Source of the DNA: Pseudomonas sp. PSE14
Lineage (GTDB): Bacteria > Pseudomonadota > Gammaproteobacteria > Pseudomonadales > Pseudomonadaceae
NCBI RefSeq assembly: GCF_029203285.1
Contig: NZ_CP115669.1
Location: forward strand, 186,001-250,000
Reading direction: 5' to 3'
DNA: 64,000 nucleotides
Part shown: one piece after another, positions 1 to 64,000 of the stretch
How positions within the stretch are numbered: the first letter of the stretch is position 1
How the letters are laid out: each line of letters starts with the position of its first letter
Program-made: the position numbers and the translations under genes
Notes under the pieces: generated by a model
Told to the model about the DNA's origin: nothing
Database searches by the model: none
The model's input: only the letters and a program-made list of their open reading frames with translations

Positions 1-58
1 AGGAGGAATACTGCATGGGCGCGCGATCGAATCCTTGTGGTCGGCGTGTGTCCTGAGC

Positions 59-1456
59 TTAGTTGGTGCCCGGCGGCTGCGGCCAATGCGGCACCGGGCC
101 GCGCCAGCGCTCCCAGGCCTTGCCCAGGCGCAGTACCTCGATATCGGCGAAGCGCGGGCCGACGATCTGCAAGCCTATGGGCATCCCCTCGGCGGTGAAA
201 TCGCAGTTGATCGAGAGTGCCGGCTGCTCGGACATGTTCCACGGCACGGTGAAGCCGATGTGCTCGAAGGGTCGCGCCGGGTCGTTGCTGGGCGAGGCGA
301 ACTCGGCCGGGAAGGCCGCCACCTGGTTGGTCGGCGAAAGCAGGAAGTCGACGGTGTGGAACTGCTCGGCGGCGCGCCTGCGCATCTCGAAGGTACAGTT
401 GAAGCCGCGCACCGCTTCGGCGCCGGAGACCGCCGCGCCGCCTTCGGCCCATTGGAAGATGTACGGCAGCACCTTGGCCTGGCGCTCGGCCGGGAGGTTT
501 TCCAGGTCGGCCCACAGGCGGGCGCGCCAGAACCGGTCCAGCCCTTCCAGCACCGCGCCATCGAGGATCGGCCGTACCTCGATGATCTCCGCACCGGCCT
601 CGGCGAAGCGTCGTGCGGCGGCTTCCACGGCGGCGCGCACCTCGGGCTCGGGTTGCAGGCCGCAGCCGGGGTCGAGCTGCAGGCCGATGCGCAGGCCGCG
701 CACGTCGGCGGACTGGACGTGCCAGTCGAGGTCGGCCGGCGGCAGGGCGGTGGCGTCGCGCCAGTCGGGACGGGACAGGTGCTGCATCATCAGCGCCGCA
801 TCGTCCAGGGTACGGGTCATCGGCCCGGCGCAGCGTCCGGTGTAGTAAGGATCGATGGGAATGCGCCCTAGGCTCGGCTTGAAGCCGACCAGGCCGCACC
901 AGCCGGCGGGCAGGCGCACCGATCCGCCGATGTCGGTGCCGATGTGCAACGGCCCGTAGCCCGCCGCAGCGGCGGAGGCCGCGCCGGCGCTGGAGCCGCC
1001 CGGGTTCATGCGCAGGTCCCAGGGGTTGCGCGCCAGCTTGTGGAAGCTGGAAAGCCCGGAGGAGAGCATGCCGTAGTCCGGCACCGTGGTCTTGCCCAGC
1101 AGGATGGCGCCGGCTTCGAACATCCGCGCGGCGGGCGGTGCGTCGGCGTTGGCCGGTTGCAGCAGGGTGGCGGCGCTGCCCAGGGGGATCGGGTCGCCGC
1201 GGGTGGCGATCAGTTCCTTGATGGTCACTGGCACGCCGTCCAGTTCGCCGCAGGGGGCGCAGCGTATCCAACGCGCCTCGGAGCGCCGCGCCTGTTCCAG
1301 CGCGCGCTGCGGGTCGAAGGCGTAGAGCGCGCAGAGCTGTGGCTCCCAGCGCTCGATATGGGCGATCAGGTGGTTGAGGTACTCCACCGGCGAAAGCTGG
1401 TGCGAGCGATACAGGGCGAGCAGTTCGACGGCGGACAGGTCGTGCAACGGTGGCAT
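59..1456 (-). CDS. Amidase signature family hydrolase
   Basis: This 465-residue protein has the full amidase-signature core and should hydrolyse an amide bond. Lys80 sits in GVPVTIKEL, the Gly/Ser loop NPGGSSAGAA holds the cis-Ser (155/156), and the nucleophile Ser179 lies in GTDIGGSVRLPA, so the Ser-cisSer-Lys triad is intact. No signal peptide is visible, so it is cytoplasmic. The substrate cannot be read from sequence: there are no gatB or gatC genes nearby, so it is unlikely to be the tRNA amidotransferase subunit GatA. It stands alone, transcribed away from the window interior towards the left edge. Confidence 0.9.
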   Translation of the reverse strand: MPPLHDLSAVELLALYRSHQLSPVEYLNHLIAHIERWEPQLCALYAFDPQRALEQARRSEARWIRCAPCGELDGVPVTIKELIATRGDPIPLGSAATLLQPANADAPPAARMFEAGAILLGKTTVPDYGMLSSGLSSFHKLARNPWDLRMNPGGSSAGAASAAAAGYGPLHIGTDIGGSVRLPAGWCGLVGFKPSLGRIPIDPYYTGRCAGPMTRTLDDAALMMQHLSRPDWRDATALPPADLDWHVQSADVRGLRIGLQLDPGCGLQPEPEVRAAVEAAARRFAEAGAEIIEVRPILDGAVLEGLDRFWRARLWADLENLPAERQAKVLPYIFQWAEGGAAVSGAEAVRGFNCTFEMRRRAAEQFHTVDFLLSPTNQVAAFPAEFASPSNDPARPFEHIGFTVPWNMSEQPALSINCDFTAEGMPIGLQIVGPRFADIEVLRLGKAWERWRGPVPHWPQPPGTN

Positions 1457-1557
1457 GGCGGTCTCCGGCGGGGGCGTCGTCTCACCCTAGCCGAATCCGC
1501 GCCAAGAGGGGATAGGCGCGGTGCAGACAACGCGCTCGCCCTGTCCTGAGTCAGGGT

Positions 1558-2139
1558 TCAGGCGCGCTGGCGCGACTGCTGGTCGATCAGGTACTGCAGG
1601 CGGTACAGGTGGCGGTAGCCGGCTTCCCAGGCGCCATGCCCGGATTTCACGTTGATGTGGCCGGCGGACGGCAGGATCACCGTCTCGGCGCCCCAGGTGC
1701 GGCCGAGGATCAGGGCCCGCTGCGGGCTGCAGGCTGAGTCGTTGTCCGAACCCACCAGCACGGCCGGGAAAGGCAGCGCCTCGCGGGCGATCGGCGCGAA
1801 GTTGCGCAGGGCTTCGTGGCAGGTTTCCCGCTCCACGTCCGCCGGGGCGACCAGCAGGGCACCGGAGACCTGCGCCAGGACGCGGCGATCGGCGCGGGCG
1901 GCCCAGGCGGCGACGGTGACGCAGCCCAGGCTGTGGGCGATCAGCACCACGCGACCCGGCTCGCGGCGAATCTCGCGGTCCAGTTCGGCGACCCAGTCGG
2001 CGCGCTGCGGGGTGATCCAGTCACGCTGCTGTACCCGCGCGGCATTGGGCAGGGCGCGCTGCCAGTGGCTCTGCCAATGGGCGTCCTCGGATCCGTGCCA
2101 GCCCGGCACGATCAGGTAGCGGATGCGTTCGTTGCGCAT
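1558..2139 (-). CDS. RBBP9/YdeN-family serine hydrolase
   Basis: A 193-residue alpha/beta hydrolase of the small RBBP9/YdeN family. It opens with YLIVPGWHGSEDAHWQSHW, which is typical of the family. The nucleophile elbow is AHSLG, an acidic residue follows in GSDND, and the catalytic His is in SAGHINVKSGHG. I chose the ATG at 2139 over the one eight codons upstream because GAGAGGG sits about 8 nt before it. It is cytoplasmic and monocistronic, with unknown substrate. AT-rich DNA between 2165 and 2240 is the likely promoter. Confidence 0.85.
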   Translation of the reverse strand: MRNERIRYLIVPGWHGSEDAHWQSHWQRALPNAARVQQRDWITPQRADWVAELDREIRREPGRVVLIAHSLGCVTVAAWAARADRRVLAQVSGALLVAPADVERETCHEALRNFAPIAREALPFPAVLVGSDNDSACSPQRALILGRTWGAETVILPSAGHINVKSGHGAWEAGYRHLYRLQYLIDQQSRQRA

Positions 2140-2257
2140 GGAGCGGCCCTCTCGAATCGTCATGAGAAGGCATTCTAGGGAGGGTTTTAATATTCGTTAA
2201 GGAATAAGAAATTCTTTGCTTATGCAATATTTCTGCTAAACGAATGGCTATAAGGGC

Positions 2258-2911
2258 TTATTCCTGCGCTCGGCGCAGTGGGCAGCAGCGCGCCAGGATG
2301 CCTTCCAGGTTGAGGTCGGGCATGGCGTAGTCACGCAGGGCCTTGGCGGTCTGCTCGACATAGTCGCGGGTGGTGCCGAAGTGACCCTGGGCGCTGTCCA
2401 GCACGTGCTGGAAGATGCTGTCGGGCAGGGAGCCGGCGTAAGTGGGCAGGTGGCGTTCGAGGACGAAGCCCAGGGCGCGCACGCGGGTGCCGTCGTCCAG
2501 GCGGCAGCTCAGCCACTCCGGGCGGTAGGAGGCGTAGGGCATCTCCCGTTCCCAGAGCGCGTAGAGGTTGGCGTCGAGGTTTTCTTCCGGCAGGCGGAAG
2601 GCGAAGCCGGAGCAGGAGCCGCCCCGGTCGAGACCGAGCACCAGGCCCGGCGCTTCCGGCGTGCCGCGGTGGGTGAGGGACCACAGGTAGAGACCGCGAT
2701 GGTAGCCGTGCACCCGCGCGCGGCGGGCTTCGGCCACCGGGAACTCCGGCCGCCAGATCAGCGAGCCGTAGGCGAACAGCCAGACGGGACCGGCGCCGTG
2801 TTCGCCCATGGTGATGTCGAGCGAGGCGCGCAGTTGTTGTGGTGTGAAGCGTTCCGGCACCCCCAGTGTCGGCGGATAGAACGGGCCATCCAGGGCGGGA
2901 GACGATGTCAT
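2258..2911 (-). CDS. Gamma-glutamylcyclotransferase, ChaC-like
   Basis: A 217-residue protein of the ChaC/GGCT fold. ChaC enzymes cleave glutathione to 5-oxoproline and Cys-Gly. The diagnostic substrate loop is WLFAYGSLIWRPEF (YGSL), and the candidate catalytic Glu lies in ALWEREMPYASY. The ATG at 2911 is preceded by GAGGGG at about 7 nt; the longer open frame upstream runs into repeat DNA and is unlikely to be translated. It is monocistronic. Activity on glutathione is inferred from the family, not shown. Confidence 0.85.
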   Translation of the reverse strand: MTSSPALDGPFYPPTLGVPERFTPQQLRASLDITMGEHGAGPVWLFAYGSLIWRPEFPVAEARRARVHGYHRGLYLWSLTHRGTPEAPGLVLGLDRGGSCSGFAFRLPEENLDANLYALWEREMPYASYRPEWLSCRLDDGTRVRALGFVLERHLPTYAGSLPDSIFQHVLDSAQGHFGTTRDYVEQTAKALRDYAMPDLNLEGILARCCPLRRAQE

Positions 2912-3026
2912 GCGGTACCCCTCAGGTCTCCTGACTGTCATCAACTTAGTGTAAGCGCGCGAGGCGCGGAAGGCCCTGATGGGCAAAGGGATATCGCCGG
3001 AGCGGGGATGACGACGAACGGCGGGC

Positions 3027-3153
3027 GTAGGGCGTACAACCGTTCGCGGTTGTACGCCGATACATCTCGTCTTATCGGCTGCTCCAAGGCGAACCTGGAG
3101 TGCCGTGGGGCCAAGGTCAATCGGCGTATAACGCGGAGCGTTATACGCCCTAC
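3027..3153. repeat. Compound REP-like element, copy 1 (127 bp)
   Basis: Two unlike palindromes face each other and are bounded by GTAGGGCGTA and its complement. Left: a 12-bp stem GGCGTACAACCG (3031-3042/3047-3058) with a TTCG loop. Right: a 12-bp stem GGCGTATAACGC (3123-3134/3138-3149). A near copy in opposite orientation lies at 27023-27151, sharing both stems and the CCAAGGTCAA stretch beside the right stem. It resembles a REPIN but its two ends are different REP-like sequences. It fills most of the gene-free stretch 2912-3290. Confidence 0.85.
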
Positions 3154-3179
3154 GTCTTGGTGGAGGTCGGAGCGGGAAT

Positions 3180-3223
3180 AAAAAAAGGCCGCTCACCCCT
3201 GCCTGAGTAATGGGTGAGCGACC
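3180..3223 (-). terminator. Rho-independent terminator after exbD
   Basis: Read on the minus strand, a 12-bp GC-rich stem (3212-3223 with 3187-3198, one mismatch) is followed by seven T residues (3180-3186). It lies about 70 bp past the exbD stop and fits as the end of the tonB-exbB-exbD transcript. Confidence 0.85.
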
Positions 3224-3290
3224 TTGAAGCCTGTTGCGTTGTGGAAGACCCGTTGTACACCCGCTCTATTTCAAGGGTTTTACAGCTTCC

Positions 3291-3692
3291 TCAACGCGCG
3301 GTGATCACCGCCAGTTTGGTGATTCCGGCCTTCTCGATGGAGGCCATGGCCTTGGCCACCTGGCCGTAGTTCACCCCTTCGTCCGCCTGCAACTGCACGC
3401 GCAGTTCGGCATCTTTCGCCTTGGCCGCCGCCAGATTGCTCTGCAGCAGGTCCGGCTGGATCTCGTCCTTGTTGATGAACCACTTGCCGGCGCCGTCGAT
3501 GCTCACCACCAGCGGGTCCTTCTGCTCCGGCGGGGCGACCGCCTCGGTCTTGGGCAGGTTGATCGGGATGGCGTTGGTCAGCAGCGGCGCGGTGACGATG
3601 AAGACCACCAGCAGCACCAGCATCACGTCCACCAGCGGGGTCACGTTGATCTCGGAGAGAACCTCGTCGCTGTCCTGGGTCGAGAAGGCCAT
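3291..3692 (-). CDS. exbD: Biopolymer transport protein ExbD
   Basis: A 133-residue inner-membrane protein of the TonB energising complex. The short cytoplasmic N-terminus leads into EINVTPLVDVMLVLLVVFIVTAP, the single membrane helix carrying the proton-relay Asp (VDVML) typical of ExbD/TolR. The rest is a periplasmic domain. It follows exbB after 1 bp and ends the tonB-exbB-exbD operon. With ExbB it should form the proton channel that drives TonB. Full length for the family. Confidence 0.95.
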   Translation of the reverse strand: MAFSTQDSDEVLSEINVTPLVDVMLVLLVVFIVTAPLLTNAIPINLPKTEAVAPPEQKDPLVVSIDGAGKWFINKDEIQPDLLQSNLAAAKAKDAELRVQLQADEGVNYGQVAKAMASIEKAGITKLAVITAR

Positions 3693-3693
3693 G

Positions 3694-4410
3694 TCAGCTC
3701 GCCTCCTTCACACTGGCGCCGGTGCTGGGTTTGCGCGCGGCGGTGGGCAGGGCGACGACGCGGAAGGCGCTCTTCTGCGCGAGGCTGTAGAAGTCGTGGG
3801 CGAAGTCGTCGAGGTCGGCCGCGGTGAGCTTCAGGCGACGGAGGAAGTAGTTGTAGACCAGCACCGCCGGCACGGCGACGGCGATACCCACCCCGGTGGC
3901 GATCAGTGCGCTGCCGATAGGGCCTGCGACGGTTTCCAGGCTCGCCGAGCCCGCCGCGCTGATGCCCTTGAGCGCTTCCATGATCCCCCACACGGTGCCG
4001 AACAGGCCGATGAAGGGTGAGGTGGAGCCGATCGAGGCGAGCACCGCCAGGCCCGATTCCAGGGAACGGCGCTCGCGCTGGATCTGCTGGCGCAGGGCGC
4101 GTTCGAGGCGGTCCTGGTGGTTGATCGATTGGGCAAGGTCCGGTTGGCCGTGGTCCTGCACCTGGATTGCAGCGAAACCGGCCTGGGCCACGCGGGCGCC
4201 GGCGCCGGGCTTGCCGGCGGCCTGGTCACCGGCGGATTCGAGGCTGGTGGCGCTCCAGAACTGCTTCTGGAAGCGCTTGTCCTGGGACTTCTGGCGGGTG
4301 AACTGGACGCCTTTCACCAGGGCCAGGGCCCAGGTGACGACGGAGAAGCCGACCAGCAGCCAGATGACTGCGCCTTCGACGGATTCCAGGGGGTTCAGGG
4401 GCAGACTCAT
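3694..4410 (-). CDS. exbB: Biopolymer transport protein ExbB (MotA/TolQ/ExbB channel)
   Basis: A 238-residue MotA/TolQ/ExbB proton-channel protein. An N-terminal helix near residues 12-35 is followed by a cytoplasmic region, then the conserved LASIGSTSPFIGLFGTVWGIMEAL segment, and a last hydrophobic segment (SALIATGVGIAVAVPAVLVYNYF). It is the middle gene of the operon, 1 bp from exbD and about 50 bp from tonB. Length and motifs are normal. Confidence 0.95.
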   Translation of the reverse strand: MSLPLNPLESVEGAVIWLLVGFSVVTWALALVKGVQFTRQKSQDKRFQKQFWSATSLESAGDQAAGKPGAGARVAQAGFAAIQVQDHGQPDLAQSINHQDRLERALRQQIQRERRSLESGLAVLASIGSTSPFIGLFGTVWGIMEALKGISAAGSASLETVAGPIGSALIATGVGIAVAVPAVLVYNYFLRRLKLTAADLDDFAHDFYSLAQKSAFRVVALPTAARKPSTGASVKEAS

Positions 4411-4459
4411 GGGTGTTCTCCTTCCGCGATTCTCGTGCGGCTGATCTGGGCAAATGGAA

Positions 4460-5275
4460 TCAATGCAATTTGAAATCGATGGGCACGCTGACCCAGCCGT
4501 CCTGGGCCACGTCGCCGCGCTTGGCGGGGACGAAGCTCCAGCGTTTCACCGCGCGCACCGCGGCATCGTCCAGGGCGTCGCGGCCGCTGCTCTTCTGCAC
4601 CTGGATCTCGCTCGGGCTGCCGCTGGCCAGCACATGCACACGCAGCAGCACGGTGCCTTCCCAGCCACGGCGCTGGGCCAGTGGCGGATATTCCGGCGCC
4701 GGGTTCTTCAGGTAACCGGCGCTGGCCGAGGGCGGCGTCAGCGGGGCCGGAGCCGGCGCTGGCGGAGCGGGTGGTGCCGGTTGCGGCGGCGGGGTTTCGG
4801 CCTTGGGCGGCGCGGGCTGCTCGACCGGCTTGGGCACGGGTTTGGGCTTGGCGACGGGGTTCGGCTTGGGTTTGGGGATTGGCTTGGGCGGCGGTGGTTT
4901 CACCGCGTTCTCGTCCACCACCGGGGGTGGCGGCTCCTGCACCACGGGTTCGGGGATCGGCTCGGGTGGCGGCGGTTCGACTACCGGCGGGGTGGGCGCA
5001 GTGAATTCGATGGTCATCGGCGGCACCTGCGGCGGTACCTCCGGCAGCTTCGGCGTGGGCTGCTGGCTCAGCCAGTAGATCACCGCGCCGTGCAGCGTCA
5101 GGGCGAACAGACCGAGCAGCACCGCTTCGCGGCGACCGAGGGTGCGGGCTTTCGCCGGCACATGGCGGCCCAGCTCCAGCGCGTGGCGCAACGGGCGGCC
5201 GAGATCGACCAGGTCGCCGCCGGGCACGTGGCGCAGGAAGGCATCCGGCGCGAGGGCATGCTGGGGTTGGGCCAT
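4460..5275 (-). CDS. tonB: Energy transducer TonB (first of two in the window)
   Basis: A 271-residue TonB. A cytoplasmic tail of about 48 residues precedes one membrane helix (about 50-70, VLLGLFALTLHGAVIYWL). A long Pro/Lys/Glu-rich spacer (about 75-185) and a C-terminal TonB domain (YPPLAQRRGWEGTVLLRVHV...SSGRDALDDAAVRAVKRWSFVPA) follow. I chose the ATG at 5275 because AAGGAGA lies just before it. It should carry the proton-motive force to outer-membrane receptors together with ExbB and ExbD. A second, longer TonB is at 45566. The receptor it serves is not in the window. Confidence 0.92.
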   Translation of the reverse strand: MAQPQHALAPDAFLRHVPGGDLVDLGRPLRHALELGRHVPAKARTLGRREAVLLGLFALTLHGAVIYWLSQQPTPKLPEVPPQVPPMTIEFTAPTPPVVEPPPPEPIPEPVVQEPPPPVVDENAVKPPPPKPIPKPKPNPVAKPKPVPKPVEQPAPPKAETPPPQPAPPAPPAPAPAPLTPPSASAGYLKNPAPEYPPLAQRRGWEGTVLLRVHVLASGSPSEIQVQKSSGRDALDDAAVRAVKRWSFVPAKRGDVAQDGWVSVPIDFKLH

Positions 5276-5371
5276 GAACGATCTCCTTGCAGGTCTGCGC
5301 GGCTCTGCGTCGCGCTTGAAACGGACCTGCATGATTGGCGGATCGTCTTAGCTCTTGAAGTGATTATTTTT

Positions 5372-5385
5372 GTTATTGAAATAAC
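5372..5385. promoter_or_regulatory. Palindrome upstream of tonB-exbBD (candidate metal-regulator site)
   Basis: GTTATTGAAATAAC is a perfect 14-bp inverted repeat in AT-rich DNA about 97 bp before the tonB start. Its arms resemble those of the 13-bp Zur boxes elsewhere in this window (GTTAT...ATAAC) but the spacer is one base longer, so it may not be a true Zur site. No good Fur box was found here. Confidence 0.35.
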
Positions 5386-5536
5386 TTTTTGAACTATTAG
5401 TTTTTGCTGGACCGCTACAGGCCACGCCGTGCGCGGGATTGCGGGAAGTGGCAAAAAACCGATGCCTTTGCCGCATGGAAAGTATGCGGGGAAGGCTGGT
5501 GAAAAACGGCTCAGAACTGCGTGATAGAGCCTGTCT

Positions 5537-5614
5537 GTAGGAGCGAGCTTGCTCGCGAACAGTGTTTGCCGGTCGCGCCGAGCTGGGCGGGTTCGCGAGC
5601 AAGCTCGCTCCTAC
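5537..5614. repeat. REPIN (78 bp)
   Basis: Two inverted copies of the classic Pseudomonas REP (GTAGGAGCGAGC, then TTGCTCGCGAAC) are separated by about 30 bp of unrelated sequence. A second 78-bp REPIN is at 46647-46724 and a lone half at 63871-63894. It lies in the gene-free stretch 5276-5711 between the divergently placed tonB start and the metQ end. Confidence 0.95.
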
Positions 5615-5660
5615 GAAAATCAAAAAGCCCCAAAAGCCGGAAAGCAGGGCGCCAGAAACG

Positions 5661-5688
5661 AAAAAGCCCGGTCATTGACCGGGCTTTT
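5661..5688. terminator. Terminator after metQ
   Basis: Near-perfect hairpin AAAAGCCCGGTCA / TGACCGGGCTTTT (5662-5688). On the minus strand it ends in a T-run about 25 bp past the metQ stop. Because the flanks are symmetric A and T runs it could work in both directions. Confidence 0.9.
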
Positions 5689-5711
5689 CCAGAGCCTCAG
5701 GCTCGCGGCGA

Positions 5712-6494
5712 TCAGAACGCCGGGACCACGGCACCCTTGTACTTCTCGAGGATGAACTGCTTCACCTCGGGGCTGTGCAGGGCGGCGGCCAGCTTCTGCA
5801 TGGCGGCGCTGTCCTTGTTGTCCGGGCGGGCAACCAGGATGTTCACGTAGGGCGAGTCGGAACCTTCGATGGCCAGGGCGTCCTGGGTGGGGTTCAGCTT
5901 GGCTTCCAGGGCGTAGTTGGTGTTGATCAGGGCCAGGTCGACCTGGGTCAGCACGCGCGGCAGGGTGGCCGCTTCCAGCTCACGCACCTTGATGTTCTTC
6001 GGGTTCTCGACGATGTCCTTCGGGGTGGCGGTGATGGACTTGTTGTCTTTCAGCTTGATCACACCGGCCTTGTCCAGCAGCAGCAGGGCGCGGCCGCCGT
6101 TGGTGGCGTCGTTGGGGATGACCACGGTGGCGCCGGAGGGCAGCTCGTCGAGCTTCTTGAACTTGGTGGAGTAGGCACCCAGCGGCTCGATGTGCACGCC
6201 GGTGACGGCCACCAGGTGGGTGCCCTTGGACTTGTTGAACTCATCCAGGTACGGCTGGTGCTGGAAGAAGTTGGCGTCCAGGCGCTTCTCGGCAACCTGG
6301 GTGTTGGGCTGCACGTAGTCGGTGAATTCCTTCACTTTCAGCTCAACCCCTTCCTTGGCCAGGATGGGTTTGACGAAGTTGAGGATCTCGGCGTGCGGCA
6401 CCGGGGTGGCGGCGACGGTCAGGCTGTCGGCGGCCTGGGCCAGCGGGGCGGAGAAGGCTGCGGCAGCGGCGAAAGCAGCGAGCAGTTTTTTCAT
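5712..6494 (-). CDS. metQ: Methionine ABC transporter, substrate-binding protein MetQ
   Basis: A 260-residue NlpA/MetQ-family binding protein that delivers D/L-methionine to MetI-MetN. The signal peptide MKKLLAAFAAAAAFSAPLAQA is cut before ADS. There is no lipobox Cys, so it should be soluble in the periplasm rather than a lipoprotein as in E. coli. Family features include TPVPHAEIL, DYVQPNTQVAEKRLDANFFQHQPYL and NDATNGGRALLLL. It is the last gene of metN-metI-metQ. Methionine is inferred from family and operon. Confidence 0.93.
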   Translation of the reverse strand: MKKLLAAFAAAAAFSAPLAQAADSLTVAATPVPHAEILNFVKPILAKEGVELKVKEFTDYVQPNTQVAEKRLDANFFQHQPYLDEFNKSKGTHLVAVTGVHIEPLGAYSTKFKKLDELPSGATVVIPNDATNGGRALLLLDKAGVIKLKDNKSITATPKDIVENPKNIKVRELEAATLPRVLTQVDLALINTNYALEAKLNPTQDALAIEGSDSPYVNILVARPDNKDSAAMQKLAAALHSPEVKQFILEKYKGAVVPAF

Positions 6495-6535
6495 TGTTGG
6501 CTCCTAAGAAAGCCCGCGTCCGGCGGGCCAGTCGG

Positions 6536-7201
6536 TTACTTGCGGGAGAAGTGGACCACCAGCTTGTCGCCGACGGTCTGCAGAATCTGTACGAGCACCA
6601 GCAGCATCACCACGGTGACCACCATCACGTCGGTCTGGAAGCGCTGGTAGCCGAAGCGGATGGCCAGGTCACCCAGGCCGCCCGCACCCACCACGCCGGC
6701 CATCGCGGTGTAGGACACCAGGGTGATGGCGGTGACGGTGATGGCGGCGATGATGCCCGGACGGGCCTCGGGCAGCAGGGCGTTCCAGATGATCTGGCGG
6801 GTGCTGGCGCCCATTGCCTGGGTGGCCTCGATGATGCCCTTGTCCACCTCGCGCAGCGCGGTTTCCACCAGGCGCGCGAAGAACGGCGTGGCGCCCACCA
6901 CCAGCGGCGGGATGGCGCCGGCGACGCCCAGCGAGGTGCCGGTGATCAGCACGGTGAAGGGGATCATCACGATCAGCAGGATGATGAACGGCAGCGAGCG
7001 CAATACGTTCACAACGAAGGACAGCAGGGCATACACCGCGCGGTTCTCGAACATCTGCTTGGGCCCGGTGAGGAACAGCAGCACGCCCAGCGGCAGGCCC
7101 AGAACGATGGTGAACAGCAGCGAACCGCCGAGCATCCAGAAGGTGTCGATGCTGGCCTGGAGGATCTCGGACCAGTCGATGTTTACAAAGAACTCGTTCA
7201 T
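6536..7201 (-). CDS. metI: Methionine ABC transporter permease MetI
   Basis: A 221-residue permease with about five hydrophobic segments and the EAA coupling loop [26 protein letters not shown] that contacts the ATPase. Its start overlaps the metN stop by 4 bp, so the two are translationally coupled. Length matches E. coli MetI. Confidence 0.95.
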
Positions 7202-8208
7202 GCGCGCAGCACCTCGACATGGACTTCGGCGGCGTTCAGCTGCGCCATCGCGGCTTCAATATCACCGCCCACCAGGGACAGGGTGAGCTGGCCGTAGGGC
7301 TGGTCCTTGATGCGGTCGATACGCCCCGCGAGGATGCTGTAGTCCACGCCGGTCTGGCGCGCGACGGTGCCCAGCAGCGGCGCGTAGGTCGCCTCGCCGC
7401 GGAAGGTCAGACGCAGGATGCGGCCCGGCACGTGGGCGAAGTCGTCGTGCTGCTCGTCCTCGTCCACGCGCTCGGCTTCGAAGACAAAGCGGCGGGTGGT
7501 TTCGTGCTGCGGGTGCAGGAACACGTCGGCGACGTCGCCCTGTTCGACGATGGTGCCGGCGTCCATCACCGCCACCTGGTCGCAGACGCGACGGATCACG
7601 TCCATCTCGTGGGTGATCAGGACGATGGTCAGCTTCAGCTCGCGGTTGATCTCCGCCAGCAGTTGCAGGACCTGGCCGGTGGTCTGCGGGTCCAGCGCGC
7701 TGGTGGCCTCGTCGCAGAGCAGGATCTTCGGTCGGCAGGCCAGCGCACGGGCGATGCCGACACGCTGCTTCTGGCCGCCGGAGAGCTGCGCCGGGTACTT
7801 GCGGGCGTGGTCCTTGAGGCCGACGCGTTCGAGCAGTTCGTCCACCCGCGCGGTGATTTCGGCGGCGCTGTAGGTGCCGGCGAGCTTCATCGGCATGGCG
7901 ATGTTGTCGGCGACGGTCTTGGAGGCCAGCAGGTTGAAGTGCTGGAAGATCATCCCGACGCGCTGGCGGAAGCGGCGCAGGCCGTCGGCGTCCAGGGCGG
8001 TGATGTCTTCGCCGTCGATGACGATGCGCCCGCCGCTGGGCTCTTCCAGGCGGTTGATCAGGCGCAGCAGGGTGCTTTTACCGGCGCCGGAATGGCCGAT
8101 CAGGCCGAAGACCTGGCCGCCCTCGATGGTCAGGCGGGTCGGCTGCAGGGCCGGGATATCGCGTCCGGCGACGCGATAGGTCTTGTGGACGTCGTGGAAT
8201 TCGATCAC
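7198..8208 (-). CDS. metN: Methionine ABC transporter ATP-binding protein MetN
   Basis: A 336-residue ATPase with Walker [10 protein letters not shown], signature [15 protein letters not shown], Walker [13 protein letters not shown] and the switch His in THEMD. After about residue 245 comes the C2/NIL domain typical of MetN, which binds methionine and inhibits transport in E. coli. It is the first gene of metNIQ. No SAM riboswitch or MetJ box was recognised in the AT-rich leader (8290-8360). Confidence 0.96.
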
Positions 8209-8370
8209 TTAGCGAACCTTGTGGGTACGAGGAGGCGCCGCTCGCTGCCGGGGCCGTTGGATGAACAGGCGTAGGCAACGAGCGTAGGCGGTCAGCCAAA
8301 ACCGCGCATTTTAACCTGCTTTTTTATGGCTGATTAATCTTTGTTCAGATAAGCGCAGAACAAAAGAGAA

Positions 8371-8395
8371 TAAAGGGCGCCGCGAACGGGCGCCC
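8371..8395 (-). terminator. Terminator after the PA5502-like lipoprotein gene
   Basis: On the minus strand, stem GGGCGCC/GGCGCCC (8389-8395 with 8375-8381) is followed by TTTATTCTC. It lies just past the stop of the lipoprotein gene and upstream of metN. Confidence 0.7.
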
Positions 8396-8403
8396 GTGGG
8401 GGA

Positions 8404-8790
8404 TTACGGCGTGCAGTTCGGCTGGGCAGCCGGGGCAACCGGCACGGCGGGCTTCTGCAGGCCGCTGACATCGGCGGCGACGCCGGGCGCGCGGGGCATC
8501 AGTGAGCGGGCGCGGGTCAGGGCCGCGGTGGCGCCGTTGACGTCGCCGTTCTGCAGCGCCGTGCGGCTGCGCTCCAGGTAGGCGTCTGCCAGGCGCTGGC
8601 GGCGCTCGGCGAGCTGGGTGGCGGTCTCCTGCTCGGAGCCGAGCTTGAGTTGCGCGGATTCCAGACGGCCGGCGGCCAGTTCGGTTTCGAAGCCACTGCT
8701 GCTGGCCGGGTTGCTCGCAGTGCTCTGGCAGGCGGTGAGGGCCAGCGCCAGAGCCATCAGCGAGAACAGGCGGATGACGAACGACTTCAT
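8404..8790 (-). CDS. Small outer-membrane-type lipoprotein of unknown function
   Basis: A 128-residue predicted lipoprotein: type II signal peptide with lipobox LTAC (Cys21), then a Ser/Ala-rich linker and an amphipathic, TPR-like helical segment (GFETELAAGRLESAQLKLG... to RARSLMPRAPG) with a Pro-rich tail. It is conserved between znuB and metN in P. aeruginosa (PA5502, from memory) but I know of no function. It is separated from znuB by 37 bp and could be read from the zur-znuCB transcript, which would put it under zinc control; that is inference. Confidence 0.8.
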   Translation of the reverse strand: MKSFVIRLFSLMALALALTACQSTASNPASSSGFETELAAGRLESAQLKLGSEQETATQLAERRQRLADAYLERSRTALQNGDVNGATAALTRARSLMPRAPGVAADVSGLQKPAVPVAPAAQPNCTP

Positions 8791-8827
8791 GCGTCAGGGT
8801 CTCTTTTGATCAAAAAATCGCCAAATT

Positions 8828-9616
8828 CTACACCGTACGGCGTGGCAGGACAAAACTCAGCAGGAACAGGGCCGCCGCGCTGACCACGATGGAGGGGCCG
8901 GCGGGGGTGTCCTTGAACCAGGACAGCGAGAGCCCGGCGCACACCGCCACCAATCCAATCAGACTGGCGCCGAAGGCCATTTGTTCAGGGCTGCGCGCAT
9001 GCCGTTGGGCGGCTGCGGCGGGAATGATCAGCAGCGAGGTGATAAGCAGCACGCCGACGATCTTCATGGCCACGGCGATGACGATGGCGATCAGTAGCAT
9101 CAGCGCCAGGCGGATGGCGGTAACGGGCAGGCCTTCGACCCGCGCCAGTTCCTCGTGCACGGTGATCGCCAGCAGCGGCCGCCACAGCCAGCAGATCAGC
9201 CCCAGCACCAGGGCGCTGCCGGCGACTATCCACAGCAGGTCGGTCTGGCTGACGGCGAGCAGGTCGCCGAACAGGTAGGCCATCAGGTCGACGCGCACTT
9301 CCTTCATGAAGCTCAGGGTTACCAGGCCCAGGGACAGCGTGCTGTGGGCGAGGATGCCCAGCAGGGTATCGGCGGCCAGCGGCTGGCGCTGTTGCAGGGT
9401 GACCAGCAGTACGGCGAGCAGCACGCAGCCGACGGTCACCGCCAGCGTCGGGCTGACGTCCAGCAGGAAGCCGAGGGCGACGCCGAGCAGGGCGGCGTGG
9501 GACAGGGTGTCGCCGAAATAGGCCATGCGTCGCCAGACGACGAACGACCCCAGGGGCCCGGCGACCAGCGCCAGGGCCAGCCCGGCGAGGAGGGCGTTGA
9601 GCAGGAAATCAGCCAT
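8828..9616 (-). CDS. znuB: Zinc ABC transporter permease ZnuB
   Basis: A 262-residue ABC-3 family permease with seven or eight hydrophobic segments, starting [49 protein letters not shown], which is typical of ZnuB. Its start overlaps the znuC end by 8 bp. It forms the membrane channel of the high-affinity zinc importer with ZnuC and ZnuA. Confidence 0.96.
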
Positions 9617-10409
9617 GGTTGCAGTCGGGGCCGTGCTGGTGGACCGGAGTGAAGCGCGTGCCGGCGGGGAAGGCGGGTTTCACCACCTCGCCGTGCAGGT
9701 CGTGGGAATGGTCGTGGTGGTGGTGATAGACGGCGAGGCTGCGGGCGTCCTGGCCGAACAGCTCGACGAAGGCAGGGTCGCCGCTGACCTGTTCCGGATG
9801 GCCGGAGCAGCAGACGTGGCGATTCAGGCAGACCACCTTGTCGGTGGCGCTCATCACCAGGTGCAGGTCGTGGGAAACCATCAGCACGCCGCAGCCGAGG
9901 CGGTCGCGCAGGCGGCCGATCAGGCGGTACAGCTCGGCCTGGCCGGCAACGTCGACACCCTGTACGGGTTCGTCGAGCACCAGCAGCTCCGGCTTGCGCA
10001 GCAGGGCGCGGGCCAGCAGAACGCGTTGCAGTTCGCCGCCGGAGACGCTTTGCAGCGGCTTGTCGATAACGTGTGCCGCGCCGACTTCCTTCAGCGCATC
10101 CAGCGCCTGGGAGCGTTGCACGCCGGGCACCAGGCGCAGGAAGCGCAGCACGGTGAGCGGCAGGGTCGGGTCGACGTGGAGCTTCTGCGGCATGTAGCCG
10201 ATGGACAGCTTGGGCGCCCGCCAGACGCTGCCGGTATCGGGCTTGAGCAGGCCGAGCACGCTGCGCACCAGGGTCGTCTTGCCGGCGCCGTTGGGGCCGA
10301 TCAGGGTGACGATCTCGCCGGGGGCGATGGTCAGGTCGACGTTCTGCAGCACCGCTTGGCCTGCGTAGCTGACGCCGACGCCTTGCAGGCGGATCAGGGC
10401 GTCGCTCAT
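9609..10409 (-). CDS. znuC: Zinc ABC transporter ATPase ZnuC with His-rich tail
   Basis: A 266-residue ATPase: Walker [10 protein letters not shown], signature [16 protein letters not shown], Walker [13 protein letters not shown], switch His in VSHDLH. After the ATPase core it carries a His-rich C-terminus ([14 protein letters not shown] ... [10 protein letters not shown]), which may bind zinc. The ATG at 10409 overlaps the zur stop by one base (TGATG). A longer open frame upstream only shadows zur. Confidence 0.96.
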
Positions 10410-10915
10410 CAGGCCTCCCGCTTGCCGGGGGCGCAGGCGCCGCAGAGGCCGACCACTTCGACGGTCTGGGTTTCTACGGCGAAGCCGACGCTCTTGGCGC
10501 CGGTGACGATGGCCTCGCTGATCGCCGGCTGTTCCAGCTCGATGGCGGTCTTGCAGGCGCGGCAGATCAGGAACTGGCCTTCGTGGGCGTGTTCGGGGTG
10601 GGCGCAGCCGATGAAGGCGTTGAGCGAGGCGATGCGGTGCACCAGGCCGTTTTCCAGGAGGAAGTCCAGCGCGCGGTAGACCGTTGGCGGCGCGGCCTTG
10701 CGACCGTCTTCCTCGCTCAGCACGGCGAGGATGTCGTAGGCGCCCAGCGGCTTGTGACTCGCCCAGACCAGCTCCAGCACGCGCCGGCGCAGTTCGGTCA
10801 GGCGCACGCCCTGGCGCGCGCACAGCGCATCGGCGTCGGCCAGGGCGCTGGCCACGCAATTGGCGTGGTCATGCGGGCGGCAGGCGAGGGGAGTCTTGGG
10901 GGCGATCTTGTACAT
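10409..10915 (-). CDS. zur: Zinc uptake regulator Zur
   Basis: A 168-residue Fur-family repressor. The winged helix is in the N-terminal half ([31 protein letters not shown]... [18 protein letters not shown]). The C-terminal half carries the structural-zinc Cys pairs CRAC and CGAC and a His-rich [12 protein letters not shown]. It heads the zur-znuC-znuB operon, divergent from znuA with a Zur box between them, so it probably represses itself and both transport operons when zinc is plentiful. No clear Shine-Dalgarno sequence precedes the ATG. Confidence 0.95.
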
Positions 10916-10942
10916 GCGGCGGCGACGCTCTTGTGTAGAGAC

Positions 10943-10955
10943 GTTATTATATTAC
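10943..10955. promoter_or_regulatory. Zur box between zur and znuA
   Basis: GTTATTATATTAC matches the 13-bp palindrome GTTATAATATAAC found upstream of folE2 and dksA2 at 11 of 13 positions. It lies in the 59-bp divergent gap, 28 bp from the zur ATG and 20 bp from the znuA start, and should control both. Confidence 0.8.
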
Positions 10956-10974
10956 TCTTTCATCTCCCCCCTGT

Positions 10975-11931
10975 GTGAGTACCGCCGTGTCCTTCCGTCC
11001 CGTCGCCCTGCTGACCGCCGCTTGCGCGCTGCTGCTCAGCCTTCCCGTGCGCGCCGAGGTCAGCGTGCTGACCAGCATCAAGCCGTTGCAGCTGATCGCC
11101 GCCGCCATCCAGGACGGCGAAGGCACGCCGGACGTGCTGCTGCCGCCGGGTGCCTCGCCGCACAGCTACTCGCTGCGCCCGTCCGATATCCGCCGGGTGC
11201 GCGACGCTCAGCTGTTCTACTGGGTCGGCCCGGACCTGGAGAACTTCCTGCCCAAGGTGCTGGAAAGCCGCAAGGGCCCGAGCGTCGCCGTGCAGGACCA
11301 GGCCGGCATGCACTTGCGCAAGTTCGCCGATTTCAGCGGGTCCAACCATCCGGACCACGATGACGCCCCAGACCATGACGAGATTGGCCATGACCACGAC
11401 CATCGCCCCGGCATGATCGACGCCCACCTCTGGCTACTGCCGGCCAACGCCCAGGTGATTGCCGCGCGCATGGCCGAGGACCTGGCCATCGCCGATCCGG
11501 CCAACGCCAGCCGCTACCAGGCCAACCTGAAGGCTTTCGATGAGCGCATGGAGACGCTCGATGCGCGCCTGAAGCAGCGTATCGATCCGCTCAAGGGCAA
11601 GCCGTTCTTCGTCTTCCACGAAGCCTTCGACTACTTCGAGGAGGCCTACGGCCTGCGTCATACCGGGGTATTCGCGGTGTCCGCCGACGTGCAGCCGGGG
11701 GCCCGCCATGTGGCTGCCATGCGTGCGCAACTGCAGAAGGCCGGGCCGTCCTGCATCTTCAGCGAGCCGCCGCTGCGCCCGCGCCTGGCCGATACCTTGA
11801 GCCAGGGCTTGCCGGTGCGCCTGGCCGAGCTGGATGACCTGGGTGTGGGCGTGAAGGTGGATGCCCAGGGCTACGAGAACCTGCTGGGCAACCTGGCGGG
11901 TGAGTTCGCAGGGTGTCTGGAGAAGCTCTGA
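10975..11931 (+). CDS. znuA: Zinc ABC transporter periplasmic binding protein ZnuA
   Basis: A 318-residue cluster A-I metal-binding protein. Signal peptide (VALLTAACALLLSLPVRA), then SIKPLQLIAAAIQDG with a zinc-ligand His in PPGASPHSYSLRPSD. A charged His/Asp-rich loop (about residues 124-144, NHPDHDD...HDHDHRPG) is typical of ZnuA. Other ligand regions are IDAHLWLLP and VFHEAFDYF. The start is uncertain: GTG at 10975 or GTG at 10987, neither with a good ribosome site. Function is well supported by the divergent zur-znuCB operon. Confidence 0.95.
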   Translation: MSTAVSFRPVALLTAACALLLSLPVRAEVSVLTSIKPLQLIAAAIQDGEGTPDVLLPPGASPHSYSLRPSDIRRVRDAQLFYWVGPDLENFLPKVLESRKGPSVAVQDQAGMHLRKFADFSGSNHPDHDDAPDHDEIGHDHDHRPGMIDAHLWLLPANAQVIAARMAEDLAIADPANASRYQANLKAFDERMETLDARLKQRIDPLKGKPFFVFHEAFDYFEEAYGLRHTGVFAVSADVQPGARHVAAMRAQLQKAGPSCIFSEPPLRPRLADTLSQGLPVRLAELDDLGVGVKVDAQGYENLLGNLAGEFAGCLEKL

Positions 11932-11967
11932 TCCGGGCTTCCCGGGAATTTCCTCTGCCTGGGGTAT

Positions 11968-12084
11968 CCCCTCACCCCGGCCCTCTCCCAATGGGAGAGG
12001 GAGCCGATTGTGCCGGCTGATGCTGTGGTGCCACCCTGCTGCGGACAGTCCCCTCTCCCTCTGGGAGAGGGTTAGGGTGAGGGG
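11968..12084. repeat. Dispersed inverted repeat (CCCTCACCC / GGGTGAGGG type)
   Basis: A 117-bp element bounded by CCCCTCACCCCGGCCCTCTC and its near complement ending GGTTAGGGTGAGGGG, each followed by a GGGAGAGG-type hairpin. A second copy is at 63705-63843. This is a common proteobacterial dispersed repeat. It lies 37 bp after znuA and could help end that transcript. The rest of 12085-12290 holds nothing I recognise. Confidence 0.85.
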
Positions 12085-12295
12085 CTCTTCGTAAGCCACC
12101 GCAGAACCCGCGTCCGGAAAAATCGCGGACAAGGTCCGCTCCTAGGGGCGCATTCCCGCGCCTGATCGTCGCACCCACCCCCTCCGAAAACCCTCCCCTC
12201 CTGCCCCCAAGCCTGCCGATCGTCTGGAATTCCGGACCCATCGCTGCGTCTGTCGGTCAACCGGCTATTGTCTGTCTTTATGGGTAGCCGGTACT

Positions 12296-12334
12296 ACATA
12301 TTGATGCCTGTCAGTTTTTGGCTCCCACATATTG
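12296..12334 (+). promoter_or_regulatory. Paired NrdR-like boxes upstream of nrdJa
   Basis: Two copies of ACATATTG (12296-12303 and 12327-12334) lie exactly 31 bp apart, about three helical turns. NrdR is known to bind paired AT-rich boxes with this phasing upstream of ribonucleotide reductase operons. The second copy sits 57 bp before the nrdJa ATG. Confidence 0.6.
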
Positions 12335-12390
12335 GGTTTACTCGCGCTCCGTTGTGCCTGCCACCCAACTGCCAGGAGGTTATTTACCGG

Positions 12391-14538
12391 ATGGCCAAGA
12401 CCGATGCGCGCCCCCGCGGCGCAGACCAAGGAGTCCTCGCCCTGCAACCCGCTTCGCAGGATATCTGGGACAGCAAATACCGCTTGAAGCACAAGAGCGG
12501 CAAACCCATCGACGGCAGCGTCGACGAGACCTGGCAACGGGTCGCCCGCGCCCTGGCCGGCGTCGAGGCGAACAAGGCGCTGCGCGAACACTGGTACGAG
12601 CGCTTCCTCTGGGCCTTGCGCAACGGCGCCATCCCGGCCGGGCGGATCATCTCCAACGCCGGCGCCCAGGGACACAAGCCCGCCACCTCGACCATCAACT
12701 GCACCGTCTCCGGGATCATCCGCGACTCCATGGACGACATCCTGCAGAAGGTCCACGAGGCCGGGCTGACGCTCAAGGCCGGCTGCGGTATCGGCTACGA
12801 ATTCAGCACCCTGCGCCCGCGTGGCGCCTACGTCTCCGGCGCCGGTGCGCACACCAGCGGGCCGCTGTCGTTCATGGATATCTACGACAAGATGTGCTTC
12901 ACCGTGAGCTCCGCCGGGGGGCGGCGCGGCGCGCAGATGGGCACCTTCGACGTCAGCCACCCGGACGTGCGCGAGTTCATCCGCGCCAAGCGCGAGGATG
13001 GCCGCCTGCGCCAGTTCAACCTCAGCCTGCTGATTACCGACGGCTTCATGGCCGCGGTGGAGAACGACGAAGACTGGCCGCTGGTGTTCCCGATCCACCA
13101 GAAGGAGCACGACGAGGTCGACCTGGAGGACGCCGAGCAGGTGGTCTGGCGCGACTGGCCGATACACGATGACTACCTGGTGGGCGAGGACGGCCGCGTG
13201 GCCTGCAAGGTCTACGGCCGGGTCAAGGCGCGGCACCTGTGGGACATGATCATGGTCTCCACCTACGACTACGCCGAGCCGGGCTTCATCCTCATCGACC
13301 GGGTCAACGAGCTGAACAACAACTGGTGGTGCGAGGCCATCCGCGCCACCAACCCCTGCGGCGAGCAGCCGCTGCCGCCCTACGGTTCCTGCCTGCTGGG
13401 CTCGGTGAACCTGACCTGCTTCGTGAATGATCCCTTCGGCGAGAACGCGCGCTTCGACTGGGAGCGGTTCCGCGAGGTGGTCCGCGTGTTCACCCGCATG
13501 CTCGATAACGTGGTGGAGATCAACGGCCTGCCACTGGAGCAGCAGCGCGCGGAAATCCTCGGCAAGCGCCGCCACGGCATGGGCTTCCTGGGGCTCGGCT
13601 CGGCGCTGACCCTGCTCAAGCTGCGCTACGGCAGCCCGGAAGCCTGCGTGTTCACCGAGGAAGTGGCGCGCGAGATGGCCCTGGTCGGCTGGGAAGTGGC
13701 CCTGGAGCTGTCCCGCGAGAAGGGCCCGGCGCCGGCTCTCGCGCAGGACTACGAAGTGACCGCCGAGATGCTGCGCAAACGTCCGGAGATGGTCGACGAT
13801 GGCTACAAGGTCGGCGACAAGGTTGCCGGCCGGGTGCTTCACGCGAAGTACTCGCGCTACATGCAGCGGGTCGCCGAGTACGCGCCGCAACTGGTGGAGG
13901 AGCTCGCTGAGCAGGGCGCTCGCTTCACCCATCACAGCTCCATCGCGCCCACCGGCACCATCAGCCTGAGCCTGGCCAACAACGCCTCCAACGGCATCGA
14001 GCCGAGCTTCGCCCATCACTACTCGCGCAACCTGATCCGCGCCGGGCGCAAGACCAAGGAGAAGATTTCGGTCTACAGCTACGAACTGCTGGCCTACCGC
14101 GCCCAGGTGGACAACCACGCGGTGCCGGACGCCGAGGAGGAAAAGCACCGTCTGCCGGACTACTTCATCACCGCCGACGACATCACCCCGCAGCAGCACG
14201 TGGACATCCAGGCCGCGGCACAGAAGTGGATCGACTCGTCGATCTCCAAGACCGCCAACGTACCCACCGACTACCCGTTCGAGGACTTCAAGGACATCTA
14301 CCTCTATGCCTGGCGCCAGGGCCTGAAGGGCTGCACCACCTTCCGCTTCAACCCGGCGGCCTTCCAGGGCGTATTGGTGAAGGAGGCTGACCTGGAGAAG
14401 ACGGTGTACCGCTTCGAGCTGGAAGACGGCAGCGTGGTGGAGCTCAAGGGCAACGAGGAAGTGGAGTACGACGGCGAGATCCATACCGCCGCCAACCTCT
14501 TCGACGCCCTGAAAGAAGGCTATTACGGCAAGTACTGA
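12391..14538 (+). CDS. nrdJa: Adenosylcobalamin-dependent ribonucleotide reductase, large part (NrdJa)
   Basis: A 715-residue class II ribonucleotide reductase that makes dNDPs using B12, without oxygen dependence. Active-site elements are present: STINCTVSG with the redox Cys, and N321-P-C323-G-E325 in NPCGEQPLPPYGSCLLGSVNL (radical Cys and Glu). The ATG at 12391 follows AGGAGG at about 11 nt; a longer reading upstream crosses the promoter boxes and is rejected. The C-terminal redox tail is encoded separately by nrdJb 18 bp downstream, the split arrangement known in P. aeruginosa (PA5497/PA5496). Confidence 0.95.
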   Translation: MAKTDARPRGADQGVLALQPASQDIWDSKYRLKHKSGKPIDGSVDETWQRVARALAGVEANKALREHWYERFLWALRNGAIPAGRIISNAGAQGHKPATSTINCTVSGIIRDSMDDILQKVHEAGLTLKAGCGIGYEFSTLRPRGAYVSGAGAHTSGPLSFMDIYDKMCFTVSSAGGRRGAQMGTFDVSHPDVREFIRAKREDGRLRQFNLSLLITDGFMAAVENDEDWPLVFPIHQKEHDEVDLEDAEQVVWRDWPIHDDYLVGEDGRVACKVYGRVKARHLWDMIMVSTYDYAEPGFILIDRVNELNNNWWCEAIRATNPCGEQPLPPYGSCLLGSVNLTCFVNDPFGENARFDWERFREVVRVFTRMLDNVVEINGLPLEQQRAEILGKRRHGMGFLGLGSALTLLKLRYGSPEACVFTEEVAREMALVGWEVALELSREKGPAPALAQDYEVTAEMLRKRPEMVDDGYKVGDKVAGRVLHAKYSRYMQRVAEYAPQLVEELAEQGARFTHHSSIAPTGTISLSLANNASNGIEPSFAHHYSRNLIRAGRKTKEKISVYSYELLAYRAQVDNHAVPDAEEEKHRLPDYFITADDITPQQHVDIQAAAQKWIDSSISKTANVPTDYPFEDFKDIYLYAWRQGLKGCTTFRFNPAAFQGVLVKEADLEKTVYRFELEDGSVVELKGNEEVEYDGEIHTAANLFDALKEGYYGKY

Positions 14539-14556
14539 TACCCCTGGAGAGACGTC

Positions 14557-15243
14557 ATGAGTGTCAAGATCAACCAGAAGATCAAAGGCTTCCAGGTGGT
14601 GGACGTGGCCGAGGAAAAGGCCCGCGCCGAGGCCGCCGCGGCCGCCGCCGTGGTGAAGATGGACGAGACCCTGCAGCGGCCGGAGATGCTGGTGGGCGCC
14701 ACCTACAAGATCAAGTCGCCGCTGTTCGAGCACGCGCTGTACGTGACCATCAACGACATGGTGCTCAATCCGGACACCCCCTACGAGCAGCGCCGGCCCT
14801 TCGAGATCTTCATCAACTCGAAGAACATGGACCACTTCCAGTGGATCGTCGCGCTCACTCGCATCATGTCGGCAGTGTTCCGCAAGGGCGGCGACTGCAC
14901 CTTCCTGGTGGAGGAGATGAAGGCCGTGTTCGACCCGCGTGGCGGCTATCTCAAGCGCGGCGGCGTCTACATGCCGTCCATCGTGGCTGAGATCGGTGCT
15001 GTGGTGGAGCGCCATCTGGTCGCCATCGGCCTGATGGAAGGTCCGCAGCTCGACGAGGAACAGCGCCTGTACCTGGCCGAGAAGCGCGCGGCCTATGAAG
15101 CGGCGCAGGGCACCAACAAGGCCGAGCCCGGCGAAGGCTTCCCCCCGGGCGCCCAGCTGTGCGGCAAGTGCAACACCCTGGCGGTGGTGCAGATGGATGG
15201 CTGCGCCACCTGCCTGAACTGTGGGCATTCCAAGTGTGGGTGA
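14557..15243 (+). CDS. nrdJb: Class II ribonucleotide reductase, C-terminal part (NrdJb)
   Basis: A 228-residue protein that supplies the missing C-terminal part of class II reductase. Its tail has the Cys-rich AQLCGKCNTLAVVQMDGCATCLNCGHSKCG, probably the redox-shuttle/zinc region that regenerates the active-site disulfide. Two conserved stretches (INDMVLNPDTPYEQRRPFEIFINSKNMDHFQW; ALTRIMSAVFRKGGD) are found in full-length NrdJ. It is co-transcribed with nrdJa and meant to work in complex with it. Confidence 0.93.
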   Translation: MSVKINQKIKGFQVVDVAEEKARAEAAAAAAVVKMDETLQRPEMLVGATYKIKSPLFEHALYVTINDMVLNPDTPYEQRRPFEIFINSKNMDHFQWIVALTRIMSAVFRKGGDCTFLVEEMKAVFDPRGGYLKRGGVYMPSIVAEIGAVVERHLVAIGLMEGPQLDEEQRLYLAEKRAAYEAAQGTNKAEPGEGFPPGAQLCGKCNTLAVVQMDGCATCLNCGHSKCG

Positions 15244-15382
15244 GCGGAAGGCTCTGCGACGCATGCGTCGCCCCGAGAACGCCTGGCCATGGATGGCCGG
15301 GCCAACGTGGACATTGGAACAACGGCGGGAATTCTCGTCCCCAGGCCTGACCTTTGCTTCTGCATGAGTTGCGTTGAGCGGA

Positions 15383-15524
15383 TTGCACTAGAGTGCAATC
15401 CGCGAGTTGCTTCAGTACGGATTATTGCATTAAATTGCAAAAAATGATGTAAAGCCTCTTCGAGATTTGCATCAAATTGCAATTTCAGATCGAATGCTTT
15501 AGGTTGAATTGCATCAAATTGCAA
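15383..15524 (+). promoter_or_regulatory. Array of four phased operators upstream of hipA-hipB
   Basis: The palindrome TTGCA-N6-TGCAA occurs four times, starting at 15383, 15425, 15467 and 15509. Every step is exactly 42 bp, four turns of B-DNA, so all sites face the same side of the helix. The first copy is extended to a perfect 12-bp inverted repeat (15378-15403); the last ends 17 bp before the hipA ATG. DNA between the sites is AT-rich, unlike its surroundings. This is most likely the autoregulatory HipB operator. A separate 16-bp palindrome (GCGACGCATGCGTCGC) is at 15256-15271, just past nrdJb. Confidence 0.75.
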
Positions 15525-15541
15525 ATTTGGCCCATCTGCCC

Positions 15542-16864
15542 ATGCCACGAACCCTCACCGTCCAGTGTTTCGTGAACGGGGTTTGGCAGGACGCCTTCAC
15601 CCTGACCTTCCAGGACCCGCTGAATCCCGGCGATACCCGCTGCACCTCGGGGTATCTGACGGACTACGTGGTCAGCCATATCGATGAGCTGAACTCGCCC
15701 TTCGAGCAATCGGTGAGCGTTTGCCAACGCCTCGGCCTGAATGTCGGCTATAGCCGCGGCTACCCGGCTTTTATCCACGACGTGATGCCCGCTGGCGCTG
15801 CGTTCCGCTCGCTGAAGAAGCGCTTCGCCGCCAGCAAGCCCGATGACATCGGGCTGGAGCTGTATCTGCTGGAGCGCTGCACGCCTTCGCCCGTTGGCCA
15901 CCTGCGCATCAAGGAGTCGCTGGGATACCTGCGCGAAGGCCGGGTGATGGGCTTCGACCGGCGAGAGGTCGTGCAGCGCAACAGCGAATTCCTGGAGTAC
16001 GCCTACGAGCAGGGCGCCGCCATCGGCGGCGCGACAGGCGCGGGTGGCGAGGCGCCAAAGCTGTTGCTGGTGGAAGCGGAGGACGGCCGCCTGTATGCCG
16101 ATGCCGTGCTTGACGACGCCCAGGTGCGCCAGCACTGGTTCGTGAAGTTCGCCAGGAACCGCGCGGCACCGCGCGACAAGGACATCCTGCGCAGTGAGTT
16201 CCACTACTACCAGGCGATCACCGCGCTGGGGATGGAGACGATCTCGACCCAGGGCATGGCCCTCGAAGACGACGGAGAACACAATCCCAGCCTGTGGATG
16301 CCACGGTTCGACCGGCGGATCACGGAGCACGGCATACAGCGCCACGCCGTCGAGTCGATCTACTCGATCTGCGGCAATGCCGAGCCGGGCTCCTTCATGC
16401 GCCACGAGGATGTCCTGCATAGACTGCTCACGCTCTGGTGTGAAGCGGGACAGACCGACCAGCTCTTCGACCTGCGCGTCGACTACATCGCTCGGGACCT
16501 GCTGAACAGGGTGCTTGGCAACTCCGACAACCATGGTCGCAACACGGCGATCCTGCGGGACGGCGGCAGGCTTCGCCTCGCGCCTATCTACGACCTGGCG
16601 CCGATGGTGCTCGACCCCGAAGGGGTTACCCGAGTCACCAAGTGGGATCATGAAGAGCGCGGCGCTCCGGATTGGCGAGCGGCCTGTCGCAGCCATGCGG
16701 ACAGCGTCACAGGAGACGAAGTCTTCGAGGCGTTGCGTGGCATCGCGGCAAAATTCAGGGCGCTGCCGGACCTGCTGACTGGACTTCCCGACGACGTCCG
16801 GCGTGCGCGGACTCTTCCGCTCAACGACCTCGATGCGCGGCTGAAGGAGTGGGGGTTGCTATGA
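15542..16864 (+). CDS. hipA: HipA-family Ser/Thr kinase toxin
   Basis: A 440-residue HipA-type kinase, probably the toxin of a type II module. In E. coli HipA phosphorylates GltX and blocks translation. Kinase elements appear intact: Gly-rich loop GGATGAGGE (162-170), Lys202 in FVKFA, Glu219, the catalytic segment GNSDNHGRN (Asp329, Asn334) and metal-binding Asp351 in APIYDLAPM. The N-terminal HipA domain includes SPVGHLRI. I prefer the ATG at 15542; an in-frame TTG at 15509 lies inside the last operator. Gene order is hipA before hipB, the reverse of E. coli. The module sits between nrdJb and thrB, which are neighbours in PAO1. Confidence 0.85.
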   Translation: MPRTLTVQCFVNGVWQDAFTLTFQDPLNPGDTRCTSGYLTDYVVSHIDELNSPFEQSVSVCQRLGLNVGYSRGYPAFIHDVMPAGAAFRSLKKRFAASKPDDIGLELYLLERCTPSPVGHLRIKESLGYLREGRVMGFDRREVVQRNSEFLEYAYEQGAAIGGATGAGGEAPKLLLVEAEDGRLYADAVLDDAQVRQHWFVKFARNRAAPRDKDILRSEFHYYQAITALGMETISTQGMALEDDGEHNPSLWMPRFDRRITEHGIQRHAVESIYSICGNAEPGSFMRHEDVLHRLLTLWCEAGQTDQLFDLRVDYIARDLLNRVLGNSDNHGRNTAILRDGGRLRLAPIYDLAPMVLDPEGVTRVTKWDHEERGAPDWRAACRSHADSVTGDEVFEALRGIAAKFRALPDLLTGLPDDVRRARTLPLNDLDARLKEWGLL

Positions 16865-17208
16865 AGGACCTGACACTGGACGAGCGCGATGAGTTGATTC
16901 GCGCCATAAGCGCGGCAGTGGCCGATGGAAGCCTCGATCTTGGCGGCGCCGTGAAGCGGTTGCGCGTAGAGGTTACCGGGATGAAGCAGGCCACTTTCGC
17001 GCGCATGTGCAAGATTTCCATGCGGGCACTCAATCACCTGGAACATGGGGATGGCAATCCGACGCTGGCCACCCTGGAGGCTGTCTTCAGGCCCTTTGGG
17101 TTGCGGATGGGGCTGGTGCGAATAGACCCCGTTGACCTCAAGAGTACCCTGACGAAAACCGAGCTCGACGGATTTGGCCTGCCCGTTGTCCAGACCACGA
17201 AGCCGTAG
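16861..17208 (+). CDS. hipB: HipB-like XRE-family antitoxin/repressor
   Basis: A 115-residue protein with a central XRE helix-turn-helix (MKQATFARMCKISMRALNHLEHGDGNPTLATLEAVFRPFGL, about residues 41-80), an N-terminal helical extension and a short tail. Its ATG overlaps the hipA stop by 4 bp (ATGA), so it is translationally coupled. It should neutralise HipA and bind the four TTGCA-N6-TGCAA sites. It differs from E. coli HipB in gene order and in its N-terminal extension, so it belongs to a divergent subgroup. Confidence 0.8.
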   Translation: MKDLTLDERDELIRAISAAVADGSLDLGGAVKRLRVEVTGMKQATFARMCKISMRALNHLEHGDGNPTLATLEAVFRPFGLRMGLVRIDPVDLKSTLTKTELDGFGLPVVQTTKP

Positions 17209-17265
17209 GGTCAACTCGCCTGAGAGCGACCCGCTCCACGGGGTGACTGTGAATACCCTGGCTCC

Positions 17266-18216
17266 TTACAGCGCAAACGGTAGATGAATCTCCACCTTCT
17301 GCCGCTTCTCCAGCCGCCGCTCGAACTCGCTCGGATCGTGGATCAGCACGTCCTGCCCGGCAAAGGCCTCGGCGGCGATCAGCCGCGACAGCCAGAAGCG
17401 CACGCAGGCCACCCGCAGCATCTCCGGCCACAGTTCGGCCTCCAGCGCGGTGAACGGCCGCTTGGCCGCATAGGCCGCCAGCAACGCGCGGGCGCGCGGG
17501 CCGTCGAGGGCGCCGTCTTCGCTGGAGCACCAGTCGTTCACGGCGATCGCCAGGTCGTAGAGCATCCAGCCCGAGCAGGCGTTGTAGAAGTCGATCAGCC
17601 CGGCCAGGTGCGGGCCGTCGAACAGCACGTTGTCGCGGAAGAGGTCGGCATGCAGGTTGGCGCGCGGCAGTGCTGGCTGCTCGGCGAGCAGGCGGGCGAT
17701 TTCTTCCAGCGCATCGGCCAGGAGGTCGGCGGCATGGCCGGACAGGTGCGACTGGAAGGCCTGGCCTTCATGCAGCATCCAGCTCAGGCCACGGTCGCTG
17801 GGGCGCTCGATGATGCGCCCGCGCGTCGCCAGGTGCAGGCGCGCCAGCAGGTCGCCGACTTCCCGGCAATGGTGGTTGTTCGGCGTCCGCTCGTGGCGGC
17901 CCGGCAGGCGCGGTTGCAGCAATGCCGGCTTGCCTTCGAGCTGGCGCAGCGCCTCGCCATCCTTCGTGCGCAGGGCATAGGGCACCGGCAGGTCGGCTTC
18001 GTGCAGGACGTCGAGCAGTTCGATGAAGAACGGCATTTCCTGCACCGGGCCGCGTTCGACCAGGGTCAGGACGAATTCGCCCTGCTCCAGGCTGACGAAG
18101 AAGTTGCTGTTTTCCGAGCCCTCGGCGATACCGCGGAAGTCGTGCAGGCGACCGAGGCCGTAGGGGGCGAGGAAGTCTTCGAGAACCGGACGTTCCAGAG
18201 GTGTGAATACCGACAT
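17266..18216 (-). CDS. thrB: Homoserine kinase ThrB (APH-fold type)
   Basis: A 316-residue homoserine kinase of the aminoglycoside-phosphotransferase-like family used by pseudomonads, rather than the GHMP type of E. coli. It makes O-phosphohomoserine for threonine synthesis. Motifs: SNFFVSLEQGEFVLTL in the N-lobe, catalytic LPRANLHADLFRDNVLF and metal-binding HLAGLIDFYNACSG. I chose the ATG at 18216, preceded by AGAGGA, over an upstream TTG. A 95-residue exported protein follows upstream by 34 bp, the PA5495-PA5494 order. Confidence 0.93.
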   Translation of the reverse strand: MSVFTPLERPVLEDFLAPYGLGRLHDFRGIAEGSENSNFFVSLEQGEFVLTLVERGPVQEMPFFIELLDVLHEADLPVPYALRTKDGEALRQLEGKPALLQPRLPGRHERTPNNHHCREVGDLLARLHLATRGRIIERPSDRGLSWMLHEGQAFQSHLSGHAADLLADALEEIARLLAEQPALPRANLHADLFRDNVLFDGPHLAGLIDFYNACSGWMLYDLAIAVNDWCSSEDGALDGPRARALLAAYAAKRPFTALEAELWPEMLRVACVRFWLSRLIAAEAFAGQDVLIHDPSEFERRLEKRQKVEIHLPFAL

Positions 18217-18250
18217 GCTCAATCCTCTGGAGCGTCGTGGATGGAAAGGG

Positions 18251-18538
18251 TTACCAGCTGAAGATCTGCCACTGTGGAATCAGCTTGTCTGGTTGGTCCG
18301 AGCGGATGAAGTTGCCGTCGCTGCCGTCCTGGCGCACCAGGAAGTACGGCTTGCCGTGCTTGGGCGTGACCTTGATGGCGTAGAGGAAACCGTTCACACG
18401 GTATTCCTGGATGGTCTTGTCGCCTTCCTGGCGGATGGTTACATCCGGCTCCGGCGTCGGGGCATCGTCCGCCGCCATGACGGAAGTCGCGCCAAGACCC
18501 AGCAGAGCGGCGAGCAACAGGCGGTTCAACGTACGCAT
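18251..18538 (-). CDS. DUF2782 exported protein
   Basis: A 95-residue protein of the DUF2782 family: signal peptide MRTLNRLLLAALLGLGATSVMA, then a small compact domain (DVTIRQEGDKTIQEYRVNGFLYAIKVTPKHGKPYFLVR). It is located in the periplasm and its function is unknown. It is consistently placed between polA and thrB in pseudomonads, divergent from polA, and probably co-transcribed with thrB (34-bp gap). Confidence 0.85.
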   Translation of the reverse strand: MRTLNRLLLAALLGLGATSVMAADDAPTPEPDVTIRQEGDKTIQEYRVNGFLYAIKVTPKHGKPYFLVRQDGSDGNFIRSDQPDKLIPQWQIFSW

Positions 18539-18612
18539 GATAACCTTGTCCCTTTGTCGAATTGGCTACGGACAGTTTAGCCCGAGCCCTTCTGAAAAGG
18601 TTGATTCCCCTC

Positions 18613-21354
18613 ATGAGCCAAGCACCCCTCGTCCTCGTGGACGGCTCGTCCTACCTGTATCGCGCCTTCCATGCCCTGCCGCCGCTGACAACCTCCACCG
18701 GCATGCCCACGGGCGCGGTGAAGGGCGTGCTGAACATGCTCAAGAGCCTGCGCAAGCAGTACCCCGACAGCCCCTTCGCGGTGGTGTTCGACGCCAAGGG
18801 CCCGACGTTCCGCGATGCGCTGTTCGCCGAGTACAAGGCCAATCGCCCGTCGATGCCGGACGAGCTGCGCGTTCAGGTCGAACCGCTGCACGCCAGCGTG
18901 CGGGCGCTGGGCCTGCCGCTGCTGTGCGTGGAAGGCGTGGAGGCAGACGACGTGATCGGCACCCTGGCCCGGCGCAGCGCCGCGGCGGGGCGAGCGGTGG
19001 TGATCTCGACCGGTGACAAGGACATGGCGCAACTGGTCGACGGGCACATTACTTTGGTCAACACCATGACCGGAAGCGTGCTCGACCCCGATGGCGTAAA
19101 AGAGAAATTCGGTGTCGGTCCTGAGCTGATCATCGACTACCTCGCGCTGATGGGCGACAAGGTGGACAACATTCCGGGCGTGCCCGGGGTGGGCGAGAAA
19201 ACCGCGCTGGGCCTGCTGGTGGGCGTTGGCGGCGGCCTCGACGTGCTGTATTCCAGCCTGGACAAGGTGCCCGAGCTGCCGATCCGCGGCGCCAAGGGCC
19301 TGCCGGCCAAGCTGGAGGAGCATCGCGAGATGGCTTTCCTGTCCTATGAGCTGGCCACCATCAAGACCGACGTCGAACTGGACGTCGACCTCGATGGGCT
19401 GCACCCGGGCGAGCCGCAGCGCGAGGCGCTGATCGGCCTGTACCGCGAGCTGGAATTCAAGAACTGGCTGGACGACCTGCTGCGCGAGGCCAAGGAAGAG
19501 GGCGGCGGCGACGTCGAAGCGGTGTCCGTCCAGGCCACCGCGAAATACGACACCGTGCTGGAACAGGCCGAATTCGATGCCTGGCTGAAGAAGCTCGAAG
19601 CCGCCGACCTGATCGCCTTCGACACCGAGACCACCAGCCTCGACCCGCAGCAGGCGCAGGTGGTGGGCGTGTCCTTCGCCGTCACCGAAGGCGAGGCCGC
19701 CTACGTGCCGCTGGCGCACAGCTACATGGGCGTGCCGGCGCAACTGGACCGTGACACCGTGCTCAAGGCCCTCAAGCCGTTGCTGGAGGACCCGAAGAAG
19801 CGCAAGGTCGGCCAGCACGCCAAGTACGACATGAACGTCCTGGCCAACGCTTCGACGCCCATCGCCGTGCAGGGCATCGCCTTCGACACCATGCTCGAAT
19901 CCTACGTGCTGGACTCCACCGCGACCCGTCACGACATGGACAGCCTGGCGCTCAAGTACCTCGGCCACAGCACCATCCGCTTCGAGGACATCGCCGGCAA
20001 GGGCGCCAAGCAGTTGACCTTCGACCAGATCGCCATCGAGCAGGCCGGCCCCTACGCGGCCGAGGATGCCGATGTGACCCTGCGTCTGCACCAGACCCTG
20101 TGGGCCAAGTTGCAGGCCATTCCGTCGCTGGAGAAGGTCCTGACCGAGATCGAGATGCCGCTGGTGCCGGTACTGGCGCGCATCGAGCGCAATGGCGCGC
20201 TGGTCGACGCCAATCTGCTGGGCAGGCAGAGCGTCGAGCTGGGCGAGAAGATGGTCGAGCTGGAGCGCAAGGCCTATGACCTGGCCGGGCAGGAGTTCAA
20301 CCTTGGCTCGCCCAAGCAGCTCGGCGCCATCCTTTATGAGAAGCTCGGCCTGCCGGTGCTGGCCAAGACCGCTACCGGCCAGCCGTCTACCGCCGAGAAC
20401 GTCCTCGCCGATCTCGCCGAGCAGGATTACGAGTTGCCCAAGGTGATCATGCAGTACCGCTCCCTGAGCAAGCTCAAGAGCACCTACACCGACAAGCTGC
20501 CGGAGCAGATCAACCCGCGCACTGGGCGCATCCACACCAGTTACCACCAGGCCGTGGCGGCCACCGGCCGGCTGTCCTCCAGCGACCCGAACCTGCAGAA
20601 CATCCCGATCCGTACTGCCGAGGGGCGGCGCATCCGCCAGGCCTTCGTCGCGCCCAAGGGCTACAAGCTGCTGGCGGCGGACTACTCGCAGATCGAACTG
20701 CGCATCATGGCCCACCTGGCCAAGGACGAAGGCCTGCTGGACGCCTTCCGCCACGACCGCGACGTGCACCGCGCCACTGCCGCCGAAGTGTTCGGCGTGC
20801 CCCTGGAGGAGGTCACCTCCGACCAGCGCCGCAGCGCCAAGGCGATCAACTTCGGCCTGATCTACGGCATGAGCGCCTTCGGACTGGCCAAGCAGATCGG
20901 CGTCGAGCGTAAAGAGGCGCAGGCCTATATCGACCGCTACTTCGCCCGCTATCCCGGCGTGCTGGCCTACATGGAGCGCACCCGTGCCCAGGCCGCCGAG
21001 CAGGGCTTCGTCGAGACGCTGTTCGGCCGCCGCCTGTATCTGCCGGAAATCGGCTCGAAGAACGCCGCCATGCGCAAGGCCGCCGAGCGCACCGCGATCA
21101 ACGCGCCGATGCAGGGCACCGCCGCGGACATCATGAAACGCGCCATGGTGGCTGTGGATAACTGGCTGCAGGACAGCGGGATCGACGCCCGCGTGATTCT
21201 CCAGGTACACGACGAACTGGTGCTGGAGGTTCGCGAGGACCAGGTGGAGCAGGTCAGCAACACCATCCGGCCGCTGATGAGCGGCGCGGCGGAGCTGGAT
21301 GTGCCGCTGGTGGTCGAAGCCGGGGTGGGTGCGAACTGGGACGAGGCACACTGA
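18613..21354 (+). CDS. polA: DNA polymerase I
   Basis: A 913-residue three-domain DNA polymerase I for repair and Okazaki-fragment maturation. The 5'-3' exonuclease spans about 1-290 ([40 protein letters not shown]). The 3'-5' exonuclease domain has its DxE motif intact ([12 protein letters not shown]), so proofreading should be active. The polymerase domain has motif [15 protein letters not shown], motif [20 protein letters not shown] and motif [11 protein letters not shown]. The ATG at 18613 matches the family start; a longer frame upstream is not supported. Confidence 0.98.
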
Positions 21355-21444
21355 CGAACGGTCGAGGGGCCCGGGTGGCGGGCCTCTCGGTAGACCGATG
21401 AGCGGTCGTTCCGGGCCTTGCGAAAAATATTTTCGGGGCCTGCT

Positions 21445-21472
21445 GAACTTTCCCGCAAACGCCCCAGTCAGA
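21445..21472 (+). promoter_or_regulatory. Sigma-22 (AlgU/RpoE-type) promoter of ersA
   Basis: GAACTT (21445-21450), 17-bp spacer, TCAGA (21468-21472) matches the envelope-stress sigma-factor promoter (GAACTT-N16/17-TCtga). Transcription should start near 21479. Confidence 0.8.
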
Positions 21473-21478
21473 ACACGT

Positions 21479-21608
21479 GAATGGCTGGTGAAGCCCTTCG
21501 ATGCTCCTTTGCAGTGTTTAGTGTTGGCAGATTACTGGACCCCGCCCTAGCGGTCCGGACTTAAACCCCGAACTTCCCCCTCCCCATACGAAGCTCGGGG
21601 TTTTTTTT
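21479..21608 (+). ncRNA. ersA: ErsA small regulatory RNA
   Basis: No protein is encoded between polA and engB, but an AlgU-type promoter is followed about 130 bp later by a strong intrinsic terminator: stem 21566-21575/21591-21600 (CCCCGAACTT with AAGCTCGGGG) and eight T residues. In P. aeruginosa the Hfq-binding sRNA ErsA, dependent on sigma-22 and regulating envelope and biofilm genes, lies at this site, syntenic with Spot 42 of E. coli. The pyrimidine-rich CTTCCCCCTCCCC sits in the terminator loop. Ends are inferred from promoter and terminator. Confidence 0.82.
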
Positions 21609-21617
21609 GCCTGCGAT

Positions 21618-22292
21618 TCAGCCTTCGGCTTCCTCGCCCACCTCTTCCTCCTCGTCATCCAGCAGCCCCAGCCAGCCGGCCAGGACCATCTGCGCCTCTT
21701 CCACGCCCTGACGCTTGGGGGCGGAGAACAGCTGCAGGGTGGCCACGTCGCCCCAGCCCTGCTGGATTTCCTTGCGCACTTTCAGCAGCGCGTTCTTCGC
21801 CGCGCCGAACGCGAGCTTGTCGGCCTTGGTCAGCAGCACGTGGATCGGCAACTGGCTGGCCTGGGCCCAGTCCAGCATCAGGCGGTCGAAATCGGTCAGC
21901 GGATGGCGGATGTCCATCAGCAGCACCACGCCGGCCAGGGCGTTGCGGCTGCTCAGGTAAGCCTCCAGGTGCTGCTGCCAGTGCAGTTTCAGCGGAATCG
22001 GCACCTTGGCGTAGCCGTAGCCGGGCAGGTCGACCAGCCGGCGCTCGTCATCCAGGCGGAAGAAGTTCAGTAACTGGGTGCGGCCCGGGGTCTTGGAGGT
22101 GCGCGCCAGGTTCGCGTGGGTCAGGGCGTTCAGCGCGCTGGACTTGCCCGCATTGGAGCGGCCGGCGAAGGCGACTTCCAGGCCGGTGTCTTCCGGGCAC
22201 TGGTTCACCTTGGCGGCGCTGATGAGGAACGTGGCCTGTTGGCACAGGCCGAGAATCGGGTTTTTCGCAGGGTTCATGGGGGGCATGGGCAT
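21618..22292 (-). CDS. engB: Ribosome biogenesis GTPase EngB/YsxC
   Basis: A 224-residue EngB (YihA/YsxC) GTPase needed for large-subunit assembly. G1 GRSNAGKSS, switch [12 protein letters not shown]3 [11 protein letters not shown]4 TKADK are all present; the C-terminus is an acidic tail ([15 protein letters not shown]). Three in-frame ATGs lie close together (22292, 22286, 22277), none with a clear ribosome site; family alignment favours the third ([10 protein letters not shown]). It is convergent with polA/ersA. Confidence 0.95.
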
Positions 22293-22344
22293 ATTCGCAG
22301 AGGGGTGCGACCAGGTGTCGCGGGGAGCGGGCTCGTTTCCGTTT

Positions 22345-22368
22345 CGGCATTGGAAGTATATAATGCCG
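22345..22368 (+). promoter_or_regulatory. Inverted repeat over a TATAAT promoter, upstream of cytochrome genes
   Basis: CGGCATT (22345-22351) and AATGCCG (22362-22368) form a perfect 7-bp inverted repeat with a 10-bp spacer that includes a TATAAT-like -10 (22358-22363). It lies about 100 bp before the cytochrome c start and on the far side of divergent engB. It could be an operator; the regulator is unknown. No ANR box was seen. Confidence 0.4.
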
Positions 22369-22468
22369 CGGATTTTGTGTGCGCTTTATCCCCCAGGGTC
22401 GGGCGCCACGGGAACTCCAGAAGTTCGCGCATTTAGAACGCGAACGTTCCCTGACGATGAGGACAATC

Positions 22469-22759
22469 ATGAAGAAACTGCTGTTCGCAGCCATCGTTGC
22501 CGCGCTGGCCTCCAGCGCCCAGGCCGCCCAGGATCCGGAAGCCGTGTTCAACCGAGCCTGTGGCGCCTGCCACAGTGGCCAGTTGCCGATGGCGCCGAAG
22601 AAGGGCGATGCCGCCGCGTGGAAACCGCGCCTGGACAAGGGCATGGACACGCTGGTGCAACACGTGACCAACGGTTTCAACGCGATGCCGCCTCGCGGCC
22701 TGTGCACCGACTGCAGCGCCGAGGATTACCAGGCCATCATCCAGTGGATGTCCAAGTAA
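22469..22759 (+). CDS. Cytochrome c5-type periplasmic protein
   Basis: A 96-residue class I cytochrome c: signal peptide MKKLLFAAIVAALASSAQA, heme attachment CGACH, distal Met probably in FNAMPPRG, and the extra Cys pair LCTDC typical of c5. The ATG at 22469 is preceded by GAGGA; another ATG four codons earlier is less well placed. It precedes cytochrome c4 by 47 bp (PA5491-PA5490 order). It likely carries electrons to terminal oxidases. Confidence 0.9.
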   Translation: MKKLLFAAIVAALASSAQAAQDPEAVFNRACGACHSGQLPMAPKKGDAAAWKPRLDKGMDTLVQHVTNGFNAMPPRGLCTDCSAEDYQAIIQWMSK

Positions 22760-22806
22760 TCCCGGAAGCCCTACTCTTTCACCCTTAGCCGTTATTGGAT
22801 TAGCTG

Positions 22807-23412
22807 ATGAACAAATTGATCGTGAGTCTGCTGTTGACCCTGGGCCTTACCGGCGTAGCGCACGCCGCTGGCGATGCCAAGGCCGGTCAGGCGAAAGCTG
22901 CTGTATGTGGTGCCTGCCATGGCGCCGATGGCAACAGCATGGCGCCGAACTTCCCGAAACTGGCCGGCCAGGGTGAGCGTTACCTGCTCAAGCAGATGCA
23001 CGACATCAAGGAAGGCCGCCGCACCGTGCTGGAAATGACCGGCCTGCTGACCAACCTGAGCGACCAGGACCTGGCCGACATCGCCGCCTACTTCTCCAGC
23101 CAGAACATGAGCATCGGCATGGCCGATCCGAAGCTGGTCGCCCAGGGTGAAGCCCTGTTCCGCGGCGGCAAGCTCAACGAAGGCATGCCGGCCTGCACCG
23201 GTTGCCACAACCCCAGTGGCCTGGGCAACGCCGAAGCCGGCTTCCCGCACCTGGGTGGCCAGCACTCGGCCTACACCGCCAAGCAACTGACCGCCTTCCG
23301 CGAAGGCGATCGCACCAACGACGGCGATGCCATGATCATGCGCAGCATCGCCGCCAAGCTGTCCAACAAGGACATCGCCGCGATCTCCAGCTACATCGAA
23401 GGCCTGCACTAA
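22807..23412 (+). CDS. cc4: Diheme cytochrome c4
   Basis: A 201-residue diheme cytochrome c with signal peptide (MNKLIVSLLLTLGLTGVAHA) and two similar domains, each with a heme site: CGACHG in the first half and CTGCH in the second. Each half ends in a run like NLSDQDLADIAAYFSSQ / KLSNKDIAAISSYIEG. c4 passes electrons from the bc1 complex to cbb3-type oxidases. It is co-located with the c5-type gene and followed by a strong terminator. Confidence 0.95.
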   Translation: MNKLIVSLLLTLGLTGVAHAAGDAKAGQAKAAVCGACHGADGNSMAPNFPKLAGQGERYLLKQMHDIKEGRRTVLEMTGLLTNLSDQDLADIAAYFSSQNMSIGMADPKLVAQGEALFRGGKLNEGMPACTGCHNPSGLGNAEAGFPHLGGQHSAYTAKQLTAFREGDRTNDGDAMIMRSIAAKLSNKDIAAISSYIEGLH

Positions 23413-23442
23413 GCCGCGCGCCGGGCGGAAATCGCTGGAATG

Positions 23443-23471
23443 AAAAAAGGGTGGCTTCGGCCGCCCTTTTT
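23443..23471. terminator. Terminator between cc4 and dsbA
   Basis: AAAAAGGGTGGC-TTCG-GCCGCCCTTTTT forms a 12-bp hairpin with a stable TTCG loop and T-run on the plus strand, 30 bp past the cytochrome c4 stop. The A-run on the other side could also let it act in reverse. Confidence 0.92.
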
Positions 23472-23580
23472 CGCATCCGCCGCCACTACAATGCTGGAAC
23501 CGCACCTGGCGCCCCAGGTCAAAACCGCTTCATCCCGCCGCGCCCGAGCGAGGCGGATCCGCTCAGCCAAGGAGTGAACC

Positions 23581-24222
23581 ATGCGTAACCTGATTTTCAC
23601 CGCCGCGCTTGCCGTTGCCGGTCTGTTCGCCTTCAACGCGAATGCCACCGAGTTCGAGGCTGGCAAGAACTACACCGAGCTGAGCCAGGCCGTGCCTGTG
23701 TCCCAGCCGGGCAAGATCGAGGTGGTGGAGCTGTTCTGGTACGGTTGCCCGCACTGCTATGCCTTCGAGCCGACCATCAATCCGTGGGTCGAGAAGCTGC
23801 CGGCCGACGTGCATTTCGTACGCATCCCCGCTATGTTCGGCGGCCTGTGGAACATCCATGGCCAGCTGTTCCTGACCCTGGAATCCATGGGCGTGGAGCA
23901 GAAGGTCCACCATGCGATCTTCGAAAAGCTGCACAACAACCCCAAGAGCCTGACCACCCCGGAAGAAATGGCCGCCTTCGTGGCTGAGCAGGGCCTGGAC
24001 AAGGACAAGTTCCTCAGCACCTACAACTCCTTCGCCATCAAGGGCCAGATCGAGAAGGCCAAGAAACTGGCGATGGCGTACCAGATCAGCGGCGTACCGA
24101 CCATGGTCGTCAACGGCAAGTACCGCTTCGACATCGGTTCGGCCGGCAGCCCGGAAGCCGCCCTGGAGCTGGCTGACCAGCTGATCGCCAAGGAACGCAC
24201 CACCGCCAAGGCCGCTCAGTAA
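23581..24222 (+). CDS. dsbA: Thiol:disulfide interchange protein DsbA
   Basis: A 213-residue periplasmic disulfide oxidoreductase. Signal peptide MRNLIFTAALAVAGLFAFNANA, thioredoxin fold with the DsbA active site C56-P-H-C59 (FWYGCPHCY), and the cis-Pro loop SGVPTMVVNG. A ribosome site AAGGAG precedes the ATG. It introduces disulfides into exported proteins; placement next to cytochromes c fits shared oxidative folding. The EEP hydrolase begins 10 bp downstream, so the two may share a transcript. Confidence 0.97.
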   Translation: MRNLIFTAALAVAGLFAFNANATEFEAGKNYTELSQAVPVSQPGKIEVVELFWYGCPHCYAFEPTINPWVEKLPADVHFVRIPAMFGGLWNIHGQLFLTLESMGVEQKVHHAIFEKLHNNPKSLTTPEEMAAFVAEQGLDKDKFLSTYNSFAIKGQIEKAKKLAMAYQISGVPTMVVNGKYRFDIGSAGSPEAALELADQLIAKERTTAKAAQ

Positions 24223-24232
24223 GGAGCTGGCG

Positions 24233-25105
24233 ATGCTGCGCCGGCGGACTCGAGATCGTGTCGCGGGGGTCTGTGTCCCGAGGGTGAATCCCATCCACGG
24301 GAGCGCTTCGGGCTTGCCCGATGACGGCCGGCTCCGCCTGCTCAGCTTCAACATCCAGGTCGGTATCAGCACCGAGCGTTACCGGCACTACCTGACCCGC
24401 GGCTGGCAGCACCTGCTGCCGACCGCGGGACGGGCGAGCAACCTGCAACGCATTGGCGAGCTGCTTGCCGACTATGATCTGGTGGCGTTGCAGGAGGCCG
24501 ACGGCGGCAGCATCCGCTCCGGCAACATCAACCAGGTCGAACACCTGGCCCAGCTCGGTGCCTTTCCCTACTGGTACCAGCAACTCAACCGCAATCTCGG
24601 GCGCATCGCCCAGCACAGCAACGGCTTGCTCAGCCGTCTGCAGCCCACCGCCCTGGAAGACCATCCGCTGCCCGGCCCGCCCGGACGCGGCGCGATCCTC
24701 ATGCGCTTCGGCGAAGGCGAGGACGCCCTCGCGGTGGTGATGATGCACCTGGCCCTGGGCGCGCGAACCCGTACCCGCCAGCTCGCCTACATCCGCGAGC
24801 TGCTGCAGGGCTATCGCCACCAGGTGCTGATGGGCGACATGAACACCCACGCCGCCGACCTGCTGGAAAGCTCGCCCCTGCGCGACCTCGGGCTGATCGC
24901 GCCGCAAGTGGAAGCCACCTTCCCCAGCTGGCGCCCGCAGCGCTGCCTGGACCATATCCTGCTCAGTTCCGAGCTGGCGCTGGAGCGCGTCAGCGTCCTG
25001 CCGCAACCGATTTCCGACCACCTGCCGGTGGCCGTGGAAATCCGCTTGCCGGATGCCTTGCGCACCTCCTCGTCGCTCGCCTTGCGCGGCGAGGCCATTG
25101 AATGA
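24233..25105 (+). CDS. Endonuclease/exonuclease/phosphatase (EEP) superfamily protein
   Basis: A 290-residue EEP-fold metal-dependent hydrolase. Motifs: [12 protein letters not shown] (metal-binding Asn), [12 protein letters not shown] (Glu), [13 protein letters not shown] (Asp/Asn) and [12 protein letters not shown] (catalytic His). There is no signal peptide. The substrate is unknown; relatives hydrolyse nucleic acids, inositol phosphates or phospholipids. AAGGAG precedes the start. It overlaps the following diguanylate cyclase gene by 4 bp, so the two are coupled. Confidence 0.88.
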
Positions 25106-27003
25106 GTCGCGAAGCCGAACCGCGCTGGAAACAGAAGTACCTCGACAACCTCGAGCAACAGGAAAAGCTCGAGCGGCGCTGGAACGCCCGCGTCGACCTG
25201 CTGCGCCGAGGCCTGGTGCGCAGCAGCCTGGCGGCGGAAGGCAGCGACAAAGCGGTGGACGCCTGCATGAAGGAGCTGCGCGAGGTCCTGCGCCGCGACG
25301 AAATGGACGCCGGCCTGGCTCGCCTGATCCCGCAACTGGAACGCGCGGTGCTCGATTCCGAGCAGCGCCGCCAGCAGCGCATCGAGCAGAACATCGCGGC
25401 GCTCTCCCAACTCGCCCAGCAACTACTGGCGCTGGAGCTGCCGGGGGACGTGCGCAAGCCGCTCAAGCATTTCGCCAGGGACATCGCCGCGCGCGCCAGC
25501 AGCTCCCGCGAGCTGCCGGCCCTGCTTACCGAACTGAGTGGCCTGCAGCGCCGCGTACTGGAACACTTCAACGGCGCCGACAATGAGCAACGCCCTGGCC
25601 TGCTGCAACGCCTGTTCGGTGGGCGCGAGGCTGCCGCCGATGCGCCGGAGGAGTTTCAGGTGGCCACTGCCGCTATGGCCGAAGCATCTGTGGTCGAAGC
25701 GGCGGCGCAGGGTGAGCCAGAGGCAGCTCAGGTTGAATCGCCGGCACCTGCACCCCAGCCCGAGCCTGTAGCGGCCGAGCCCATTGCTGAGCCGGCCGTG
25801 GTGACAGCTACCACGGTGGCTGCCGAAGCGCCGGCCGTTTCTCCAGGCGTGGCGCCGGGACCTGCCCTGCTCGACAGCCTGCCATTGCCTCCCGGCCTGT
25901 TCGGCGAGCCAGCCGAAGCGGCCGACCCATACGCCCTGCCACCGCGCCCGGAGCCGGGCTACAGCGCGGTCGCGCCGCATATCGAAGCCAGCCTGCTGCA
26001 TCTGCTGGACGAGATGCACCTGCCGATCACCCACCAGCCCCAGGCCGATGCCCTGCGCACCCGCATTCACGGCAGCCTGAACTGGTACGAACTGGTGCCG
26101 GTGCTGGATGACCTGGCGGTGCTGGTGCTCTCGCTCAACGACAGCGGCCAGCGCGAGTTCGAAGGCTACCTGTACCAGCTCAATGAGCGCCTGGGCGTCT
26201 TCCTCGACGGACTGCAGGCCGTACACGACAACCATGCCGGCGCAAGCTCCAGCGCCCGTGCCCTGGACGACACGTTGCGCGAGCACGTCAGCGGCCTGAA
26301 GGACAGCGTGCTGGAAGCCACTGACCTCGAGAGCCTCAAGCGCCACGTGGAACGCCGCCTGCAGGGCCTGGTCGGCACCATGGACCAGTTCCGCGAGGAG
26401 CGCGAAGCCCGCGAGCGCGAAGTGGGTGAGCGCATCCAGTCACTGATGACGCGGGTCGCGAGCATGGAAGAGGAGGCGCGGACCTTCAAGGCCAATATCG
26501 AGGACCAGCGTCAGAAGGCCATGACCGACGCGCTCACCGGCCTGCCCAACCGCGCCGCCCTGATCGAGCGCCTGGAGCAGGAAGTGGCCCGTTGGGAGCG
26601 GTCCGGCGGTGACCTGCTGCTGGCGGTCCTGGACGTGGACCACTTCAAGCGCATCAATGACGACTTCGGCCATCTGGCCGGTGACAAGGTGCTGAAGATC
26701 ATCGCCTCGGAGCTTTCCAAGCGCCTGCGCAAGACCGATTTCATCGCCCGCTACGGCGGCGAGGAGTTCGTCGTGCTGCTGCCCGCGACGCCCCTGGAGG
26801 GCGGCCAGCGGCTGCTTGACCAACTGCGTGGCGCGGTGGAAGCCTGCCCGTTCCACTTCAAGGGCGAGCGTCTGGTCATCACCTGTTCGGCCGGTCTGAC
26901 GGCCTTCCGTACCGACGAGCGCAGCGATGCGGTCTTCGAGCGTGCCGACCAGGCGCTGTACCGCGCCAAGCGTGGCGGGCGCAATCGACTGGAAGTCGAC
27001 TGA
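25102..27003 (+). CDS. dgcH: Diguanylate cyclase (DgcH-like)
   Basis: A 633-residue soluble GGDEF protein that should make c-di-GMP. Residues 1-190 are helical and charged. About 190-300 is an Ala/Pro/Glu-rich low-complexity linker. A second helical region (about 290-470) includes a coiled-coil stretch ([35 protein letters not shown]). The GGDEF domain follows from about 475 with active site GGEEF, and an intact RxxD inhibitory site (RKTD) five residues before it, so product feedback is expected. Context matches PA5487 (DgcH). Confidence 0.93.
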
Positions 27004-27022
27004 GCCTCCGCTCGATGTTCCC

Positions 27023-27151
27023 GTAGGGCGTATAACGCTATGTGTTATACGCCGCTTGACCTTGGCTACAGGGTGCTCCGGGTTCAGCCCTGGCGCCGGC
27101 TATGGGGTGGAGGTGTAGCGGCGTACAACCGCTAACGGTTGTACGCCCTAC
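27023..27151. repeat. Compound REP-like element, copy 2 (129 bp, inverted relative to copy 1)
   Basis: Bounded by GTAGGGCGTATAAC and the complementary end ...GTACGCCCTAC. Left: stem GGCGTATAAC/GTTATACGCC (27027-27036/27044-27053). Right: stem GGCGTACAACCG/CGGTTGTACGCC (27120-27131/27136-27147). The reverse complement aligns with 3027-3153 over both stems and the CCAAGGTCAA stretch, while the middle has diverged. It lies 19 bp after dgcH. Confidence 0.85.
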
Positions 27152-27223
27152 AGAAAAAACTTCCGTTCACGCCATAAAATCTTGACGAACGAAAGTTCTT
27201 GGGTTTTGATTCGCGCAATTATC

Positions 27224-27236
27224 TTTCGAATCGAAA
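27224..27236. promoter_or_regulatory. Palindrome at the glmR start (candidate autoregulatory operator)
   Basis: TTTCGAATCGAAA is a perfect palindrome 11 bp before the glmR ATG, in a strongly AT-rich stretch (27160-27247) with further TTCG-like motifs. DeoR-family repressors often bind TTCG-containing repeats near their own start, so this is a candidate GlmR site. Confidence 0.45.
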
Positions 27237-27247
27237 CTTAAGTATTC

Positions 27248-28018
27248 ATGTCGAAACGCAACACGCCACAACGCCGCCACGACATCCTGGCGCTGCTCGC
27301 CGAGCAGGGCGAGGTCAGCGTGGACGATCTCGCCCGCCGTTTCGCCACCTCCGAGGTGACCATCCGCAAGGACCTCGCCGCCCTGGAAGGCAACGGCCTG
27401 TTGCTGCGCCGATACGGCGGCGCGGTGCCGATGCCCCATGAGCTGATCGGTGAGCCAAGCCAGCCGCTGTCGCGCTACAAGCAGGCCATCGCCCGTGCGG
27501 CGGCCTCCTGCATCCGCGAGCACGCACGAATCATCATCGACAGCGGCAGCACCACAGCGGCGCTGATCCCTGAGCTTGGGCGCAAGCCGGGGCTGGTGGT
27601 GATGACCAACTCCCTGAGCGTGGCCAACGCCCTGCGTGAGCTGGAGCGCGAGCCGGTACTGTTGATGACCGGCGGAACCTGGGACCCGCACTCCGAGTCC
27701 TTCCAGGGCCAGGTGGCCGAGCAGGTGCTGCGCTCCTACGATTTCGACCAGTTGTTCATCGGCGCCACCGGCCTGGACCTGGAGCGCGGCACCACCACGT
27801 TCAACGAACTGCTGGGGTTGAGCCGGGTCATGGCCGAGGTCGCCCGCGAAGTGATCGTGATGGCCGAGTCCGACAAGCTGGGCCGGCGCATCCCCAACCT
27901 GGAACTGCCCTGGAGCAGCGTCCAGATCCTGATTACCGACGAACGCCTGAGTGACGAAGCGTTCGAACTGATCCAGGCGCGTGGCGTGAAAGTGATCCGC
28001 GCGCGCTGCGAAGACTGA
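27248..28018 (+). CDS. glmR: DeoR-family transcriptional regulator GlmR
   Basis: A 256-residue DeoR-family regulator: N-terminal winged HTH ([35 protein letters not shown]) and a C-terminal sugar-phosphate sensor domain ([46 protein letters not shown]). It lies 16 bp upstream of glmS, as PA5550-PA5549, and is thought to sense amino-sugar phosphate and control glmS. No good Shine-Dalgarno sequence is seen before the ATG. Confidence 0.9.
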
Positions 28019-28034
28019 AAAGGAGAGCCATCCC

Positions 28035-29870
28035 ATGTGTGGAATCGTAGGCGCCATCGCCGAACGTAACGTGACCCCGATCCTCGTCGAGGGCCTCAAG
28101 CGCCTCGAATACCGTGGCTACGACAGTGCCGGGGTGGCCGTAGTCGATGGCTCCGGCGCGCTGGATCGCCGCCGCCGCGCCGGCAAGGTGTCCAGCCTGG
28201 AGCAGGCCATCGAGGAGCAGCCGCTGCTCGGCCGCCTGGGCATCGCTCATACCCGCTGGGCCACCCACGGCGCGCCTACCGAGGCCAACGCCCACCCGCA
28301 TTTCTCCCACGGCGAGCTGGCGGTGGTGCACAACGGCATCATCGAGAACCACGAAGCCCTGCGCGAGATGCTCAAGGCGCGCGGTTACGTGTTCACCTCG
28401 CAGACCGATACCGAGGTCATCGTCCACCTGCTGCACCTGCGCCTGAGCGAGATGGGCGACCTTACCGTGGCACTCAAGGCGACCGTAAAGGAGCTGCACG
28501 GCGCCTACGGCCTGGCGGTGATCAGCGCCAAGCAACCGGACCGCATCCTTGCCGCACGTAGCGGCAGCCCGCTGGTAGTCGGCTTGGGTCACGGCGAAAA
28601 CTTCCTGGCTTCCGACCAGTTGGCCCTGCGCCAGGTCACTGACCGCTTCATCTACCTGGAAGAAGGCGATATCGCCGAAATCCGCCGCGACAGCGTGCAG
28701 CTCTGGGACGTGAAGGGCAATCCGGTGCAGCGCGAGGCCGTGCGTTACCACGAAGGCGCCGAGGCCGCCGACAAGGGCGAGTACCGCCACTTCATGCTCA
28801 AGGAAATCCACGAGCAGCCGTCCGTGGTGCAGCGCACCCTGGAAGGTCGCCTGGGCACCGAGCAGGTGCTGGTGGATAACTTCGGTCCGCAGGCCCGCGA
28901 ACTGCTGGCCAAGGTGCGCAACGTGCAGATCGTCGCCTGCGGCACCAGCTACCACGCGGGCATGGTTGCCCGGTACTGGCTGGAAAGCCTGGTCGGCATT
29001 CCCTGCCAGGTCGAGGTCGCCAGCGAGTTCCGCTACCGCAAGGTGGCGGTGCACCCGGATTCGCTGTTCGTCACCATCTCCCAGTCCGGCGAGACCGCCG
29101 ACACCCTGGCCGCGCTGCGTTATGCCAAGGAGCTGGGTTTCCTCTCGAGCCTCTCGATCTGCAACGTCGCCACCAGCTCGCTGGTGCGCGAATCGGACAT
29201 GACCCTGCTGACCAACGCCGGCCCGGAAATCGGTGTCGCCTCGACCAAGGCCTTCACCACCCAGCTGGTGGCGCTGCTGCTGCTGACCCTGGGCATCGGC
29301 CAGGTGCAGAAGCGTCTGGGCGAGGGCGTCGAGGCCGAGCTGGTGGCCGAGCTGCGCCGCCTGCCGACCCGCCTGGAAGAAGCCCTGGCGATGGAGAGGG
29401 TGGTGGAGAAGGTCAGCGAACTGTTCGCCGAGAAGCACCACACCCTGTTCCTGGGCCGTGGCGCGCAGTATCCGGTGGCGATGGAAGGCGCGCTGAAGCT
29501 CAAGGAAATCTCCTACATCCACGCCGAAGCCTACCCGGCCGGTGAGCTCAAGCACGGCCCGTTGGCCCTGGTGGACGCCGACATGCCGGTGGTCACCGTG
29601 GCGCCGAACAACGAGCTGCTGGAAAAGCTCAAGTCCAACCTGCAGGAAGTGCGCGCCCGTGGTGGCGAGCTGGTGGTCTTCGCCGAGGGCGGCAGCGGCA
29701 TCGCCAATGGCGCGGGCACCCACGTGGTGGGCATGCCGGCGATTCATGATTGCCTGGCGCCGATCCTCTACACCGTGCCACTGCAGCTGCTGTCCTACTA
29801 CGTCGCCGTGCTCAAGGGCACCGACGTCGACCAGCCGCGCAACCTCGCCAAGTCCGTGACCGTGGAATAA
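28035..29870 (+). CDS. glmS: Glutamine--fructose-6-phosphate aminotransferase GlmS
   Basis: A 611-residue enzyme making glucosamine-6-phosphate, the first step to UDP-GlcNAc for peptidoglycan and LPS. The N-terminal glutaminase starts with the catalytic Cys2 (MCGIVGAI) and has RWATHG. Two SIS domains follow ([47 protein letters not shown]), and the C-terminus ends in [13 protein letters not shown]. Strong ribosome site AAGGAGAG. No glmS ribozyme is expected in pseudomonads and none is seen in the 16-bp gap from glmR. Confidence 0.98.
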
Positions 29871-29894
29871 ACCGGTCACCGTCGGGTGGTCTCC

Positions 29895-29921
29895 GAGGGC
29901 CGGCGCGTTGCGTCGGCCCTC
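29895..29921 (+). terminator. Hairpin after glmS
   Basis: Stem GAGGGCCG/CGGCCCTC (29895-29902/29914-29921) is followed by TGTCCTTCCTTCT, a weak pyrimidine run. It is probably the end of the glmR-glmS transcript, 25 bp past the stop. Confidence 0.6.
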
Positions 29922-29969
29922 TGTCCTTCCTTCTCCCGCTTCTGATGTGTAGGCGTTTGCGCCGTAAAG

Positions 29970-30002
29970 CCGTCACAATTTCCCTACAAAACCTTCACGA
30001 AT
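29970..30002 (+). promoter_or_regulatory. Three tandem 11-bp repeats upstream of the envelope-sugar cluster
   Basis: Three consecutive 11-mers (29970, 29981, 29992) share a core of (T/C)(C/T)AC(A/G)A at identical phase: TCACAA, TACAAA-like and TCACGA. Direct repeats of 11 bp are typical of OmpR/PhoB-family response regulators. The site lies in the 349-bp gap between glmS and the epimerase gene, 218 bp before its ATG. The regulator is unknown; PhoB- or ColR/PmrA-type proteins are candidates. Confidence 0.45.
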
Positions 30003-30219
30003 TCTTCGCGCTCCTGCCAAGACGATAAGTCAGCCTTTGCGCAGCGTCCGTAACGGGCGAACTGCGTAGCCGAGGCCATTGCGGCTCCGGACTTACAAGA
30101 CCAGGAACCGGCCATGGCCGGTCACCAACAACACACTGGCTCGGGCGACCCATGACGATCGAAGCGTTCGTGCTGACACGGGATGTTTCCGCCCTCGCTT
30201 CCCGCTGGGGTCGACATCC

Positions 30220-31221
30220 ATGAAGTTCCTGGTCACCGGCGCTGCCGGTTTCATCGGCTTCCACACTGCGCAGCGGCTGTGCCGCGACGGCCACGACGTG
30301 GTCGGCATCGACAACCTCAACGACTACTACAGCGTCGAGCTCAAAGAGGCGCGCCTGGCCTTGCTGCGCCAGGAGCGCAACTTCCGCTTCGAGCGCCTGG
30401 ACATTGCCGATGCGCCGGCCCTGGCCGCGCTGTTCCAGCGCGAGCGCTTCGAGCGGGTGATCCACCTGGCCGCCCAGGCCGGGGTGCGCTATTCGCTGGA
30501 AAACCCACAGGCATACGCCGACGCCAACCTGACCGGCTTCGTCAACCTGCTCGAAGGCTGCCGCCATTCGCAGGTCGGCCACCTGGTGTATGCCTCCAGC
30601 AGCTCGGTGTATGGCATGAACAGCAGCATGCCGTTCAGCACTGACGCGGCGGTGGACCAGCCCGTGTCGCTGTACGCCGCGACCAAGCGCGCCAACGAGC
30701 TGATGGCGCACACCTACGCGCACCTTTACCGGCTGCCGCTCACCGGCCTGCGCTTCTTCACCGTGTACGGCCCCTGGGGGCGTCCGGACATGGCGCTGTT
30801 TAAGTTCACCCGGGCGATCCTCGAAGGCCGCCCCATCGATATCTACAACAACGGCGAGATGTCCCGCGACTTCACCTACATCGACGATGTGGTGGAGGGC
30901 GTGGTGCGCATCCAGGATTGCCCGCCCCAGCCGGGCGAGCGCGGCGAGGCGCCGGTGGCGCTCTACAACATCGGCCGTGGCGAGCCGGTGCGCCTGCTCG
31001 ACATGGTGGAGTGCGTGGAGCACGCGCTGGGCCGCCGGGCCGTTCGCAACTATCTGCCGCTGCAGCCCGGTGATGTGCTGCAGACCTGGGCCGACGTCGA
31101 GGCGCTCGCACAGCGCACCGGCTTCCGCCCGGCGACTTCGCTGCAGAGCGGGGTCGAGCGATTCGTTCATTGGTACCGCGAGTTCTACGCGGTTGAAGAG
31201 TCCTGCGCCGGTGCGGCGTGA
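30220..31221 (+). CDS. NAD-dependent epimerase, UDP-glucuronate 4-epimerase-like
   Basis: A 333-residue extended-SDR protein with Rossmann motif TGAAGFIGFH, the active-site Ser region SSSSVYG and the YxxxK pair YAATK. The opening stretch, with DNLNDYYSVELKEARL, is characteristic of UDP-glucuronate 4-epimerases (LpsL/Cap1J type), which make UDP-galacturonate. I chose the ATG at 30220, since the frame upstream runs into the leader. It is the first gene of a plus-strand run with a GT2 transferase and an ArnT-like transferase. UDP-GlcA as substrate is inferred from family. Confidence 0.85.
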   Translation: MKFLVTGAAGFIGFHTAQRLCRDGHDVVGIDNLNDYYSVELKEARLALLRQERNFRFERLDIADAPALAALFQRERFERVIHLAAQAGVRYSLENPQAYADANLTGFVNLLEGCRHSQVGHLVYASSSSVYGMNSSMPFSTDAAVDQPVSLYAATKRANELMAHTYAHLYRLPLTGLRFFTVYGPWGRPDMALFKFTRAILEGRPIDIYNNGEMSRDFTYIDDVVEGVVRIQDCPPQPGERGEAPVALYNIGRGEPVRLLDMVECVEHALGRRAVRNYLPLQPGDVLQTWADVEALAQRTGFRPATSLQSGVERFVHWYREFYAVEESCAGAA

Positions 31222-31245
31222 AGGCCACGGAGTAAGAGTCCAAGC

Positions 31246-31986
31246 ATGTCCAACAGCCCTTACGTGTCGGTGCTGATTCCGGCGAAGAATGAAGCCGAGA
31301 ACCTTCCCGGGCTCCTTGAGGAGGTCCGCCAGGCGCTGGCCGGCGAGACCTTTGAAGTCATAGTGGTTGACGACGGCAGTACCGACGCGACCCGTGCCGT
31401 GCTGCAGAGCCTGCAGCGGAGTGGTTACGCCGAGCTGCGGGTGCTGACCCACGAGCGCTCGCTGGGCCAGAGCACGTCCATCTACCACGCCGCCGAAGCT
31501 GCCCGTGGCCAATGGCTGGCGACCCTGGACGGCGACGGGCAGAACGACCCGGCGGATATCCCCGGGATGCTCGCCATGGTTCGCGCCGCCGACTGCCCGG
31601 CGGATCTCAAGCTGATCGCCGGACACCGTGTGAAGCGCCAGGACAGTGCCAGCAAGCGCTGGGCCTCGCGCTTCGCCAACCGCCTGCGCGGCCGCCTGCT
31701 CAACGACCACACGCCCGACACCGGCTGCGGGCTCAAGCTGATCGAGCGCGAAGCCTTCCTGCGCTTGCCGTACTTCGATCACATGCACCGCTTCATTCCG
31801 GCGCTGATCCAGCGCCACCAGGGCGCCATGCGTGTGCACCCGGTGAACCACCGGCCGCGCAACGCCGGGGTGTCCAAGTACGGCAACCTGGACCGCGCGC
31901 TGGTGGGCATCCTGGATCTGTTCGGCGTCTGGTGGCTGATCCGGCGCACCCGCCTGGATGCCGTTCCCCGCGAACTGGGACGCTGA
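31246..31986 (+). CDS. Family 2 glycosyltransferase, polyprenyl-phosphate type
   Basis: A 246-residue GT-A enzyme of the dolichol-phosphate-mannose-synthase/ArnC type: VLIPAKNEAENLPGLLEEV, VVDDGSTD, TLDGDGQNDPADIP (metal-binding DxD-like), and TGCGLKLIEREAF with HMHRFIPALIQRHQG. It lacks the C-terminal membrane helices of ArnC, but the end (ALVGILDLFGVWWLIRR) is hydrophobic. It should load a sugar on undecaprenyl phosphate. It lies 24 bp after the epimerase and 3 bp before the ArnT-like gene. Confidence 0.88.
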   Translation: MSNSPYVSVLIPAKNEAENLPGLLEEVRQALAGETFEVIVVDDGSTDATRAVLQSLQRSGYAELRVLTHERSLGQSTSIYHAAEAARGQWLATLDGDGQNDPADIPGMLAMVRAADCPADLKLIAGHRVKRQDSASKRWASRFANRLRGRLLNDHTPDTGCGLKLIEREAFLRLPYFDHMHRFIPALIQRHQGAMRVHPVNHRPRNAGVSKYGNLDRALVGILDLFGVWWLIRRTRLDAVPRELGR

Positions 31987-31989
31987 TCC

Positions 31990-33585
31990 ATGGCGAACCA
32001 GGGCGAGCCGGGCAACCCCCTTTCCAGCCTGGCCCCCCTGCGTGTCGGGCCCGGAACGCAGCATTCCTGGTTGTGGCGTTGCGCCGAGCGGCCCTGGCTG
32101 CTGCTGGCGCTGGCGGCCCTGTTGCTGGGGGCCGGCCTGGGGCTGCGCCAGCCGGGCAACGTCGATGAGGAGCGCTTCCTCGGCGTCGCCCTGGAAATGC
32201 TGCAGAACGGTGACTGGCTGATTCCCCACCGCGCCGCGGAAATCTATCCGGACAAGCCGCCGCTGTTCATGTGGCTGGTGGCGCTGCTGGTTCGCCTGGG
32301 AGTGACGCCGAACCTGGCGCTGTTCCTGCCGGCTTTCGGTTCCGGTCTGGTGGCCACCGCCTGCCTCTACGACCTGGGCCGTCGCCTGTGGAATCGCCGC
32401 ATCGGCGTCATCGCCGGGCTGCTGTTCCTGGCCACCTACCAGACCTATTCGGTGCTGCGCGATGGCGGCATCGACGGTTTCCTTTGCCTGTGGATCAGCC
32501 TCGGCATCTATGGCCTGTGCCGCCACCTGCTGCTCGGTCCGGCGTGGCGCTGGTTCTACCTGGCGTGTGCGGCGATGGGCCTGGGCATCATCAGCAAGGG
32601 CGTGGGCTTCCTCCCGGCGCTGATGCTGATTCCCTACGCCTATGCGGCGCGCAAGGGCTGGCCCGGTGTGGTGCGCATACCCAGCCAGGCGCGCGCCTGG
32701 TGGCTGGGCCTGCTGGTGGCGCTGGGGGCCATCGCACTGTGGCTGGTGCCGGTGGTGCTGCACGTTCTGCTGAGCGGTAGCGCCGATGGCCGCGCCTACC
32801 TCGACGACATCCTCCTGCACCAGACCGCCAAGCGTTACGCCAGCGCCTGGCAGCACCAGGAACCGTTCTGGTACTTCTTTGCCAAGGTCATTCCGCAGTA
32901 CTGGCTGCCGCTTGTGCTGGCCCTGCCGTGGATGGTGCCGGCCTGGCGCCGACAGCTGGCCCGCCATGACGGCCGCCTGCTGGTGCTGCTCGGCTGGGTG
33001 GCGCTGGTGCTGCTGTTCTTCAGCCTGAGCACCGGCAAACGCAAGCTCTACATCTTCCCTGCGCTCCCCGCCCTGGTGCTGGCCATGGCGCCGCTGGTGC
33101 CCTGGCTGCTGCGCCGCTGGTTCGCCGAGCGGCCGAGGGCGCGCAAGGTCTTCCTGGTCATCGCGCTGTTCTGGTTCGCCGCCTGGTTTGCCCGTGGCTT
33201 CATCGAGCCGCTGCGCGACCCCGGCGACGACCGCCGTCCGCTGATGGCGGAGGTGGCACGCCTGAGCGGCGGCGCCGAGCTGGTGCTGACCAACTGGCGC
33301 GAGGGCCACTGGCTCTACGCCCGTCAGCCGCTGGTGCACTTCGGCCTGGATACCCCGGACCCATTGAACAAGGCGCTGACCTGGTTGCGCGGCCATCCGC
33401 AGGCGCTGGCCATGGTCTCCGCCGAGGGCCTCGACCGTTGCTTCCGCCGCGAGCGCGCCCGCGAAGTGAAGGGGGACTACGAGGAGCACTGGTTCCTGGT
33501 GGGCGCCGATGCCGACAACGGCCAGTGCGCCGACGACGCTTCCGCCCCGGCCTACCGCTTCGCCTGGAAGCAGCCGTACTTCTGA
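31990..33585 (+). CDS. ArnT/PMT-like (GT39/GT83) lipid-linked sugar transferase
   Basis: A 531-residue polytopic membrane protein with about 12 hydrophobic segments and a periplasmic C-terminal domain. The first loop holds GNVDEERFLGVALEMLQNGDWLIPH and YPDKPPLFMWLVAL, the DE(x)R/YxxKPP pattern of ArnT-family enzymes, which move a sugar from undecaprenyl phosphate to lipid A or similar acceptors in the periplasm. Also seen is the FFSLSTGKRKLYIFPALPAL segment. With the epimerase and GT2 it forms a plausible three-step pathway. The sugar and acceptor are inferred. Confidence 0.87.
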   Translation: MANQGEPGNPLSSLAPLRVGPGTQHSWLWRCAERPWLLLALAALLLGAGLGLRQPGNVDEERFLGVALEMLQNGDWLIPHRAAEIYPDKPPLFMWLVALLVRLGVTPNLALFLPAFGSGLVATACLYDLGRRLWNRRIGVIAGLLFLATYQTYSVLRDGGIDGFLCLWISLGIYGLCRHLLLGPAWRWFYLACAAMGLGIISKGVGFLPALMLIPYAYAARKGWPGVVRIPSQARAWWLGLLVALGAIALWLVPVVLHVLLSGSADGRAYLDDILLHQTAKRYASAWQHQEPFWYFFAKVIPQYWLPLVLALPWMVPAWRRQLARHDGRLLVLLGWVALVLLFFSLSTGKRKLYIFPALPALVLAMAPLVPWLLRRWFAERPRARKVFLVIALFWFAAWFARGFIEPLRDPGDDRRPLMAEVARLSGGAELVLTNWREGHWLYARQPLVHFGLDTPDPLNKALTWLRGHPQALAMVSAEGLDRCFRRERAREVKGDYEEHWFLVGADADNGQCADDASAPAYRFAWKQPYF

Positions 33586-33611
33586 GTTTCCACTTTCCTG
33601 GGAGTCTGAAC

Positions 33612-34583
33612 GTGAACAGAGCCGCCAACAGCGTGGATGTCATGCAGCTGCACCCCCTGCGCCGTCGTTTCGACCGGCGCACCTTGCTGTGGCTGGCTCT
33701 GACACTGGTGCTGCTGGTGCCGGGCGTGACGCTGCTGCTCATGAAGCACTGGCCGCAACAGGCCTACTTCTACCTCAGCAGCCAGCTGCACGCTTCGGAG
33801 TGGGCCGGGCGCAGCGTCTGGCTGCCCGACTACAAGGTGGTGATCGATGCGCAGCCGGTGAAGGGCATCGAGTCCGACCTGTCCGCCCTGAGCTACGACT
33901 TCGACCATGATCGCCTGATCGCCGTGACCAACGCCGGTGCCATGAAGCTGGCGGTGCTGAGCAAGACCGGGGAGCTGCTGGCGCAGTATCCCATGACCGG
34001 TTTCCAGGACGTCGAAGGGGTGGCCTACCTGGGCGGCGGCCTGGTGGCGGTGTCCGATGAAAACTTTCAGCAGATCGACTTCTTCACGCTGCCGGAGCAG
34101 CCCGGCCAGGGCATCGACGCCCGCGATGCGCAATCGTTCGCCCTGGAGATCAACCCGAGCGTGCACAACAAGGGTTTCGAAGGGCTGACCTACGACCCGG
34201 ACCACGACCGCCTGTTCATCGGTAAGGAACGCGGTCCGCGGCAGATCTACGAAGTCACCGGGGTTCGCGCGAGCCTCGCCGGCAAGCTGCAGCTCAAGGT
34301 GATCGACCACACCGCCTGGGTGAAGCGCAGTGTGTTCGGCACCGATATCTCCGACCTCCACTACGACCGCAAGAGCGGCCACCTGCTGGTGCTCAGCGAG
34401 GAGTCGAAGCTGATCATGGAGTTGGACGGGCAGGGCAAGCTGGTCAGCTTCCGCTCGCTCGGCGGCTTTGGCGACCTGAAACACGCGGCGCCCCAGGCCG
34501 AGGGGATGACCATGGACGCTGACGGCAATCTCTACGTGGGCAGCGAGCCGAACCTCTTCTACCGCTTCGAGAAGCAGCGCTGA
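33612..34583 (+). CDS. SdiA-regulated (YjiK-type) beta-propeller protein
   Basis: A 323-residue protein with one N-terminal membrane helix (about 24-44, LLWLALTLVLLVPGVTLLLM) and a periplasmic SdiA-regulated/esterase-like-phytase-like domain: GIESDLSALSYDFDHDRLIAVTN, QDVEGVAYLGGGLVAVSDE, KGFEGLTYDPDHDRLFIGKERGP, QAEGMTMDADGNLYVGSEPNLFYRF. The repeated EG-Y-D pattern marks a six-bladed propeller, probably calcium-binding. I chose GTG at 33612 (GGAG 8 nt upstream); an ATG at 33642 is possible. It is the last gene of the cluster; no enzymatic role is established. Confidence 0.82.
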   Translation: MNRAANSVDVMQLHPLRRRFDRRTLLWLALTLVLLVPGVTLLLMKHWPQQAYFYLSSQLHASEWAGRSVWLPDYKVVIDAQPVKGIESDLSALSYDFDHDRLIAVTNAGAMKLAVLSKTGELLAQYPMTGFQDVEGVAYLGGGLVAVSDENFQQIDFFTLPEQPGQGIDARDAQSFALEINPSVHNKGFEGLTYDPDHDRLFIGKERGPRQIYEVTGVRASLAGKLQLKVIDHTAWVKRSVFGTDISDLHYDRKSGHLLVLSEESKLIMELDGQGKLVSFRSLGGFGDLKHAAPQAEGMTMDADGNLYVGSEPNLFYRFEKQR

Positions 34584-34652
34584 GGGGGCCGCTTCGGCTG
34601 CCCCTGGGGCGACTCCTTCATTCAGCGAAACTGCTTCAGGGTCCCCGAAGGC

Positions 34653-35300
34653 TCACTGACTCTGCGCGCTGGCGCCCTCGGCCTGGCGCCGGATCAGCGC
34701 CAGGTTGCGCAGGTAGACCACGATGCCGAAGGACTGGCCGAGGATGATGACCGGGTCGCGCTGCGCCACAGCGTAGCTGAACAGCAGCACGCTGCCGGCC
34801 ATCGACAGGTACCAGAAGTAGATGGGGTTGACCGGCCGCCCGGCGCGCTCGGAATACCATAGCTGCAGCACGAAACGCCCGGTGAAGAGCACCTGGCCGA
34901 CCATGCCGAGGGTGGTCCAGAACGGATCGGCGCCGGTGATGGCATGGATGATCGGTTCGGGCTTGGACATCCAGCCCAGCGCGATGGCCACCGCCGACCA
35001 GGTCAGCCAGGGCCAGGCGAAGAACAGCGCCCGGCCGCCGCCGTGGCGACGATCCAATTCCAGGTTGCGCAGGTAGATCGCCAGGCCCGCGAGTTGCCCC
35101 AGGCAGATCACCAGGTCCCGCTGGTGGGTGGCATAGGCCAGCAGCAGCACCGCGCCGGCACAGCTGAAGTACCAGAAGTGCACCGGCATCAGGCTCTTGC
35201 GGGCGCGTTCGGACAGCACCCACTGGACCAGGAAACGGGCAGAAAAAGCCGCCTGCGCGGCCAGTCCGATGGCAAACCACAATGGATTGGCTGCGTTCAA
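34653..35300 (-). CDS. Membrane protein with two LpxB-N-terminal-like (LAB_N) domains
   Basis: A 215-residue membrane protein made of two copies of the lipid-A-biosynthesis N-terminal domain. The halves match closely: ARFLVQWVLSERARKSLMPVHFWYFSCAG...YATHQRDLVICLGQLAGLAIYLRNL and GRFVLQLWYSERAGRPVNPIYFWYLSMAG...YAVAQRDPVIILGQSFGIVVYLRNL. I favour the TTG at 35300 (GAGGGG six nt upstream) over a GTG 18 codons earlier. It is convergent with the sugar-transfer cluster and often accompanies such genes, so a role in lipid A or undecaprenyl-sugar handling is inferred. Confidence 0.8.
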   Translation of the reverse strand: MNAANPLWFAIGLAAQAAFSARFLVQWVLSERARKSLMPVHFWYFSCAGAVLLLAYATHQRDLVICLGQLAGLAIYLRNLELDRRHGGGRALFFAWPWLTWSAVAIALGWMSKPEPIIHAITGADPFWTTLGMVGQVLFTGRFVLQLWYSERAGRPVNPIYFWYLSMAGSVLLFSYAVAQRDPVIILGQSFGIVVYLRNLALIRRQAEGASAQSQ

Positions 35301-35868
35301 GCAGAGCCCCTCGGTCGAATCGACGAAAGCCGCGTCTTTCGCGGCCTGTAGCACTGCCCGGCAGTATACACGGGGCAGATGTCTCTTAAATGTCGGCGAC
35401 GAATGGTCGAGCGATAGGGCTGAGCGGTGGCGAGGGAAGGGGGGAGATCAACATTCCCCCGGTGCCTGCACGTCCGGGGGTGTGGACGGGGCACCGAGGC
35501 CAGGCGGCAGGAGCCGCAACACGAGGGGAATGGAAATCGACCTTGTCTTGTGGACAAGGTCGGACCCCGACCCTCCGAGGGGTACCTGACAAGTCTCCCG
35601 AAGGGCGCAAGGCGGGCCAACGATAGAAGCTGGCCACTGGCCGGTCAATCGAAAACGACAAACGCCCGTTGGGCCTGTCCGATATTCGAACCAAAAGCGC
35701 GAGGCAATGCCGCGCAATTCGTTAGCCGGCTATCGGAGGTGTCTATACTGTTTCTGATTGTGTCAGCGTCAGATCGCCCGGACCAGGCGGCGATAGGGCT
35801 GATACGGGGCGGCCAGGGACCTCCGCCCAAAGATCCGGGACGCTGTTCAACCCAATCAGAGAAGCCCC
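35301..35868. other. Gene-free 568-bp stretch rich in inverted repeats
   Basis: No open frame here has codon use or similarity that I trust. It holds a perfect 9-bp hairpin GACCTTGTC/GACAAGGTC with a 5-nt loop (35539-35561), a long imperfect inverted repeat opening GGTGCC and closing GGCACC (35461-35495), and further CG-rich palindromic pieces up to about 35690. A CTATACT motif at 35743-35749 looks like a sigma-70/RpoS -10 for the MFS gene at 35869, giving a leader of about 110 nt. An sRNA or decayed mobile DNA is possible. Confidence 0.5.
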
Positions 35869-37176
35869 ATGAACGCACCTGCCTCCGCGCCGCAGTACTC
35901 CGCCCATGAGCGCCGTACGCGCATCCTCGCCATCGTTGGCGCCTCCTCGGGCAACCTGGTGGAGTGGTTCGACTTTTACGTCTACGCCTTCACTGCCTTG
36001 TACTTCGCCCACGCCTTCTTCCCATCGGACGACCCGACGGTGCAACTGCTCAACACCGCCGGGGTGTTCGCCGCCGGCTTCCTGATGCGCCCCATCGGCG
36101 GCTGGATGTTCGGCCGCATCGCCGACAAGAAGGGCCGCAAGACCGCAATGATGATCTCGGTGCTGATGATGTGCGGCGGCTCGCTGGCGATTGCCGTGAT
36201 GCCGACCTACGCCAGCATCGGCGTCGCCGCGCCCGCCTTGCTGCTGCTCGCGCGACTGTTCCAGGGCCTTTCGGTGGGGGGCGAGTACGGCACCAGCGCC
36301 ACCTACATGAGCGAGGTAGCGCTCAAGGGCCAGCGCGGCTTCTTCGCCTCCTTCCAGTACGTCACCCTGATCGGCGGGCAGTTGCTGGCGGTATTGGTGG
36401 TAGTGGTCCTGCAGCAGTTGCTCACCACCGACGAGCTGAAGGAATGGGGCTGGCGGATTCCCTTCGTGGTCGGCGCCATCACCGCGGTGATCGCCTTCTA
36501 CCTGCGCCGTTCGCTGAGCGAGACGGCCAAGGAATCCAACCTCCAGCGCAAGGAGTCCGGCACCCTCACCGAACTGTTCGCCCACCACAAGCGCGCCTTC
36601 TTCACCGTGCTGGGTTTCACCGCCGGCGGTTCGCTGATCTTCTACACCTTCACCACCTACATGCAGAAATACCTGGTGAACACCGCCGGCATGGACCCCA
36701 AGGTGGCCAGCGGCGTGATGACCTTCGCCCTGTTCGTCTACATGTGCATGCAGCCGTTGTTCGGCGCGTTGTCCGACCGCATCGGGCGCAAGACCTCGAT
36801 GCTCTGGTTCGGCCTCCTGGGGATGATCTTCACCTGGCCGATCCTCTCCGCGCTCAAGGCGGTGAGCAGCCCCTACCTGGCCTTCGTGCTGATCATCGCG
36901 GCCATGGCCATCGTCAGCCTGTACACCTCCATCAGCGGCCTGATCAAGGCGGAGATGTTCCCGCCGCAGATCCGTGCCCTGGGCGTGGGCCTGTCCTATG
37001 CGGTGGGCAACGCCATCTTCGGTGGCTCGGCGGAATACGTCGCCCTGGGCCTGAAGAACCTTGGCGTCGAGGAGTACTTCTATATCTACGTCTCGATCAT
37101 GTGCGGCGTGGCGCTGGTGGTCTGCCTGCTGCTGCCGGACCTGCGCAAGGTCAGCTACCTCAACGACGAGGACTGA
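35869..37176 (+). CDS. MFS metabolite:H+ symporter, KgtP-like dicarboxylate permease
   Basis: A 435-residue, 12-helix transporter of the MHS family. It has [13 protein letters not shown], the [19 protein letters not shown] loop (MFS signature), [19 protein letters not shown] and [13 protein letters not shown] in the second half, all typical of KgtP/ProP relatives. 2-Oxoglutarate or other C5 dicarboxylates are the likely substrate by similarity to P. aeruginosa PA5530. In PAO1 that gene is beside tonB1, whereas here it is about 10 kb away, so local rearrangement is suggested. Confidence 0.88.
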
Positions 37177-37197
37177 CCTTGCCCTGCGCCCGGCGCT

Positions 37198-38685
37198 TCA
37201 GTCGCTGCCCCGGCCACGCAATGCATGATCGGGCAGCGCCAGGGCGATCAGCAGCGTCAGGGCGCCGAAGCCGGCATTGATCAGGAACAGGTGGCTGAAC
37301 ACCCGGTCCAGTGTCTGCCGCTGGGGCTCATGGCCGGCGCCACTCAGGCTGTCGAGCAGGGCGCTGGCCGACAGGCCGTGGCCGGCGTCGCCCGCAAGCG
37401 GTTGCAGCATCGCCAGCAGCAGGGCCGACATCAGCGCGATGCCCACCGCGCCGCCCAGGGAACGGAACAGCGTGATGTTGCTGGTGGCCACGCCCAGGTA
37501 GCGGCCGTCCACGGCGCTCTGCGCCGCCACCAGGCTGGTGGGGAACTGGGTGCCGGCGGCGGTGCCGGTCAGCAGCATGCACAGGCCCGAGAGCAGGTAG
37601 GCGTCCGGCGGCGCCAGCGCCAGGCCGGCGATGGCGCAGGGCGTCAACAGCGCGCCGGCGACGATCTGCGGCTTGTAGCGGCCGAGGATCGCCGTCAGCC
37701 GCCCGCAGCAGTAAGCGCCCAGCGGCACACCCATGGCCAGGGGCAGCAGGTGCAGCGCCGCGCTGTCCGCGCCGGCGCCGGTGACCGACTGGAAGCGCAA
37801 GGGCACCAGTACCGATAGCGAGATGACCTGGAAGCTGGCGAAGAAACTGATCAGCCAGCTCAGCGTCGCCGCGCGGATGCGGAACAGGTGCATCGGAACC
37901 AGCGGTTCCGGCGCCCGGCGCTCCTGCAGCACGAACAGCGCGATCAGTACCAGCGCGGCGGCGAACAGCCCGAGCATCTGCGGATCGTTCCAGCGCGCGC
38001 CCTGGCCGACCTCGGTGATCGCCAGCAGCAGGCTGCCCAGGCCGGCGATCATCAGCGCGGTGCCCAGGTAATCGATCACCGGCTGCCGCCCCGGTACCGG
38101 CAGACCGCGCAGGGTGCGCCGCGAGACGGCGAGGGCGACCAGGCCCACCGGCAGGTTGATCAGGAACACCCAGCGCCAGGACAGGTACTCCGTCAGCAGG
38201 CCGCCGAGCACGGGACCCGCGATGCTGGCGATGGCGTACATGCTGCTGAAATAGCCCTGGTAGCGGCCGCGTTCACGGGGCGGGACGATGTCACCGATGA
38301 TCGCCTGGCTCACCGACATCATGCCGCCGGCGCCAATGCCCTGCAGCACGCGGGCGAGCACCAACTGTTCCATGCTCTGCGCCGCGCCGCAGAGCGCCGA
38401 GGCGGCGGTGAACAGGGCGATGGCGAACAGCATCAGCACGCGCCGCCCGTAGAGGTCACCGAGCTTGCCGTAGATCGGCATGGAGATGGTCATCGCCACC
38501 ATGTAGCCGGAGATGACCCAGGCGAGCAGGTCGAAGTCGCCGAAGCCGGCGGAGATCGCCGGCAGCGACACGGCGACGATGGTCTGGTCCAGCGCACCGA
38601 GGAAGATCGCCAGCATCAGCCCCACCAGAACGGTGCGGACCGCCGGACGCGGTGCGGAGAAGGTATTCAAGGTGGCCCCCTTCAC
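37198..38685 (-). CDS. DHA2-family (14-TM) MFS drug exporter
   Basis: A 495-residue proton antiporter of the EmrB/QacA type with 14 predicted helices. Motifs: LDQTIVAVSLPAI in helix 1, GKLGDLYGRRVLML, LQGIGAGGMMSVSQAIIGD, and PVLGGLLTEYLSWRWVFLINLPVG (motif C with GPxxGG). I chose the GTG at 38685 because GGAGG lies about 9 nt upstream; earlier in-frame starts lack one. It is convergent with the KgtP-like gene. Substrates are unknown; no adjacent regulator or periplasmic adaptor is present. Confidence 0.87.
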   Translation of the reverse strand: MKGATLNTFSAPRPAVRTVLVGLMLAIFLGALDQTIVAVSLPAISAGFGDFDLLAWVISGYMVAMTISMPIYGKLGDLYGRRVLMLFAIALFTAASALCGAAQSMEQLVLARVLQGIGAGGMMSVSQAIIGDIVPPRERGRYQGYFSSMYAIASIAGPVLGGLLTEYLSWRWVFLINLPVGLVALAVSRRTLRGLPVPGRQPVIDYLGTALMIAGLGSLLLAITEVGQGARWNDPQMLGLFAAALVLIALFVLQERRAPEPLVPMHLFRIRAATLSWLISFFASFQVISLSVLVPLRFQSVTGAGADSAALHLLPLAMGVPLGAYCCGRLTAILGRYKPQIVAGALLTPCAIAGLALAPPDAYLLSGLCMLLTGTAAGTQFPTSLVAAQSAVDGRYLGVATSNITLFRSLGGAVGIALMSALLLAMLQPLAGDAGHGLSASALLDSLSGAGHEPQRQTLDRVFSHLFLINAGFGALTLLIALALPDHALRGRGSD

Positions 38686-39022
38686 TACAGAGGTCCTCCG
38701 GTCGGAATGCGCACGGAGGGGGCGACAGTGTAGTCCAATGAAGGAATGGCCGGTCATGCCGGCATCATCGTTACCGGCTGGGAAAGGCTCTATCTGAGGA
38801 CTGGAAACGAAGTATCGCGGCGGCGCTGCTACGCTTGCGTAGCGAACTATCGTTGCATACGTTCTTTTTGGAACGCCCCCGCCGGGGGCGCAATCCACTG
38901 CAAAGAACCCGGTAGACGCACCGCTGCATGGGTGCCCGATAGTCTTTTGCGGGCCAGGCCATAGGGACAGACTATGGAGTAACTGGTCTATAGTTCTTCA
39001 GCCCTGTGACCAGGAGGTATGC
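38686..39022. other. 337-bp intergenic region with hairpins and a candidate RpoS promoter
   Basis: It contains a hairpin GCTACGC-TT-GCGTAGC (about 38828-38843), a GCCCCC/GGGGGC hairpin (about 38874-38890), and CTATAGT at 38988-38994, which fits the -10 of an RpoS-type promoter about 30 bp before the CFA-synthase gene. CFA synthases are commonly RpoS-dependent. No gene is seen. Confidence 0.45.
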
Positions 39023-40207
39023 ATGAAAGCCAATCTGCCCTCTGAGTTGCTGTCCCTGCAGTTGCCGCTGCGCATACGCATCGGCGAGGCCCAGGCCTTC
39101 GACCTGGGGCCGGACCCGCAGGTAACTCTCGTCGTGCGTGACCCGACGCTGCTGACCGAGATCACCCAGCCCAGCCTCGATGTGCTGGGCCGCGCCTACG
39201 TCGAAAAGCGCATGGACATCGAAGGCCCGATCGGCGAGGTGATCGCCATGGGGGATGCCCTGAGCGCAGCCCTGGGCGGTGATGACGACGCGGGTGACTA
39301 CGTGCGCGAAAGCCACGACAAGGCCACCGACGCCGAGGCGATCCACTACCACTACGACCTCTCCAACGCGTTCTACCAGCTCTGGCTGGACCCGGAGATG
39401 GTGTATTCCTGCGCCTACTTCGAGACCGGCCGCGAAAACCTGGCCACCGCGCAATTGGCCAAGCTGCGGCACCTGTGCCGCAAGCTGCGCCTGAAGCCTG
39501 GCGAGACGCTGCTGGATGTCGGCTGCGGCTGGGGTGGGCTGGCGCGCCTGGCGGCGAAGGAATTCGGCGTCCTGGTGCACGGCATCACCCTGAGCGAGGA
39601 GCAGCTCAAGCTTGGCCGTGAGCGGGTCAAGGCCGAGGGCCTGGAAGGCAAGGTGACCCTGGAGCTACGGGACTACCGCGACCTGCCGCGCGACGGCCGT
39701 TTCGACAAGGTGGTCAGCGTCGGCATGTTCGAGCACGTCGGCCACGCCAACCTGGGTATCTACTTCCAGCACCTGTTCGATGCGGTGCGCCCGGGCGGGC
39801 TGGTGATGAACCATGGCATCACTTCCAGCAACACCGATGGGCGTCCGGTGGGCCGTGGCGCCGGCGATTTCATCGACCGCTACGTCTTCCCCCACGGTGA
39901 GCTGCCGCACCTGTCGCTGGCCGTTGCCCGCATGAGCGAGGCCGGACTGGAGGTGGTCGACGTCGAAGGCCTGCGCCTGCATTACGCGCGCACCCTGGAC
40001 TTCTGGAGCGCGAGCCTCGAAGCGAAGCTGGCTGAAGCGGCGAAGATGGTGCCCGAGCAGGCCCTGCGCATCTGGCGCCTGTACCTGGCCGGCTGTGCCT
40101 ACGGCTTCAAGAAGGGTTGGATCAACCTGCACCAGATCCTCGCCAGCAGGCCGCACGCTGATGGCAGCCACGAGGTGCCGTGGAGTCGCGGCGACATCTA
40201 CGCCTGA
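39023..40207 (+). CDS. Cyclopropane-fatty-acid synthase-like SAM methyltransferase
   Basis: A 394-residue CFA/mycolic-acid-synthase family enzyme. A substrate domain (1-120) is followed by HYHYDLSNAFYQLWLDPEMVYSCAYF, SAM motif I LLDVGCGWGGLARLAA, GITLSEEQLKLGRERV, DYRDLP, and VSVGMFEHVGHANL with the conserved Glu. Such enzymes add a methylene bridge to unsaturated acyl chains of membrane phospholipids, usually entering stationary phase. A strong ribosome site AGGAGG precedes the ATG. It corresponds in context to PA5546. Product not proven. Confidence 0.9.
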   Translation: MKANLPSELLSLQLPLRIRIGEAQAFDLGPDPQVTLVVRDPTLLTEITQPSLDVLGRAYVEKRMDIEGPIGEVIAMGDALSAALGGDDDAGDYVRESHDKATDAEAIHYHYDLSNAFYQLWLDPEMVYSCAYFETGRENLATAQLAKLRHLCRKLRLKPGETLLDVGCGWGGLARLAAKEFGVLVHGITLSEEQLKLGRERVKAEGLEGKVTLELRDYRDLPRDGRFDKVVSVGMFEHVGHANLGIYFQHLFDAVRPGGLVMNHGITSSNTDGRPVGRGAGDFIDRYVFPHGELPHLSLAVARMSEAGLEVVDVEGLRLHYARTLDFWSASLEAKLAEAAKMVPEQALRIWRLYLAGCAYGFKKGWINLHQILASRPHADGSHEVPWSRGDIYA

Positions 40208-40346
40208 GGTGTTCCACGGACGATACCGGGCCCGGCTTGCGGGCCTGGTTCGTCCGAACCACGACCAAAGATGATGTCGTAATGCTTGCATCGGGGGCTG
40301 GCAGAGGGTAAACCGTCGCCTCCCTTTGGCTCGCCTCTTCGGAACC

Positions 40347-40817
40347 ATGGTGTCTTTCTTTCCTGAATTGTCCCTCGTCGAACTCACTCCGGGCCAGGCG
40401 CCGTGGCCTCTCCTGCTGCTGGCCGACCCCTGCCGAGCGCAGATCGAGCGCTACCTGCCGCAATCCCGGGTGCTGGCGCTCCGCGACGGCGAGTCGGTGC
40501 GCGGCGTACTGACGTTGACGGCACGCAGTTGGGGCGTCGTCGAAATCACCAACCTCGCGGTGGAGGAGGAGTGGCAGGGTCGCGGCCTGGCTCGTCGCCT
40601 GCTGACTGCCGCGATCGACGCAGCGCGCGCCATCGGTGCCCTGCGCCTGGACATCGCCACCGGCAATTCCAGCCTGACGCAACTCGGCCTGTACCAGCGC
40701 ATGGGCTTTCGCATCGCCAGCGTGGAGCACGATTACTTCTCGCTGAACTACCCGGAACCCATTATCGAAAACGGCATCCGCTGCCGGGACCGAGTGCGCC
40801 TGGATATGGTGCTCTAA
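40347..40817 (+). CDS. GNAT-family N-acetyltransferase
   Basis: A 156-residue GNAT protein: the acetyl-CoA site is ITNLAVEEEWQGRGLARRLLTAAIDAAR (motif A, Q-x-x-G-x-G/A), followed by LRLDIATGNSSLTQLGLYQRMGF. I chose the ATG at 40347; a TTG seven codons earlier is less likely. Its end overlaps the folE2 end by 4 bp, tail to tail. The substrate is unknown. Confidence 0.85.
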   Translation: MVSFFPELSLVELTPGQAPWPLLLLADPCRAQIERYLPQSRVLALRDGESVRGVLTLTARSWGVVEITNLAVEEEWQGRGLARRLLTAAIDAARAIGALRLDIATGNSSLTQLGLYQRMGFRIASVEHDYFSLNYPEPIIENGIRCRDRVRLDMVL

Positions 40818-41701
40818 GGGCGCGCCCAGCGGCTCACCGCCACCGCGTCGTGGGCATGCAGGCTTTCCGCATGCACCACGCGCACCTCGAAGCCCGATAC
40901 CTCTTCCCGTTGCACCAGAGCCTCGTGCAGCCGGCGGGCGGCGTCCTCGCAGAACATCAGGTTCTGCCCGTTGGCCAGGGCGAAGGCCTGCTCGTCGGCG
41001 CGCTTCACCGCGGTCTGCACGGCGGTGCCGAGGGCCGTTTCGGCGTGGTCGATCAGTTCATTGAACGGAAAGGCCGTCGCCTCCGGGGCGAGCCGCAGTC
41101 GCAATTGCGCTTCGCTGCGTTGGCTGTGTGGGGTGGCGACGATGCCCTGCGGACTGCCGAGCCAGGCGCGGACTTCCTCGGCCTGCAGGGCCCTGCCGGC
41201 GAAGTCGGCGTCGAAGCGCTGCTGGATCAACTGGCGGGCGAGCGCCGCGGAGCAGGGGCAGGTGGAGGAGTAGGGCAGCGACAGGTGCAGCGCCAGCGCC
41301 AGCTCGTCGCCCTCCAGTTGCGCGTGGATTTCGCAGGCATAGCGCTTCCAGCCGCGTAGTGGACTGACCAGGGCGGGGCGGCGCAGCATCAGCTCGAAGC
41401 GCAGTGCCAGGCTGGCCTGGCAGGAAAGCTGCGCATGGCTCATGAGGAATTGCCCCAGCGTTTCACGCAGCAGGGCGGGCGACAGCTCCGCCTCGGCCAG
41501 CACCTCCAGCGCCAGGTACAAGCGCGACATGTGGATGCCGCGCGCCTCGGCGTCGTCGAGGCTGACGCCCGCGTCGGCGAAGGCGGCGACGCGCTCGCCG
41601 GCGATCTGCAGTGGCACGGCGATGCCCTGCATGCCGACCCAGTGGAGCGGGACAGGCAGGTGCGTGGGCTGGCAAGCGATATCGGGAAGGAAGGCGGTCA
41701 T
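40814..41701 (-). CDS. folE2: GTP cyclohydrolase IB (zinc-independent), FolE2
   Basis: A 295-residue type IB GTP cyclohydrolase that makes dihydroneopterin triphosphate for folate. Unlike FolE it can use other metals and so replaces it in zinc shortage. The catalytic Cys is in STCPCSAALARQLI (Cys148), and the conserved FPFNELIDHAE and MFCEDAARRLHEAL are present. A perfect Zur box lies 22 bp upstream of the ATG, so it should be expressed only in zinc starvation. Confidence 0.96.
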   Translation of the reverse strand: MTAFLPDIACQPTHLPVPLHWVGMQGIAVPLQIAGERVAAFADAGVSLDDAEARGIHMSRLYLALEVLAEAELSPALLRETLGQFLMSHAQLSCQASLALRFELMLRRPALVSPLRGWKRYACEIHAQLEGDELALALHLSLPYSSTCPCSAALARQLIQQRFDADFAGRALQAEEVRAWLGSPQGIVATPHSQRSEAQLRLRLAPEATAFPFNELIDHAETALGTAVQTAVKRADEQAFALANGQNLMFCEDAARRLHEALVQREEVSGFEVRVVHAESLHAHDAVAVSRWARP

Positions 41702-41722
41702 GGGCGGTCATCGTCGGAAATT

Positions 41723-41735
41723 GTTATAATATAAC
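41723..41735. promoter_or_regulatory. Zur box of folE2
   Basis: GTTATAATATAAC, a perfect 13-bp palindrome, 22 bp before the folE2 ATG and overlapping a TATAAT-like -10. It is identical to the box at 42240-42252. Binding here would block RNA polymerase. Confidence 0.9.
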
Positions 41736-41770
41736 GTATTTGCCTGGCAGCATTTCCGCAACGGATTCCT

Positions 41771-42172
41771 TCAACGTGCCTGCTGCTTGCAACCGCTGAC
41801 CCGCCCGCAGGTCAGGCGGGTGCTGTCGCCGGAGGAACTGCTGAAGCGGCTGATGTTGGTCCAGCCGATACCCCGGCTGGTGCCGATCCACACCTGTCCG
41901 TCGCTGGCGACGCCGCTGAAGAACGTCAGGCTGCCGTAGCGCGTGCCGGTCTGTGCCCAGCGCCTGCCGCTGGCTGCCTCGAAGCCGCGCAGGTAGGTGT
42001 CGTGGCCCAGGGTGGCGACGCTGTAGAGATCGCCCGCATCGGTCATGCAGGCCAGAACCTGTGCCGACCAGGCACAGCGTGCCGGTGCCTCGCCGGGGAA
42101 GGGCAGTGGCGACTGTCCGCTGGCATGGGCGAACGGAGCGAACAGGCAGAACAGCAGGGCGCGGCGCAGCAT
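41771..42172 (-). CDS. Exported protein of unknown function under Zur control
   Basis: A 133-residue exported protein: signal peptide MLRRALLFCLFAPFAHA, then a domain with four Cys (RCAWSAQVLACMTDAG; LTCGRVSGC) and a YSVATLGHDTYLRGFEAASGRRW...SGVASDGQVWIGTSRGIGW pattern like one or two propeller blades. The upstream ATG (42238) would begin inside the promoter, so MLRR is preferred, though no ribosome site is clear. It reads away from dksA2 and shares a Zur box with it, and lies directly upstream of folE2. I do not recognise the family. Confidence 0.7.
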   Translation of the reverse strand: MLRRALLFCLFAPFAHASGQSPLPFPGEAPARCAWSAQVLACMTDAGDLYSVATLGHDTYLRGFEAASGRRWAQTGTRYGSLTFFSGVASDGQVWIGTSRGIGWTNISRFSSSSGDSTRLTCGRVSGCKQQAR

Positions 42173-42239
42173 CGGGTATCCGCAGCATCGGTGAGGGCAT
42201 TGGTATCGCACGTCGGCGACCGCTTGTCGATCTTGCATT

Positions 42240-42252
42240 GTTATAATATAAC
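42240..42252. promoter_or_regulatory. Zur box between the exported-protein gene and dksA2
   Basis: GTTATAATATAAC, identical to the folE2 box. It lies 31 bp before the dksA2 ATG and 67 bp before the divergent gene's start, and should control both. Confidence 0.9.
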
Positions 42253-42283
42253 ATAAAAGATCACCTCCGATCCGGAGACGGCC

Positions 42284-42688
42284 ATGACCGAACAGGAACT
42301 GCTCGCCCAGCCCGGCGAGGCCTACATGAGCGAGGCACAACTGGGCTACTTCCGCGACCTGCTGCTGAACCAGCGCGGCGAGTTGCAGGGGCGCATCGAC
42401 GAGGAATTCCACGCCCTGCAGGACGGCGAACGGCCCAGCGACGACGCCGACATCGCCAGCCGCGAGGAAGCGCGCCAGTGGCAACTGCGCGTGCTGGAGC
42501 GCGAGAAGAAGCTGCTGGACAAGATCGACCAGGCGCTGGAGCGCCTGGCCCGGGGCGACTACGGCTGGTGCGAGGAGACCGGCGAGCCGATCGGCCTGCG
42601 CCGCCTGCTGCTGCGCCCCACCGCCTCGCTCTGCGTCGAGGCCAAGGAGCGCCAGGAACGGCGCGAACTACACGTCCGCGAAGCCTGA
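42284..42688 (+). CDS. dksA2: Zinc-independent DksA paralogue DksA2
   Basis: A 134-residue DksA-like RNA polymerase secondary-channel factor, acting with ppGpp. A coiled coil carries the tip region [15 protein letters not shown]. In normal DksA four Cys bind zinc; here the pattern is C96-x2-T99-x17-C117-x2-A120, so two ligands are lost and zinc is not needed, as in P. aeruginosa DksA2 (PA5536). A Zur box is just upstream. A COG0523 GTPase gene follows 17 bp downstream in the same operon. Confidence 0.95.
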
Positions 42689-42705
42689 TTTTCTGGAGCC
42701 CACCC

Positions 42706-43920
<1,215 letters not shown>

Positions 43921-43958
43921 GGCTTCCGCACGGGGTAGGCCGGGCCGGACGGACAGGC

Positions 43959-43991
43959 AAAAAAAAAAGGGCCGCCAGGGGATGGCGACCC
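43959..43991 (-). terminator. Terminator downstream of the Cys-rich gene
   Basis: On the minus strand GGGTCGCC/GGCGGCCC (43984-43991 with 43969-43976, one G-T pair) is followed by ten T residues (43959-43968). It lies about 95 bp past the stop of the gene at 44088 and also separates it from convergent zigA. Confidence 0.85.
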
Positions 43992-44087
43992 GATTCACCA
44001 AGATCATGTTCGGCGTGGGGTGCCGAGAGGGTGTGAGGTACCCAGCGACAGTAAGCCTGAGACGTATGACAGGCCGATGACCGTGCC

Positions 44088-44441
44088 TCAGGGCTTGCGC
44101 CACTGGCCGTGGCTCTGGCCTTCGCAGAACGGCTGGAGGATGCGCGCGTCGCTGGCCACCCCGTAGTAATGGATGTCCTGGCGGTAGGGCATGCCCTGCA
44201 CCTGGGCGTTCTCGCAGACGCCGAAGGCGCCGCTCGGGCAGCTATCAGCGTAGGTGACCTGGACCTTCTGGTCCTTGAGCTGCGGCTGGCAGAACCCGTC
44301 GCGGAACAGCTTTTCGGGAATGCTGCGGTTCTGCTGGCAGACCTTCACGTCGAGGTTGGCGCCCTGGCTGTGCACGACGCAGGCTTCGCCGTGGGCGAGC
44401 AGCGGCAGGCAGGCGAGGGCGAAGGGCAGGAGCTGGCGCAT
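44088..44441 (-). CDS. Exported Cys-rich protein
   Basis: A 117-residue exported protein with signal peptide MRQLLPFALACLPLLAHG and six Cys in the mature part (EACVVH, VKVCQQN, FCQPQL, DSCPSG, GVCENAQ, PFCEGQ), so it is probably disulfide-bonded in the periplasm. It lies between two COG0523 genes, as PA5533 does in PAO1. It is sometimes annotated as an NADH:ubiquinone oxidoreductase, but nothing in the sequence supports that. Function unknown; a link to zinc starvation rests only on neighbours. Confidence 0.78.
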   Translation of the reverse strand: MRQLLPFALACLPLLAHGEACVVHSQGANLDVKVCQQNRSIPEKLFRDGFCQPQLKDQKVQVTYADSCPSGAFGVCENAQVQGMPYRQDIHYYGVASDARILQPFCEGQSHGQWRKP

Positions 44442-44517
44442 GGTCGGTCCGGGGGTGCGATAAGAAGCCGCGACTCTAGCGCTTTTCCCGACGAGCGTCA
44501 GGCGGCACCATGGGCGA

Positions 44518-45480
44518 ATGTTGAAGCAGATCCCGACTCATCTCATTGCCGGCTCCCTCGGCGCGGGCAAGACCAGCCTGCTGCGCGACCTGCTGGCCCA
44601 ACGTCCGGCCCACGAGCGCTGGGCGGTGCTGGTCAACGAATTCGGCCAGGTTGGCCTGGACGCCGCGCTGCTCAGCCGCGACGAGGACGGCGTCGCCCTC
44701 GGCGAGGTCGCCGGCGGTTGCCTGTGCTGCGTGAATGGCGCACCCTTCCAGGTCGGCCTGGGCCGGCTGCTGCGCAAGGCCAGGCCGCAGCGGCTGTTCA
44801 TCGAACCCTCCGGGCTCGGGCATCCCGCGCAGCTGTTGGCGCAACTGCGCGCCGCGCCCTGGCAGGGCGTGCTGGCGGTCCAGCCGCTGGTCATGGTGCT
44901 GGACGCCGCGGCACTGGCGGCCGGACAACCGTTGCCCGAGTCCCAGCAGAATGCCTTGGCGCAGGCCGGACTGTTGCTGCTGAACAAGAGTGAAGACCTC
45001 GATGACGCCGCCCGCGCCGCGCTCCTGGCCGGCCTGCCGGCGTTACCGATGCGCTGGACCACCCAGGGCCGGCTGGCGCTCCCCGAGTTGCCGACCACGC
45101 CCCTGACGGAGGCCGCGAGCGAATTGCCGACCCTGCCGAAGGGTGTGGAAAGTGCCGTGCTGCTGCGTCGCGACCAGCCGATGCGGCAGGTGCGTATCGA
45201 GGACGGCCGGCAAGCGATCGGCTGGCGCTTTCACCCCGACTGGCGCTTCCGCATTGCCGAACTGGATGACTGGCTCGCCGGTTTACCGGGGCTGCTGCGG
45301 GCCAAGGCGGTCCTGCACGGCGAGGCCGGCTGGCTGGCGTGCAACCGCACCGCAGAGGTTGCGCCCTGGACGCCCAGCCCCTGGCGGCGCGACAGCCGGA
45401 TCGAGCTGATCCTGGCGGCGCAGATGGACCCGCAACCGCTCCACGACGCGCTTTTGCGCCATGCCATCGCGCCATCCTGA
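44518..45480 (+). CDS. COG0523 GTPase, second copy (PA5532-like)
   Basis: A 320-residue COG0523 protein shorter than ZigA: Walker A GSLGAGKTS, VNEFGQVGLD, metal motif GGCLCCV, FIEPSGLGHP, and NKSEDLDD (G4-like). The C-terminal domain is reduced but has the WRFHPDWRF segment. The start is the ATG at 44518; an upstream ATG at 44509 is out of frame and stops at once. No perfect Zur box was found in the 76 bp upstream. It belongs to the YeiR/P47K branch; its metal client is unknown. Confidence 0.88.
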   Translation: MLKQIPTHLIAGSLGAGKTSLLRDLLAQRPAHERWAVLVNEFGQVGLDAALLSRDEDGVALGEVAGGCLCCVNGAPFQVGLGRLLRKARPQRLFIEPSGLGHPAQLLAQLRAAPWQGVLAVQPLVMVLDAAALAAGQPLPESQQNALAQAGLLLLNKSEDLDDAARAALLAGLPALPMRWTTQGRLALPELPTTPLTEAASELPTLPKGVESAVLLRRDQPMRQVRIEDGRQAIGWRFHPDWRFRIAELDDWLAGLPGLLRAKAVLHGEAGWLACNRTAEVAPWTPSPWRRDSRIELILAAQMDPQPLHDALLRHAIAPS

Positions 45481-45506
45481 CGGACGAGGTTGCCCTTGCG
45501 GGATTA

Positions 45507-45525
45507 GTGAATGATAATAATTATC
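45507..45525. promoter_or_regulatory. Fur box of tonB1
   Basis: The 19-bp stretch matches the consensus GATAATGATAATCATTATC at 16 of 19 positions, with core AATGATAAT-A-ATTATC. It lies 40 bp before the tonB1 ATG, so iron repression is expected. Confidence 0.88.
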
Positions 45526-45565
45526 AGAAGTTACTGCTTCCTGAACTCTTTCCGCAGGCTTTCTC

Positions 45566-46585
45566 ATGTCGTTACCCCAACTGCGCGAAGCGGCTGATGA
45601 CCCTCTCGCCGTGTCCGCCGAGGCCCCGCTGTTCCCTGCAGCCACGGTGGAAGACAGCGCCGTATTGCCCAGCGTGAACGCCCAGCGCGTCAACGAGGCC
45701 AACCTGCGCCTGGTCAGTTGCGAAGGGGAACGCCGGGATGTGGACGTAACCCCCGAAGAGGTGCTGATCCCCTACGCCATTCCCGTGGAAGGCGTGGAGG
45801 AGGGCGAAGAACCGCCGCGCAGTGGCGGCTGGTGGCGGCCCTCGGGCCTGGCGATCGGCATGCATGCGGCGATCGTCGCCGCGCTGTTCTGGGTCGTGCC
45901 TGCGCCGACGGAGCTGAACCTGGGGCAGGGCGAGCTGCCCAAGGCGATGCAGGTCAGCGTCGTCACCCTGCCGCCCAAGCCCGAGCCTGTGCAGCAACCG
46001 CCGGCCGCGGCGCCGGTGCCGACACCGCCTGAGCCGCCCAAGCCGGTCGAGCCGCCCAAACCGGTGGAAAAGCCCAAGCCAAAGCCCAAGCCGGTGGAAA
46101 AGGCCATTCCCAAGGTCGCGCCCAAGCCCAAGCCGAAACCCAAGCCCGAGCCTGAGGCGGAGTCGGCGCCGGAAACCACCGCGCCGCCGACCCCGGCCGC
46201 CCCGCCGCCGCCCGCCGCGCCGACCGTTGGCCAGTCCACCCCGGGCGCGCAGTCGGCGCCGACTGGCTCCCAAGGCCCCGCCGGCCTGCCGACCGGCAGC
46301 CTCAACGACAGCGACATCAAGCCGCTGCGCATGGACCCGCCGGCCTATCCGCGCATGGCTCAGGCGAAGCAGATCCAAGGACACGTGAAGGTGTTGTTCA
46401 CCATCACCAGCGATGGTCGGATCACCGACATCCAGTTCCTCGAATCGACCCCGCCGCGCGTCTTCGAGCGCAGCGTGCGCGACGCCATGGAAAGGTGGCG
46501 CTTCGAGCCCCGCACGCTGGGCGGTCGGATCGTGGCGCGCCAGGCGACCAAGGTGTTCAACTTCGAGCTGAAGAAAGGTCGCTGA
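45566..46585 (+). CDS. tonB1: TonB1, long form with N-terminal extension
   Basis: A 339-residue TonB with the long N-terminal cytoplasmic extension known for P. aeruginosa TonB1 (residues 1-88), a membrane helix (about 90-112), a Pro/Lys/Glu spacer (about 130-245) and a C-terminal domain (DPPAYPRMAQAKQIQGHVKVLFTITSDGRI...FERSVRDAMERWRFEP). No exbBD is adjacent. It should power siderophore uptake, in line with the Fur box. The other TonB (4460) comes with its own ExbB and ExbD. Confidence 0.95.
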   Translation: MSLPQLREAADDPLAVSAEAPLFPAATVEDSAVLPSVNAQRVNEANLRLVSCEGERRDVDVTPEEVLIPYAIPVEGVEEGEEPPRSGGWWRPSGLAIGMHAAIVAALFWVVPAPTELNLGQGELPKAMQVSVVTLPPKPEPVQQPPAAAPVPTPPEPPKPVEPPKPVEKPKPKPKPVEKAIPKVAPKPKPKPKPEPEAESAPETTAPPTPAAPPPPAAPTVGQSTPGAQSAPTGSQGPAGLPTGSLNDSDIKPLRMDPPAYPRMAQAKQIQGHVKVLFTITSDGRITDIQFLESTPPRVFERSVRDAMERWRFEPRTLGGRIVARQATKVFNFELKKGR

Positions 46586-46599
46586 GCCTCTTCTGACCC

Positions 46600-46633
46600 A
46601 ATAAAAAACGCGCCCTGGGGCGCGTTTTTTATT
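46600..46633. terminator. Bidirectional terminator after tonB1
   Basis: AATAAAAAACGCGCCC/GGGCGCGTTTTTTATT forms a 16-bp near-perfect hairpin with T-runs both ways, 14 bp past the tonB1 stop. Confidence 0.95.
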
Positions 46634-46646
46634 GGCACGGTTCTTC

Positions 46647-46724
46647 GTAGGAGCGAGCTTGCTCGCGAACAGATTTGCCGGAGACTGCGTCGGTGGGGCG
46701 GTTCGCGAGCAAGCTCGCTCCTAC
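46647..46724. repeat. REPIN (78 bp) overlapping a stop codon
   Basis: Same structure and length as 5537-5614: inverted REPs GTAGGAGCGAGC...GCTCGCTCCTAC around a different 30-bp centre. Its right end (CTAC) supplies the TAG stop of the minus-strand gene at 46721-47227. Confidence 0.95.
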
Positions 46725-47227
46725 AAAAGCATCAGCTCCGCACGCAACAATTCCAGCGCTTCCCGCACCCCGCCCACGGCGATCTGCGCCGGAACCCCGA
46801 GCATCAGGTTCAGCGGCAGGCCGAAGGCTTCCACCTGGTTGCCCTCGCGGTCGCGATCCGGTTCGTCGCCCTTCCACTCGCACGGCAGGCGCTCGGCACA
46901 GCTGCCGCCCTCCTGGATGTAGCCATACAGCGGCTTGCCCAGGGCGGCGGCGTAGCCCAGTTCGAAGGCCGTGCCGCTGTCCGGCTCGGCGCCACGGAAG
47001 GGGTTGAGGTTGGCGACCACCGCGTCGGCTTCGGCGATCAGCGCAAGGTTCGCCTGGTAGATCCACAGCGCCTGCTCCCGCGGCTGGTCGATCCCCTCGG
47101 GCACCGAGTGGTCCAGCGGATACAGCCCCTGCAGGCCGAACTCGGCGCACAGGGCCTTGAGCCGTTCACCCTGCTCGAAGGCATCGGGGCGGAACACGTC
47201 GGGGCCGGCGAGGTAGATCTTGAGCAT
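46721..47227 (-). CDS. Nucleoside 2-deoxyribosyltransferase family protein
   Basis: A 168-residue protein of the deoxyribosyltransferase family: MLKIYLAGPDVFRPDA, ADAVVANLNPFRGAEPDSGTAFELGYAAALGKPLYGYI. The catalytic Glu is expected in AFELGYA. The family moves deoxyribose between bases or hydrolyses nucleosides/nucleotides. The start lies 2 bp past the end of the ChaA-like gene upstream, so they form an operon. Its stop codon TAG is the terminal GTAG of a REPIN, hence the C-terminus (AELMLL) may have been shortened or reset by the insertion. Confidence 0.87.
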   Translation of the reverse strand: MLKIYLAGPDVFRPDAFEQGERLKALCAEFGLQGLYPLDHSVPEGIDQPREQALWIYQANLALIAEADAVVANLNPFRGAEPDSGTAFELGYAAALGKPLYGYIQEGGSCAERLPCEWKGDEPDRDREGNQVEAFGLPLNLMLGVPAQIAVGGVREALELLRAELMLL

Positions 47228-47229
47228 GG

Positions 47230-48312
47230 TCAGAGTCCCATCAGCGACAACATCAGGAAGGTGGCGAACAGCACGAAGTGGGTCATGCCTTCGATGGCGT
47301 TGGTCTTGCCGTCATGCAGGTTGAAGCCGGCGACCATCAGGGTGATGAACATCATGCCGGTCTGCAGCGGGGTCATCGCCATCTGGATCGGCTGGCCCTT
47401 GAACAGCGCCAGGGCCTCGATCACCGGCACGGTGAGGATCACGGTGGACAGCGAGGCGCCCAGAGCGATGTTGACTACCGGCTGCATGCGGTTGGCCAGG
47501 GCTGCGCGCAGGGCGGTGAGGATTTCCGGGCTGGCGGAGATCGCCGCCACCAGCAGCGCCGGCACGATGGGCGGCACGCCGCTGCCTTCCAGGCTGACAT
47601 CCAGGGTCTTGGACATCACCTCGGCCAGCGCGCCGATCAGCACCACGCCGACCACCAGCAACGCCATGGACTGCTTGCTGCTGCCCGCGGTCTCGTGGCC
47701 GTCGGCGTGCTCGCCGTGGGCGGCGTAGTTGTAGCTGAAGAAGTAGCTGTGCTGGCCGGTCTGCATGCGCAGGAACAGGGCATAGAGCATGACCATGCAG
47801 CCGATGGTGAAGAAGGAGTAGAGCTTCCACTGCTCGGCGGGGATCAGCTCCGGCACCACCATGGAGATGCCCACGGCGGTGAGGATCATGGTCACGTAGG
47901 TCTTGCCCGAGTCGTCGTTGTAGGACTGCTCGCCGTGCTTCAGGCCACCCAGCAGCGCGGCCAGGCCGAGAATGCCGTTCATGTCCAGCATCACCGCGGC
48001 GTAGATGGTGTCGCGGGCCAGGGTCGGCGAATGGTTGTGGCCCATCATGATCGCCAGGATCACCACCTCCACCAGCACCGCCGCCAGGGTCAGGATCATG
48101 GTGCCGTAGGGCTCGCCGACCTTTTCCGCGAGGATTTCGGCGTGGTGCGCCACCCGCAGCGAGACGCTGATGATCACGGCCAGCAGGACGCTGGCGGTGA
48201 TCCCGGCGAGCAGCTTGCCGCCGCCCAGCAGCCCATGCTCCAGCGGGTACACTGCCAGCGCCACCAGCAGGGCGAGGATGAGGAATTTTTCGTCTTTGAG
48301 CGCACGCAGCAT
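47230..48312 (-). CDS. chaA: Ca2+/cation:proton antiporter, ChaA-like
   Basis: A 360-residue CaCA-family antiporter with about 11 hydrophobic segments and two alpha repeats: GEPYGTMILTLAAVLVEVVILAIMM and VPALLVAAISASPEILTALRAALANRMQPVVNIALGASLSTVIL, each with a conserved acidic residue. A cytosolic or periplasmic loop is His-rich (YAAHGEHADGHETAG). It likely exports Ca2+, Na+ or K+ in exchange for H+. It is the first gene of an operon with the deoxyribosyltransferase (2-bp gap). Confidence 0.9.
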   Translation of the reverse strand: MLRALKDEKFLILALLVALAVYPLEHGLLGGGKLLAGITASVLLAVIISVSLRVAHHAEILAEKVGEPYGTMILTLAAVLVEVVILAIMMGHNHSPTLARDTIYAAVMLDMNGILGLAALLGGLKHGEQSYNDDSGKTYVTMILTAVGISMVVPELIPAEQWKLYSFFTIGCMVMLYALFLRMQTGQHSYFFSYNYAAHGEHADGHETAGSSKQSMALLVVGVVLIGALAEVMSKTLDVSLEGSGVPPIVPALLVAAISASPEILTALRAALANRMQPVVNIALGASLSTVILTVPVIEALALFKGQPIQMAMTPLQTGMMFITLMVAGFNLHDGKTNAIEGMTHFVLFATFLMLSLMGL

Positions 48313-48422
48313 CGAGGGCTATCCATATCCGGTAGGAGCGAGTGCGCCATCTTAGGCAATGCCCGGAAGGCGCACCAGCCGCAGACAGGTGCCTTCGAAA
48401 GACGTGCCGAGCCGCCGGGCTG

Positions 48423-48863
48423 TCAGCGTTCGGCGGTCAGTTCACGCTGTACCCTGCGTAGTTCCTCCGCGATTTCCTCCACCTCGGCCTGCTTTTCCTG
48501 CAACTTGGCCTGAGCCTTGGCAATCTTCCCGGGGTCGCCCTTGGCCTGGGCCTTGCGCAGGTCGGCCCGGGCTTCGCGCACGTCCTCCTGTTTGTCGCTC
48601 AGTTCGCTCCTCAGCTTCGCCACGTTCTGCTCCGGGGTTCTGCTCGGATCGGCGGAGCCGTTGTGGGCGAAGCAATGGGCGTTGGTTTCGCTCAGCGCCC
48701 TTTTCAGCCCGGCTATGCGGTGGACATTGCCGTACTGCTGCGCTTTCTGCAGCTGGTACTCGAGCGCGGCCCGCTTGTGCGCGCAATCCGCGGACGCCAG
48801 GGTGGTGAATCCTGCTGTCATGGCGAATGCGAGAGGAAGAACAGTCCATTTCAGCTTGGTCAT
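48423..48863 (-). CDS. DUF1090 (YqjC-like) periplasmic protein
   Basis: A 146-residue exported protein: signal peptide MTKLKWTVLPLAFAMTAGFTTLASA, then CAHKRAALEYQLQKAQQYGNVHRIAGLKRALSETNAHC and a long, highly charged helical/coiled-coil tail (KLRSELSDKQEDVREARADLRKAQAKGDPGKIAKAQAKLQEKQAEVEEI). It is typical of DUF1090, found in E. coli YqjC. The ATG at 48863 has AAGGA about 8 nt upstream. Function unknown; a stress role is only suspected. Confidence 0.85.
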   Translation of the reverse strand: MTKLKWTVLPLAFAMTAGFTTLASADCAHKRAALEYQLQKAQQYGNVHRIAGLKRALSETNAHCFAHNGSADPSRTPEQNVAKLRSELSDKQEDVREARADLRKAQAKGDPGKIAKAQAKLQEKQAEVEEIAEELRRVQRELTAER

Positions 48864-49069
48864 AGTGAAAATCCTTAAACACGTTTCACAAGGCAGAAAA
48901 GTTTTCTGCCATGACTCAATATAGGACTGTCGTGCCATCTCCCGGTACCGCTCGAAGCCCAAGTTGCCATCGGAATCCGTCTCGATATCTGTAGGTTTAT
49001 TCGCGGGGCGCTGGACAATCCCCTGCGTCCTTTGCGGGCCGTGCGATAATTTCCCCGACCGCCTGATAA

Positions 49070-50032
<963 letters not shown>

Positions 50033-50041
50033 TGCGGCTTG

Positions 50042-50707
50042 TCAGGGAGCGGGCGGCGCCAGCAGGCCCAGGCTGTCCAGCAGGCGCTCCAGCTCCCGCA
50101 TGTCCCGCGCCCGTTCGATCTCGCCACTCAGCTTGCTGAAGTCCAGCTCGCCGAACCCGACCACCTGCGCGCCGGCCGCCAGGCCCGCGCGCAGGCCGGG
50201 CAGGCTGTCGTCCACCACCAGGCAGCGCTCGGGCGCCACGCCCATCCGCCGGGCGGCGTGGTGGATCAGTTCGGGATCGGGCTTCCAGGCGCCGACTTCG
50301 TAGGCGCTGATCACGCGCCCGCGAAAGTCGTCCAACAGCCCCGCGCAGTCCAGGCTGGTCTCGATCTTTTCGCGCGGGCCGTTGGAGGCCACACACTTCG
50401 CCACCCGCAGCCGGCGCACCAGTTCCACCGCGCCGGGCATCGGCTGTAGCCGGGCGCGCAGCCAGGGCAGGCTGCGCTGGCGGTATTCGGCGAGGAAGTC
50501 GGCGGGCGCCACCTGTGGATAAAGTCGCCCCAGATGCTCCACCACGTCCTGCAAGCGCTCGCCGCGGTAGATCGGCAGGATGGCGTCCACCGTGGTACGC
50601 GCACCACGCTCGTCGAGTAGCCGGACGAGCAGTTCGGCGGACAGCTGCTCGCTGTCCACCAGCGTGCCGTCGCAGTCGAAGATCAGCGCGTCGATCCGCC
50701 CCGGCAT
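50042..50707 (-). CDS. HAD-superfamily phosphatase (YieH-like)
   Basis: A 221-residue HAD hydrolase, beta-phosphoglucomutase-like subgroup. Motif I DALIFDCDGTLVDSE with nucleophile Asp, motif II CVASNGP, the Lys in GAWKPDPELI, and motif IV CLVVDDSLPGL. The N-terminal part holds the helical cap. The likely role is a small-metabolite phosphatase similar to YieH (6-phosphogluconate phosphatase). It is 1 bp downstream of the SulP gene and probably co-transcribed. Confidence 0.88.
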   Translation of the reverse strand: MPGRIDALIFDCDGTLVDSEQLSAELLVRLLDERGARTTVDAILPIYRGERLQDVVEHLGRLYPQVAPADFLAEYRQRSLPWLRARLQPMPGAVELVRRLRVAKCVASNGPREKIETSLDCAGLLDDFRGRVISAYEVGAWKPDPELIHHAARRMGVAPERCLVVDDSLPGLRAGLAAGAQVVGFGELDFSKLSGEIERARDMRELERLLDSLGLLAPPAP

Positions 50708-50708
50708 G

Positions 50709-52352
50709 TCAGGCCCCGGCCACCGTGGCCGTCAGCGCAGCAGGGAAGTCGTGGTGATAGATGGCCGCCCTCGGCACGTCGAGTATCCCGGTCTTGCGCA
50801 ACTTGCGCAGTACCCGCGAGTTGGCTTCGCACAGGCGCACCTCGATGCCGCGCCGCTGGAGGTCCTCGATCACCTCCCGCAACGTCTGCAGGCCGGTGAT
50901 ATCCATGAAGGGGACCCGGCGCAGGCGGATGATCAGCACCTTCGGGTCGGTGTGGGTCGTGACCAGGGCGCGCTCGAAGGTTTCCGCTGCGCCGAAGAAC
51001 AGCGGCCCCTCGATGCTGTAGACCAGCACCCCCGGTGGCAGATCCGCCAGCCCTCGCCCGCGCAGTTCCACCTCCAGTTCCGGGCCTTCGTTGGCATGCA
51101 CTTCCACCGACGACGCCATGCGCCGCATGAAGTGCAGCATGGCGAGGATCACGCCGATGTTCACCGCGATCACCAGGTCGCTGAACACCGTGAGCAGGAA
51201 GGTGATCAGCAGGATTGCCACGTCGGCGCGCGGTGCGCGCTTGACCATGAACAGGAAGTGCCGCATCTCGCTCATGTTCCAGGCCACCACGAAGAGAATC
51301 GCCGCCAGCGCGCAGAGCGGAATGTTCGAGGCCAGCGGCGCGAGGAACAGCAGGATCAGCACCAGAGTCGCGGCGTGGGTGACGCCGGCCAGCGGGCTGT
51401 TGCCGCCGTTGCGGATGTTGGTGGCGGTGCGGGCGATGGCGCCGGTGGCGGCGAAGCCACCGAACAGTGGGGTGACCAGATTGGCGATGCCCTGGCCGAT
51501 CAGTTCCTGGTTGGAGTCGTGGCGGGTGCCGGCCATGCCGTCGGCCACCACCGCCGAGAGCAGCGACTCGATGGCGCCGAGCATGGCGATGGCGAAGGCC
51601 GGACCGATCAGCTCCAGCACGCGCGGCAGGGTCACTTCCGGCAGGCTGAAGCTCGGCAGGCCCTGGGGAATGCCGCCGAAGGCGCTGCCGATGGTGGCCA
51701 CGCCGTCGAAGTGGAACAGCGACTGGATGGCGGTCACCACCACCATCGCCACCAGCGGGCCGGGGACTCGCTGCAGGGCCTTGATGCGCGGCGTGAAGAG
51801 CACCAGCGCCAGACTCAGCAGCGCCAGCAGGGTGGTCGCGATATGCAGTTGCGGCAGCACCTGCAGCAGGTGCCAGAGCTTCTGGTGGAAGTGTTCGCCG
51901 CTGACGGCGGGCAGGCCGAAGAAGTCCTTCCACTGACCGACCCAGATGATCACCCCGATGCCGGCGGTGAAGCCGACGATCACCGGCGCCGGGATGAAGC
52001 GGATGATCGCGCCGAGGCGGCTAACGCCGAGCAGCACGAGGATGGCGCCGGCCATCAACGTGGCGATCTGCAGGCCGTCGACGCCGTACTTGGCGGTGAT
52101 ACCGGCGAGGATGACGATGAAGGCGCCGGTGGGCCCGGCGATCTGCACTCGGCTGCCGCCCAGCAGGGAGACCAGTGCGCCGGCCAGGATCGCCGTATAG
52201 ATGCCTTGTTCCGGCTTGACCCCGCTGGCGATGGCGAAGGCCATGGCCAGCGGCAGTGCCACCACGCCGACTATCACGCCGGCTACCAGATTGCGTGTCC
52301 AGTGCTCACGGCCGAACAGGCCGGCCTTCCAGGCGTCCAGCAGGGCGATCAT
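50709..52352 (-). CDS. SulP-family anion transporter with STAS domain
   Basis: A 547-residue SLC26/SulP carrier. It has about 12-14 hydrophobic segments with GVIVGVVALPLAMAFAIASGVKPEQGIYTAI and the core GSRVQIAGPTGAFIVIL, then a cytoplasmic STAS domain (about 420-530, VYSIEGPLFFGAAETF...LRRVPFMDITGLQTLREVI). The ATG at 52352 is preceded by GGAGA; the frame continues upstream without support. Sulfate, bicarbonate or C4-dicarboxylates (DauA-like) are all possible; no carbonic anhydrase is fused or adjacent. Confidence 0.9.
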   Translation of the reverse strand: MIALLDAWKAGLFGREHWTRNLVAGVIVGVVALPLAMAFAIASGVKPEQGIYTAILAGALVSLLGGSRVQIAGPTGAFIVILAGITAKYGVDGLQIATLMAGAILVLLGVSRLGAIIRFIPAPVIVGFTAGIGVIIWVGQWKDFFGLPAVSGEHFHQKLWHLLQVLPQLHIATTLLALLSLALVLFTPRIKALQRVPGPLVAMVVVTAIQSLFHFDGVATIGSAFGGIPQGLPSFSLPEVTLPRVLELIGPAFAIAMLGAIESLLSAVVADGMAGTRHDSNQELIGQGIANLVTPLFGGFAATGAIARTATNIRNGGNSPLAGVTHAATLVLILLFLAPLASNIPLCALAAILFVVAWNMSEMRHFLFMVKRAPRADVAILLITFLLTVFSDLVIAVNIGVILAMLHFMRRMASSVEVHANEGPELEVELRGRGLADLPPGVLVYSIEGPLFFGAAETFERALVTTHTDPKVLIIRLRRVPFMDITGLQTLREVIEDLQRRGIEVRLCEANSRVLRKLRKTGILDVPRAAIYHHDFPAALTATVAGA

Positions 52353-52584
52353 CGCGGTCTCCGACGGGGTACTGGCTGCAGATACTAACAGGGCGGCGCG
52401 CGGGCGGGTGCTGGCGCAGGTCATGGCCGCGGCGTGCTGTCGCAGGCTGAACGGCGTGAACAAAATATTGCACAACCCTGATGGCGCCTGATTTCCAGGC
52501 TGTTCCGCAGACGCCTATATATGGGCGTTCATGATGGGTATCGAGGCCGTCGATTTGCCAGTCGACCGGAAAATTGGCACAATG

Positions 52585-52602
52585 TGTTCATTATGTTGAA
52601 CA
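52585..52602. promoter_or_regulatory. Inverted repeat in the sulP-mdtJ divergent region
   Basis: TGTTCA-N6-TGAACA, perfect over 6-bp arms, in the AT-rich part of the 465-bp gap. It could be an operator for mdtJI or the SulP operon; no regulator gene is adjacent. Confidence 0.45.
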
Positions 52603-52693
52603 TCAAGGCTCTACCTCTTCCCACTTCCCGCCTGGTTTCGCGCGAGCGTTACTGGACCGGCGACCTCTAGCCCCTCCCTTCGGCTGTCACCTG

Positions 52694-52745
52694 TTGGTGG
52701 CGCCAAGCGCGGCGGAACCTCCGCTGCCCGAGTCGGCGCCACCGA
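52694..52745 (+). promoter_or_regulatory. Structured leader of mdtJI (two-tier hairpin)
   Basis: Outer stem GGTGGCGCC/GGCGCCACC (52696-52704/52735-52743, extendable by two pairs) encloses an inner 8-bp stem (52709-52716/52720-52727) with a 3-nt loop. It lies 73 bp before the mdtJ ATG with no T-run after it, so it is a leader structure rather than a terminator. It does not match the guanidine riboswitches I know. Ligand and function unknown. Confidence 0.5.
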
Positions 52746-52817
52746 ACCCGAACCGAAAACCGCCGCAAGGATGCTGTAGTGCTGTTGCGCGCGGACGCCC
52801 GTGGGAGGGCTTGCATC

Positions 52818-53177
52818 ATGCGTTCCTGGATCTATCTGTTTGCCGCCATCGGCTTTGAAGTCGTTGGCACCACTTCGATGAAATTCACTCATGCGCTGTA
52901 CCCGGTCGCGGGTCTGCTGCTGATGTACCTGATGGTCGGCCTGTCGTACTACTTCCTGTCCCTGGCCATCAAGCATGTACCGGTGGGCGTGGCCTATGCC
53001 CTCTGGGAAGGTATCGGCATCGTACTGATCTCGTTGATCAGCGCCGCCTGGCTGGGCGAGGACCTGACCCTGGAGAAAGGGCTGGGCCTGGTCGTGATGA
53101 TTGCCGGCATCCTGCTGGTGAAATCCGGCACCCGCAAGAACGAGCGTGAGACCGACATGGAGGCCGTAGCATGCTGA
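52818..53177 (+). CDS. mdtJ: SMR efflux protein MdtJ-like (spermidine export)
   Basis: A 119-residue four-helix SMR protein. It starts [22 protein letters not shown] with the conserved Glu14 of helix 1, and continues with [31 protein letters not shown] and [15 protein letters not shown], closely like E. coli MdtJ. Its stop overlaps the next gene by 7 bp, so the two are coupled and should form a heterodimer. In E. coli MdtJI exports spermidine; polyamine export is inferred. Confidence 0.9.
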
Positions 53178-53500
53178 ACCATGACCTGATTCCGATGGCC
53201 TGGCTGGGCCTGGCCATCGTCCTGGAAGTGATCGCCAACCTGCTGCTGAAATACTCCGACGGTTTCCGCAAGCGCATCCTCGGCGTCACCTCGATTCTCT
53301 TCGTGCTCGGTGCCTTCACCGCGCTGTCGCAGGCGGTCCGTGGTATCGAGCTGTCGGTGGCCTACGCGGTGTGGGGCGGCTTCGGCATCCTCGCCACCGT
53401 GGCCATGGGCTGGGCCCTGTTCGGCCAGCGCCTGGTGTGGCGCGGCTGGCTGGGCCTGGCGATGCTGATCCTGGGCATGGGCCTGCTGAAGCTGGCCTGA
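53171..53500 (+). CDS. mdtI: SMR efflux protein MdtI-like (spermidine export)
   Basis: A 109-residue SMR subunit: [26 protein letters not shown] (Glu in helix 1), [22 protein letters not shown], and [17 protein letters not shown] match E. coli MdtI closely. Partner of the overlapping mdtJ. It is followed by a strong terminator at 53516. Confidence 0.92.
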
Positions 53501-53515
53501 TCAGCCCGTAGTGAC

Positions 53516-53553
53516 GAAAAGGCGGAGTCTCCGAAAGGGGGCTCCGCCTTTTT
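53516..53553 (+). terminator. Terminator after mdtI
   Basis: AAAAGGCGGAG...CTCCGCCTTTTT hairpin (53517-53527/53541-53551) with a T-run, 17 bp past the mdtI stop. Confidence 0.93.
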
Positions 53554-53731
53554 CATGGCGTCGCACTTTCATCCTGCTCGGCGCCCGTGGACTTGGTCTG
53601 TGTCTTTGTAGGTGGGATCGTTCATCTATTGTACTGAGACACTTCCTACAGCTCCGCTTCCACCGTGAGGCTATGCTCGGTGGGTCCACAGGGCTGTGGA
53701 TAGTTCGTTCCGATCGATGAGAAGGACCTTC

Positions 53732-54352
53732 ATGATCTCCGTCTACCAACTCAAGTCCCGTTTCCAGAACCTCCTGCGTCCCCAGGTGACCCGCCTTCAC
53801 CAGCGCGGCGTGACGGCCAACCAGGTGACGCTCGCCGCGTGCGGCGCTTCGCTGCTGGTCGCACTGATCGTGGCGCTGCTCAGCGCCCATACCTGGGTCT
53901 TCCTGCTGATTCCGCTGTGGATGTTCGTGCGCATGGCGCTCAACGCCATGGACGGGATGCTCGCCCGTGAGTTCGGCCAGCAGTCGAAGCTGGGCGCCTA
54001 CCTCAATGAACTGACCGACGTGATCGCCGACAGCGCCCTGTACCTGCCGTTCGCCCTGCTGCCGGGCGTCTCGCCGGGGCTGGTGGTGCTGGTGGTGCTG
54101 CTGGCGATCATCAGCGAGTACGCCGGTGTGCTGGGCGTGATGGTCGGCGCCTCGCGTCGCTACGACGGCCCGATGGGCAAGAGCGATCGCGCGCTGTGCT
54201 TCGGCATCTTCGGTGCGGGGTTGGCGATTGGCCTCTTGCCGCTGGACTGGCTGAACGACCTGCTGGTGGTGGTGGCGGTGCTGCTGGTGCTGACTATCGT
54301 CAATCGCGTGCGCCACGGGCTGTCGGAGCAGCGGGAAAAGTCGGCCGCCTGA
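53732..54352 (+). CDS. ynbA: CDP-alcohol phosphatidyltransferase, YnbA-like
   Basis: A 206-residue membrane protein with about six hydrophobic segments. The CDP-alcohol transferase motif is NALDG-like: N-x2-DG-x2-AR-x8-G-x3-N-x3-D (NAMDGMLAREFGQQSKLGAYLNELTD), so the first and third Asp of the usual motif are Asn. E. coli YnbA, as I recall it, has the same change. It should join a CDP-diacylglycerol to an unknown alcohol. The ATG at 53732 has GAAGGA 6 nt upstream. It is the first of six genes, with 64 bp to the next. Confidence 0.85.
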   Translation: MISVYQLKSRFQNLLRPQVTRLHQRGVTANQVTLAACGASLLVALIVALLSAHTWVFLLIPLWMFVRMALNAMDGMLAREFGQQSKLGAYLNELTDVIADSALYLPFALLPGVSPGLVVLVVLLAIISEYAGVLGVMVGASRRYDGPMGKSDRALCFGIFGAGLAIGLLPLDWLNDLLVVVAVLLVLTIVNRVRHGLSEQREKSAA

Positions 54353-54416
54353 GCACGTCTCACGGCCTGAACGGCGGGGATGGGATCGTCCCCGAAGCCA
54401 TTGAACAGAGGAAGTC

Positions 54417-56174
54417 ATGCGCGAATCTTCGAATCACCACTTCGTTACCCACGACGGCGTCGAGCTGTTCTATCGCCACTGGCCCGCTGCGCCGGCCGCT
54501 GATGCGCCACGCCGCGCGGTGCTGCTGTTCCATCGCGGCCACGAACACTCCGGGCGCATCGCCCATCTGGCCGATGAACTGGACATGCCCGGCTTCGACA
54601 TCTTCGCCTGGGACGCCCGCGGCCACGGCCAGTCCCCCGGCGCGCGTGGCGACAGCCCGAGCTTTGGCACCAGCGTGCGTGACATACAGACCTTCGTCGA
54701 ACACATCACCGCCACCCATGGCATCGCCATCCGCGAGATGGCGGTGGTGGCGCAGAGCGTCGGCGCCGTTCTGGTTTCCACCTGGGTGCACGACTACGCG
54801 CCGCCGATCCGCAGCCTGGTGCTCGCCTCGCCGGCGTTCAAGGTCAAGCTCTACGTGCCCTTCGCCCGGCCGGGGCTGAAGCTGGCCCGCTGGTGGCGCG
54901 GCAACTTCTTCGTCAACAGCTACGTCAAATCCAGTTTCCTCACCCACGACCCCGAGCGCATCGCCTCCTTCGACAGCGACCCGCTGATTGCCCGGGCCAT
55001 TTCGGTGAACGTGCTGCTCGGCCTGTATGAGGCGGCCGAGCGCGTGGTGGCCGACGCCCAGGCGATCCAGGTGCCGACCCAACTGCTGGTCTCCGGCTCG
55101 GACTTCGTGGTGCACCGCAAGCCGCAGCAGCGCTTCTTCGACAACCTCGGTACGGCGCGCAAGGAGCTGCACGTGCTGCCCGGCTTCTTCCACGACACCC
55201 TTGGCGAGCTGCATCGCGAACAGGCGGTGAGCCGTGCCCGGCGTTTCATGCTCGAATGCTTCGCCCGCGCGCCGGAGCGTCCCGACCTGCGCGACGCCGA
55301 CCGCTTCGGCTACACCTGCGCCGAGGCCGAGGCGCTGGCGACGCCTCTGCCCAACTGGTCGATCCGCGACCTCTACTGGCGGGCTACCCGCGCCAACATG
55401 CGCCTTGGCCGGTTGCTGTCCGACGGCATCAACCTGGGCTTCCAGACCGGCTTCGACTCGGGCAGCACCCTCGACTACGTCTACCGCAACCAGCCCGCCG
55501 GCGCCGGTCCCGTGGGCCGCATGATCGACCGCACCTATCTGGAGTCTGCCGGCTGGCGCGGTATCCGCCAGCGCAAGGTGAACATCGAGGAACTGCTGCG
55601 CCTGGCCATGGCCGAGCTGCGCAAGCAAGGCCGTGAGGTGCGCATCCTCGATATTGCCGCCGGCCACGGGCGCTACATCCTCGAAGCGCTGCAAGGCGTC
55701 GAGCCGTTGCCGGAGAGCGTGCTGCTGCGCGACTACAGCGAGCTGAACGTGCGCGAAGGCTCGGCACTGATCGAGCGGCTGGGCCTGAAGGACCGCGCCC
55801 GCTTCGTGCAAGGCGACGCCTTCGATGGCGCCGACCTCGCCGCCGTCGAACCCAAACCGAGCCTGGCGGTGGTCTCCGGCCTCTACGAGCTGTTCGCCGA
55901 AAACGGGATGGTCAGCGGCTCGCTGGCCGGCCTCGGCGAGGCGGTCGAAGAGGGCGGTTACCTGATCTACACCGGCCAGCCCTGGCACCCGCAACTGGAG
56001 CTGATCGCCCGCGCCCTGACCAGCCACCGCGCCGGCCAGGCCTGGGTGATGCGCCGGCGCACGCAGCTGGAGATGGATCAGCTGGTGGAGGCCGCCGGCT
56101 TCCGCAAGCTGGCCCAGCGCATCGACGAGGACGGCATCTTCACCGTGTCCCTGGCCCGCCGGGAGCGCAGCTGA
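54417..56174 (+). CDS. ynbC: Bifunctional alpha/beta hydrolase - SAM methyltransferase, YnbC-like
   Basis: A 585-residue fusion. The N-terminal lipase-like hydrolase (about 1-285) resembles monoglyceride lipases: HRGHEHSGR oxyanion loop, nucleophile AQSVG (Ala replaces the first Gly of GxSxG), Asp in SGSDFVVH, His in PGFFHDTLGE. The C-terminal part (about 370-585) is a Rossmann methyltransferase with motif I VRILDIAAGHGRY and a central region VLLRDYSELNVREG. E. coli YnbC has the same fusion and length. Its stop overlaps the next ATG by one base. Substrates unknown; lipid or lipid headgroup is inferred. Confidence 0.87.
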   Translation: MRESSNHHFVTHDGVELFYRHWPAAPAADAPRRAVLLFHRGHEHSGRIAHLADELDMPGFDIFAWDARGHGQSPGARGDSPSFGTSVRDIQTFVEHITATHGIAIREMAVVAQSVGAVLVSTWVHDYAPPIRSLVLASPAFKVKLYVPFARPGLKLARWWRGNFFVNSYVKSSFLTHDPERIASFDSDPLIARAISVNVLLGLYEAAERVVADAQAIQVPTQLLVSGSDFVVHRKPQQRFFDNLGTARKELHVLPGFFHDTLGELHREQAVSRARRFMLECFARAPERPDLRDADRFGYTCAEAEALATPLPNWSIRDLYWRATRANMRLGRLLSDGINLGFQTGFDSGSTLDYVYRNQPAGAGPVGRMIDRTYLESAGWRGIRQRKVNIEELLRLAMAELRKQGREVRILDIAAGHGRYILEALQGVEPLPESVLLRDYSELNVREGSALIERLGLKDRARFVQGDAFDGADLAAVEPKPSLAVVSGLYELFAENGMVSGSLAGLGEAVEEGGYLIYTGQPWHPQLELIARALTSHRAGQAWVMRRRTQLEMDQLVEAAGFRKLAQRIDEDGIFTVSLARRERS

Positions 56175-57526
56175 TGGCGGCAGCAATGCCGGCGCGCGAT
56201 CCCGGCGTGCTGCGCCGGGCGGTGATCTGGCTGGTGTTCCTCGGGCCGTTCTTTTTCGCCAGCTACGGTTTCGCCAACTGGGCAGCGGCGCAGCGCGAGG
56301 TGGTCGGCGTATGGGTGTTCGACTGGGAGCGCGGCATGCCGCTGTGGCCCTGGACGATCATCCCGTACTGGTCCATCGACCTGCTCTATGGCCTGTCCTT
56401 CCTGCTGCCGCGCACCCGCCGCGAGCTGGACAGCCACGCCCTGCGCCTGCTCAGCGCGCAGGTGATCGCGGTGAGCTGCTTCCTGCTCTTCCCGCTGCGC
56501 TTCAGCTTCGAGCGTCCGGCGCTGGAGGGCGTGTTCGGCTGGTTGTTCGACCTGCTGATGGGTTTCGACAAGCCGTTCAACCAGGCGCCTTCGCTGCACA
56601 TCGCGCTGCTGGTGATCCTCTGGGTCGCCTACGGCCGCTATGCCGGTGGCCTGTGGCGCTGGCTGCTGCACGGCTGGTTCGCGCTGATCGGCCTGTCGGT
56701 ACTGACCACCTGGCAGCACCATTTCATCGACGTGCCGACCGGCGCGCTGGCCGGCTGGCTGTGTGTCTGGCTGTGGCCCCGCGAGGGCCGCTCGCCCATT
56801 GCCGCCTGGAAGCTGAGCGGCGATCCGCGCCGGCTGCGCTTGGCGGCTTTCTACGCCATCGGATCGGCGTTGTGCGCGACGCTGGCATCTGCCGGTGGCG
56901 GGGCGTGGCTCTGGCTGTGCTGGCCGTCGGCATCGCTGGCGCTGGTCGCGCTCTGTTACCTGGGCATCGGCGCGGAGGGCTTCCAGAAGCACACGGACGG
57001 TCGGCACTCGCTGGCAGTCTCCTGGCTGCTGGCGCCCTATCTGCTGGGCGCCTGGATCAATTCCCGCGCCTGGACGCGCCTCCATCCCCAGCCGGACGAA
57101 GTGCTGCCCGGCCTCTGGCTCGGCCGCCTGCCCGGCGCTGCCGATCTGGCAGCAAGGCCGGACCTCGCCGTTCTTGATCTATGCGCCGAGCTACCGTGTG
57201 CGGCGCACAGCGAAGGCTATGCCTCGTTGCCGCTGCTCGATCTGGTGGCGCCCAGTGCCGAACAGTGCCGGACCGGCGCCGAACTGATCGATACGTTGCG
57301 CAGCCATGGCCCGCTGCTGGTGTGCTGTGCGCTGGGTTATTCGCGCAGTGCCACGGTGGTCGCCGCCTGGCTGCTGATTTCCGGACGCGCCGCCACGCTT
57401 GAGGACGCCGTGGCGCAGCTGCGCCGGGCGCGCCCGCAGGTGGTGCTCAAGGCCGAACAACTGGCGGTGCTGGCGCAGATCGCCGGCCAGCCGCACTTGC
57501 CGCAGGAGGTGAGCCATGTCGGTTGA
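56174..57526 (+). CDS. ynbD: PAP2 - dual-specificity phosphatase fusion, YnbD-like
   Basis: A 450-residue membrane protein. The N-terminal PAP2-type region has APSLHIALLVILW (PSGH-like motif, here PSLH) and TTWQHHFIDVPTGALAGW with catalytic HHxxD. More helices follow. The C-terminal 120 residues form a dual-specificity phosphatase domain with LVCCALGYSRSATVVAAW: the Cx5R loop is intact, the preceding His is Cys. Both domains could dephosphorylate a phosphatidyl or sugar phosphate. Same architecture as E. coli YnbD. It overlaps the next gene by 11 bp. Confidence 0.87.
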   Translation: MAAAMPARDPGVLRRAVIWLVFLGPFFFASYGFANWAAAQREVVGVWVFDWERGMPLWPWTIIPYWSIDLLYGLSFLLPRTRRELDSHALRLLSAQVIAVSCFLLFPLRFSFERPALEGVFGWLFDLLMGFDKPFNQAPSLHIALLVILWVAYGRYAGGLWRWLLHGWFALIGLSVLTTWQHHFIDVPTGALAGWLCVWLWPREGRSPIAAWKLSGDPRRLRLAAFYAIGSALCATLASAGGGAWLWLCWPSASLALVALCYLGIGAEGFQKHTDGRHSLAVSWLLAPYLLGAWINSRAWTRLHPQPDEVLPGLWLGRLPGAADLAARPDLAVLDLCAELPCAAHSEGYASLPLLDLVAPSAEQCRTGAELIDTLRSHGPLLVCCALGYSRSATVVAAWLLISGRAATLEDAVAQLRRARPQVVLKAEQLAVLAQIAGQPHLPQEVSHVG

Positions 57527-57962
57527 TCCGGGCCTGATCCTGGTCGCGAGCCTCCTGCGCCGCGGCAGCAGCCTCAATGGGCTGTCCTCGGCGCTGACCG
57601 TGCTCGCCCTGGCGCTCGGCTTCTACGGTGTGCTGATGGCCAGCGCCACGCTGGCGTTCAGCCTGTGCATGGCGCTGCTGGTGCTGCTGGGCCTGGTGCA
57701 GAAGTTCTACGCCATGCGCGTGGCGCTGGATGCCGATCTGTTCCAGGCCATGGCGAATGCCGGGGATGCGTTGCCGGAGAAAACCCGCCAGCTGGACGAC
57801 GCGCTCGCCACTTACGCCGGCGTACCTGCGGACAAAGCCGGCCGTCCCTGGAGCGAGCGCAGTCGCGGTGCGCTCGCCCTGTTGCGTCGGCAGGCGCTGT
57901 TTTGTGCGGCGCAGTGGCTGCTCGCGCTGCTGTGCCTGATCACCCTGACCTTCCAATCCTGA
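57516..57962 (+). CDS. Small membrane protein in the ynb-like operon
   Basis: A 148-residue protein with two hydrophobic segments near the N-terminus (about 24-64), a soluble middle part (VALDADLFQAMANAGDALPEKTRQLDDALATYAG) and a final membrane helix (QALFCAAQWLLALLCLITLTF). I do not recognise the family and E. coli ynbABCD has no such gene. It overlaps ynbD by 11 bp and precedes plsC by 14 bp, so it is certainly in the operon. It may be a scaffold for the membrane enzymes; that is a guess. Confidence 0.8.
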   Translation: MSVDPGLILVASLLRRGSSLNGLSSALTVLALALGFYGVLMASATLAFSLCMALLVLLGLVQKFYAMRVALDADLFQAMANAGDALPEKTRQLDDALATYAGVPADKAGRPWSERSRGALALLRRQALFCAAQWLLALLCLITLTFQS

Positions 57963-57976
57963 GGAACGTACCCGGA

Positions 57977-58606
57977 ATGCTGGAACGACTCTTCGCCTAC
58001 GCCATCATCGCCGGTGCCCGTGCGGTGACCGGCCTGCGCAGCTTGTGGATCGGCACCACGCCGATTCCGGCGCAGCGCATCTACTACGCCAACCACAGCA
58101 GTCACGGCGATTTCGTCCTGCTCTGGGCTTCGCTGCCCCCAGAGCTGCGCGCCCGCACCCGGCCGGTGGCTGGCATGGACTACTGGGGCAAGGGCGGCCT
58201 GCGTGGCTTCATCATCAATCGCGTGTTCCATGGCGTGCTGATCGACCGCCAAGGCACGGCCGAAGGCCGCAATCCGCTGGAGCCGGTGGAGCAGGCGCTG
58301 GCCGATGGCGACTCGCTGATCCTGTTCCCCGAAGGCACGCGCAACCTCGACGAGGAGGTGCGCCTGCTGCCATTCAAGAGCGGCATTTATCACCTGTCCA
58401 AAAAACATCCAGAGGTGGAGCTGGTGCCGGTGTGGCTCGACAACCTCAACCGTGTGATGCCCAAGGGGCGCGCGCTGCCGTTGCCGCTGCTGTGCACTCT
58501 GAGCTTCGGCGCACCGCTGGCGGTGCAGGAGGGCGAGGGCAAGGAGGCCTTCCTCGAACGCGCCCGCGAGGCGCTGCTCAAGCTCGCTGCGCCGGAGGGC
58601 CACTGA
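57977..58606 (+). CDS. 1-acylglycerol-3-phosphate acyltransferase (PlsC family)
   Basis: A 209-residue PlsC-family acyltransferase. The catalytic HX4D motif is NHSSHGDFVLL, followed by DYWGKGG...FHGVLIDRQG and FPEGTRN (glycerol-phosphate binding). An N-terminal hydrophobic stretch anchors it. It would acylate lysophosphatidic acid to phosphatidic acid, feeding the CdsA-like enzyme encoded 1 bp downstream. Probably a second paralogue beside the housekeeping PlsC. Confidence 0.9.
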   Translation: MLERLFAYAIIAGARAVTGLRSLWIGTTPIPAQRIYYANHSSHGDFVLLWASLPPELRARTRPVAGMDYWGKGGLRGFIINRVFHGVLIDRQGTAEGRNPLEPVEQALADGDSLILFPEGTRNLDEEVRLLPFKSGIYHLSKKHPEVELVPVWLDNLNRVMPKGRALPLPLLCTLSFGAPLAVQEGEGKEAFLERAREALLKLAAPEGH

Positions 58607-58607
58607 G

Positions 58608-59537
58608 ATGAACCAGACCTGGCTGCTCTTCGGTGGCATCGGCGCCATCCTCGTTCTCGCCTCGCTGGTCGGCGCGGTGCTGCGCTGGAAGGCGCCGCCC
58701 GGACCGCATGCGGTGATCGACAACCTCAACGCGCGGATCAATGCCTGGTGGGTGATGGTCGCGGTGATCGGCGGTGCCTTCGCGCTCGGTCACTGGGCGG
58801 TGATCCTGTTGTTCTACGGCGTGTCCTTCTATGCCTTGCGCGAGTTCCTCACGCTGATGCCGACCCGCCGCAGCGACTACCCGGCGCTGGTGGCGGCGTT
58901 CTACTTCGTGCTGCCAATGCAGTACCTGCTGATCGGCATCCAGTGGTACGGGCTGTTCTCCATCTTCATCCCGGTCTACATGTTCCTCCTGCTGCCGATC
59001 CTCGCCTCGCTGGGCGGCGACTCCAAGCATTTCCTCGAACGTGCCTCGAAGGTGCAGTGGGGGCTGATGCTGGCGGTGTTCTGCATCTCCTTCGTGCCGG
59101 CGCTGCTGACGCTGGACATCGCCGGCTACGAGGGCCGCAACCTGCTGCTGATCGCCTTCCTGGTGATCGTCGTGCAGCTCTCGGACGTGCTGCAGTACGT
59201 CTGCGGCAAGCTGTTCGGCAAGCGCAAGATCGCGCCGAACCTGTCGCCGTCCAAAACCGTGGAAGGCTTCGTCGGCGGCGTGGCGCTGGCCACCCTGGTC
59301 GGCGGCGCATTGTGGTGGATCACGCCGTTCAAGCCCTGGCAGGCGCTGCTGATCGCGCTGATGATCAACATCCTCGGCTTCTTCGGTGGGCTGGTGATGT
59401 CGGCGATCAAGCGCGACCGGGGCGTGAAGGACTGGGGCCACATGATCGAAGGCCACGGCGGCATGCTCGACCGCCTGGATTCGGTGTGTTTCGCGGCGCC
59501 GGTGTTCTTCCATTTCGTGCGCTATTGGTGGACCTGA
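58608..59537 (+). CDS. ynbB: Phosphatidate cytidylyltransferase, CdsA/YnbB-like
   Basis: A 309-residue membrane protein with about eight hydrophobic segments and the C-terminal CdsA signature SPSKTVEGFVGGVALATLVGG...LVMSAIKRDRGVKDWGHMIEGHGGMLDRLDSVCFAAPVFF, complete with the D-x3-G...K-R-x2-x2-KD...GHGG-x2-DRxD pattern. It should make CDP-diacylglycerol from phosphatidate and CTP, the substrate for YnbA. Last gene of the operon. E. coli YnbB is the counterpart. Confidence 0.93.
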   Translation: MNQTWLLFGGIGAILVLASLVGAVLRWKAPPGPHAVIDNLNARINAWWVMVAVIGGAFALGHWAVILLFYGVSFYALREFLTLMPTRRSDYPALVAAFYFVLPMQYLLIGIQWYGLFSIFIPVYMFLLLPILASLGGDSKHFLERASKVQWGLMLAVFCISFVPALLTLDIAGYEGRNLLLIAFLVIVVQLSDVLQYVCGKLFGKRKIAPNLSPSKTVEGFVGGVALATLVGGALWWITPFKPWQALLIALMINILGFFGGLVMSAIKRDRGVKDWGHMIEGHGGMLDRLDSVCFAAPVFFHFVRYWWT

Positions 59538-59780
59538 CGAGCGGCGGGCCAGGTAGGACGGGCCTCAGGCTCGGGTGAGCGAGTTTTTCCAGCACTGGCC
59601 GGGGCCGCCGCATTTCCGGGCGCGGGTTCGCGGCTACGCTTGATTGGGTCGCTGGCAATTCGCCGTATGGCCAGCGAGGCGCCAGGGCGGGCAGCCAGTC
59701 GACTCACTGCGAGGCCACAAGCAAATGGGAACTCACTCCATTGTTGAGCTCTTTTGGCGTACTTTCGGCGGAGTACGCCC

Positions 59781-60776
59781 ATGAACACGCTATTTGACGG
59801 TATTTTCTCCCCCGCCTGCCTGATCACGGCTACCGGTGCGTTCTGCACCGAGGCGGTGATCGCATCATTGCGTGGCCACTCGTCAGCGCGACTGATAGGG
59901 ACCAACATCCAGCCCCCGGAGTGGTGCGCCACCTCGGCGTTGCTGGATGCCGCCTATCAGGTGCCCCCTGCACGGGACGTGGACGCTTACATCCGTCGCG
60001 TACTGTCGATCTGCGAGGCCGAGCGGGTGACCCATGTGCTGCCGCAGATCGATCCAGAGATCGATGCGTTCGCGCTGCATCATGAGCTGTTCACCTCCCG
60101 TGGCATCACCCTCTGTATGCCGCCGCTGGACACCATCCACATCGCCCGTGACAAGTGGCGGGTGTTCCAGGCCTTCGAGGATGTCCAGGGCATCCGCGCC
60201 ATTCCCACCTGGCGCCTGCAGGACCTGCCGGTGCCGGGGCTGGAGCTGCCGCTGATCGCCAAGCCATGCGACGGCCGCAACTGCGAAGGGCTGGTGCGTA
60301 TCCACGACCCGGACTACCTGCGCTACATCCAGGACAAGTGCCAGGATCGCGAATACATCGTGCAGCCGCTGCTACCCGGCGAGGTGTGCGTCGTCGACGT
60401 GGTACGGCACGCCGGTACCGGGCAGTGGGCCGGCATGGCCCGGCAGGAACTGGTGCGTACCTCCAACGGCGCCGGCCTGACCGTGCAGATGCTGCCCGAT
60501 GCGTCGCTGGTCGAAGCCGCGGGCCGGGTCGCACAGGTGCTCGGCGTGAATGGCTGCATCAACATGGAATTCCTCGTCCATGAGGGCGACGCACTGCTGA
60601 TGGACGTCAACCCGAGGTTTTCCGGTGGGATTGCCTTCACCAGGCTTTCCGGCTACGACATGGTGCTCAACCATTTCCGCTGCTTCTCGCGTAGCGAACT
60701 GGATGCGCCGGTCGTGCCGGCACCGGCGATCCATGCGCGGCATTACGTGGAGGTCACCACAGTCAGCGGGATGTAG
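59781..60776 (+). CDS. ATP-grasp ligase of unknown substrate
   Basis: A 331-residue protein with a carbamoyl-phosphate-synthase-like ATP-grasp fold: N-terminal pre-ATP-grasp domain (LITATGAFCTEAVIASLRGHSSARLIGTNIQ), ATP-binding LIAKPCDGRNCEGLVRI, and the metal/catalytic loop CINMEFLVHEGDALLMDVNPRFSGGIAFT. The ATG at 59781 is preceded by GGAG. It is flanked by 243 bp and 340 bp without genes, so it is monocistronic. Such orphan ATP-grasp proteins join a carboxylate to an amine or make acyl phosphates; substrate unknown. Confidence 0.85.
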   Translation: MNTLFDGIFSPACLITATGAFCTEAVIASLRGHSSARLIGTNIQPPEWCATSALLDAAYQVPPARDVDAYIRRVLSICEAERVTHVLPQIDPEIDAFALHHELFTSRGITLCMPPLDTIHIARDKWRVFQAFEDVQGIRAIPTWRLQDLPVPGLELPLIAKPCDGRNCEGLVRIHDPDYLRYIQDKCQDREYIVQPLLPGEVCVVDVVRHAGTGQWAGMARQELVRTSNGAGLTVQMLPDASLVEAAGRVAQVLGVNGCINMEFLVHEGDALLMDVNPRFSGGIAFTRLSGYDMVLNHFRCFSRSELDAPVVPAPAIHARHYVEVTTVSGM

Positions 60777-60910
60777 GGGGGCGTTCCCGAGCGTGATACC
60801 GCATGGCGCGCTGCGCGCAGGTTCAATCCTGGGCGCGCCGCGTCGTCGGTGATCTGCTGCGCCGCGAATCTGGGGCGCGAAATTCCCAACCTTTCATCAT
60901 CCGGCGCGCC

Positions 60911-61037
60911 GTTGCAGCAATACAGCAGATACTCTGCAACGTGCGCTGCGCGATTGCGCGCAGTGCTGCGTTTTTGCATACGCCCTTCCACGCCACCCCA
61001 CGGCGCACGGGCGTTTCAGGCTGGCATGCAACATGCC
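60911..61037 (+). promoter_or_regulatory. Candidate sigma-54 promoter and upstream activator sites
   Basis: TGGCATGCAACATGCC at 61022-61037 places GG and GC with the exact 10-bp gap of a -24/-12 promoter, 80 bp before the PAS gene ATG. About 82-110 bp upstream lies the inverted repeat GTTGCAG-N16-CTGCAAC (60911-60940) and then CTGCGCG/CGCGCAG (60946-60963), positions typical for enhancer-binding-protein sites. Since GGCATG/CATGCC is itself palindromic, the promoter call is tentative. Confidence 0.4.
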
Positions 61038-61116
61038 TTGCTCCTCCTGCCGGCCGCCTGGCGGCCGCACCGCCGTGTTGGGAATTTGCATTTGGAGATC
61101 TGCCTTGGAGGGAGAA

Positions 61117-62234
61117 ATGGACCCGCTAAAACTGCTGCTGGACAGAGGCCTGCTGCTGTCCGACAGCCTCACGTCCCAGGGACGCTTCATCGAAGTTTCC
61201 GCCGAGCAGACCGATCAGCTCGGTTATGCGCCCGGTTCGCTGGATGGCCAGGGCGCCGAGCTGATCTACACCGCCGACTCGCTGAACGCGCTGATGCAGC
61301 TGTTCGCCAACCCACCGGCCGATGAGCGCGTACAGGACCTGGAACTGACCCTGATCCGCCACAACGGCGGTCTGTTGCCGGTGCTCGCCAGCGGCGTGCT
61401 GCAGTGGCGCGACGGCGAGCCGGCGCGCCTGCACCTGGTGAAGATGCCGCTGGGGCCGATCAGCCGCCGCCTGGGCGAGCTGCAGAGTGCCAACGAAGTG
61501 ATGAGCCAGATGCTCTTCAGCGCGCGGGTCGCCTACTGGTGCATCGAGTTCGCCGAGTCCGTGGACGTGCGCGAGACGCCCGACGAGATCGTCCGCCAGG
61601 TGTTCGAAAACCGCTCCTACTGGCGTATGTGCAACCGCGCCATGGCCAACATCTACGAGATGCCCGCCGACGTCGACTTCAGCGAACAGCCGGTGCGCCT
61701 GTACTGGCCGCGCAGCCCGGCCAACGAGGAATTCGTGCGGCGCCTGATCGAGGCGGACTTCCACGTCGATGGCGCGCTGTCGGTGGACCGCCGCCACGAC
61801 GGCTCGCCTGCCTATGTGGAGAACGATGTGCGCGCCAGTATCCACAACGGCCGCATGCTGCGGATGTGGGGCAGCCTGCGCGACGTCAGCCAGGAACTGC
61901 GCATGCAGCACGATGCCGAGCAGCGCATCGAAGCGTTGCGCCGGGTGTTCGACGCGGTGCCCGACGCCGTGCTGGTGATCGACGAGGCGGCCCAGCCGCA
62001 ATGGCGCAACGCGGCCTTCGAGCAGACCTTCGGCATCACCCGCGCCGCCGGCCTGGCCTCCACACTGAACCGCATGCCCCTGCCCGAGCGCACCTGGCAG
62101 GTGCTCGACCTGCCCGACCAGTTCGGCAACTACCAATCCTTCAACAGCCACTGCTCGCGCATCCTCATCCGCGAGGGCGTGGCCTGGCGCGTCTTCGTGC
62201 TGCGCCAGGCGAACAAGGCGACGGAGCTGCATCC

Positions 62235-62238
<4 letters not shown>
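61117..62238 (+). CDS. Multi-PAS sensory protein without output domain
   Basis: A 373-residue cytoplasmic protein made of PAS-like sensory modules: about 8-115 (LLSDSLTSQGRFIEVSAEQTDQLGYAPGSLDGQG), about 135-270 (including SYWRMCNRAMANIYEMP and YVENDVRASIHNGRMLRMWGSLRDVSQELRMQ) and about 280-365 (RRVFDAVPDAVLVIDEAAQPQWRNAAFEQTFGI). No kinase, cyclase or DNA-binding domain is present. Strong GGAGGGAG site before the ATG. It overlaps the sigma-54 activator gene by 4 bp, so it likely acts on that protein directly. Confidence 0.8.
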
Positions 62239-63671
<1,433 letters not shown>

Positions 63672-63704
63672 GCGCCGCCTGATAGTCCGCGATTTTCTGA
63701 AAAG

Positions 63705-63843
63705 CCCCTCACCCCAGCCCTCTCCCAAAGGGAGAGGGGGCCGTCTGGAGCGCGCGAGTGATTGCGAGTCAGCCGGCGAGCTCGCAAGGTGAAGCTCATG
63801 CCGATCAGTCCCCTCTCCCTCCGGGAGAGGATTAGGGTGAGGG
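63705..63843. repeat. Dispersed inverted repeat, second copy
   Basis: Same family as 11968-12084: CCCCTCACCCCAGCCCTCTC ... GGATTAGGGTGAGGG, with two GGGAGAGG hairpins; here the centre is 22 bp longer. It lies 33 bp after the sigma-54 activator gene. Confidence 0.85.
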
Positions 63844-63870
63844 CGGCCGAAGGCCCCGAGTTGCGACAAG

Positions 63871-63894
63871 GTTCGCGAGCAAGCTCGCTCCTAC
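63871..63894. repeat. Single REP
   Basis: A lone right-hand REP (GTTCGCGAGCAAGC then TCGCTCCTAC) identical to the ends of the REPINs at 5537 and 46647. No partner is found within 100 bp. The rest of 63895-64000 holds nothing I recognise. Confidence 0.9.
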
Positions 63895-64000
63895 AGACAG
63901 CATTTCCTCAGCACCCGATCACGCCGTCATCACTACTCTTCAAAAACGCTCCTGCGACAATCCACCGCTGCAAGCCTGCCTACAGGCGTTGTCATTTCTG

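Follow-up and report, generated by a model that had tools for sequence, protein, structure and literature searches.

It has long been asked how toxin–antitoxin promoters keep count of toxin relative to antitoxin, and regularly repeated operators have been described at several hip loci. In the sections of the published accounts drawn on here, cooperative binding of HipB to four operators and repression of hipBA are reported for Escherichia coli (PMC3376134; PMC3920265), and dimerisation of HipA within the operator complexes has been invoked (PMC7029023, citing another paper). The HipBST module of Legionella has three HipB operators that are evenly spaced in nearly all species and to which HipB binding was shown by EMSA, and its authors suggest an intermediate occupancy, in contrast to the cooperativity reported for E. 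coli (PMC10653801). Repeats at set intervals have been noted in the Caulobacter hipBA1 and hipBA2 promoters (PMC7029023), and a toxin-first hipAB gene order is likewise known (PMC8262856). A pitch that is conserved among relatives, such as the one described below, gives a handle on the counting question.

The present locus lies in a 64-kb stretch of a Pseudomonas genome (the window, analysed as a whole) and consists of a ladder of four TTGCA-N6-TGCAA palindromes followed by a hipA-like and a hipB-like gene (Table 1). A sequence-only reading of this DNA had placed four such sites at an exact 42-bp period upstream of a hipA–hipB pair in reversed order. Both observations hold: a pattern scan of the window returns all four as perfect matches with spacings of 42/42/42, and the reading frame with the HipA_C domain is followed directly by an overlapping HTH_3 frame. 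When one mismatch is allowed the same four remain the sole matches within the 64 kb. The accompanying argument that exact spacing over four sites is unlikely by chance stands, but the number of sites by itself is weak evidence: shuffled windows hold 1.61 matches on average (at most one mismatch) and at least four in 7 of 100 shuffles, so it is the exact spacing that carries the signal. Across the whole genome of 5,977,163 bases the perfect motif occurs nowhere except at these four sites, and the reversed pattern occurs at one genomic place per strand. Site 1 is part of a longer inverted repeat with arms at 15378-15389 and 15392-15403.

Table 1. Features of the hipAB locus and its operator-like ladder, in window coordinates.
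Feature	Position	Strand	Basis or remark
hipAB cassette including the ladder, between nrdJb and thrB	15304..17266 (approximate)	+	empty-site comparison
Palindrome 1, operator-like, TTGCA-N6-TGCAA	15383..15398	.	same start-codon offset kept in L013
Palindrome 2, operator-like	15425..15440	.	42 bp from palindrome 1
Palindrome 3, operator-like	15467..15482	.	right half would contain the -35
Putative -35, TTGCAA	15477..15482	+	highest average -35 score in an alignment of 56 promoters falls at this offset
Putative -10, TAGGTT, weak	15500..15505	+	17 nt on; TANNNT in nearest relatives and the GGCA group
Palindrome 4, operator-like	15509..15524	.	at or just past the transcription start, provided the putative promoter is correct
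hipA-like kinase gene, 440 aa	15542..16864	+	ATG at 15542; HipA_C PF07804, E 1.4e-24
hipB-like XRE/HTH_3 gene, 115 aa	16861..17208	+	PF01381, E 3e-6; ATGA overlap with hipA

The kinase gene comes first and the HTH gene second, which is the reversed hipAB or hipEB order, and the features of a HipBA-type (type II) module are present in the form of a HipA_C kinase domain with its motif residues and an adjoining HTH gene. In an alignment of 23 sequences most of residues 162-173 of the kinase, together with K202, N327-D329-H331-N334 and D351, are invariant, and we take these HipA motif residues to be the catalytic ones. Couple_hipA, the N-terminal subdomain of HipA, gives weak Pfam matches in 9 of the 23 sequences (best E 0.0034) and none in the window's protein, and the hipB-like protein matches TIGR03070 at E 1.4e-6, which is under the cut-off of that model. 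Two other identities were rejected. A 440-aa kinase that is encoded first, with hipB second and thrB next, does not correspond to HipBST, which has a separate hipS and a short kinase in the order hipB-hipS-hipT, and the presence of hipB together with a score of 46 bits against the NCBIfam YjjJ cut-off of 401 speaks against HipH/YjjJ, a one-gene type whose kinase bears an N-terminal HTH and lacks a neighbouring hipB; the alignment of E. coli HipH to the window's kinase is restricted to residues 164-365. A phage origin was also rejected, no HipA match at E<=1e-5 being found among 50,697 phage records, and a search of a defence-system library returned weak matches only.

The module is flanked by nrdJ-type ribonucleotide reductase genes upstream and by thrB downstream. 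Among 25 genomes of the genus a hipA match lies beside thrB in 3; in 18 others nrdJb is found 38-769 bp from thrB with no hipA match, and the remaining 4 have no nrdJb within the fetched flank. Matches to the window were printed for nine of these 18 empty sites; six of the nine lose homology at 15302-15332 and three at 15243-15245, and it restarts at 17264-17268. Because the homology ends before the ladder and resumes past hipB, the ladder is part of the inserted cassette. Within the fetched flanks of L001-L097, nrdJ or thrB genes are present only in L001-L003 and L013. The nrdJb–thrB junction (window 15303-17266 compared with L102-L125), which measures 38-769 bp in the hipA-less relatives, resembles a recurrent insertion site. 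The ribonucleotide reductase at 12388-15243 itself appears to be split into one ORF for a barrel protein and another for a TSCPD protein; a split NrdJ occurs in Pseudomonas.

Conservation of the ladder was followed in a set of 67 HipA homologue loci (12 in the genus, from 9 of the 25 genomes, and 55 more from genome contigs). A hipB match adjoins hipA in 62 of the 67, and from these 62 a non-redundant set of 48 Pseudomonas promoters that have few 8-mers in common was kept. The exact TTGCA-N6-TGCAA motif is present in four copies in the window's own locus (L001) and in L002 and L013, whose upstream sequences are identical, in one copy in L003, and in none elsewhere among the 67. A search for the motif alone would thus have wrongly suggested that nothing is conserved, and palindrome and comb methods were used in its place. 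Palindrome pairs 42 bp apart are found in 29 of the 48 promoters against 2.2 in shuffles, and pairs 41 bp apart in 19 against 2.0; the neighbouring distances of 40 and 43 bp occur in 3 and 6 promoters, and various other distances show smaller excesses, with a maximum of 11 of 48. A comb test that is free of any motif (three sites, exact periods 24-65) gives 42 as the best period for 34 and 41 for 10.5 of the 48 promoters, and 43 of them reach p<0.05 with one of these two periods. Five of the 48 do not reach this level with an exact period of 41 or 42, and in four of these five (L003, L021, L043 and L046) jittered site calls mix 41 and 42; such calls are out of register for L017, L040, L071, L072 and L078. 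When sites are called with clade motifs and the spacing is left unconstrained, 44 of the 48 promoters have at least two sites, and of the 106 distances between neighbouring sites 36 are 41 and 62 are 42, making 98, the eight exceptions being 10 (three times), 31, 32, 83, 84 and 124. The sequence-only reading had proposed looking for the same period upstream of homologues and had named homologues without the spacing as evidence against itself; on both counts the promoters and distances given here speak in its favour.

The operator pitch is therefore conserved while the letters of the sites drift, with half-sites of TGCA, GGCA or CGCA in different relatives. The ladder of the nearest relative (L013, with a kinase 86% identical to that of the window) illustrates this, as its sites are 81-94% and its spacers 19-54% identical to those of L001 and every spacing is 42. 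A relic of tandem duplication finds no support, since two spacers of one locus are 29% identical and a recent duplication is on that account not the cause of the ladder.

At the level of the order, a search of 390 genomes finds a kinase at E<=1e-30 in 32, among them the genome of the window. Fetching a further 29 loci, one of them without upstream sequence, gave 28 promoters. A ladder is significant in sixteen of these, with a period of 41 in 14 and of 42 in 2. There are near copies among the sixteen (L071 and L072 are such a pair, and L069 carries the upstream sequence of L062), and their half-sites include GAGCA and GTGCA. The other 12 are without a significant 41-42 bp ladder, L070 being significant at 32, L090 at 38 and 10 non-significant. 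Plasmid records that encode relatives at E<=1e-40 number 67, of which 36 are from Acinetobacter; a locus read among them, L127, has a 41-bp ladder. Among eight plasmid loci that were read, one from Acinetobacter towneri has a 41-bp ladder that agrees with 31 of 36 consensus positions, as judged by consensus score only; the others score lower, and those of Polaromonas and Rhodovastum are without a clear ladder.

The sites behave as the hip operators they had been called: perfect copies are found solely here, the ladder is absent where no hipB adjoins the kinase, and the half-site in part follows the recognition helix of HipB. A helix of the form ...RALNHLE or ...RTLVHIE accompanies TGCA half-sites, ...RALRQLE accompanies GGCA or GGTA, and SKRALSQLE accompanies CGCA; L063, L074 and L076 depart from this in combining TGCA half-sites with a helix that has no H. 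Half-site and recognition helix partly change together, in an agreement that stems largely from two clades, with few evolutionary events behind it, among the 68 of 96 loci in which the helix was extracted. For five of the 67 loci (L007, L008, L009, L011 and L012) the 4.2-4.3 kb that were fetched contain no hipB match, and their kinases are possible orphans. None of the five has a ladder (comb p 0.48-1.0), although they make up two groups of similar loci and not five independent cases. L007 and L011 are placed inside the laddered toxin-first clade by a quick kinase tree, so that the ladder appears to have been lost together with hipB.

A strict sigma-70 consensus scan detected no promoter. Alignment of 56 promoters (a set without L017, L040, L071, L072, L078, L020, L023, L047 and L064, without redundant loci and without L086-L097) tentatively suggests a position in front of hipA, where the offset chosen for the -10 ranks about sixth over the set and the site cores score highest. 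In promoters of the fluorescens group (e.g. L026 and L065) the penultimate site very often has CTATATT, a -10-like sequence, as its core, and the promoter of this group may lie inside the operator.

Other hip promoters keep other distances. The operators of E. coli K-12 are spaced 28/39/28 bp, which the pair scan recovers as a positive control and which bears out the earlier statement that the present array is unlike the E. coli one. A further comparison took 89 loci as canonical hipBA, E. coli included, of which 8 were skipped and 81 tested; their identity is presumed, 30 loci having been taken by way of a HipB model with the next gene unchecked and the others having been required to carry a small ORF upstream of hipA. 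Of these presumed hipBA promoters 49 of 81 are significant (p<0.035, 60 shuffles), where about 3 would be expected by chance. Seventeen have a pitch of 26-28 bp and 24 a pitch of 49-50 bp, none has both, and eight have neither (L133, L142, L143, L149, L152, L153, L194 and L203); a spacing within 40-44 bp is seen in 1 of the 49. The half-sites vary inside one pitch class. Ladders of 49-50 bp lie upstream of hipB in L132, L134, L138, L147, L154, L159, L163-L167 and others, with several unrelated half-sites.

For the 67 kinases placed on a quick tree the pitch labels need 2 changes, which is the minimum, against 28.8 for shuffled labels (0 of 200 shuffles as low as 2), with the tree drawn without the eight loci of neither pitch and without four short ORFs (L154, L171, L184 and L190). 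L169 was later taken out of this tree, the ORF extracted for it not being a kinase, and with L169 kept the labels need 3 changes. Given that the 28 toxin-first entries were chosen by hand among loci with a ladder, and that the canonical loci are best family matches with near copies among them and gene order unchecked for some, the tree shows an association of pitch with clade and not a rate.

With a helical repeat of 10.5 bp, a pitch of 41-42 bp corresponds to 3.9-4.0 turns, 27-28 bp to 2.6-2.7 and 49-50 bp to 4.7-4.8. The earlier proposal that four helical turns set all sites on one face of the DNA is therefore in order for this clade, but same-face alignment is not the general reason for spacing in the family, as pitches of 26-28 and 49-50 bp are not whole turns. 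To judge from these distances, clade-specific contacts are the likelier determinant of pitch than same-face phasing. It may be that Hip kinase–antitoxin complexes serve as DNA rulers, with each kinase clade imposing a pitch of its own (about 27, 41-42 or 50 bp) which persists while the letters drift, and we would put the chances of this at about even. The toxin-first clade alone would then be nearly whole-turn and same-face phased, the others, with the 39 of E. coli included, being roughly half to three-quarters of a turn off. Repression in such a family would proceed by way of a bridged higher-order array, the geometry of which would evolve with the toxin and not with the DNA-reading helix.

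For the locus itself there is good reason to think that the palindromes are autoregulatory operators of HipB, or of HipB–HipA, in a toxin-first hipAB module, and that their pitch is probably fixed by contacts between neighbours. A HipB dimer would bind each palindrome, probably carrying HipA kinases with it. RNA polymerase would then probably be blocked by the two promoter-proximal sites, which overlie the putative -35 and the start region; the two upstream sites would extend the assembly. Neighbouring complexes should touch, kinase to kinase or HipB to HipB, in a geometry special to the kinase clade, and it is this contact that is proposed to keep the pitch at 41-42 bp. Occupancy would probably be cooperative and follow the level of HipB–HipA. 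The sequence-only reading went further and put forward, as hypotheses, a HipB filament or loop and a steep, dose-dependent switching of the toxin; the intermediate occupancy suggested for the evenly spaced operators of Legionella HipBST speaks against that line of reasoning.

It might instead be expected that HipB dimers occupy the sites without touching, so that the array raises the local concentration of HipB and the range of graded repression and its pitch is inherited and without function. The three evenly spaced operators of Legionella HipBST, with gel patterns from which its authors suggest intermediate occupancy (PMC10653801), would fit such an arrangement. The spacers, however, have diverged (those of L001 and L013 are 19-54% identical, and those within a locus 29%) and yet 98 of 106 distances are 41-42, which argues against mere inheritance because inertia should have admitted indels; independent operators are for this reason an unlikely account of the ladder. 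The pitch could also follow from promoter geometry alone, 42 bp being the distance from an operator at the -35 to one at the start site and the upstream sites being decoys or serving a second promoter. The penultimate site does carry letters resembling a -35 at an unvarying offset, and in some groups the interval between the last two sites holds letters resembling a -10, but the upstream sites, which lie beyond the core promoter, share the 41-42 bp and the presumed hipBA promoters have pitches of 26-28 or 49-50 bp, all of which makes this explanation very improbable.

That a regulator other than HipB binds the sites is harder still to credit. TGCA half-sites are found with more than one type of helix, as would be consistent with such a regulator, but the genome has no further perfect copy, the sites travel with the cassette, the ladder is absent from the five loci without an adjacent hipB, and the half-site partly tracks the HipB helix. 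If contacts between operator-bound HipB complexes do set the pitch, a half-turn change in a spacer should weaken repression with the binding sites intact, and the preferred pitch should move with the module when modules are exchanged from one clade to another. The pitch may also help to locate the operators of hip loci that are as yet unstudied.

Comparison with described systems shows likenesses to several of them. E. coli K-12 hipBA also has four palindromic HipB operators upstream of the hip operon (PMC3376134), but these are of the form TATCC-N8-GGATA with the non-uniform 28/39/28 spacing, the antitoxin gene comes first, and the kinase is remotely similar. The HipBST locus of Legionella shares evenly spaced HipB operators and differs in its 53-bp gaps between operators, its six-base half-sites and its HipBST module, and the Caulobacter hipBA1 and hipBA2 promoters share repeats at set intervals and differ in belonging to hipBA modules, as far as the sections drawn on describe them (PMC10653801; PMC7029023). 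The reversed hipAB/hipEB modules (Gerdes 2021, PMC8262856) have the same toxin-first order and an HTH antitoxin; the sections of that paper drawn on here describe no operator arrays, whereas the present locus has a ladder. In searches that covered open-licence PMC papers no report was found of a 41-42 bp ladder or of a pitch that follows the kinase clade. The reversed hipAB order and evenly spaced HipB operators are already known; the 41-42 bp ladder and the association of pitch with clade are apparently new.
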